From: Polaromonas sp.
GTDB taxonomy: Bacteria > Pseudomonadota > Gammaproteobacteria > Burkholderiales > Burkholderiaceae_C
DNA length: 33,938 bases
Direction of reading: 5' to 3'
NCBI GenBank assembly: GCA_021153985.1
Contig: JAJKJM010000010.1
Span: forward strand, 1-33,938
In this document: in pieces, positions 1-33,938 of the stretch
How positions within the stretch are numbered: position 1 is the first letter of the stretch
How the letters are laid out: every line of letters starts with the position of its first letter
The notes under the pieces: model-generated
The model's input: only the letters and a program-made list of their open reading frames with translations
Databases searched by the model: none
Told to the model about the DNA's origin: nothing
Translations under genes and position numbers: made by a program

Positions 1-5
1 AAATT

Positions 6-82
6 TGGCAGGGGTGGAAGGATTCGAACCTGCGAATGCCGGAATCAAAATCCGGTGCCTTAACCAGCTTGGCGACACCCCT
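6..82 (-). tRNA. tRNA-Gln (anticodon UUG)
   Basis: The reverse strand folds as a 77-nt cloverleaf with encoded CCA. The 7-bp acceptor stem (AGGGGTG with CACCCCT) is intact, the discriminator is G, and the anticodon loop TTTTGAT gives UUG. The T-loop TTCGAAT is canonical. It lies downstream of ispE on the same strand, the usual betaproteobacterial order. The 85 bp between it and ispE hold no gene. They contain a small inverted repeat (112-117 with 131-136) without a T-run, which I do not call a terminator. Confidence 0.97.
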
Positions 83-167
83 ACACAGGACAGTTGTTGT
101 TGCCAACAACAGACCTATAAACTTTTCATTTAGGTCGCTTGGAAACGCATTTTCAAGAGCGGCTATT

Positions 168-1109
168 TTACCAACCGGCCAGTGGATGCGCCTCCAAATT
201 ACTGCATTTGCGGATTTTCCAGCCATCAGGCAAACCTGATAAGTCCGGCAAATCTGCCTCGTGCAGCAGTTGCGCAAATACAGCACTTCCGGAGCCGGTC
301 ATTCGCCCCCGAAGCCCCTTGCGTTCAAGCCAGTCAAGCGACTGGCCAATCTGCGGGCACATCTGTTGCGCTACCGGCTGCAAGTCGTTGCGGCCAAAAC
401 TGAAATCGACTGATTTCAACTGGCCTTCAGCATTTGCAGCAAAGCCTTGGATTGTAGCAGTTTCTGTGTCACGTTTGAGCCCAGGGGCGCTGAAAATACC
501 CTGCGTCGGCAGCCCTGCAGACGGTTTCATCACCACGAAGCGGGCTGGCGGCAAGGCCAGGGGTGTGATTTTTTCGCCTATGCCCTCCACCCAGGCGTGG
601 CCGCCCGAGAGGAAAAAGGGCACATCCGCACCCAGCGCCAGGGCGATGGCGTTCAGTTCTTGTGGAGGGAGGCTGACGCCCCACAGCCGCTGGAGCGCCA
701 GCAAACAACTGGCTGCGTCGGAGGAGCCACCGCCCATGCCGGCTTGCGAAGGAATCCGTTTTTGCAGGCCGATATGAACCCCCAGCGAGGTGCCGCAGGC
801 GGCCTGCAGCGCCCGGGCGGCCCGCACGGCGAGGTCTTCGGCGGGCAGGTCTATCCCTGCGCCGTCGGCCTGACTGGAATCATCCAGGTCTTCACGGCTG
901 ATCTGGCCGTCGGTGCGCAACTCGAAGTGCAGGGTGTCGCACCAGTCGATCAGCATGAACACCGATTGCAGCAGGTGGTAGCCGTCGGGCCGGCGGCCTG
1001 TGATGTGCAGGAACAGGTTGAGTTTGGCGGGCGCAGCGACGTCGTAAAGGGCTTTGAGCGCCCTGGTGGCGCGTGAAGCAGGTTGGGCAGAGGACGGGGA
1101 AGAGGTCAT
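168..1109 (-). CDS. ispE: 4-diphosphocytidyl-2-C-methyl-D-erythritol kinase
   Basis: This cytoplasmic GHMP-family kinase phosphorylates CDP-methylerythritol with ATP in the MEP pathway to isoprenoid precursors. The 313-residue product has the family's N-terminal AKLNLFLH segment near residues 28-35, followed by GRRPDGYH. The glycine-rich ATP loop GMGGGSSDAA lies around residues 123-132, and the C-terminal GSGSAVFA motif is near residue 285. Length is slightly above the usual 280-300 because of a polar N-terminal extension of about 20 residues, so the true start could be a little downstream. It is the third gene of the minus-strand run TPR protein-lolB-ispE and is followed by tRNA-Gln. No terminator separates it from lolB. 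The gap is 51 bp. Confidence 0.96.
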   Translation of the reverse strand: MTSSPSSAQPASRATRALKALYDVAAPAKLNLFLHITGRRPDGYHLLQSVFMLIDWCDTLHFELRTDGQISREDLDDSSQADGAGIDLPAEDLAVRAARALQAACGTSLGVHIGLQKRIPSQAGMGGGSSDAASCLLALQRLWGVSLPPQELNAIALALGADVPFFLSGGHAWVEGIGEKITPLALPPARFVVMKPSAGLPTQGIFSAPGLKRDTETATIQGFAANAEGQLKSVDFSFGRNDLQPVAQQMCPQIGQSLDWLERKGLRGRMTGSGSAVFAQLLHEADLPDLSGLPDGWKIRKCSNLEAHPLAGW

Positions 1110-1160
1110 GACAAGGCGGCGGCTGGTGCGCAGATGACTGCGGTGAAGGCGATGCTGGTT

Positions 1161-1664
1161 TTACCGGTCGAGTACGACGCGCAGGTCGGCTTGTGGGGCG
1201 GGTTGAATTCTTTTGGCTGAAATGCGGCCTTCGCCGTGGCGCGAAAGATCTGCGGACCAGCCACTGACGCTGACGGGATCGCCCAGCAGCCAGGCGAACA
1301 GCGCCGCGATCGGGACGGCGGTACCCGTGGCTTGGGCCATCAGGTCGTCGACGGAAGAATATCGCTGCACCTTGCCATTGCCTGAATCCAGCACCGCCTC
1401 GCCGGGTGACCAGCGGAGCACGCCCAGGACGCTGCCCAAGGGGCTGACCAGCTTGAGTTCACCCTGCTCGGGCTGGCCCTTGAGTTCGAAGCTGGCGGAA
1501 AAAGATTGTGCGGGCTCACTGTGCACCTGCAGGCTTATGCGGCCGGCCCAATACTCATCTATCAAGCCATTTTGGCCTGCAGCCCTTGGTAGTTGTGCGC
1601 AACCTGCTATCAAAAATATAGCAAAAAAGCTGGTGCAGACAAAAAACCGGCGAGCCGATCGCAT
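1161..1664 (-). CDS. lolB: Outer-membrane lipoprotein LolB
   Basis: LolB receives lipoproteins from the periplasmic carrier LolA and inserts them into the inner leaflet of the outer membrane. From the ATG at 1664 the product has 167 residues. It carries a short basic N-terminus, a hydrophobic stretch and a lipobox LIAGC with the lipidated Cys near residue 22, followed by a LolB-like beta-rich body (YWAGRISLQV, FSASFELKG, GELKLVSPLGS). A TTG at 1685 in the same frame would add 7 residues. Neither start has a strong ribosome-binding site, so the start is uncertain. The signal peptide is largely encoded by a copy of a dispersed repeat (1574-1622). LolB next to ispE is a common gammaproteobacterial and betaproteobacterial arrangement, which supports the call. 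Confidence 0.9.
   Translation of the reverse strand: MRSARRFFVCTSFFAIFLIAGCAQLPRAAGQNGLIDEYWAGRISLQVHSEPAQSFSASFELKGQPEQGELKLVSPLGSVLGVLRWSPGEAVLDSGNGKVQRYSSVDDLMAQATGTAVPIAALFAWLLGDPVSVSGWSADLSRHGEGRISAKRIQPAPQADLRVVLDR
1574..1622 (-). repeat. Dispersed GCTAT...ATAGC repeat inside lolB
   Basis: Read on the minus strand, these 49 bases begin with a GCTAT/ATAGC palindrome, pass through GCG and end in GGGCTGCAGGCC. They align with the repeat at 20375-20422 (palindrome, GCG, then GGGCTAGAGCC). Here the repeat lies inside the coding region and supplies residues of the hydrophobic core and lipobox of LolB. The match is clear at both ends and degenerate in the middle. Confidence 0.6.
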
Positions 1665-1699
1665 GCGAAGAAGGAGGAGCTGCAAGAGTCGCTTTCAGG

Positions 1700-3484
1700 T
1701 TACAGCTTCACGCGCAGGCGCTTGAGCGTCTCGAGCAGCGTTTCATTTTCAGGGTTGAGCAGCCGGCCTTCTTTCCAGATGGCGATGGCGCGGTCGCGCT
1801 GGCCCATGGCCCAGAGCACTTCGCCGAAATGCGCCGCGATCTCGGCATCGGGTTTGGCTTTGTAAGCAGCCTCAAAGATCTGCACGGCTTCGGCGTTGTT
1901 GCCCATGCGGAATTCCACCCAGCCCAGGCTGTCGCGGATGAAGGGATCAGCAGGAGCGAATTCAAGCGCTTTTTTGATTAACTCCCGGGCTTCCGGCAGG
2001 CGCACATTGCGGTCCGCAAACGAATACCCGAGGGCGTTGTAGGCGTGGTGGTGGTCGGGCTTGACCTGGATGACCTTGCGCAGCAGGCGCTCCATCTCGT
2101 CCAGGTTTTCGATCTTTTCGGCCATCATGGCCTGGTCGTAAAGCAACTCAGGATCGTCCGGGTTTTTAACCAAGGCCTGCGCCAGCACTTCGTGGGCGAG
2201 CTTGTACTGCTTGAACTCGCGCAGCAGGCCGACTTCCGCGTTCAGTTTCACTCTCGCGTCCGCCGGATTGCGTTCGGGCAGGGACTGCAGCAACCGGCGG
2301 CCTTCTGCCAGCTTGCCCTGGCTGGCCAGGATAGAGGCGCGCCGGGTTTGCGCCAGGGCCAGGTCAGAGGAGTTCTCGATCTTGGCCAGCCAGCTTTCCG
2401 CCGCCGCGAAGTCCTTTCGTTTTTCCGCCAATTGAGAGAGTGAGAGGTAGGCCTGGGCGAGGCCCCGGTTCCGTTCGCCTTCTGAGGACTGTTGCTGGGC
2501 CAGCGTGACATAACGCTCAAGCGAGGTTTGCGCCTGCGCCAACTGGTTGTCTTGCAGCTGCAGCGAGCCCAGAACCAGCCATCCCTCGGGAAGTTCGGGC
2601 TTTTCGCGTGTCACTACCAGCAACTGGGCGCTTGCCTCGGCGTAGCGCTGGCTGTCGAGCAGGGCACGGGCATAACCCATCCGGATCTCGGCCATGGCCT
2701 TGGGGTTGCCTTCGAAGTAATTGCGGACCACGGCTTCGGCTTCGGGTTGCTTCGGGTCCATCAACTCCAGCGCCACCAGCGCCGGACCTTCTGCTCGGGG
2801 TGAAGCTGCCTGCCCACGTTGGGCGGCAGCCAGTGCGCCGCTGCTGTCGCCCGCCGCAAGTCGCATACGTCCTACTGCCGTCCAGGCGGCGCTGGCGGTC
2901 GCGGCATTGCCGAGGTAGTCGGCCAGCGCGCCCTCAACGACCGTGCTGGCCAGTTTTTTGTCCGCTACGCGAGCGTAGGCACGCGGCACGGCGGCAAGAA
3001 CCGCGGGCCGTTCGATGTCGGGCGCGAGCCGGATTTCAGTCTGCAGGGGCTCGGCCGTGTCGGTGATCCGGTTGAGGGCCACCAGAATTTGCAGGACATA
3101 ACGATTGGCTTCGCGAGAGGTGGGCTGGTCCTGCTTCCAGGCGCGGGCGGCCTGCAAGGCGGCGTCGCCGGAACGGGATTGCAGCGCAATATCCGTGGCG
3201 CGCTGGTAAAGCTGGGCGTCGCCCGTTTTTCGGGCGGCGTCCAGCATGAGTTCAAAGCCCGCAGCGGGCTCGCCTTCCTGCAAACTCATCTCGCCCACCA
3301 GCACCTGGTAGAACAAGGCGCCGTCAAGCATTGATGAGGGAGCCACCTCCTGCGCTGCTTTGGCTTCGGCAAGGGTTGAAGGTGCCGCCAGCAAGGGTTC
3401 GGTGGATTGCGCGGCCGATTGCGCTAGAACCAGGGGTGCAGCCAGCCACAGGGCGCAGATGGCAAAGCCAAGTTTTTTCTTCAT
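1700..3484 (-). CDS. Secreted tetratricopeptide-repeat protein
   Basis: The 594-residue product starts with a typical Sec signal peptide (MKKK, hydrophobic core, cleavage after VLAQ or close by). It then consists almost entirely of TPR-like helical pairs. The best repeats are in the C-terminal half, for example NPDDPELLYDQAMMAEK, KPDHHHAYNALGYSFADR and ADPFIRDSLGWVEFRMG. TPR arrays bind proteins, so a periplasmic or outer-membrane scaffolding role is likely, but the partner is not visible. Its position directly upstream of lolB (35-bp gap to the lolB ATG) and ispE on the same strand is frequent in this group and suggests co-transcription and an envelope-related role. It is divergent from mutM. 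The 167-bp gap between the two holds nothing I recognise. Confidence 0.85.
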   Translation of the reverse strand: MKKKLGFAICALWLAAPLVLAQSAAQSTEPLLAAPSTLAEAKAAQEVAPSSMLDGALFYQVLVGEMSLQEGEPAAGFELMLDAARKTGDAQLYQRATDIALQSRSGDAALQAARAWKQDQPTSREANRYVLQILVALNRITDTAEPLQTEIRLAPDIERPAVLAAVPRAYARVADKKLASTVVEGALADYLGNAATASAAWTAVGRMRLAAGDSSGALAAAQRGQAASPRAEGPALVALELMDPKQPEAEAVVRNYFEGNPKAMAEIRMGYARALLDSQRYAEASAQLLVVTREKPELPEGWLVLGSLQLQDNQLAQAQTSLERYVTLAQQQSSEGERNRGLAQAYLSLSQLAEKRKDFAAAESWLAKIENSSDLALAQTRRASILASQGKLAEGRRLLQSLPERNPADARVKLNAEVGLLREFKQYKLAHEVLAQALVKNPDDPELLYDQAMMAEKIENLDEMERLLRKVIQVKPDHHHAYNALGYSFADRNVRLPEARELIKKALEFAPADPFIRDSLGWVEFRMGNNAEAVQIFEAAYKAKPDAEIAAHFGEVLWAMGQRDRAIAIWKEGRLLNPENETLLETLKRLRVKL

Positions 3485-3651
3485 CGAACCATGATAATTG
3501 ATGCTTCCGCTTTACCCTGCCGGGTGGGCGATCTTTACGGGGCTTCCTGCCGGGCGGGGGCCGTCGTGTTCACCAATTCGAGCGAAATTCGCGACATTCA
3601 AAACCTGCGAGGGCGTGGTGCTAATGACCGGCGTCCAAAACATGTGAGCCT

Positions 3652-4467
3652 ATGCCTGAACTGCCAGAAGTCGAAGTTACCCGCCTGAGTTTCGCGGACC
3701 GCATCGCCGGTGCCCGTATTGAGAGCGTGCAGTTGGGAAAACCCCTGCGCTGGCCCCTGGGCTGCAGGCCGGCGCTGCTGGTTGGCCAGCAGGTGCTGGC
3801 GGTGCGCCGGCGCGGGAAGTACCTGCTGGTCGACCTCAGTGATGGCCTGTTGATGATTCATCTTGGAATGTCCGGCAGCGTGAGCTTTGGCGCCGGCTTT
3901 CCGGCGCCGGGCAAGCACGATCACTTTGAGATGGCAACCAGCCTTGGAACCCTGCGCCTGAACGATCCGCGGCGATTTGGCGCGGTGGTTTATGCGCGCG
4001 ATGAAAACGCGCCGGTCGCCCAAAAACTGCTTGGGCGGCTGGGTGTCGAGCCGCTGAGCGACGCTTTTGACGCCGCAGCCTTTCACCGGGCGCTAAAACT
4101 GCGAAATACCGCCATCAAGCAGGTATTGCTGGGCGGCGAGGCGGTGGTGGGTGTCGGCAATATTTACGCCTCCGAGGCCCTTTTCCTGGCGGGCATACGC
4201 CCCACGACGCGGGCCAGCAAGATCAGCAAGCCACGCGCGGCGTTACTCCACGGCGCCATCCGGAAGGTGCTGGCACAGGCTGTTACAAAGGGCGGAAGCA
4301 CCCTGCGGGATTTCTCGAATGCACAGGGGGAGTCGGGCTATTTCCAGCTGGAAGCGATGGTGTATGACCGTGCCGGCCAGCCCTGCCGGGTGTGCGCTGC
4401 GACGGTCAAAAGCATCCGGCAAGGCCAGCGCTCGACGTTTTATTGCGTGAACTGCCAAAAACCTTGA
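3652..4467 (+). CDS. mutM: Formamidopyrimidine-DNA glycosylase
   Basis: MutM (Fpg) removes 8-oxoguanine and ring-opened purines from DNA opposite C and nicks the abasic site. The 271-residue product begins MPELPEVE: after Met removal, the N-terminal Pro is the catalytic nucleophile and the Glu at position 3 is essential. [11 protein letters not shown] near residue 60 carries the conserved Lys. Two features complete the enzyme: the helix-two-turn-helix region ([17 protein letters not shown], about residues 164-180) and the C-terminal zinc finger, a pair of Cys-X2-Cys motifs (CRVC and CVNC). mutY, the other half of the GO repair system, lies 2.1 kb downstream on the same strand. A weak inverted repeat (4466-4471 with 4492-4497, then TTT) follows the stop but is a poor terminator. 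Confidence 0.97.
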
Positions 4468-4545
4468 GCCAATGCTACGTACACGCGCCAATGGCTCTTT
4501 ACAGTGGGCGATGCTATATTGACCGACCAACTTAACGGAAGACCG

Positions 4546-6522
4546 ATGTCTTTTAACGAACAATTTGACCAGCATGGCGCATGGCGGCGCGAATTTGCAC
4601 TGCGCCTGAAGCTGCTTGCCGAGTGGATGAAAGACCATGACTTGCTCGATGCGGCGGTCGAGGAGCGTCTGCAGCGGCTTGAGTCACAGGTGCGTTCCGA
4701 CAAGGTCATGGTGGCTTTCGTGGCGGAGTTTTCCCGCGGCAAGTCCGAATTGATCAACGCGATCTTTTTTGCCGGCTATGGCCGCCGCATCATGCCGGCA
4801 AGCGCCGGCCGCACGACCATGTGCCCGACCGAGCTGGGTTACGACGCGGACGTGCCGCCCTGCCTGCGCCTCTTGCCCATCGAGACGCGTTTGCAGAAAC
4901 AGGCGCTGATGGAGTGGCGCGCGGTGCCCGAGAAATGGACGCGGCTGGACCTGGATGTCAACGACCCGGCCCAGCTGGCGCAGGCGCTTGAAAAGGTCGC
5001 CGAAGTCCGGCATGTCACCAAAGACGAAGCGCGTGCGCTGGGCTTTTGGCATGACAACAGCCCTGAAGACAACCCGCTGACCGGCGCTGACGGCCTCGTC
5101 GAAGTACCCAAGTGGCGCCATGCGCTGATCAATATCGCGCATCCGCTGCTCAAGCAAGGCCTGGTGATCCTGGACACGCCCGGACTGAACGCGATCGGTG
5201 CGGAGCCTGAGCTGACTGTGAGCCTGATTCCCCAGGCGCACGCCGTCGTGTTCATTCTTGCTGCCGACACCGGCGTCACCAAATCCGACTTGGCGATCTG
5301 GCGCGAGCACCTGATCACTGACGGTGATGGCACCGATGCACGACTGGTCGTGCTCAACAAGATCGACACCCTCTGGGATTCCCTCAGCACGCCTGAACAG
5401 GTGCAGGCCCAAATCGACAGGCAACGTGCAACGTCGGCTGAAATTCTTGGCCTGCCAGAGAGCCAGGTCATCCCGGTCTCGGCGCAGAAGGGGTTGGTCG
5501 CCAAGGTCACACGTGACAAGACACTGCTGGAAGCCAGCCACCTGCCAGCGCTTGAACTTGCGCTGGGGCAGGGTGTGATGGGCCAGCGCCAGAAAATTCT
5601 GCGCACCGCGGTGGCCGGCGGCATTGGCGAACTCCGGACGGAAGCCGGGCGGGCCATGCACATCCGCCGGCGCGACCTGGCCGAGCAGATGATCGAGTTG
5701 CGCGGTCTAAGAGGCAAAAACGTTTCGGTGATCAAGCATATGCGCAGCCGCATCGAGCAGGAGCAGTCCGAATTCGATACCAGTGGCGCGAAGATCCAGG
5801 CGGTGCGCTCGGTGCATCTCAAATTGCTACGTGAAATGTTCAATCTGCTCAGCACGCCGACCCTGAAAGCTGAACTGGCGGAATTGACGCATGCACTGAA
5901 ACAGCCGGGCATCAAACTGGGCGTCAAAAAAGCTTACTCCCAGACTTTCTCGCGCCTGCGCGAAGGCTTGCAGAAATCGCAGGTTCTGAGCGGCGAAATC
6001 CAGTCCATGCTCACGGCTTCTTTCCGGCAGCTCAATGCCGAGTTCAGCTTTTCGCTGCAGGCCCCCAAAGAGCCTGAGCTGGTCCGCTACGAGCACGATC
6101 TGGAATTGATAGAGCGCAGTCACCTTCAGTACCTTGGGGTGGCAAATGTGCTGAAGCTTTCGCAGCCGGAATTCTCTGAACGCCTCGTACGGGCCTTGGC
6201 TACACGTCTGCGCGTGGTCTATGAAACCGCGCTTGGCGAGGTGGAGCTCTGGAACAAGTCGGCGGCATCGCAACTGGATGCTCAGCTGCGCGAGAGGCGC
6301 CGTAATTTCGGGCGCCGGCTTGAGGCCATTGAGCGCATCCAGCAAGCCGCGTCCGGCCTGGACGAGCGGATCGCCGAAATTGATGCTCAGGAAAGTGTGC
6401 TCAATGAACTGGACACCAAGCTCACTGAACTGACCTCTCATCTCATGGGCGGCGCTTCAGCGCAGGATAAAGCGCAAAGCACAGCTGCCGCTGAAAATGC
6501 AGCCGTGCGCGAGGCCGCCTGA
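4546..6522 (+). CDS. Dynamin-like GTPase family protein
   Basis: The 658-residue product is a large GTPase. The P-loop variant EFSRGKSELINA carries the GTP-binding Lys near residue 66. G3 is DTPG near residues 210-213, and G4 is NKID near 271-274. A Thr-rich switch (GRTTMCPTEL) follows the P-loop. The second half (from about residue 375) is charged and helical with long predicted coiled-coil stretches, as in bacterial dynamin-like proteins that act at membranes. No transmembrane helix is obvious, so membrane contact would be peripheral. I chose the ATG at 4546 because GGAAGA precedes it. A GTG at 4504 would add 14 residues. Its biological role is unknown to me. It sits between mutM and mutY, with 53 bp to the mutY start, so co-transcription is likely. 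Confidence 0.85.
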   Translation: MSFNEQFDQHGAWRREFALRLKLLAEWMKDHDLLDAAVEERLQRLESQVRSDKVMVAFVAEFSRGKSELINAIFFAGYGRRIMPASAGRTTMCPTELGYDADVPPCLRLLPIETRLQKQALMEWRAVPEKWTRLDLDVNDPAQLAQALEKVAEVRHVTKDEARALGFWHDNSPEDNPLTGADGLVEVPKWRHALINIAHPLLKQGLVILDTPGLNAIGAEPELTVSLIPQAHAVVFILAADTGVTKSDLAIWREHLITDGDGTDARLVVLNKIDTLWDSLSTPEQVQAQIDRQRATSAEILGLPESQVIPVSAQKGLVAKVTRDKTLLEASHLPALELALGQGVMGQRQKILRTAVAGGIGELRTEAGRAMHIRRRDLAEQMIELRGLRGKNVSVIKHMRSRIEQEQSEFDTSGAKIQAVRSVHLKLLREMFNLLSTPTLKAELAELTHALKQPGIKLGVKKAYSQTFSRLREGLQKSQVLSGEIQSMLTASFRQLNAEFSFSLQAPKEPELVRYEHDLELIERSHLQYLGVANVLKLSQPEFSERLVRALATRLRVVYETALGEVELWNKSAASQLDAQLRERRRNFGRRLEAIERIQQAASGLDERIAEIDAQESVLNELDTKLTELTSHLMGGASAQDKAQSTAAAENAAVREAA

Positions 6523-6575
6523 GCGTTGGTGGCTCCTGCAATTCCCTTGAATTTTTGTGGCGGGACGGGGCGCCG

Positions 6576-7655
6576 GTGGTAACTCAAGCAGGCCGCCATG
6601 CATTGGCCGGATTTTCCGGCGAGATTGTGCGCTGGCAAAGCACACACGGCCGAAACACTCTGCCCTGGCAGAACACGCGCGATCCTTATCGCGTGTGGCT
6701 GTCTGAAATCATGCTTCAGCAGACCCAGGTCACAACGGTTCTGGACTACTACGCCCGATTTCTTGAACGCTTTCCTACCGTCAGCGAGTTGGCTGCTGCT
6801 GATGAAGACGACGTGTTGGGCTTATGGAGCGGTCTGGGCTACTACAGCCGTGCACGCAACCTGCACCGGTGCGCACAGGACGTCATGTCCCTGCACGGGG
6901 GACGGTTTCCGCAAACTGCGGAGCAATTGCAAACCTTGCCTGGAATAGGCAGATCAACAGCTGCGGCGATTGCGTCGTTTTGCTTCGCAGAGCGCGTGGC
7001 AATTCTTGACGGCAACGTCAAGCGCGTATTGACGCGGGTGTTAGGGTTCTCCGCTGACTTGGCGCAAAGCGCCAATGAGCGGGCGCTGTGGAACAAAGCG
7101 GTTGAATTGCTGCCTGACCATGACTTGCATGAAACCATGCCGCGCTACACCCAGGGGCTGATGGACCTTGGCGCCACGGTCTGCTCGGGCCGCCAGCCGC
7201 AGTGTCTCCTGTGCCCTGTGCAAAAGCTCTGCCGCGGCTTTGCTGCTGGAGACCCCGGCAGGTACCCTGTCAAAACACGAAAACTCAAGCGCAGCGCGCA
7301 GGCGCTGAGTCTGCTGTGGGCTCAGCGGCCGGATGGTTCGGTATGGCTCGAAAAACGCCCTGGCCGGGGCGTTTGGGGTGGGCTCTATTGCTTGCCCGTC
7401 TTTGAAAGCGACGATGATCTGAAAGCGCAATTGCCGCCGTCGATGCACTCGAGGCTGGAAGCACTGCCGCATTTTGTTCATGTGCTGACGCACAAGGACC
7501 TGCATCTGTCGCCGTGGATCGCAGGTTTTCGGGCGGGCCAATCTCTGCCCAGATCAATGATTTCCACCGATCGGCCGGGCGCATGGTTTAGCCCTGCCGA
7601 TTGGCCCGCACTGGGGCTGCCAGCGCCTATACGCAAACTGCTGGGACAGGCTTAG
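6576..7655 (+). CDS. mutY: A/G-specific adenine DNA glycosylase
   Basis: MutY removes adenine mispaired with 8-oxoguanine. The sequence shows the early catalytic Glu in WLSEIMLQQTQV and the helix-hairpin-helix LPGIGRSTAAAI, with the catalytic Asp following in ILDGNVKRVLTRV. A [4Fe-4S] ligand set follows, spaced Cys-X6-Cys-X2-Cys-X5-Cys (CSGRQPQC, then CPVQKLC). The C-terminal third is the NUDIX-like domain that recognises 8-oxoG (SLLWAQRPDGSVWLEKRPGRGVWGGLY region). From the GTG at 6576 the product has 359 residues. An in-frame TTG at 6555 would add 7, and neither has a strong ribosome-binding site. It converges on rapZ with a 2-bp gap and no visible terminator. Confidence 0.95.
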   Translation: MVTQAGRHALAGFSGEIVRWQSTHGRNTLPWQNTRDPYRVWLSEIMLQQTQVTTVLDYYARFLERFPTVSELAAADEDDVLGLWSGLGYYSRARNLHRCAQDVMSLHGGRFPQTAEQLQTLPGIGRSTAAAIASFCFAERVAILDGNVKRVLTRVLGFSADLAQSANERALWNKAVELLPDHDLHETMPRYTQGLMDLGATVCSGRQPQCLLCPVQKLCRGFAAGDPGRYPVKTRKLKRSAQALSLLWAQRPDGSVWLEKRPGRGVWGGLYCLPVFESDDDLKAQLPPSMHSRLEALPHFVHVLTHKDLHLSPWIAGFRAGQSLPRSMISTDRPGAWFSPADWPALGLPAPIRKLLGQA

Positions 7656-7657
7656 CC

Positions 7658-8524
7658 CTACGCGGCATCCAGCTCGCGATGCCGCTTCAAGGTGCGCCAC
7701 TGGTTGCCGAATGCGGCGGCGAACTCTTCGACCAGATAGACCGAACGGTGCTGTCCGCCGGTGCAGCCGATCGCTACCGTCACATAGCTGCGATGGTCAC
7801 GCACCAGTGCCTGAAGCCAGTGGTTGAGGAACTGCGCGATGTGGCTGAACATGTCGCCCACCTCCGCATGAGCCTTGAGGTAGTCCGCCACAGGCTGATC
7901 GAGCCCGGTCAAGTGGCGAAGGCCCGATTCATAGTGGGGGTTGGGCAGCATGCGCACATCGAACACATAGTCAGCGTCCAGCGGTACGCCCCGCTTGAAC
8001 GCAAACGATTCGAAGACCAGCGTCAATTGGGTGCTTGGCGCGGAGATGAGCGACTTCACATAGCCCTGTAACTGCGAAGACCGGATCATGCTGGTGTCAA
8101 GGACGTGCGCCTGCTCCCGCATTTCACCCAGCAGCTCGCGCTCCAGTTCGATGGCGTCTACCAGAGCCCGGTGCTGGTCGGAGGCGTCAATGCGGGACAG
8201 GGGATGCAGGCGCCGCGTCTCCGAGAAGCGGCGCACCAGCGTTTCCGTATTGGCATCGAGGAAAAGGGATTGCACGGCTATACCGGAGTCGCGCAGTTGC
8301 CTCAATTGCTGGGGCACCAGCGGCAGCGATGTTGCGCTTCGAACGTCCATGGCAATCGCAACTTTTGATGCGCCGTGCTGCTGCTCCAGTGCAACAAAAG
8401 GGGTCAGCAGCTCAGGGGGCAGGTTGTCGACGCAGTAGTAGCCGGCGTCTTCGAGTGCATGCAGGGCCACGGATTTACCGGAACCCGACATGCCGGTGAT
8501 GAGGACCATTTCCAGCGTAGCCAT
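7658..8524 (-). CDS. rapZ: RNase adapter protein RapZ
   Basis: RapZ is a nucleotide-binding protein. In enterobacteria it guides RNase E to the GlmZ small RNA and so controls glucosamine-6-phosphate synthase. The 288-residue product has an N-terminal Walker A motif GMSGSGKS (about residues 11-18), the family signature [18 protein letters not shown], and the C-terminal domain with [18 protein letters not shown] place the start at the ATG at 8524, which shares one base with the stop of recN (TGATG). A GTG lies directly before it. The overlap implies translational coupling within nadK-recN-rapZ. Whether a GlmZ-like RNA exists in this organism cannot be told from the window. Confidence 0.95.
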
Positions 8525-10167
8525 CACTCCCCCAGCATTTCCTTGGCATGCGCCAGTGTGGTGCCTGAAAGCCGTTCGCCGCCGAGCATGCGGGCTACTT
8601 CAGCCACGCGCTGCTCTCCATTTACGTGGTCTACCGTGCTGAGCGTGGCGCCGTTTTCGGCGCGTTTGGCGACCACGAGGTGCTGGTCGGCACACGCTGC
8701 GACCTGGGGCAAGTGGGTCACCGCCATGACCTGACGGTCCTTGCCCAATTGCTTCATCAGGCGGCCAACGGTCTCTGCGACGGCGCCGCCGACCCCGGAA
8801 TCAACCTCGTCGAAGATGAGTGTTTGTGCCTGTCCCAGCTGGCTTGTGGTGACTGCTATGGCCAATGCAATTCGCGACAACTCGCCACCGGAAGCGACCT
8901 TGCCGACAGGTCGTGGCGTGCTGCCGCTATGGCCCGCCACCAGGAATTCGGCCTGCTCCAGTCCATGTTGGGCCGGTTGCTCAAGTTTGGTGAGTGCGAC
9001 GTCAAATTTTCCACCTTGCATGCCCAGCCCTTGCATGGCCAGGGTGATGGCTTTGGCCAGTTTGGGTGCAGCCTTGCCGCGCGATTTGGATATCTGGCCG
9101 GCTTCTTCAAGATAAGCCGATTTCGCCTGGCTCTCATTCTTTTCCAGCTGCACCAAGTCCGCCGCTTCATCGAGCTTTTGCAGCTCAGCCTGCCAGGACG
9201 CAAGCAGTTCAGGCAATTCTGCCGGGGTGCGTTTGTAGCGCCGTGCCAGGCTGACCCACAGGGAGAGGCGTTCGTCCAATTCCGCAAGACGCTGGGGTTC
9301 CAGTTCGGCATGCCTGGCGTACCCATTGAGCGAATGGACCGCGTCTTCCATCTGGGCCATTGCGCCGTTCAGTACTTCAACGATTCCCCTGAACTCGGGC
9401 TCGATGTGCTCCTGGCTTTGCAATGACGTGATGGCTCGCCCGAGCAATGCGGTGCCGTTTTCGTCGGCGTCCTGCAGTGCATCGACGGCTGTTTGCACGG
9501 CGTCGCGCAAAGCCTGCGCATTCGACAGGCGCCCGTGCTGGGCATTGAGGTCATCCCACTCGTCGGCGCCGGGCGCCAGCTTGTTCAACTCGCTGATCTG
9601 CCAGGAAAGGCGCTCACGTTCGCGCTGCAGGTTGTCCTGCGCATCGCGTGCGTCGCTTAACGTTTTTTGGGCAAGTCGCCACTGCTGCCAGCGGCGCGAC
9701 AGTTCTCCAGTGGAGACTTCCGCATAGGAGTCCAGCAGGCCGCGCACCGCATCGGCCCGCGTCAGGCTCTGCCAGGCGTGCTGGCCGTGAATATCCACCA
9801 GCCGATCGGCGATCTCTTTGAGTTGTCCCGCCGTCGCGGCGCTTCCGTTGATCCAGGCCCGGCTCTTGCCCTGCGCATCAATGGTCCTGCGTAGCAGCAA
9901 GGTCTCACCGCGGTCGAAACCGGCTTCTTCCAGCCAGGTGACCAGGCCTGTGGGGCTATCGAATTCCGCGCTGATTTCGCAGCGTGCAGCGCCTTCACGC
10001 ACCACGCCGGCGTCAGCACGCGCCCCCAGGGCTAACTGAAGGGCGTCAATCAAGATGGACTTGCCCGCCCCGGTTTCACCCGTAAGCACCGTGAATCCGC
10101 CGGATAAATCCAGTTCGAGTGCATGCACGATGACGAAATTGCGAAGAGAGATGCTTTTGAGGCTCAT
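8524..10167 (-). CDS. recN: DNA repair protein RecN
   Basis: RecN is an SMC-like ATPase that acts on DNA double-strand breaks. The 547-residue product has the expected split ATPase. The N-terminal Walker A is [14 protein letters not shown] (about residues 29-42). A long helical and coiled-coil middle runs from about residue 150 to 390. The C-terminal ABC signature is [13 protein letters not shown], and Walker B is [13 protein letters not shown]. The start ATG at 10167 follows nadK by 18 bp. The stop overlaps the rapZ start by one base. The length and motif set are normal for the family. Confidence 0.97.
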
Positions 10168-10185
10168 AACTTGGACACGGGCCGT

Positions 10186-11061
10186 TCAGGCCACGCCTTC
10201 ATTCCAGTGAAGTTTCTTGCGCAGGGTGTCGAAATAGCTCCAGCCCTTGGGGTGCAGGAAACGCATTTGATGCTCTGAGCGCCGGACAGTGATGCGGTCA
10301 CCATGCAACAGGCTGGCCAGGGACTGCATGTCGAAGTTGGCGCTGGCATCCCGGCCGGCAACGACTTCAATCGTGATTTCCCCGGAATCCGACAGTACGA
10401 TGGGTCTGTTGGAGAGGGTATGCGGGGCGATAGGAGCCAGCACCCAGCCTGCGATAGAGGGATGCAGCAGAGGGCCGCCAGCCGAAAGTGCATAGGCTGT
10501 GGAGCCGGTCGGCGAGGCGATGATCAGGCCGTCCGCGCGCTGGTTCGCCACAAAACGGCCATCCACTTCCACACGAAGCTCCACCATGCCGGCGGTTGCA
10601 CCGCGATTGACGACGACGTCGTTCATGGCGGTGGCGCTGAAGACGCAACGGCCGTCCCGCACAACCTTGGCCTGCATCATCCAGCGGCGGTCTTCTTCAT
10701 ATTCGCCGCGCAGCATGGGAATCAGCGTGTTCTGGTAGTCCTCAAAGGCGATGTCGGTGATGAAGCCAAGCCGGCCCTGGTTAATACCCACCAGGGGAAT
10801 TCCGAACTGGGCCAGCAGCCGGCCTATGCCCAGCATGGTGCCGTCGCCCCCGACTACCAGGGCAAGGTCACAATGGGCGCCAATTCCGGCTGCATCAAGA
10901 GTTGGAAATTGCGTCAGGCCGGTATTACTGGCGGTGTCCTGCTCTATCGCGACATCACAACCCTGGGTGCCCAGGAAATGCGCGATGTCCTCCAACGCCG
11001 ACCGGGAACCTTGAGCGTGGTACTTGCCGATCAATGCGACATGACGGAATTGCGACTTCAT
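10186..11061 (-). CDS. nadK: NAD kinase
   Basis: This enzyme phosphorylates NAD to NADP with ATP. The 291-residue product shows the catalytic GGDGTMLG motif (about residues 71-78), NDVVVNRG near 160 and [15 protein letters not shown] around 190, all hallmarks of the family. It is the first gene of the minus-strand run nadK-recN-rapZ and is divergent from hrcA with a 49-bp gap. No heat-shock operator of the CIRCE type (TTAGCACTC inverted repeat) is visible in that gap. Confidence 0.97.
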
Positions 11062-11110
11062 CGGTAAATTACATCACAACATGGTGACCGAAGCTTCGTA
11101 GAATGACGCC

Positions 11111-12130
11111 ATGCTTGATGATCGTGCCCGGTTGCTGCTGAAAGCGCTGGTTGAGCGCTATATTGCCGACGGCCAGCCGGTGGGTTCGCGCACGCTGTCG
11201 AAAGCCTCCGGACTTGAACTGTCTCCTGCCACTATTCGCAATGTGATGAGTGATCTGGAGGAATTGGGCTTGATTGTCAGCCCCCACACTTCAGCGGGCC
11301 GTATACCCACGGCCAGGGGTTATCGCCTTTTCGTCGACACCATGCTGACTACGCAGCGTGACCCTTTCACTGCATCCGGCCAGATCGGGGCGCCCCGGTT
11401 GGCGCCCGACCAGCCGCAAAAAGTACTCAGCAATGCGGCCCATATGCTGTCCAGCCTCTCGCAATTCGTTGGTGTGGTCATGGCGCCGCGGCGTACTTCA
11501 GTTTTCCGCCATATTGAGTTCTTGCGCCTGTCCGAAAAGCGGTTTCTTGTGATCATCGTCTCGCCGGACGGTGACGTGCAGAACCGCGTTATCTTTACCG
11601 AGACCGATTACACGCAGTCGCAATTGATAGAGGCTGCCAATTTTCTTAATTCGCACTATGCCGGCATGGCAATCGAGGAAGTACGTGAACGTCTTCAGAA
11701 CGAAGTTGAAGCGCTCAGAGGTGAAATTGCTGCGCTGATGCAGGCTGCAGTCAAGGTCAGCTCCGAAGCCATCGAGTCGCGAGACGAAGTGGTTGTGTCC
11801 GGTGAGCGCAACCTGCTGGCCGTCAGCGATTTCTCAGGGGACATGGGCAACCTGCGCAAGCTTTTCGACCTTTTTGAGCAAAAGGCGCAGCTGATGCGTC
11901 TGCTCGACGTCTCAAGCCGGGCCGAGGGCATTCGTATCTATATCGGCGGTGAGAGCCAGGTGATCCCTTATCAGGAATTGTCCGTGGTAACAGCCCCCTA
12001 CGAGGTCGACGGACAGGTTGTGGGCACGCTAGGGGTGATAGGCCCCATGCGCATGCCCTACGAAAAAATGATCCAGATTGTCGACATCACGTCCAAACTG
12101 GTCAGTACCGCCCTCAGTCACAGCAAGTAG
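11111..12130 (+). CDS. hrcA: Heat-inducible transcription repressor HrcA
   Basis: HrcA represses chaperone operons by binding CIRCE inverted repeats and depends on GroE for folding. The 339-residue product has an N-terminal winged helix-turn-helix ([36 protein letters not shown], about residues 9-65) with the wing [15 protein letters not shown]. The C-terminal GAF-like regulatory domain ends in [17 protein letters not shown]. The length is usual. It is divergent from nadK, the common order in Burkholderiales, and is followed by two tRNA genes. The ATG at 11111 directly follows GAATGACGCC, a weak ribosome-binding site. Confidence 0.96.
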
Positions 12131-12154
12131 GCCCTTACAATTGCTCTCTTGTGT

Positions 12155-12231
12155 GGGGCGTTAGCTCAGTTGGTTAGAGCAGAGGACTCATAATCCTTTG
12201 GTCGAGTGTTCAAGTCACTCACGCCCTACCA
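12155..12231 (+). tRNA. tRNA with CAU anticodon (probably elongator Met)
   Basis: This is a 77-nt cloverleaf with encoded CCA. The acceptor stem GGGGCGT/ACGCCCT has a G-U first pair. The anticodon loop CTCATAA gives CAU. It is not initiator tRNA, because it lacks the unpaired first base and the three G-C pairs low in the anticodon stem. Its T-arm (GTTCAAGTC) resembles that of tRNA-Ile2, in which C34 is modified to lysidine to read AUA. Elongator Met therefore remains the first choice but is not proven. Confidence 0.85.
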
Positions 12232-12258
12232 TTTAAATAAGCTATAATTTGAGGCTTA

Positions 12259-12335
12259 GCGGCTGTAGCTCAGTTGGATAGAGTACTTGGCTACGAACCA
12301 AGGGGTCGTGGGTTCAATTCCTGCCAGCCGCACCA
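12259..12335 (+). tRNA. tRNA-Arg (anticodon ACG)
   Basis: This is a 77-nt cloverleaf with acceptor stem GCGGCTG/CAGCCGC, discriminator A and encoded CCA. The anticodon stem CTTGG/CCAAG encloses CTACGAA, giving ACG (A34 is expected to be edited to inosine). A TATAAT hexamer at 12243-12248 lies in the 27-bp spacer after the CAU tRNA. I see no matching -35, so the two tRNAs may be co-transcribed. A strong terminator follows. Confidence 0.96.
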
Positions 12336-12351
12336 CTTTTAAAGTGATTTC

Positions 12352-12388
12352 AATAGCCTAGAGGCGTAAGTCTCTAGGCTATTTTTCT
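12352..12388 (+). terminator. Rho-independent terminator of the tRNA pair
   Basis: A perfect 12-bp stem (12352-12363 with 12372-12383) with an 8-nt loop is followed by TTTTCTTT. It lies 16 bp after tRNA-Arg and on the correct side to end the tRNA transcript. It is one of only two convincing terminators in the window. Confidence 0.93.
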
Positions 12389-12528
12389 TTCCGGAAGGGC
12401 GTTTTGAGCCCGCTTCTCTTGTGTCCCGACCTGCGCGATAGTGGTTTCCCTAGGGTTATGTGGCGCCGGGCGGGCTGTACGCCCAACAGGCGCTGCGCTA
12501 TTCTCGAACCTTATTCCGGAGGAGTGAC

Positions 12529-12783
12529 ATGGGATCATTGAATGTCGAAGACCACGGCGAGTGGCTCAGTTTCAGCCTGTCGCATGCGGGCAGCCTCATT
12601 CCAGTGAGGATTTCCCGCGAGGCGATGGAGGAGTTCTTCGGAGCCGTGGCAGGGTCGGATTCCCTGAAAAAGGCCTATGAACAGGATGCAGAAATGATCC
12701 ACGCCCGGGCCGCAGACATGGTTGTGGCGGGCAAGAATTACACGCCCGAAAATCCCCTCGTGCTGGGTATGGAAGATTTCTAG
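12529..12783 (+). CDS. Small DUF1488-like protein
   Basis: The 84-residue acidic protein has no signal peptide or membrane helix. The pattern (FSLSHAGSLIPVRISREAMEEFFG, then a helical middle and a C-terminal region ending with a VLGMEDF-like segment) resembles the DUF1488 family of small proteins common in Burkholderiales, whose function is unknown. This match is from memory and not from a search. The ATG at 12529 is fixed by a strong ribosome-binding site (GGAGGAG, 12518-12524). The upstream in-frame start at 12460 has none. It lies 44 bp before greB on the same strand. Confidence 0.7.
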   Translation: MGSLNVEDHGEWLSFSLSHAGSLIPVRISREAMEEFFGAVAGSDSLKKAYEQDAEMIHARAADMVVAGKNYTPENPLVLGMEDF

Positions 12784-12827
12784 AGGCATTCGCGTCCGGC
12801 GGCCTTGAATGCTATGGTGGCCGGAGT

Positions 12828-13391
12828 ATGAACAAAGCCTTTACCAAAGAAACCGAGCCGGACGACGACGAGCTGGCGCCGGCGCCCCTGCCCGCTGGCG
12901 GTAAAAACTACATCACGCCGCAGGGCTATGAGCGCTTGCGCAGCGAACTGCTGAACCTGATCGATGACGAGCGCCCCAAAATGGTGGAAATCGTCCACTG
13001 GGCTGCCAGCAACGGCGACCGCTCCGAAAACGGCGACTATCACTACGGTAAAAAGCGCCTGCGGGAAATTGACAGGCGCATCCGGTTTTTGACGCAAAGA
13101 ATGGAGATTGCCGAAGTCAGCAATCCCTCCCTCCACCACGGCAGCGATCAGGTGTTTTTCGGCGCTACGGTGACGTACGCCGAGGACAGCGGCGCGGAGC
13201 GCTGCGTGACCATCCTGGGTATCGACGAGGCAAATAGCGCTTTGGGGCAGATCAGCTGGATATCGCCTGTCGCCAGGGCGCTGCTCAAATCAAGAGTGGG
13301 TGATGAAGTCACCCTTGTCACACCGCAAGGGATGCAGACGCTTGAGATTTTGAAGGTGGATTATCCGGCGCCCGACAAGATGGCGGATTAG
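12828..13391 (+). CDS. greB: Transcription elongation factor GreB
   Basis: GreB enters the RNA polymerase secondary channel and stimulates cleavage of backtracked RNA. The 187-residue product has an N-terminal extension of about 25 acidic residues, then the family opening YITPQGYERLRSELLNL. The coiled-coil finger includes AASNGDRSENGDYHYGKKRLREIDRRIRFL, with the acidic tip residues in the EN-GDY segment. The C-terminal FKBP-like domain (VFFGATVTYAED, LGQISWISPVARALL) follows. The family length is about 160, and the excess is the N-terminal extension. Its last four bases overlap the convergent spoT stop, so the two messages are complementary at their ends. Confidence 0.94.
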   Translation: MNKAFTKETEPDDDELAPAPLPAGGKNYITPQGYERLRSELLNLIDDERPKMVEIVHWAASNGDRSENGDYHYGKKRLREIDRRIRFLTQRMEIAEVSNPSLHHGSDQVFFGATVTYAEDSGAERCVTILGIDEANSALGQISWISPVARALLKSRVGDEVTLVTPQGMQTLEILKVDYPAPDKMAD

Positions 13392-15634
13392 CCGGTCGAC
13401 TTGGCCCGTTGCACTCTCAGCACGGAAGGAGTGCGCTTCACGCTTCGCAGGGCAGAAGCCAGGTGGATACGGTCACGCACGGCGACACCGAAGCGCAGAT
13501 CGGTCGCATCGTGCGAAGGCTCCTGCTGCATGTCGACGTGGGTGATGTCGGCCTCGGCACTGGCCAGCGCGGCCGCCACACGCGCCAGCACTCCCTTGCC
13601 GTTGGAAACAGTGACCAACAGGTTGGTCTCAAAGGTACGCACCGGCTCGTCCGACCAGTCTACGGCGATGAAGCGCTCGCTGTCGCGGTGCTGCAGGCGC
13701 TTGGCGACGGCGCAGTCGTCGGTGTGTATCACCAGGCCTTCTCCCCGGCCCAGATAGCCCACAATGCCATCGCCCGGGATCGGCTTGCAACAGGGCGCGA
13801 ACTGCACCGAAGCGCCTTCGCTGCCGTCTATCACCAATCCCCCTTGTGACACCGATTCATGGGCGGTATAGCGTTCGCGGCTCATGAGCAACGCGTTGGG
13901 CTTTTCCCCGGTTTCAGCGAGCAGTGTCACGATGCGTTTGGCCACCATGCTGGCAATCCGCTTGCCTAACCCGATGTCGGTCAGCAGATCTGCACGGGAG
14001 CGGTTACCGGTGAAGCGCAGAATCTTTTCCCAAGTAGCGTGATGGGCTTCGTCGTCTTCCGGCAGGCGGTCACGCTCAATGCCCTCGGCACGCAGCGCCT
14101 GAGCCAGCATTTTTTCGCCAAGGTCCTGTGACTCTGAAAGCGCCATGGTTTTCAGGTGATGACGTATCTTGGAGCGTGCCTTGCCGGTGCGCACGAAGCC
14201 CAGCCAACCGGGGTTGGGGCTGGAGACGGACGCGGTGATGATCTCAATCACGTCACCGTTGTGCAGTTCGGATCGCAAGGGCACCTGTTCACCATTGACC
14301 TTGGCCGCAACGGCGCGGTGCCCCACGTCACTGTGAATGGCATAGGCAAAGTCCACAATGGTTGCGCCGCGCGGCATTGCCATGATCTGGCTTTTGGGCG
14401 TGAATACGTAAACTGCCTCTGGAAAGAGATCAATCTTCACGTGGTCCCAGAACTCGGCGGCATCCCGGGTTTCATGCTGGATATCAAGAAGGGACTGCAG
14501 CCACTGCGCCCCCAGCCTTTGCGAAGCGTCACCGTCAGGGTCGGTGGCTTTGTATAGCCAATGCGCAGCAACGCCGGATTCCGCTACGACGTGCATGGCC
14601 TCGGTACGCATCTGGAATTCGATATTGGTGCCGAAAGGGCCGACCAGGGTGGTGTGCAGCGACTGGTAGCCGTTGATCTTCGGAATCGCGATGTAGTCCT
14701 TGAACTTCCCGGGCAAGGGCTTGTAGAGCTGGTGCAAAACGCCCATCGCCGTATAGCAGGCGGTGAGGTCTTTCACGATGACCCGAAAACCATACAGATC
14801 GGTGACTTGTGCGAACGACAAGTGCTTTTCGTCCATCTTCCGGTAGATGGAGTAAAGCGTCTTTTCACGGCCGGAGATGTGAACGGGTACGTGGGCGTTG
14901 TCGAATGCGGACTCGACTTCGCCCTGTACCCGCTTGATCACGTCGCGCCGGCGGCCACGGGCACGTTGCAGTGCCTTGGTCAAGGTGGCGTAGCGCCAAG
15001 GGTGCAGATGCTGAAAGGATAGATCCTGCAGTTCCCGGTACGTCGTATTCAGGCCCAGGCGGTGTGCGATGGGCGCATAGATATCGAGAGTTTCGCGAGA
15101 GATCCGTGTCCACTTGGCGCGTGGCACGTCTCCCAAGGTGCGCATATTGTGGGTTCGATCAGCCAGCTTGATCAGGATGACCCGAACATCGCGCGCCATG
15201 GCCAATAACATTTTGCGGAATGACTCGGCCTGGTTTTCCTCGCGGGTGTTGAATTCAAGCTTCTCGAGCTTGGTCAGACCGTCCACCAGTTCGGCTACCG
15301 GCGCACCAAAACGCTCTATTAATTCCGGTTTGGTGACGCCGCAGTCCTCGATGGCGTCATGTAGCAACGCGGCCATGAGCGCTTGCGCGTCCAGTTTCCA
15401 CTCCGCGCACTGCTGGGCAACGGCGATGGGGTGGGTGATGTAAGGCTCGCCGCTGTTACGCAACTGGCCCAAGTGAGCCTCGTCGGCAAAGCGATAGGCG
15501 CGGCGGACATTTTCGATATCGGCGGCGCTCATGTAGTCCAGCTTGGCTGTCAGCGCGGCAAAACTCGCTGCAGCGGCGTTGGCAGCCGCAGGCGTTGATT
15601 TGCTGGAAATGACCGGGGAAAGCATGGCGCTCAT
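13388..15634 (-). CDS. spoT: Bifunctional (p)ppGpp synthetase/hydrolase
   Basis: This enzyme makes and degrades the alarmone (p)ppGpp. In the 748-residue product, the N-terminal HD hydrolase has HPIAVAQ and the metal-binding HDAIED (about residues 80-97). The synthetase domain shows GREKTLYSIYRKM, the catalytic Asp in QVTDLYGFRVIV, GYQSLHT and EFQMRTEAMH. A TGS domain follows (VYVFTPKSQIMAMPRGATIVDFAYAIHSD), then a conserved Cys-rich zinc-finger region with APCCKPIPGDGIVGY. The C-terminal ACT domain lies at about residues 665-745. Both active sites look intact, so it is probably bifunctional. It follows rpoZ on the same strand, but a terminator (15697-15727) lies between them. Confidence 0.95.
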   Translation of the reverse strand: MSAMLSPVISSKSTPAAANAAAASFAALTAKLDYMSAADIENVRRAYRFADEAHLGQLRNSGEPYITHPIAVAQQCAEWKLDAQALMAALLHDAIEDCGVTKPELIERFGAPVAELVDGLTKLEKLEFNTREENQAESFRKMLLAMARDVRVILIKLADRTHNMRTLGDVPRAKWTRISRETLDIYAPIAHRLGLNTTYRELQDLSFQHLHPWRYATLTKALQRARGRRRDVIKRVQGEVESAFDNAHVPVHISGREKTLYSIYRKMDEKHLSFAQVTDLYGFRVIVKDLTACYTAMGVLHQLYKPLPGKFKDYIAIPKINGYQSLHTTLVGPFGTNIEFQMRTEAMHVVAESGVAAHWLYKATDPDGDASQRLGAQWLQSLLDIQHETRDAAEFWDHVKIDLFPEAVYVFTPKSQIMAMPRGATIVDFAYAIHSDVGHRAVAAKVNGEQVPLRSELHNGDVIEIITASVSSPNPGWLGFVRTGKARSKIRHHLKTMALSESQDLGEKMLAQALRAEGIERDRLPEDDEAHHATWEKILRFTGNRSRADLLTDIGLGKRIASMVAKRIVTLLAETGEKPNALLMSRERYTAHESVSQGGLVIDGSEGASVQFAPCCKPIPGDGIVGYLGRGEGLVIHTDDCAVAKRLQHRDSERFIAVDWSDEPVRTFETNLLVTVSNGKGVLARVAAALASAEADITHVDMQQEPSHDATDLRFGVAVRDRIHLASALRSVKRTPSVLRVQRAKSTG

Positions 15635-15696
15635 GCCTTAAATGTATCGCGACGGGGAGGAAAGGTGAAAGAAGTGGACTTTATCGGGGCTGGAAC

Positions 15697-15727
15697 AAAA
15701 AAAGCACCGCGATGCGGTGCTTTTTTT
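15697..15727 (-). terminator. Rho-independent terminator between rpoZ and spoT
   Basis: A GC stem (15704-15710 with 15714-15720, loop of 3) is flanked by A7 on one side and T7 on the other. It reads as a terminator on either strand. Here it falls 16 bp after the rpoZ stop and 63 bp before the spoT start. It would end or attenuate the yicC-gmk-rpoZ transcript and separate spoT from it. Confidence 0.88.
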
Positions 15728-15743
15728 CTGAATCATTCCCCGC

Positions 15744-15947
15744 TCAGGTGGGTACTTTTTTCAACATTTCCAGGCCAACTTTGCCTTCGGCGATTTCACG
15801 CAGGGCGGTGACGCCGGGCTTGTTCTTGCTTTCGATCTTGGCGGCGTGGCCTTGGCTGAGCATGCGTGCGCGGTATGTGGCGGCCAGAACCAGTTGGAAG
15901 CGGTTCGGGATTTTTTCGAGGCAGTCTTCGACGGTAATGCGGGCCAT
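15744..15947 (-). CDS. rpoZ: RNA polymerase omega subunit
   Basis: Omega helps fold and assemble the beta-prime subunit and, in proteobacteria, forms part of a ppGpp binding site on RNA polymerase. The 67-residue product begins [20 protein letters not shown], the family's defining N-terminus, and contains the A-RAR helix. Length is typical of betaproteobacteria. It lies 41 bp after gmk and just upstream of spoT, the enzyme that makes ppGpp. Confidence 0.97.
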
Positions 15948-15988
15948 GGGGATCTCCGGTGTGATCGATAACGAGAAAAGCGATGAAT

Positions 15989-16609
15989 TCAGGGAATTTG
16001 AAGGGCCTGGAAGGTCTCGGCACGGGCTCGCCGTTGGGCCGAAAACTTGAGCCGCTGGGCATGCACAATGGTTTTCAGGTCGAAAACTGCCCGCTCAAAC
16101 AACTCATTGATTATAACGAAGTCGAATTCCCGTGCCTGGGCCATCTCGGTCGCGGCGTTTTTAAGCCTTAATTCGATGACCTCGGCCGTGTCCTCGCCGC
16201 GCCGCTGCAGGCGGGAGCGCAGTTCTTCCCAACTCGGCGGGAGGATGAAAATTAACACGGCATTGGCAAAAATCCGCTTGATGTTGATGGCGCCCTGAAA
16301 GTCGATCTCCAGAATCACGTCGGCGCCGGTGGCCACCCGCTCTTCAATGGTTTGCCGTGAGGTGCCGTAGCGGTGGCCATGGACATGCGCCCACTCCAGG
16401 AAGGCGTCGCGCAGCACCATGCCATCGAAGTCTTCGGGCGAGAGAAAAAAGTACTCCCTGCCGTGCTTTTCCTGGCCGCGGGGTGGGCGGGTGGTGTGCG
16501 ACACCGCAGGCTGGATGCGGGAATCCAGTTCCATCAGGGCTTTCACCAAGCTGGATTTTCCGGCCCCGCTGGGGGCAGCCACTACAAAGAGATTTCCTGG
16601 ATAGTCCAT
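15989..16609 (-). CDS. gmk: Guanylate kinase
   Basis: This enzyme phosphorylates GMP to GDP with ATP. The 206-residue product has the P-loop [11 protein letters not shown] (about residues 12-22), the GMP-binding [19 protein letters not shown], and the [14 protein letters not shown] Walker B region. Its last residues (after about 195) are not conserved. It sits 43 bp downstream of yicC and upstream of rpoZ, a widely conserved cluster. Confidence 0.97.
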
Positions 16610-16627
16610 GCGTACTGTGCGTTTCTT

Positions 16628-16644
16628 GCTATAGATTTGGTAGC
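16628..16644 (-). repeat. Palindromic core of the dispersed repeat (yicC-gmk spacer)
   Basis: On the minus strand the spacer between yicC and gmk contains a 17-base imperfect palindrome of the form GCTAC-N7-ATAGC, followed by AAGAAACG. It resembles the start of the repeat at 20375-20422 (GCTATCAAATTAATAGC), but the rest of the repeat is not recognisable. Treat it as a possible degenerate copy. Confidence 0.35.
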
Positions 16645-16652
16645 GAATGGTG

Positions 16653-17570
16653 CTACTCGATGTTCTGGACCTGCTCGCGGATCTGTTCGATGAGTACTTT
16701 CATGTCAACAGAAATGCGGGTGAGCTCCAGAGACGCGGATTTGGATCCCAGGGTATTGGCTTCGCGGTGCAGTTCCTGGATCAGGAAATCGAGGCGTTTA
16801 CCCAGTTCTCCGCCGCTTGAGAGCAGGCGGTCAATTTCATCCAGGTGGGACGACAGGCGGGTGATCTCTTCTGCCACGTCAATCCGGATGGCAAAGGCCG
16901 TGGCCTCGGTCAGCGCCCTGTCCTGGGCGACTTCCGGCAGGGCGGTGCTGTCTGACAAGGCCATGGCCTCTTTCCAGCGCTCCAGAAAACGGTTTTTTTG
17001 CTGCTCCACCAGCTTCGGGACCATGGGCACGGCCAGGGCCGCCAGTGATCGCAACTGCGCTGTACGGTCAAGCAGCATCTGAGCCAGCCGGGCGCCTTCC
17101 CGCTCACGGGCTGCCATCAGCTCTTTCAGCGCGGTTTTGGCCAGTTTGAGCAGTTCTTCGCTGTAATCGTGGGGCTTTTTATCTTCATTCGTGGCGATCC
17201 GCAGGATATCCGCCACGCTCAATGCCGCTGCTTGCGGCAGCCAGGACTTGATGCTGTCTTCCAGGGAGCCAAGGCGCTGCAGTGTGGCCGACGAGGGGGC
17301 GCGCAGCGTACCAGTCGATGTGCTTTCGAGGGACACGCGGACTTCCACCTTGCCCCGTTTGAGCTTGCCAGTGAGTAACTCACGCAAGGCCGGCTCCGCC
17401 TGCCGCAGCTCATCAGGAAGTCGAAAGGCCAGATCCAGAAACCGGCTATTGACAGAACGTATCTCGACGCCCAGCCGGGAGTTGGCATCCGCGCCCGAAT
17501 CAGTCTCCGGGGCGGATTGCGCCATGCTCGATTGCACGGCTGCATAACCCGTCATGCTGTAAACTGACAT
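16653..17570 (-). CDS. yicC: YicC/YloC family endoribonuclease
   Basis: Members of this family are endoribonucleases implicated in RNA turnover, including degradation of the small RNA RyhB in E. coli. The 305-residue product has the N-terminal family signature SMTGYAA and [17 protein letters not shown] (about residues 38-54). The C-terminal region [41 protein letters not shown] is the most conserved part of the family (DUF1732). It heads the minus-strand group yicC-gmk-rpoZ and is divergent from the Ser/Thr kinase gene, 48 bp away. Confidence 0.93.
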
Positions 17571-17618
17571 TTGTAAATACGCTTTACTAGAGAGAGAACA
17601 AGACAGCCAGACATTGTC

Positions 17619-18647
17619 ATGTCCGGCTCATCCCAAATTATGTCAAAGGTCAAGCCCGCACCATTGCCGCCCGACACCGTGATTGGTGGCTATCGTGTTG
17701 TACGAAAGCTTTCAGCGGGTGGCTTCGGCGTAGTTTACTTGGCCGTCGACAACGAGGGCCAGCAGGTCGCCATCAAGGAATACCTGCCGTCTTCCCTGGC
17801 AAGCCGGTCTCCGGGCGAGCTGCTGCCGCAGGTGCAGCCTGAAAAACTCTCGCTCTACCGCCTGGGTCTCAAAAGCTTCTTCGAGGAAGGGCGCTCGCTG
17901 GCCCAGATTGCACACGGTTCCGTGGTGAGCGTGCTGAATTTCTTCCGCGAGAACGAAACCGTCTACATGGTGATGAATTACCTGGAGGGCGGCACCCTGC
18001 AGGACTTCATCATCACCGCCCGGGAGCTGAAAAAGCAAAAGGTCTTTCGCGAATCGACGATCCGCTCGCTTTTCGACGAAATCCTGCGCGGCTTGCGCAT
18101 CGTGCATCAGCACAAGATGCTCCACCTGGATATCAAGCCGGCGAACATCTTCATCACTGACGACAACCGCGCCGTGATGATCGACTTCGGCGCCGCCCGG
18201 GAAGTGCTGAGCAAGGAAGGCAACTTCATTCGCCCGATGTACACCCCCGGCTTTGCGGCACCCGAGATGTACCGCAGGGACTCTTCCATGGGCCCATGGA
18301 CCGACATTTATGCCATTGGCGCCTGCATTTACGCCACCATGCAGGGCTACCCGCCCAACGATGCGCCGCAGCGCCTTGAAAAAGACCGTTTGTCGCTTGC
18401 CCTGTCCCGTTTGCGTGGCGTCTATTCCGATAACCTGATTGAGGTTGTAGAGTGGTGCATGTCGCTCGACCCCCTGTCTCGCCCGCAGTCCGTTTTTGCC
18501 CTGCAGAAGGAGCTGAGCCGGGAAGGCGAGCGCCGTTACACCAAGTTGACCGTGAGCGAAAAGGTCCGCCTGCAGTTTGACAACATGGTGTCCGACACCA
18601 AAAAAACCGCGCGTAAAGCTACTGGCTTTGCGACGAAATTCAAATGA
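17619..18647 (+). CDS. Soluble Ser/Thr protein kinase (Hanks type)
   Basis: The 342-residue kinase has no membrane segment or sensor domain. The glycine loop SAGGFGVVYLA (about residues 32-42) is intact, and the ATP-anchoring Lys is near residue 53 (AIKEYLP). The catalytic loop HLDIKPAN (169-176) has Leu in place of the usual Arg of HRD, and the metal-binding DFG is at 189-191. HLD instead of HRD suggests a kinase that does not need activation-loop phosphorylation. Its substrates cannot be deduced. The ATGA overlap with the PP2C gene shows a translationally coupled kinase/phosphatase pair. The ATG at 17619 is chosen; a second Met at residue 8 is possible. Confidence 0.92.
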   Translation: MSGSSQIMSKVKPAPLPPDTVIGGYRVVRKLSAGGFGVVYLAVDNEGQQVAIKEYLPSSLASRSPGELLPQVQPEKLSLYRLGLKSFFEEGRSLAQIAHGSVVSVLNFFRENETVYMVMNYLEGGTLQDFIITARELKKQKVFRESTIRSLFDEILRGLRIVHQHKMLHLDIKPANIFITDDNRAVMIDFGAAREVLSKEGNFIRPMYTPGFAAPEMYRRDSSMGPWTDIYAIGACIYATMQGYPPNDAPQRLEKDRLSLALSRLRGVYSDNLIEVVEWCMSLDPLSRPQSVFALQKELSREGERRYTKLTVSEKVRLQFDNMVSDTKKTARKATGFATKFK

Positions 18648-19546
18648 AATTCTCTGTCTTTCAGGTGAGCCGAAAAGGCGGGCGCGAGAAAAATGAAGAC
18701 CGCATGGGCTATTGCTACACGCGGGAGTCGGGCTTGTTCGTGCTGGCAGACGGTATGGGCGGCCACCCCGAAGGCGAAGTAGCCGCGCAGCTGGCGCTAC
18801 AAACCATATCGGCGCTTTACCAGAAAGAAGCACGGCCCGTCATCGAAGACACGACGGAGTTCCTGTCCACCGCCCTGATGGCGGCACACCACCAGATCAT
18901 CCGCTACGCCAGCGAAAAAGGCATGCTCGACACCCCCCGCACCACGCTGGTGGCGGCCATTTTGCAGGGTACCGGCGCCACCTGGGTGCATTGCGGGGAT
19001 TCCCGGCTTTACGTAGTGCGCGACGGCGAATTGCTGACACGCACCCGGGACCATTCTTACCTTGAGCAGCAAAGCGCCGGCGTGATCAAGCTGGAGCGCG
19101 TGAACCGCAATATTCTCTTTACCTGCCTCGGTTCGCCCACCAAGCCCGTCTTTGACGTTGCGGGGCCCGTGACTTTGCAGCAAGGCGACAAACTGTTGCT
19201 GTGCTCCGACGGCCTTTGGGGCAGCCTGAGTGACGCGGAAATTGTTCGCCATCTCGCCAACAAAGGGGTGTCAGACGCGGTGCCAGACCTGGTCGAGAAC
19301 GCCTTGCGCACTGGTGGAGAGCACAGCGACAACGTCACGGTGCTGGCCATGGAGTGGGAAACGCCCGACGCCTTTGAGTCGACCCGCGGCGTGTCCACCG
19401 ACAGCATCATGGACGGGGTGTTTGCCTCGACCATCCAGGCCGGTGTGCTCGATACAGTGGTGGATGACCTTGATGAAGCGACTATCGAAAGATCGATCGC
19501 CGAAATCAACGAAGCCATACGCCGCTCCGCCGCCAAAAAAGCCTGA
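18644..19546 (+). CDS. PP2C-family Ser/Thr protein phosphatase
   Basis: The 300-residue metal-dependent phosphatase is expected to reverse the phosphorylation made by the kinase encoded just upstream. The PP2C motifs are in order: the REKNED metal-binding segment (about residues 11-16), [15 protein letters not shown] (about 27-41), [27 protein letters not shown] and [13 protein letters not shown]. After about residue 245 follows an extension with an acidic, helical C-terminus that is not part of the catalytic fold. Its start overlaps the kinase stop by 4 bases. The 112-bp gap to rph contains a short GC inverted repeat that is too weak to call a terminator. Confidence 0.93.
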
Positions 19547-19658
19547 TACATCCCCGCTGCGGGTTTTGCCTCAGCGGCTGGCGCTGTTTGGCGCTGTCTC
19601 CATTTTTCGCCTCTCTATTTGCTTACCCGTCCGGCACGTTGCCAGAAAGCCATCCACC

Positions 19659-20387
19659 ATGAGCCAGTTTGAACGAAGCGGCGCGCGTGCAACCGATGCC
19701 TTGCGCCCGGTGCGCATCACCCGCGGCTATACCGCCTACGCTGAAGGATCAGTGCTGATCGAATTCGGTGGCACAAAAGTGCTTTGCACTGCTTCGGTAG
19801 AAGAAAAAGTGCCTGGCCACAAAAAAGGCAGCGGCGAAGGCTGGGTCACCGCCGAATACGGCATGCTGCCGCGCGCCACGCATACCCGCAGCGACCGCGA
19901 AGCCGCCCGCGGCAAGCAAAGCGGCCGCACCCAGGAAATCCAGCGTCTCATCGGCCGTTCGATGCGCTCGGTGTTTGACTTGAAAAAGCTGGGAGAACGC
20001 ACGATCCATCTTGACTGCGACGTGATCCAGGCCGACGGCGGCACCCGCACCGCCAGCATCACCGGCGCTTTTGTGGCGGCGCAAGATGCGGTCAATACCT
20101 TGCTGGCCAGCGGAAAACTCCAGCAAACGCCCATCATCGATCATGTGGCCGCCATTTCGGTCGGCATCGTCCAAGGCACACCCCTGCTCGATCTGGAATA
20201 CATCGAAGACTCGGCCTGCGATACCGACATGAATGTTGTGATGACCGGTGCCGGCAACTATGTGGAAGTCCAGGGCACGGCTGAAGGCGCGGCGTTTTCG
20301 CGCAAAGAGATGGACGCGCTGCTGGTGCTGGCCGAAAAAGGCATCAAGGAACTGGTCGGCCTGCAAAAGAAATCGCTATCAAATTAA
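19659..20387 (+). CDS. rph: Ribonuclease PH
   Basis: RNase PH is a phosphate-dependent 3'-5' exoribonuclease that trims tRNA precursors. The 242-residue product has the family opening [18 protein letters not shown], the catalytic-core [21 protein letters not shown] region (near residues 64-84), [20 protein letters not shown] and the phosphate-binding [22 protein letters not shown] chose the ATG at 19659, which follows the stp stop by 112 bp. A longer in-frame ORF upstream only overlaps stp. The last four codons and the stop are contributed by a dispersed repeat (20375-20422). Confidence 0.96.
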
Positions 20388-20422
20388 TAGCTACTAGCGT
20401 ATGTGTATATTGGGCTAGAGCC
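20375..20422 (+). repeat. Dispersed GCTAT...ATAGC repeat at the rph 3' end
   Basis: This is the best-preserved copy in the window, at 48 bp. It has a 17-base palindrome (GCTAT-N7-ATAGC), then TACTAGCG, a variable AT-rich middle and GGGCTAGAGCC. It overlaps the last 13 bases of rph, including its stop, and fills most of the 47-bp gap to rdgB. I recall closely similar elements scattered through Comamonadaceae genomes. No search was possible. Confidence 0.7.
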
Positions 20423-20434
20423 ACTTTTTTGCTT

Positions 20435-21043
20435 ATGAAAATCGTCCTCGCCTCGAACAACAAAGGCAAGCTGGCCGAGCTGAAGGCCATGCTGGCTCCG
20501 CTGGGGCTGGTGCTCGTCAGCCAGGCCGACCTGGGCTTGCCGGAAGCCGAGGAGCCGTTTCGCACTTTCGTGGAAAACGCGCTGGCCAAAGCTCGCCAGG
20601 CCTCCCGCCTCAGCGGCTTGCCGGCGCTGGCAGATGATGCCGGTTTGTGCGTAGATGCCTTCGGCGGCCTGCCGGGCGTAGACACCGCGTTTTACGCTAC
20701 CCAGTTCGGCTATGCCAAGGGGGATGACAACAACGTGAAGGCTTTGCTTGAGCAAATGGCCGGCTTGACTGAGGCTTCGCAGCGGCGTGCCGCGCTGGTC
20801 AGCACGCTGGTGGCGGTTCGGTCGGCAGAAGACCCTGAGCCGCTGATTGCCTCGGGGCGTGTAGCCGGGCAAATCGCTCCCGAGCCCGTGGGTGTCAATG
20901 GCTTCGGCTTCGACCCGGTGATGTTCATCCCCGAATTTGGCAAAACGTTCGCGCAGTTACCGGTAGAGGTCAAGAACGCCAACAGCCACCGCGGCAAAGC
21001 GGCGCGTCAGATGATCGAGCTCATGCGCGAGCGTTGGCTGTAG
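20435..21043 (+). CDS. rdgB: Non-canonical purine NTP pyrophosphatase (RdgB/HAM1)
   Basis: This house-cleaning enzyme hydrolyses ITP, dITP and XTP to monophosphates, keeping deaminated purines out of DNA and RNA. The 202-residue product has the N-terminal signature KIVLASNNKGKLAEL (residues 2-16), the catalytic ALADDAGLCVDAFGGLPGV (about 66-84), NGFGFDPVMFIPE and the C-terminal SHRGKAARQM. I place the start at the ATG at 20435, two codons after an in-frame TTG. It is part of the plus-strand run rph-rdgB-hemW, with a 33-bp gap to hemW. Confidence 0.96.
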   Translation: MKIVLASNNKGKLAELKAMLAPLGLVLVSQADLGLPEAEEPFRTFVENALAKARQASRLSGLPALADDAGLCVDAFGGLPGVDTAFYATQFGYAKGDDNNVKALLEQMAGLTEASQRRAALVSTLVAVRSAEDPEPLIASGRVAGQIAPEPVGVNGFGFDPVMFIPEFGKTFAQLPVEVKNANSHRGKAARQMIELMRERWL

Positions 21044-21076
21044 CCGTCCGCTGCCCACGTCATCCCATTACCCGTC

Positions 21077-22267
21077 ATGGCTCAGCAAGATATCCAGCAT
21101 TACATGCGCAGCGGCACGCTGCAGCTTGCGGCCTTGCCGCCGCTGTCGCTGTATGTGCATTTGCCCTGGTGCCTCAAAAAATGTCCTTACTGCGACTTCA
21201 ACTCACACGAGGCCGTTGGCGAGATGCCCGAGCAGCGTTACATCGATGCCGTTATTGCCGACCTTGAAGCCGCACTACCCCTGATCTGGGGGCGCATGGT
21301 GCACAGCATCTTTATCGGCGGCGGCACGCCCAGCCTGTTTTCTCCCCAGGCCATAGACCGCCTGCTGGCCGATATCCGCGCGCGTTTGCGGCTCGAAGCC
21401 GACTGCGAAATCACCCTTGAGGCCAACCCAGGCACGTTCGAGAAAGACCGCTTCAAGGCATTTCGCAGCGCTGGTGTCACGCGCCTGTCGGTCGGCGTGC
21501 AGAGTTTTGACGATGGCCATCTCAAGACGCTGGGCCGCGTGCATGACCGGGCCCAGGCCATCGCGGCAGTGGAAGAAGCCGCGCAGGCGTTCGACACCTT
21601 CAACCTCGACATCATGTACGCGCTGCCCGGCCAGACCCTGCAAGGCCTGGAGCAGGACATGCGCCAAGCCTTGGCATTGCAGCCGCCACATATCTCCATC
21701 TATCACCTGACGATTGAGCCCAATACTTACTTCGCCAAATTCCCGCCGGTAATTCCCGAAGAGGACACGGCCTACACCATGCTCGACAAAATCACAGAGA
21801 TGACCGAGGCCGCTGGATTGGGGCGTTATGAGGTTTCAGCCTATGCCAAACCGGGGCATCGCTGTTTTCACAACCTCAACTATTGGCAGTTTGGCGATTA
21901 CCTGGGCATAGGCGCCGGCGCCCACAGCAAACTCAGCTTTGCCCACCGGGTCGTGCGGCAGGTGCGTTACCGCGAACCGAAGCTGTACATGGAAAAAGCC
22001 CTGGCGGGCGATGCGGTGACCCAGGAAACCGAAGTCAGCCGCGCCGACTTGCCATTTGAGTTCATGCTCAATGCCCTGCGGTTGCGAGATGGTTTCAAAT
22101 TGCAGGACTTTGCAGAAAAGACGGGCCTGCCCTTTACCGCCATTCAAAAAGGCCTGGAAGAGGCCGAGCGCAAAGGGTTCATCGAGCGTGACTTTGCACG
22201 CGTGAAACCCACAGAGCGCGGGTTTGATTTTCTGAACGACCTGCAGTCACTTTTTCTGGCCGATTGA
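21077..22267 (+). CDS. hemW: Radical SAM heme chaperone HemW
   Basis: HemW is related to oxygen-independent coproporphyrinogen III oxidase (HemN) but acts as a heme-binding chaperone. The 396-residue product has the radical SAM motif Cys-X3-Cys-X2-Cys in WCLKKCPYCDF (near residues 35-44), followed by the SAM-binding IFIGGGTPSLF. Further conserved parts are ITLEANPG, RLSVGVQSFDD, NLDIMYALPGQT and the C-terminal HemN-like winged region. Proteins of the HemW subgroup were long annotated as coproporphyrinogen oxidases, which is the alternative. The rdgB-hemW adjacency is common in this order. Confidence 0.93.
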   Translation: MAQQDIQHYMRSGTLQLAALPPLSLYVHLPWCLKKCPYCDFNSHEAVGEMPEQRYIDAVIADLEAALPLIWGRMVHSIFIGGGTPSLFSPQAIDRLLADIRARLRLEADCEITLEANPGTFEKDRFKAFRSAGVTRLSVGVQSFDDGHLKTLGRVHDRAQAIAAVEEAAQAFDTFNLDIMYALPGQTLQGLEQDMRQALALQPPHISIYHLTIEPNTYFAKFPPVIPEEDTAYTMLDKITEMTEAAGLGRYEVSAYAKPGHRCFHNLNYWQFGDYLGIGAGAHSKLSFAHRVVRQVRYREPKLYMEKALAGDAVTQETEVSRADLPFEFMLNALRLRDGFKLQDFAEKTGLPFTAIQKGLEEAERKGFIERDFARVKPTERGFDFLNDLQSLFLAD

Positions 22268-22281
22268 GCGGCCCAGCGATC

Positions 22282-22509
22282 ATGGAAACTCCGGCCATCA
22301 TTTTTCTGGTTGTCAGCTGCGCAATCAGCTTCGCGCTGGGGCGGGTCTTCGTGCACTTCCGCGATAAAAAACGCAAGAAAGCGGCCGAAGAGCGCGAAGC
22401 CCTGGCCTTGCGTAACCGCCCACCTGAACCCGAGTCCCTTAACAAGGCCAAACGCAAGCGTCAGCTTCAACAGCTCGAAAAAGAAGAAGGCAAAGGCCGC
22501 AGGCGCTGA
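22282..22509 (+). CDS. Small membrane-anchored basic protein, function unknown
   Basis: From the ATG at 22282 the product has 75 residues. A single N-terminal hydrophobic helix (about residues 4-20, AIIFLVVSCAISFALG) is followed by a strongly basic and charged tail rich in Lys, Arg and Glu. This predicts an inner-membrane protein with a cytoplasmic tail. I do not recognise a family. It starts 14 bp after the hemW stop, so it is likely co-transcribed. An in-frame TTG at 22264, overlapping hemW, would add 6 residues. Codon use fits a real gene, and the reverse-strand frames over it are weaker. Confidence 0.6.
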   Translation: METPAIIFLVVSCAISFALGRVFVHFRDKKRKKAAEEREALALRNRPPEPESLNKAKRKRQLQQLEKEEGKGRRR

Positions 22510-22563
22510 CAAAGAAATCCACGGTGGTAACCAGACCCACCCCCGGCCGCTCGGCTCCTCTGC

Positions 22564-22872
22564 TCAGCCGCAGTTGACGCGCGTCACCCGGCCTGTAGCG
22601 TCCACAGTGAGGTTCAGCCGCTCCGCGTTGAACTCCATGGTCACCACCTGATCAGGTTTGAGTACCCGGCTTGTTCTGGCTCCAGCCCGTGCGCGGGCAT
22701 CACTTTCCAGCGCGGCATCCACCTGACGCCCGACGGCAAATTGTGCAGGCGCCGCATTGCACCGCGTGATCGCAGGTGCAGAGGCAGCCTCAGAACCGGC
22801 GGGAGCGGTGCTACCGCAAGCTGACATGAGCAGCAGGGCCATGGTGGCAAGAGTCGCAATGATCAAACGCAT
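22564..22872 (-). CDS. I78-family peptidase-inhibitor-like lipoprotein
   Basis: The 102-residue product has a signal peptide ending in a lipobox (LMSAC, Cys near residue 19), so it is probably a lipoprotein. The mature part matches the pattern I know for I78 peptidase-inhibitor proteins: a Cys followed by a helix (FAVGRQVDAALESDARARAG), R-V-L-K-P-D-Q-VVTMEF, ERLNLTVDATGRVTRVNCG. The two remaining Cys could form the family's disulfide. Named members inhibit serine proteases such as elastase. Whether this one does is inference. It is convergent with the small membrane gene and has no obvious partner. Confidence 0.8.
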   Translation of the reverse strand: MRLIIATLATMALLLMSACGSTAPAGSEAASAPAITRCNAAPAQFAVGRQVDAALESDARARAGARTSRVLKPDQVVTMEFNAERLNLTVDATGRVTRVNCG

Positions 22873-22998
22873 GGTGATGTCCTTTGCAAAGGGTGCCCAT
22901 CGGTTTGATTATTGTGGGCTTATTGCCCCCGATGGCATGGCAAGCGATGAGGGATTTCCACTGGACCAAGGTTGCAGCACCCGAGGCTGAACCAGAGA

Positions 22999-23029
22999 GC
23001 ACGCTTTTAGAGCCGCTAAAAGCTCGTGC
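22999..23029. other. Hairpin downstream of tRNA-Ser
   Basis: An inverted repeat, GCACG-CTTTTAG against CTAAAAG-CT-CGTGC, pairs 12 bp with a 2-base bulge and a 5-nt loop. It lies 7 bp beyond the 3' end of tRNA-Ser (minus strand). No T-run follows on either side, so it is not a standard terminator, though it could help 3'-end formation. The rest of the 164-bp gap between the I78 gene and tRNA-Ser shows nothing else. Confidence 0.45.
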
Positions 23030-23036
23030 CAATAAG

Positions 23037-23126
23037 TGGCGGAAGCGGTGAGATTCGAACTCACGGAGGACTTGCATCCTCGGCAGTTTTCAAGACTGCT
23101 GCATTCAACCGCTCTGCCACGCTTCC
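23037..23126 (-). tRNA. tRNA-Ser (anticodon UGA)
   Basis: The minus strand folds into a 90-nt class II tRNA with a long variable arm. The acceptor stem is GGAAGCG/CGCTTCC, the discriminator is G and CCA is encoded. The anticodon stem GCAGT/ACTGC encloses CTTGAAA, giving UGA. The T-loop TTCGAAT is standard. Confidence 0.97.
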
Positions 23127-23395
23127 GAGTCGCATAGTTTAACCGTTGGCTGCGGGCTCTTCTGGTGCGGTCAGGAAATCGTCAAAGACGCTTCCGCAGT
23201 TCCTCTCAGTTTTGAGGCGCTGAAGAACGCTTCACGGTCCTTGCTAGTCCTGTCTGCCGCTTCCCCTGCCTATCTACCGCGACAGACTTTCGCGCACCGT
23301 CAGGCCGAACAGGGGCGAAAACGGAAAGCAGCACGGGCAATCTTTGTGATCACCTAAAAGCTGATTACCGCTTCGCTTTGAACATCCGGAAAACC

Positions 23396-23420
23396 GGAAC
23401 TATTTCCTGGAACTAGTTCC
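23396..23420. promoter_or_regulatory. Tandem 12-bp palindromes, candidate operator
   Basis: GGAACTATTTCC (23396-23407, one mismatch from a palindrome) and GGAACTAGTTCC (23409-23420, perfect palindrome) are separated by one base. A further direct repeat CCGGA (23386-23390 and 23394-23398) precedes them. Side-by-side palindromes of this kind are typical of a dimeric regulator's site. They lie 102 bp before the start of the 102-residue gene. The rest of the 395-bp gap 23127-23521 shows no gene. Confidence 0.4.
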
Positions 23421-23469
23421 CGTTTCATGGGGAAAGCTGCGCCGCCCCTCGTGACGCGGGACTGTGAAG

Positions 23470-23498
23470 TTGCGATCATTGAAACATTCAGTTACAAC
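23470..23498 (+). promoter_or_regulatory. Possible sigma-70 promoter of the 102-residue gene
   Basis: TTGCGA (23470-23475) and TACAAC (23493-23498) are 17 bp apart, each matching 4 of 6 consensus bases, and lie 24 bp before the ATG at 23522. The match is modest. It is listed because the spacing is ideal and no better candidate exists in this gap. Confidence 0.3.
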
Positions 23499-23521
23499 AG
23501 TCAGAGGTAGCCATATTTCAT

Positions 23522-23830
23522 ATGACAAAACATATTCTTCACCCCGATCTCGCGGAGCAGGTAACCACTGCTTTTGTGCATGCGACGGCCGCACGGTGGT
23601 CGTTTCCCCGTGTCCAGGTTCAGGACCGGGAACCGTTGGTGCTGGTAAGCGTTGATACGCAACCGGGTGACGCCGACGCCATAGAGCCGCCCCTGAGAAA
23701 GTCGATCACCCAGGCACTGAACCAGGTGATCCCCGAGCATCCCGACCACAAGTTCGGGCTCTGGATGGTGGTGTTTCTCAACGAAGGCAAGATGTACGAA
23801 ACCTTGCATCCGAGCGAATTTCACGAATGA
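23522..23830 (+). CDS. Hypothetical protein next to ureG
   Basis: The 102-residue soluble protein has no signal peptide, membrane helix or recognisable motif. It is predicted to be alpha/beta with a strand-rich middle (PLVLVSVDT) and a conserved-looking end (KFGLWMVVFLNEGKMYETLHPSEFHE). It is convergent with ureG: its stop codon ends at 23830 and the ureG stop begins at 23831, so there is no spacer. It has its own 395-bp upstream region with possible regulatory palindromes. Codon composition fits the genome, and I consider it a real but uncharacterised gene. Nothing links it to urease apart from position. Confidence 0.6.
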   Translation: MTKHILHPDLAEQVTTAFVHATAARWSFPRVQVQDREPLVLVSVDTQPGDADAIEPPLRKSITQALNQVIPEHPDHKFGLWMVVFLNEGKMYETLHPSEFHE

Positions 23831-24499
23831 TCAGGAATCTGCCGCATCCATCTGCAGCATTCCCTTGGTCTCGATAAAGGCAATCACCTCAGCCAAGCCG
23901 GTCTGAGTCTTGAGATTGGTCATCACAAAGGGTTTTAGCCCCTTGGGCGTGGTTCGCATGCGTATCGTGTCCGCCTCCATCACGCCCAGATCAGCGCCCA
24001 CGTAGGGTGCCAGGTCTGTCTTGTTGATCACGAATAAATCACTTTTGGTAATACCGGGCCCCCCCTTGCGCGGGATTTTCTCGCCGGCGGCCACGTCGAT
24101 GACGTAGATGGTGAGGTCGCTCAACTCAGGGCTGAAGGTGGCGGCCAGGTTGTCGCCGCCAGACTCCACGAACACCACATCGGCATTGGGAAAGTCCACC
24201 AGCATGCGGTCTATGGCCTCCAGGTTGATGGAGGCATCTTCGCGTATTGCGGTGTGCGGGCAGCCGCCGGTTTCCACACCCATGATGCGTTCGGCATCCA
24301 GTGCACCGCTCACGGTCAGCAGGCGCTGGTCTTCCTTGGTGTAGATGTCGTTGGTGATGGCGACCAGGTCGTATTTCGCCTTCATTCCTTTGCAAAGCAT
24401 CTCGAGCAGCGTGGTTTTTCCGGAACCCACCGGGCCGCCTATGCCCACGCGCAGGGGTGGCAGTTTTTTGGTGCGGTTGGCAATGTGATGCAGGCTCAT
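23831..24499 (-). CDS. ureG: Urease accessory GTPase UreG
   Basis: UreG hydrolyses GTP to drive nickel insertion into urease together with UreD, UreF and UreE. The 222-residue product has the P-loop [15 protein letters not shown] (about residues 21-35), the metal-binding Cys-Pro-His ([13 protein letters not shown], about 78-90), the [18 protein letters not shown] region and the guanine-specificity [13 protein letters not shown]. There is no His-rich N-terminal extension. That is expected, because nickel storage is provided by the His-rich tail of UreE here. It is the last gene of the urease operon, 23 bp after ureF. Confidence 0.97.
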
Positions 24500-24522
24500 G
24501 GCTTGGTATGTTGGGTGTGTGA

Positions 24523-25230
24523 TCAGGAACGGAACAGCCGTGAATACTGGGTTTCATGCTGTGAGGAAAGAATGGCGAGCATGGGCGAGAAGGCCTGGCG
24601 CTCATCGTCGGGCAATTGCATCGCCGACCCGACCGCCGCAGGAATGACATGGGCCAGGCGCGCCAGCATGCGCTGCCCGGCGCTCTGGCCCAGTGGCACC
24701 GATTTGATGGCAGCTTGCACCATGTTTTCGGCCCAGCCAAAGGCGTAAGCCAGCAGGCAGTCGCGCACGTCGGCTTCAGTTTGTGAAGCGGCCAGGCCAA
24801 AGGCCACGGGGTAGGTGGGTTGCATCCGGGCGCAGGCCTCGATATGGGCCGCGTTGGCGCCGTCGTGGTTGCGCAGCCAGTCCAGCAGTGAGCGGCCCAT
24901 TTGTTCAGCCTGTGCGCGCAGCTCGCTGGTCTCGCGGGTTTGCAGCACCCAGTCGTTGAGTTGCCGCACGCGGGGCAAGTCACCGGTGCGCCAGGCGGGA
25001 ATGGCCTGGGCGATCGCAGCCAGGTCGCCACGCGCCAGGCTCAGGTGCAGCTGGTCGGCCAGCCAGTCGCTTGCTATCGTTTCTGTAGCTACACCTGCAC
25101 GATCCACACCGGCTTCAAGCCCTTCCGAGTATGAAAATCCGCCCACGGGAAGGGCCGGTGAGGCCAGCCAGATCAGCTGCAGCAGGCTGTGCGCCGGCAG
25201 CTGGCCTGCGGGAGGTGCGGACAGGTCCAT
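24523..25230 (-). CDS. ureF: Urease accessory protein UreF
   Basis: UreF bridges UreD and UreG in the urease activation complex. The 235-residue, mostly helical protein has the family opening [21 protein letters not shown] (about residues 19-39). It also shows [31 protein letters not shown] near residues 165-195, with the conserved GQ turn. It lies 6 bp after ureE and 23 bp before ureG. A 17-base palindrome at 25073-25089 (GCTAT...TAGC on the plus strand) inside it recalls the core of the dispersed repeat, but the match is weak. Confidence 0.94.
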
Positions 25231-25236
25231 GAGAAG

Positions 25237-25878
25237 CTAGTGGCTATGCGGCTTGTGCTTGTGGATCTGGATGGCGACCGGTTTGGCCTCATGGGCGTCG
25301 TCATGATGGTCGTGCTTGCAATCCGGGCCGTGCACGTGCGGCGCTGCTGCTGCGGCTGCCTGCGCTGGCTTGTGCTCATGCGTATGGTCATGCGCATGAT
25401 CATGTGATGCATGGCTGTGACCGCCGGCGCTGTAAGCCCCGCCTTCAGGTTCAAACGCTTCCTCAACTTCGTTCACGATCAGGTGCATGGCGCGCAGCAT
25501 GTCGGCCAGTACATGGTCGGGTTCTATCTTGAGGTGGTCGGGCTTGAGCTCAATCGGTACGTGGCGGTTGCCCAGGTGGTAAGCGGCACGCGTCAGGTCA
25601 AAAGGCGAGCCGTGCGAGGCGCAGGCGGTAATGCGCAGCACGGCCTGCGGCGCGGCAATCACCTTCACCATCGAACCGTCTTCAGCGACCAGCACGTCGC
25701 CGCCACGCACCAGCGTGCCGCGTGGCAGAAACACGCCGAGCTGGCGGCCCGTTGAATCGGTTGCGTCAAAGCGGCTTTTCTGGCGCACATCCCAGTCGAG
25801 TTCGACGGTGGCGGCGCGTTTGACGAGGACGGGGGCCAAGCCCGCGCCCTGAGAAATGACTTTGGAAACCTGAAGCAT
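25237..25878 (-). CDS. ureE: Urease nickel metallochaperone UreE with His-rich tail
   Basis: UreE dimers carry nickel to the apo-urease complex. From the ATG at 25878 the product has 213 residues. The N-terminal domain (MLQVSKVISQG, LDWDVRQKSRFDATDSTGRQLGVFLPRGTLVRGGDVL) and the metal-binding domain (YHLGNRHVPIEL, MLRAMHLIVNEVEEAFEPEGGAY) are typical, with the conserved nickel His in LGNRH. The last 68 residues hold 18 histidines by my count, in two clusters around an Ala-rich linker and one Cys-Lys-His site. The family length is about 150 plus tail, so this tail is long. An upstream in-frame TTG (25911) would add 11 unlikely residues. Confidence 0.96.
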   Translation of the reverse strand: MLQVSKVISQGAGLAPVLVKRAATVELDWDVRQKSRFDATDSTGRQLGVFLPRGTLVRGGDVLVAEDGSMVKVIAAPQAVLRITACASHGSPFDLTRAAYHLGNRHVPIELKPDHLKIEPDHVLADMLRAMHLIVNEVEEAFEPEGGAYSAGGHSHASHDHAHDHTHEHKPAQAAAAAAPHVHGPDCKHDHHDDAHEAKPVAIQIHKHKPHSH

Positions 25879-25914
25879 GAGGCCTTGGAAAAAACCGAGA
25901 TTGCAGAGCAAGAC

Positions 25915-27633
25915 TTAAAACAGGAAGTAGCGCTGCGTCATCGGCAGGCTGCTGGCCGGCTCGCAGGTCAGCAACTGGCCATCGGCCCGCACCGCGTAGG
26001 TCTGCGCATCGACTTCCATTTTGGGTAGATAGGCATTGTGGACCATGTGCTGCTTGCGCACGCCGCGCACATTTTTCACGGCGCTCACGGTCTTGGCCAG
26101 GCCGAAGCGCTCCTTGACGCCGGCATTGAGGCCGGCCTGCGACACGAATGTCAGCGAACCCCTGGCGATGGCGCCGCCGAAGCCGCCGAACATGGGCCGG
26201 TAGTGCACCGGCTGCGGTGTAGGGATGGACGCGTTGGGGTCGCCCATGGCGGCCATCGCGATAAAGCCGCCTTTAAGAATCACCGAGGGCTTGATGCCGA
26301 AGAAGGCCGGCTTCCATACCACCAGGTCGGCCCACTTGCCGGGCTCGACTGAACCGACCTCATGCGAGATGCCGTGGGCGATCGCCGGGTTGATGGTGTA
26401 TTTGCTGATGTAGCGTTTGACGCGGAAGTTGTCGTGGCGCTCTGTATCGCCGGGAAGCTTGCCGCGCTGCTGTTTCATCTTGTGCGCGGTCTGCCAGGTG
26501 CGGATGATGACCTCGCCGACGCGGCCCATGGCCTGGCTGTCGCTGCTCATCATGCTGATCGCGCCCAGGTCGTGCAGCACGTCTTCGGCCGCAATGGTTT
26601 CCTTGCGGATGCGGCTTTCGGCAAAAGCCAGGTCTTCCGCAATGCCGGCGTCCAGGTGGTGGCACACCATCAACATGTCGACATGCTCGTCCAGCGTGTT
26701 GACGGTGTAGGGCATGGTGGGGTTGGTGGAGGAGGGCAGGAAGTTTTCTTCGCCCACCACCCGCAGGATGTCCGGCGCATGGCCGCCGCCTGCGCCTTCG
26801 GTGTGGAAAGCGCACAGGCTGCGGCCCTTGGTCGCGGCAATCGTGTTTTCGACAAAGCCCGATTCGTTGAGCGTGTCGCTGTGGATAGCAACCTGCGTGT
26901 CGGTTTCTTCCGCCACGTCCAGGCAGTTGCTGATGGCTGCCGGCGTGGTGCCCCAGTCTTCATGCAGCTTCAGGCCGATGACCCCGGCGTTGATCTGTTC
27001 GTGCAGGGCCGCGGGCAGGCTGGCATTGCCCTTGCCGAGGAAGCCCAGGTTCATCGGGAAGGCATCCGCCGACTGCAGCATGCGCTCGATGTTCCAGGGG
27101 CCGGGCGTGCAGGTGGTGGCAAACGTGCCGGTGGCCGGGCCGGTGCCGCCGCCCAGCATGGTGGTGATGCCGGCCGTCAGTGCTTCCTCAATCTGCTGCG
27201 GGCAAATGAAGTGGATGTGCGAGTCGATGCCGCCGGCCGTGACGATCATGCCTTCGCAGCTGATGATTTCGGTTCCGGGGCCGATGATCATGTCGACGCC
27301 GGGTTGCGTGTCGGGGTTGCCCGCCTTGCCGATGGCGGCGATGCGCCCGCCTTTGAGACCAATGTCGGCTTTGACGATGCCCGAGTGGTCAATGATGAGG
27401 GCGTTGGTCATCACGCAGTCCATGGTGCCTTCGGCCCGGGTTTTCTGCGACTGCGCCATGCCGTCGCGAATCGTTTTGCCGCCGCCGAATTTGACTTCTT
27501 CGCCGTAGCTGCCGGCGCGCAGTGTGTAGTCGGCTTCGACCTCGACCAGCAGGTCGGTGTCAGCCAGGCGAAGCCGGTCACCGGCCGTGGGGCCGAACAT
27601 TTCCGCGTAGGCGCGGCGTCCAATGGTTGCCAT
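25915..27633 (-). CDS. ureC: Urease subunit alpha (catalytic)
   Basis: UreC carries the dinickel site that hydrolyses urea to ammonia and carbamate. The 572-residue product has every key motif. HIH (His139, His141 here) and the carbamylated Lys222 in GLKLHEDWG are present. The His of AIHSDTLNE, the His of [14 protein letters not shown], the flap MVCHHLDA with the catalytic His, and the nickel-binding Asp in [10 protein letters not shown] complete the set. Numbering at the three counted residues is the Klebsiella enzyme plus 5. It follows ureB with a TAATG overlap and precedes ureE by 36 bp. It appears fully functional. Confidence 0.99.
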
Positions 27634-27938
27634 TAGAGTTTTCCTTGGATCAGGCCGCGAAAGCCGTAGACGTTTCGTTCACCCGCAAATTCCACCAGTT
27701 CCACCGTGCGCTGCTGCCCCGGCTCGAAACGCACCGCCGTGCCCGACGCGATGTTCAGCCGCATGCCGCGCGCCGCATCGCGGTCAAAGCCGAGTGCGCC
27801 GTTGGTTTCGGCAAAGTGGTAGTGCGACCCGACCTGTATGGGCCGGTCCGCCGTGTTCTGCACAACGACGGTCAGCGTGCGCCGGCCCGCGTTGAGTACA
27901 TGGTCTGGTCCGTCTGTGATGAGCTCGCCGGGAATCAT
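27633..27938 (-). CDS. ureB: Urease subunit beta
   Basis: This structural subunit assembles with UreA and UreC into the urease trimer of trimers. The 101-residue product begins MIPGELIT and contains [21 protein letters not shown] and the family-typical [25 protein letters not shown]. Length is normal. The stop codon shares a base with the ureC start. It starts 9 bp after the ureJ stop. Confidence 0.98.
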
Positions 27939-27947
27939 GGCCAGTCC

Positions 27948-28565
27948 TCAGGCCAATTGGGCCAGCAGGGTTATGCCAAAAACGGCAACTGCGGCGCCGG
28001 CCGCGCGCGGCAGCCAGACATTGGCGTGACGCAAAGCCCAGCCTGCCGCCACGCCGCTTGCGTGCAGCAGCAGGGTGGCGGCCAGCATGCCGGCCACCAC
28101 CGGCAACGCATTCGCATCACCGGCCAGCTCATAACCGTGGGCCAGGCCATGGAAGACGGCAAACACGCCAACCAAAGCCGCGGCGGCGATGCCGGGGACG
28201 CGCCAGCGGGTCAGCACCAGCAAGCCGAGCACCAGCAAGGAGGCCGCGATCATCGGTTCGACGGCGGGCAGTTGAATGCCCTGCAGGCCCAGCAGTGCGC
28301 CGGCCAGCAGCATGGCGGCAAAACCGAGCGGCGCCCACAGCAGGTCGGGCCATGCCCGGCGCGCGGCCAGGGCGCTCCACAGCCCCACGGCGACCATGGC
28401 CGCCAGGTGGTCCAGGCCGGTCAATGGATGCATAAAGCCGGCGACGAAGGCGCTGGCGTGGCTGTGCGCCGCTTCGCCGGTTTCATGGTTAATATGGGCT
28501 CTAGCCAGCGTGGATATTGCGCCAGCAGCTATCAAAAAAAGAGCAGATTTGGTTCTGGTTTTCAT
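27948..28565 (-). CDS. ureJ: HupE/UreJ family nickel transporter-like protein
   Basis: Members of this family are inner-membrane proteins thought to move nickel or help hydrogenase and urease maturation. The 205-residue product has a signal peptide (about residues 1-23, ending ARA), a His-rich start of the mature protein (HINHETGEAAHSH) and the family signature HPLTGLDHLAAMVAVGLW (about residues 46-63). Some six hydrophobic helices follow, with a second conserved histidine motif FHGLAHG. Its place between ureA and ureB is a layout I recall from Comamonadaceae. The signal peptide is encoded by a dispersed repeat (28497-28544), which is unusual. Confidence 0.9.
   Translation of the reverse strand: MKTRTKSALFLIAAGAISTLARAHINHETGEAAHSHASAFVAGFMHPLTGLDHLAAMVAVGLWSALAARRAWPDLLWAPLGFAAMLLAGALLGLQGIQLPAVEPMIAASLLVLGLLVLTRWRVPGIAAAALVGVFAVFHGLAHGYELAGDANALPVVAGMLAATLLLHASGVAAGWALRHANVWLPRAAGAAVAVFGITLLAQLA
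28497..28544 (-). repeat. Dispersed repeat encoding the UreJ signal peptide
   Basis: On the minus strand this 48-base stretch has the repeat's outline: GCTnT...GATAGCTGCTGGCG, a variable middle with ATAT, and GGCTAGAGCC at the end. It matches the rph copy (20375-20422) at both ends. It spans codons for the hydrophobic core and C-region of the UreJ signal peptide (ALFLIAAGAISTLARA). Confidence 0.6.
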
Positions 28566-28583
28566 GGGCGATCTCGGTGGTGC

Positions 28584-28886
28584 TTAAACAATCGGCTGAT
28601 GCACGGTGACCAGCTTGGTGCCGTCGGGAAAGGTCGCTTCGACCTGGATGTCGGGGATCAGCTCGGGGATGCCGTCCATCACGTCGGCGCGCGTCAGCAC
28701 CGTGCGGCCTTCGCTCATGAGCTGGGCGACTGATTTGCCGTCGCGGGCGCCTTCCATGACGGCGGCGCTGATCAGCGCGACGGCTTCCGGGTAGTTCAGC
28801 TTCAGCCCTCGGGCCTGCCGCCGTTCGGCCAGCAGCGCAGCGGTGAAGATCAGCAGCTTGTCTTTTTCTCTCGGGGTCAATTCCAT
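28584..28886 (-). CDS. ureA: Urease subunit gamma
   Basis: This is the smallest structural subunit of urease. The 100-residue product opens [23 protein letters not shown] and contains [28 protein letters not shown] and [19 protein letters not shown]-like sequence, all diagnostic. The ATG at 28886 has GGAGACC just upstream. It is the first gene of the urease operon seen here. Upstream comes the bidirectional sigma-54-type promoter region and then the divergent sensor kinase gene. The accessory gene ureD, usually placed just before ureA, is absent. Confidence 0.98.
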
Positions 28887-28931
28887 GGGGTCTCCGGGGG
28901 GCGGCTGCGGCAGGGTGGGTAGGTGCCGGGG

Positions 28932-28947
28932 TGCAAGAATGGTGCCA
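28932..28947 (-). promoter_or_regulatory. Sigma-54 (-24/-12) promoter for the urease operon
   Basis: Read on the minus strand, the 16 bases TGGCAC-C-A-TTC-TTGCA match the sigma-54 consensus TGGCACG-rNNN-TTGCW at all defined positions except one (C for G at position 7). The GG and GC pairs have the exact 10-base spacing required. The predicted transcription start is near 28921, giving a leader of about 35 nt before the ureA ATG. Sigma-54 control is the classical route for nitrogen-regulated genes. Confidence 0.75.
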
Positions 28948-28949
28948 CA

Positions 28950-28969
28950 GGATGGTGCGAACGGCATCC
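28950..28969. promoter_or_regulatory. Inverted repeat between the two sigma-54 promoters
   Basis: GGATG and CATCC, separated by 10 bases, form a 20-bp dyad (GGATGGTGCG-AACGGCATCC) in the 34 bp between the divergent promoters. TGGTGC occurs here and again at 28940-28945. It recalls, but does not match, NtrC half-sites (GCAC...GGTGC). A role as activator or response-regulator site is inferred from position only. Confidence 0.35.
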
Positions 28970-28981
28970 ATTTTCCCGCTG

Positions 28982-28997
28982 TGGCATGGAATCTGCA
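28982..28997 (+). promoter_or_regulatory. Sigma-54 (-24/-12) promoter for the sensor kinase operon
   Basis: TGGCAT-GG-AAT-CTGCA matches the sigma-54 consensus except T for C at position 6 and C for T at position 12. The GG and GC doublets are exactly spaced. The predicted start is near 29008, about 33 nt before the ATG at 29041. It faces away from the equally good match on the opposite strand, with 34 bp between them. Confidence 0.62.
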
Positions 28998-29040
28998 CTC
29001 CATCAGGCTCCGCCTTATGACGTATTGACGCCCCATTCCC

Positions 29041-32000
29041 ATGGACACCCCGGCCGCTCCGCCCACCCTGCCTGCGCAGGCGGTGCCTCCGTGGGCGCCC
29101 GCGCCGCCGCCCTCCGGCGAAGCTGATGCGCCGGTGCAGCGCATCATCAAGGTCAGGCGCGACTACAACAGCTGGGTCGCCAGCGAGACCATGGAAGACT
29201 ACGCGTTGCGCTTTACGCCGCAGCGCTTTCGCAAGTGGTCCGAGTGGCGGGTGGCCAATACCGCATTCGGGGCAGCCTCTTTCCTGATCCTCGAGGCGGT
29301 CGGCGCGACCCTGCTGGTGAAGTACGGCTTCACGAATGCCTTCTGGGCCATCGTGGCCACGGGGCTGATCATTTTCATGGCCGGCCTGCCGATCAGCATT
29401 TATGCCGCGCGTTACGGCGTGGACATGGATTTGCTGACGCGCGGGGCCGGCTTCGGCTATATCGGCTCGACCCTCACCTCGCTGATCTACGCGTCCTTCA
29501 CCTTCATCTTTTTCGCGCTGGAGGCGGCGGTCATGGCCTATGCACTGGAGCTGGCGCTGGGCATTCCGCCAAGCTGGGGCTACCTGGTTTGCGCGCTGGT
29601 GGTCATACCGCTGGTGACCCATGGCGTGTCCGCGATATCGCGCCTGCAGGTCTGGACCCAACCTTTGTGGCTGGTGATGCTGGTCGTGCCCTTTGTGTTT
29701 GTCCTTCTGCGCGATCCTGGTGCTTTTTCGGGCGTTCTGCACTACGGCGGTGAGAAGGGCGTAGGCGATGAGTTTAATTTGCACCTGTTTGGTGCTGCTT
29801 TGACGGTAGGCATCGCGCTGATTACCCAGATGGGTGAGCAGGCTGACTATTTGCGCTTCATGCCGGTGCAGACCCCGGCCAATCGCTGGCGGTGGTGGGG
29901 TGGTGTGCTGGCAGGCGGGCCGGGATGGGTCCTGCTGGGTGTGGTGAAGATGCTGGGCGGGGCCTGCCTGGCTTACCTGGCCATTACCAACATGGTGCCG
30001 CTGGATCGGGCGGTGGACCCGAACCAGATGTACCTCGCGGCCTACGAATACGTGTTCCCGCATTATGGTGTGGCCGTGGCCGCCACCGCCCTGTTTGTGG
30101 TGGTGTCGCAGCTCAAGATCAACGTGACCAACGCCTATGCCGGCTCGCTGGCCTGGTCGAACTTTTTCTCACGCATTACGCACAGCCATCCGGGGCGCGT
30201 GGTCTGGGTCGTGTTCAACACGCTCATCGCCTTCATGCTGATGGAAATGAATGTGTTCCAGGCCTTGGGTGATGTGCTGGGCTTGTATTCGAACATCGCC
30301 ATCGCGTGGGTGATGGCCGTCGTGGCCGACCTGGTGGTTAACAAGCCACTGGGCCTGTCCCCGAAAGGCATCGAGTTCAAGCGGGCCCACCTCTATGACA
30401 TCAACCCGGTAGGTGTCGGGGCGATGGCGCTGGCATCCGTGCTGTCTGTCACCGCGCACCTGGGGCTGTACGGCGAAATGGCGCAAGCCTTCTCCGCGGT
30501 GATCGCGATGGGTACAGCCTTTGTGGCCGCGCCGCTGATTGCCTGGGCGACCAAGGGCCGTTACTACATCGCGCGCAGTCCGGTTTCGGCAACCGGGGAC
30601 GGCGCCTACAAGCGTTATGTCACTCAGCAGTGTGTCATTTGCGAACGCGCCTATGAGGGCCCGGACATGGCGCATTGCCCGGCCTACCAGGGCCCGATCT
30701 GTTCCTTGTGTTGCACGCTGGATGCGCGTTGCGGCGATTTGTGCAAGCCGCATGCGAGTCTCTCGGCCCAATGGTCGGGCGCACTGCGCTGGCTGCTGCC
30801 GCGCCGTACATGGCCCTACCTCGACACCGGGCTGGGCCACTTCCTGCTGCTGATGCTCATCATCGTGCCGCTGCTGGCCAGCGTGTTCGGCCTGTTGTAC
30901 CACCAGGAAATCAGCGCGCTGTCCGACCTGGTGCCGTCAGAGCCGGCCCTCAAGTCGGGCTTCCTGAAGGCCTATATGGCCTTGCTGGTGATTGCCGGCC
31001 TGGTCGCCTGGTGGCTGGTGCTTGCACACAAAAGCCGCCAGGTGGCGCAAGAAGAATCCAACCGCCAGACGCACCTGCTGATGCGTGAAATCGAGTCGCA
31101 CAGGCAAACCGACGAAGCGTTGCAACAGGCTCGGGTGGTGGCAGAGCAGGCCCGTCACCATGCCGACCAGGCCAACCAGGCCAAGAGCCGTTACATCAGC
31201 GCGATCAGCCATGAACTGCGCACGCCCCTCAACAGCATCCTGGGCTATGCACAACTCATGGGGGAAGACAGTTCCATACCGCCGCACCGCAAGCAGGCCG
31301 TCAGTGTCATCAAGCGCGGCGGTGAGCATTTGTTGTCGCTCATTGAGGGCACGCTCGATATCGCCCGCATCGAAGCCGGCAAACTCACCTTGAACGTCAA
31401 GCCCATGCATTTTGCGGATTGTGTGCATGAGATGGCTGGCATGTTTGAGCTGCAAGCGTCGGCAAAGGGTCTGGGTTTTCGCTTCGAGGCCAATGGCAAT
31501 TTGCCGGAACTGGTTCGTGCCGATGAAAAGCGCGTTCGGCAAATTCTCATCAACCTTCTGGGCAATGCCATCAAGTTCACCTCGCAAGGCCAGGTGACAT
31601 TCCGCTTGCGCCATGCACGCGAGATGGCCCACATCGATATTGAAGACACCGGCCCCGGCATGCGCGCTGAGGAACTGGCACAGATTTTTGAGCCTTTCGC
31701 CCGCGGCGCTACGGCAGGCCAAAGCGCGGAAGGCACACCAGGTGCGGGGTTGGGCCTCACGATCGCCAAGATGCTGACCGACTTGATGGGCGGCGAAATG
31801 ACGGTGGACAGCACGCCGGGAGAAGGTTCGGCGTTTCGCATCCGCTTGTTTTTACCCGAGGTGCACGTCGCCGCGGGCGCCGCAAAAGGCGCCGTCGGCA
31901 AGCCTGCAAGGCGCCAGCCCGTTGGCTATGAAGGCGCGCGCCGCAAGCTGATGATCGTGGATAACGAAGAGGCGGACCGGGAACTGCTGGTGCAGCTGCT

Positions 32001-32580
32001 GGAGCCCATGGGGTTCGAGCTTCGCACGGCCGCCAGCGGCCACGATTGTCTGGACCTGCTGGCAGCCGGCTACCAGCCCGATGTCATTTTCATGGATCTG
32101 GCTATGCCGGGTATTGATGGCTGGGAAACCTTGCGCCGTATACAGGGGTCCGGGCATACCGGCATTCACCTGGCGATTGTTTCTGCCAATGCGTTTGACA
32201 AGGGCATGGAGAACGATGCCGGCATCCTTACCGAGGACTTTATTCTCAAGCCCGTGCGGCACACTGAGCTGATCGACTGGCTGGAACGGCGTCTTGCCCT
32301 CAAATGGCGCCATCACCAGGCGCAAGAATTGGCCAGCCCGCCGGTCGAAGTGGCAGCGCCGCGCACCTTGCCCGATGCATCGCAGCTCGCGGCCTTGCTT
32401 GAAGTCGTCAACCTCGGATTTTATCGGGGCATCATGAATACCCTTGCGGAGATCGAACGGCAGCGGCCCGCCACCACGGTTTTTGTGAATGAGATGCGCG
32501 TGCTGGCGCGCCAGTTCCAGTTCGAGGCCATGGGGCGCCAGCTTGCCACCAAGGAGGGCAGCCATGAGCAGCGTGCTTGA
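29041..32580 (+). CDS. NCS1 transporter-hybrid histidine kinase fusion
   Basis: This is a 1179-residue membrane sensor. Residues about 40-510 resemble an NCS1 permease (purine, pyrimidine, allantoin or hydantoin symporters): [20 protein letters not shown] at the start, about 12 hydrophobic helices and [11 protein letters not shown] in the middle. Cys 531, 534, 546, 554, 557, 558, 564 and 568 form a compact eight-cysteine module. Two more helices follow (about 598-620 and 644-666), then a coiled coil. The HisKA box SHELRTP has His724. The HATPase has its N box (Asn842), DTGPGM and [13 protein letters not shown] receiver (about 968-1085) has Asp1019 and Lys1070. The last 80 residues are helical and lack an obvious HPt histidine. 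All catalytic residues are present. It is likely to sense a nitrogenous nucleobase-like compound. Whether it also transports is open. The response regulator gene overlaps its end. Confidence 0.88.
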
Positions 32581-33595
32581 AGGCGTGTCAAGGCTTGACC
32601 GGCGGCTGGACCGGACGCTGGACCGGGCCAACAGCGACATCGTGCTGATTGTTGACGACGTGCCCGACAACTTGTCGGTGCTGCATGATGCGCTGGATGA
32701 GTCGGGTTACACCGTCCTCGTTGCCACCAGTGGCGAGGCTGCGCTGCAACGCGCGTTGCAGGCGCTGCCCGACATCGTCCTGCTGGATGCCATGATGCCC
32801 GGGATGGATGGGTTTGAAGTCGCCAAGCGCCTGAAAGCCACGGCGGAGACGGCCCACATCCCAATCATCTTCATGACCGGCCTCACCGAAACAGAGTACC
32901 TCGTGGCTGCCCTCGAAGCCGGCGGTGTGGATTACGTGACCAAGCCGATCAAACCCAAAGAAGTCATGGCACGCATGGGTGTGCATTTGCAGGGCGCCCG
33001 CCGGGCCAGGCAGGAGGCGCGGCAGGCAGGGCAGGCACGCAATGCACTCGACGCTTTCGGCTACGCCAGCATCACCGTGCGGATGGGCGGCGCGGCCGAT
33101 GGCCGGTTGATCTGGCAAACGCCGCTGGCTCGCGACCTCCTGATGCGCTACTACGGTACATCGGCGCCGCAAACACCAGAGCCTGTTTTGAACTGGCTGC
33201 GCCGGCATCTGGCGCAAGCCGAGCGGCAGATTGAACCACCACGCCTGGCCGTGGAGTTTGGACCACGCCGTTTGACCTTCCGTTTGCACCAGGAAACCGG
33301 TGACGGCGATGGTGGCGGTGACTGGTTGATCGTGATGCGTGAGATTTCCGACGATGCGGTGGTGGAAGCAATGAGCCTGAGCTTCAAGCTGACCGCCCGT
33401 GAGGCGGAAGTCCTGTACTGGGTGGTTAAGGGAAAGACCAACCGAGACATCGGTGACATCCTGGGCTCCAGCCCGGCCACCGTCAAAAAGCATCTGGAAC
33501 GGGTGTATGCCAAGCTGGGCGTCGAAACCCGCACTGCGGCCGCAGGTATGGCGATGAACCGCATCAAGCAGCTTCATCCGCAGTTTGAAGGCTAG
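32564..33595 (+). CDS. LuxR-type two-component response regulator
   Basis: The 343-residue product has an N-terminal receiver (about residues 27-145) with the acidic pair in LIVDDVPD, phospho-acceptor Asp75 (LLDAMMPGMDG), the switch Thr in IFMTG and Lys in YVTKPIKPKE. A middle region of about 100 residues resembles a PAS-like module but is not firmly assignable. The C-terminal LuxR/FixJ helix-turn-helix (LTAREAEVLYWVVKGKTNRDIGDILGSSPATVKKHLERVYAKLGV) is complete. The ATG at 32564 is preceded by AAGGAGGG and overlaps the sensor kinase gene by 17 bases, implying translational coupling. It has no AAA+ domain, so it cannot itself open sigma-54 promoters. It is the likely partner of the fusion kinase. 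Confidence 0.92.
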   Translation: MSSVLEGVSRLDRRLDRTLDRANSDIVLIVDDVPDNLSVLHDALDESGYTVLVATSGEAALQRALQALPDIVLLDAMMPGMDGFEVAKRLKATAETAHIPIIFMTGLTETEYLVAALEAGGVDYVTKPIKPKEVMARMGVHLQGARRARQEARQAGQARNALDAFGYASITVRMGGAADGRLIWQTPLARDLLMRYYGTSAPQTPEPVLNWLRRHLAQAERQIEPPRLAVEFGPRRLTFRLHQETGDGDGGGDWLIVMREISDDAVVEAMSLSFKLTAREAEVLYWVVKGKTNRDIGDILGSSPATVKKHLERVYAKLGVETRTAAAGMAMNRIKQLHPQFEG

Positions 33596-33599
33596 AGTG

Positions 33600-33720
33600 T
33601 GGCCCCCACGGTCGCTCACTGCGTGTAACTCCCTGCCCCCCGAGGGGGCCGCTGCGCCTGCGGTCTGGCAAAGCCAGTCCCGCGGCCCCTGCTGGTGAAA
33701 AGCCCCCACCGTCGATTGCA
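33600..33720. repeat. GC-rich intergenic repeat with two hairpins
   Basis: The region directly after the response regulator contains GCCCCC-CGA-GGGGGC (33635-33649), CTGGC-AAA-GCCAG (33665-33677) and nearly matching ends (GGCCCCCACGGT near 33601 and GCCCCCACCGTCG near 33706). I recall this type of sequence (CTCCCTGCCCCCCGAGGGGGC) as a frequent intergenic repeat in Comamonadaceae. It may act as a transcription or mRNA-stability barrier, but it has no T-run. Confidence 0.6.
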
Positions 33721-33938
33721 AGAAGAGCACTGGTCTTGCGCTGCACCGGGGTCAAAAGCGGGATTTGCGCCAGGCGGTTACAATAAGAGCTTCGGTAAAG
33801 CATCAGCTTTTTTCATCGAGGCCTTTTCCCAACAGGCTTCCTTCTCAATTGCGGCGCTTCCCAGAGCCCGAATCCACAGTGTTTTCAGTGCCCATACAGC
33901 CCTGAACCCTCTCAGCACTGTTCCGTTTTTCCGGCGAG
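33721..33938. other. Intergenic region at the window end, no gene seen
   Basis: No credible open reading frame is present in these 218 bases. A TACAAT hexamer (33779-33784) could be a -10 element for a rightward gene beyond the window, but no matching -35 lies 17 bp upstream. The composition is more AT-rich than the preceding genes, as expected of a leader or promoter region. Confidence 0.4.

Follow-up and report, generated by a model that had tools for sequence, protein, structure and literature searches.

Control of urease itself by sigma-54 and NtrC has been described before in Burkholderia (PMC5491218). In Burkholderia cenocepacia H111, mutation of ntrC lowers the expression of urease and urt genes (PMC5491218), urea use is RpoN-dependent in Paraburkholderia phymatum (PMC5748707), and urease is among the sigma-54 targets predicted for alpha- and beta-proteobacteria (PMC12316311). 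The locus described here would have in common with B. cenocepacia H111 and P. phymatum a urease under sigma-54/NtrC and a signal of nitrogen limitation, whereas the relevant passages of those two accounts mention no divergent sensor-kinase operon, regulator repeat or nested sigma-70 promoter (PMC5491218, PMC5748707).

The locus also resembles several systems in which a sensor kinase is fused to a transporter. One of them is CrbS/CrbR, which likewise consists of a transporter-fused hybrid kinase and a LuxR-type regulator (PMC5715377). Activation by CrbR depends on an imperfect inverted repeat that occupies −52 to −36, immediately ahead of an RpoD promoter, and to which we liken the repeat found on the ureA side in many relatives of the present locus; the CrbR motif is absent from enterobacteria, which are without CrbS/CrbR (PMC5715377). 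CrbS, however, has an SLC5 fold (SLC5-STAC) and is tied to acetate genes, whereas the kinase here has a modelled NCS1 fold, a Cys-rich linker, the company of urease and urea-transport genes, and overlapping sigma-54 promoters. RpuS/RpuR (PMC9100948) and CbrA/CbrB (PMC7096432, PMC13022988) are further transporter-fused sensor kinases tied to nutrient use. RpuS and CbrA are of the SLC5 type, RpuR needs a direct repeat (PMC9100948), and, unlike the LuxR-type regulator here, CbrB contains a domain that interacts with sigma-54 (PMC5715377). Ks-Amt5 also joins a transporter domain to a histidine kinase and senses a nitrogen compound (PMC5764959), but it has an Amt fold, belongs to an anammox bacterium and, in the account of PMC12918730, has a partner regulator not yet identified.

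Among the matches listed from the open PubMed Central literature, none described a urease–kinase divergon, a sensor kinase with an NCS1 fold or the repeat presented below. To our knowledge, urea sensing as distinct from nitrogen shortage is little described outside a few pathogens. We consider it likely that the locus combines two separable sigma-54 promoters with a nitrogen-controlled, probably urea-sensing transceptor circuit that has a regulator repeat of its own.

Sigma-54-type promoters between ureA and the kinase gene

The window, the whole stretch of 33,938 nucleotides that was analysed, is one contig of a 4.5-Mb draft genome (230 contigs, 88.9% complete), and the kinase encoded on it has its nearest named relatives in Polaromonas. 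A gap of 154 bp separates ureA (28584-28886, minus strand) from the kinase gene (29041-32580, plus strand). The features of the locus are as follows:

28584..28886, minus strand: ureA, urease gamma subunit (Pfam PF00547, E 6.5e-48; NCBIfam PRK13241).
28933..28947, minus strand: ureA sigma-54 −24/−12 promoter TGGCACCATTCTTGC, perfect core, predicted start at about 28921.
28982..28996, plus strand: kinase sigma-54 −24/−12 promoter TGGCATGGAATCTGC, 2 mismatches, predicted start at about 29008.
29009..29024, minus strand: inverted repeat TACGTCA-TA-AGGCGGA, proposed operator, matching TACGNCANNNGGCGNA with 0 mismatches.
29041..32580, plus strand: hybrid sensor kinase with NCS1-fold transporter domain (modelled), Cys-rich linker, HisKA, HATPase and receiver.
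30631..30744, plus strand: Cys-rich linker, kinase codons 531-568, with eight Cys invariant in 28 sequences (alignment A1).
32564..33595, plus strand: LuxR/NarL-type response regulator with receiver and GerE domains (Pfam Response_reg and GerE, frame from 32567).

ureA is the first gene of the urease operon and is followed by a HupE/UreJ-like gene, ureB, ureC, ureE, ureF and ureG. ureC and the HupE/UreJ-like gene were named through Pfam, and ureB, ureE and ureG through NCBIfam; NCBIfam gave no match for one further gene, which we take to be ureF. The ATG of the regulator gene at 32564, the frame of which was checked, overlaps the 3′ end of the kinase gene, and kinase and regulator are therefore likely to form a single operon. 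The genome contains rpoN (TIGR02395, 436.8 bits, above the cut-off) and ntrC (TIGR01818, above the cut-off), the latter adjoined by ntrB.

The sigma-54 consensus is TGGCAC-N5-TTGC, with the GG and GC doublets at fixed spacing. The initial annotation had placed one such site on each strand of the gap, and both are found there: the ureA-facing core is perfect, the only perfect match in the window, and the kinase-facing core has two differences (C to T, T to C) that leave GG and GC unaltered. The leaders of about 33-35 nt that had been proposed agree with the start codons at 28886 (minus) and 29041 (plus), the transcription starts being predicted. Genome-wide, 19 perfect cores were counted, and the reversed pattern yielded 4. 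The further claim, that two such sites exceed chance, did not hold by mismatch count in the window (53 matches against 60 expected, with no excess over chance or shuffles), which leaves the single-sequence support for the kinase-facing core poor; it was the comparison of relatives that bore the claim out.

For this comparison, 110 loci (80 named and 30 from the family sample) were assembled, of which 87 have ureA divergent from the kinase at no more than 600 bp. These reduce to 79 distinct gaps, and the 76 of at least 60 bp were used in the shuffle test (three of the 79 are shorter and were left out). A divergent pair of sites, each with no more than two mismatches and with GG and GC intact, is present in 67 of the 76 gaps, whereas 30 dinucleotide shuffles gave 0.1 on average and never more than 1; at no more than one mismatch each, the pair is present in 25/76 distinct gaps and in none of the shuffles. 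When both strands of the window were scored with a weight matrix built from 160 distinct non-Polaromonas 19-mers, the kinase core ranked first and the ureA core second, ranks that test conservation and are not independent evidence because the matrix is drawn from homologous sites. Both of these comparisons had been suggested with the initial annotation, and both came out in favour of the sites.

Among eight Polaromonas-type gaps, 15/15 columns of the ureA core, 14/15 of the kinase core and 12/16 of the inverted repeat are invariant, the last figure being partly built in because these gaps were picked for having the third block. The dyad at 28950-28969 that had been noted between the promoters is present as letters, but as only 2 of its 20 columns are invariant in the same gaps, poor conservation beside that of the cores, it was rejected as a conserved element, and a role for it is not supported. 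At the level of sequence comparison, two back-to-back sigma-54-type promoters between ureA and the kinase gene, kept in most sampled relatives, are confirmed.

The two promoters can also be followed apart from one another. Of 399 genomes, 222 bear the kinase, and the family sample comprises 110 of the best 113 of these (that of the window included), with G041, G057 and G249 outside the 110 and counted apart; here and below, the genomes compared are relatives and not independent samples. ureA is adjacent and divergent to the kinase in 90/110. In these 90 genomes, the ureA site is present in 85 (shuffle mean 11.2), the kinase site in 68 (shuffle mean 9.1) and the divergent pair in 62 (shuffle mean 0.4). 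In the three genomes counted apart, ureA is adjacent in 3/3, with the ureA site in three, the kinase site in two, the divergent pair in two and the repeat in none. The remaining 20 genomes of the sample, in which the kinase has no adjacent ureA, include two (G378, G338) whose kinase is truncated by the end of its contig, leaving 18 with a remote ureA. The kinase nevertheless has a sigma-54 site in 16 of these 20, against a shuffle mean of 3.0.

Conversely, in relatives of the same family that lack the kinase, a sigma-54 site lies within 300 bp of ureA in 36/40 (shuffle 4.8) and, in a further set, within 400 bp in 7/8. These 48 genomes (8 and 40) are drawn from the 92 that have ureA but lack a strong match to the kinase; G342, among the 40, matches it weakly (E 5.9e-4). 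Among the 18 kinase-bearing genomes with a remote ureA, 12 have a sigma-54 site within 400 bp of that gene and six have none within that distance. The occurrence of the kinase site away from ureA and of the ureA site without the kinase indicates that the two promoters are separable. By this comparison the kinase brings its own sigma-54 promoter, and the sites in kinase-less and remote genomes make sigma-54 control of ureA look ancestral though not universal.

An inverted repeat and a probable sigma-70 promoter

A third conserved element, missed in the initial annotation, emerged from k-mer and motif searches as a 7-2-7 inverted repeat, TACGNCA-N2-NGGCGNA. In the window, the copy extends from about +1 to +16 of the transcript predicted for the kinase gene. 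At no more than one mismatch, the repeat is found at 39/76 loci, where five shuffles gave between 1 and 3, and in a search that extended 500 bp to either side, 43 of 45 copies lie within the gap; in the family sample, it is found in 30 of the 90 genomes with an adjacent ureA, compared with 0.3 by shuffle. Its position follows a pattern. The edge of the repeat is 17-21 bp from the ureA core in 36/49 counts, in most genera a few nucleotides on the upstream side of the −24 element, and 20-21, 31 or 42 bp separate the repeat from the kinase core in 26/49. In eight counts, all from Polaromonas-type gaps, the repeat is instead located 26-28 bp beyond the beginning of the kinase core, over the predicted kinase transcript start. 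The 7-2-7 form is kept across several genera although the letters vary, and the repeat is absent from several Polaromonas-type gaps (for example, L009, L013, L091 and L094).

Where the kinase gene is remote from ureA, the repeat occurs at ureA in 4/18 genomes, as well as at the named loci L055 and L070, and at none of the 20 kinases without an adjacent ureA. It is likewise absent from ureA of kinase-less genomes (0/40 and 0/8). The scan covered the gap plus 90 bp for an adjacent ureA, 400 bp for a remote one and 450 or 400 bp for kinase-less genomes, so that its absence from the last was sought over at least equal DNA in nearly all cases. Overall, the repeat is present at ureA in 34/108 kinase-bearing genomes (34/111 with the three extra) and in 0/48 kinase-less ones (Fisher 1e-6, the genomes being related), and is missing or unrecognizable in 74 of the 108. 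In the genomes sampled, the repeat therefore travels with ureA and is seen there solely when the kinase is present. As a genome-wide regulon motif it was rejected: at no more than one mismatch, the genome of the window has 93 matches against 255 for the reversed control, and this lack of over-representation suggests few targets. The 7-2-7 form is that bound by NarL-type regulators. Together with the co-occurrence, it suggests that the repeat is most likely the operator of the LuxR-type regulator encoded in the kinase operon.

A −10 hexamer with 5-6 of the 6 letters of TATAAT begins 3-5 bases after the GC of the ureA core in 22/38 loci with the repeat beside that core, compared with 8/96 loci without the repeat there and 0/36 kinase-less ones (pooled Fisher 2e-11). 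With a laxer box of four letters of six, the contrast is weaker (31/38, 15/96 and 17/36, respectively). Of 35 strict boxes within 65 bp of the repeat centre on the ureA side, 24 lie at 30-31 bp, one at 32 bp, eight at 41-42 bp and two elsewhere, so that the repeat falls at about −42, or one turn beyond that, relative to a sigma-70 start. A site near −42 is the place of a directly contacting activator. On the kinase-facing side, no sigma-70 −10 box was found near the repeat, and in the lineage of the window no −10 box overlaps the ureA sigma-54 core; −10-like hexamers (CATAAT/AATAAT) 15-20 bp past GC also occur in 11 loci without the repeat. These positions make a sigma-70 promoter nested on the ureA sigma-54 promoter probable in many relatives. 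Because the repeat is placed differently in the window and in other genera, the activator model rests on the relatives and not on the organism of the window.

The sensor kinase and a paralogous pair

Residues 1-660 of the kinase matched no Pfam family at E values up to 10 and no PDB sequence at E values up to 1. An AlphaFold2 model of this region (pLDDT 74, pTM 0.72) most resembles the NCS1 transporters CodB and Mhp1, and among the structural matches listed SLC5-type folds score below these two. On this model the transporter domain is of NCS1 fold, and the match in fold without one in sequence means that it is not filed as a classical NCS1 member. Between the transporter and kinase parts, the invariant cysteines stand at residues 531, 534, 546, 554, 557, 558, 564 and 568. 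This stretch takes the position of the STAC linker, where Pfam gave no match and model confidence is low, and may serve as a metal, iron–sulphur or redox input.

The kinase and ureA are strongly associated: among 399 genomes, 211 have both, six the kinase only, 92 ureA only and 90 neither (p 3e-30), in a table that enters five weak-match genomes as kinase-less and takes incomplete genomes and kinship as they stand. This co-occurrence makes urea or a near relative the likeliest ligand, and from gene company alone we would say that the kinase probably senses urea or a closely related compound.

The same genome has a paralogous kinase–regulator pair (L164, on C97; 1-6000) transcribed divergently from a urtA-like gene; TACGTCAATCAACGTA lies in the gap that separates the two. 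In a relative with the paralogous pair (L163), the adjoining genes are named urtA and urtB by NCBIfam. The regulator of the window and the paralogous regulator have the recognition region TV-KHLE in common. The gap beside the paralogous pair also has a −10-like hexamer at about equal distance from TACGTCAATCAACGTA and a sigma-54-like core facing the paralogous kinase. At a further locus (L161), a gene for an aliphatic amidase lies between the paralogous pair and the urt side, and L158 looks alike. Comparable gene company is known from annotation only: in Ectopseudomonas guguanensis G3, urtABCDE lies beside a hybrid kinase and a LuxR-type regulator (PMC13296017), and in Dechloromonas aromatica a kinase/receiver pair lies near urtA (PMC2907700).

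Proposed control of the two operons

From the sites, their conservation and their linkage, for which comparison of sequences is the basis, we infer the parts played by NtrC, by a urea signal and by the binder of the repeat, and whether that binder activates or represses. Under nitrogen limitation, sigma-54 polymerase, most likely activated by NtrC, would transcribe the urease operon to the left and the kinase–regulator operon to the right. The NCS1-type domain would probably bind urea or a close relative, and the hybrid kinase would relay the signal to the LuxR-type response regulator, which most likely binds the inverted repeat. In many relatives, this repeat would act from just upstream of the ureA −24 element, about 42 bp before a predicted sigma-70 start whose −10 overlaps the sigma-54 promoter. 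With the repeat and the nested −10 at ureA, urease would receive a nitrogen input through sigma-54 and a urea input through the regulator and sigma-70 on one stretch of DNA. In the Polaromonas-type lineage, with its perfect ureA core, lack of a −10 box and repeat over the predicted kinase transcript start, the simplest role for the regulator would be repression of its own operon.

A more specific version of this scheme is put forward tentatively, as possible rather than probable. The kinase would belong to a so far undescribed family of transceptor kinases with an NCS1 fold and a Cys linker that senses urea; it would control urease through an operator and a sigma-70 −10 wrapped around the sigma-54 promoter, the sensor operon itself would be sigma-54-driven, and in Polaromonas the operator would have moved to the start of the sensor transcript, so that urease activation gives way to feedback on the sensor. 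If true, a urease-tied transceptor would be carried by 217/399 sampled genomes of one beta-proteobacterial family (those with a strong kinase match), and in many of them the ureA promoter would amount to two sigma factors reading two signals on one 60 bp. The loss, movement and re-use of the repeat between genera would show the rewiring of a promoter step by step.

NtrC is the best candidate for the activator of the window promoters. The NtrC-type site has the consensus TGCACC-N5-GGTGCA. The joint activation by NtrC proposed in the initial annotation is partly supported by the presence of ntrC in the genome and by the enrichment of sites in relatives, but positions 28400-29600 of the window hold no NtrC-like site better than three mismatches, and so none within two. 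At that threshold, such sites occur in 17/90 ureA–kinase gaps (1.8 by shuffle), at 8/20 remote kinases (0.1) and at 15/40 kinase-less ureA genes (1.7), with a smaller excess over 500-bp flanks (19/76 against 8 to 13). These counts are partly inflated, as the −12 element can supply the first half of the pattern and many kinase-side copies overlap it. At seven loci (L107, L179, L193, L197, L112, L231 and L240), NtrC-like repeats start 12 bp into the kinase core and overlap its −12 element. This is an odd place for an enhancer; such a repeat could serve ureA while blocking the kinase promoter, or half of it could be −12 letters.

The same enrichment would also fit a simpler arrangement, in which NtrC fires both operons from a plain sigma-54 divergon and the repeat is the site of an unrelated regulator or a functionless leftover. 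The sigma-54 cores are the most conserved parts of the gap, ntrC is present, and urease and urt both drop in the B. cenocepacia mutant (PMC5491218), all of which this arrangement would accommodate. We nonetheless judge it unlikely, since the repeat keeps its form while its letters vary, holds its 17-21 bp from the ureA site in most counts, stands at a fixed distance from a −10 box and is seen at ureA solely with the kinase–regulator pair.

A second alternative departs from the spacing of the cores, the offset between which ranges from 14 to 227 bp and is 49 in the window. In 13/108 pairs, the offset is 14-16 bp and the 15-bp cores touch or nearly do so. With the footprint that a holoenzyme occupies, abutting cores would exclude two holoenzymes, and the promoters would compete as a switch between urease and sensor production. 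We consider this improbable: most pairs, that of the window among them, leave room for both. Eight loci (L036, L043, L048, L052, L056, L063, L065 and L075) have the cores back to back at an offset of 15-16 bp, which should block double holoenzyme binding. Helical phasing of the two promoters is not claimed, a Rayleigh test on unique offsets giving p of about 0.05 at best.

A third alternative, in which the kinase-facing core matches by chance and a sigma-70 promoter serves the kinase gene, is very hard to credit: the two mismatches of this core are a level as frequent as chance in the window, and 22/90 sampled gaps have no kinase-facing site, but the core is nearly invariant in the eight chosen Polaromonas-type gaps, heads the matrix ranking and has counterparts at most kinases away from ureA. 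The circuit of two separable sigma-54 promoters and a probably urea-sensing transceptor thus remains the preferred reading.

In the genome of the window, one further perfect sigma-54 core (C113:10722-10736) was observed within an ntrB-like gene (828-1934 of L165, which is C113:9000-12577; NCBIfam NR(II)). It faces ntrC and lies about 290 bp before it.
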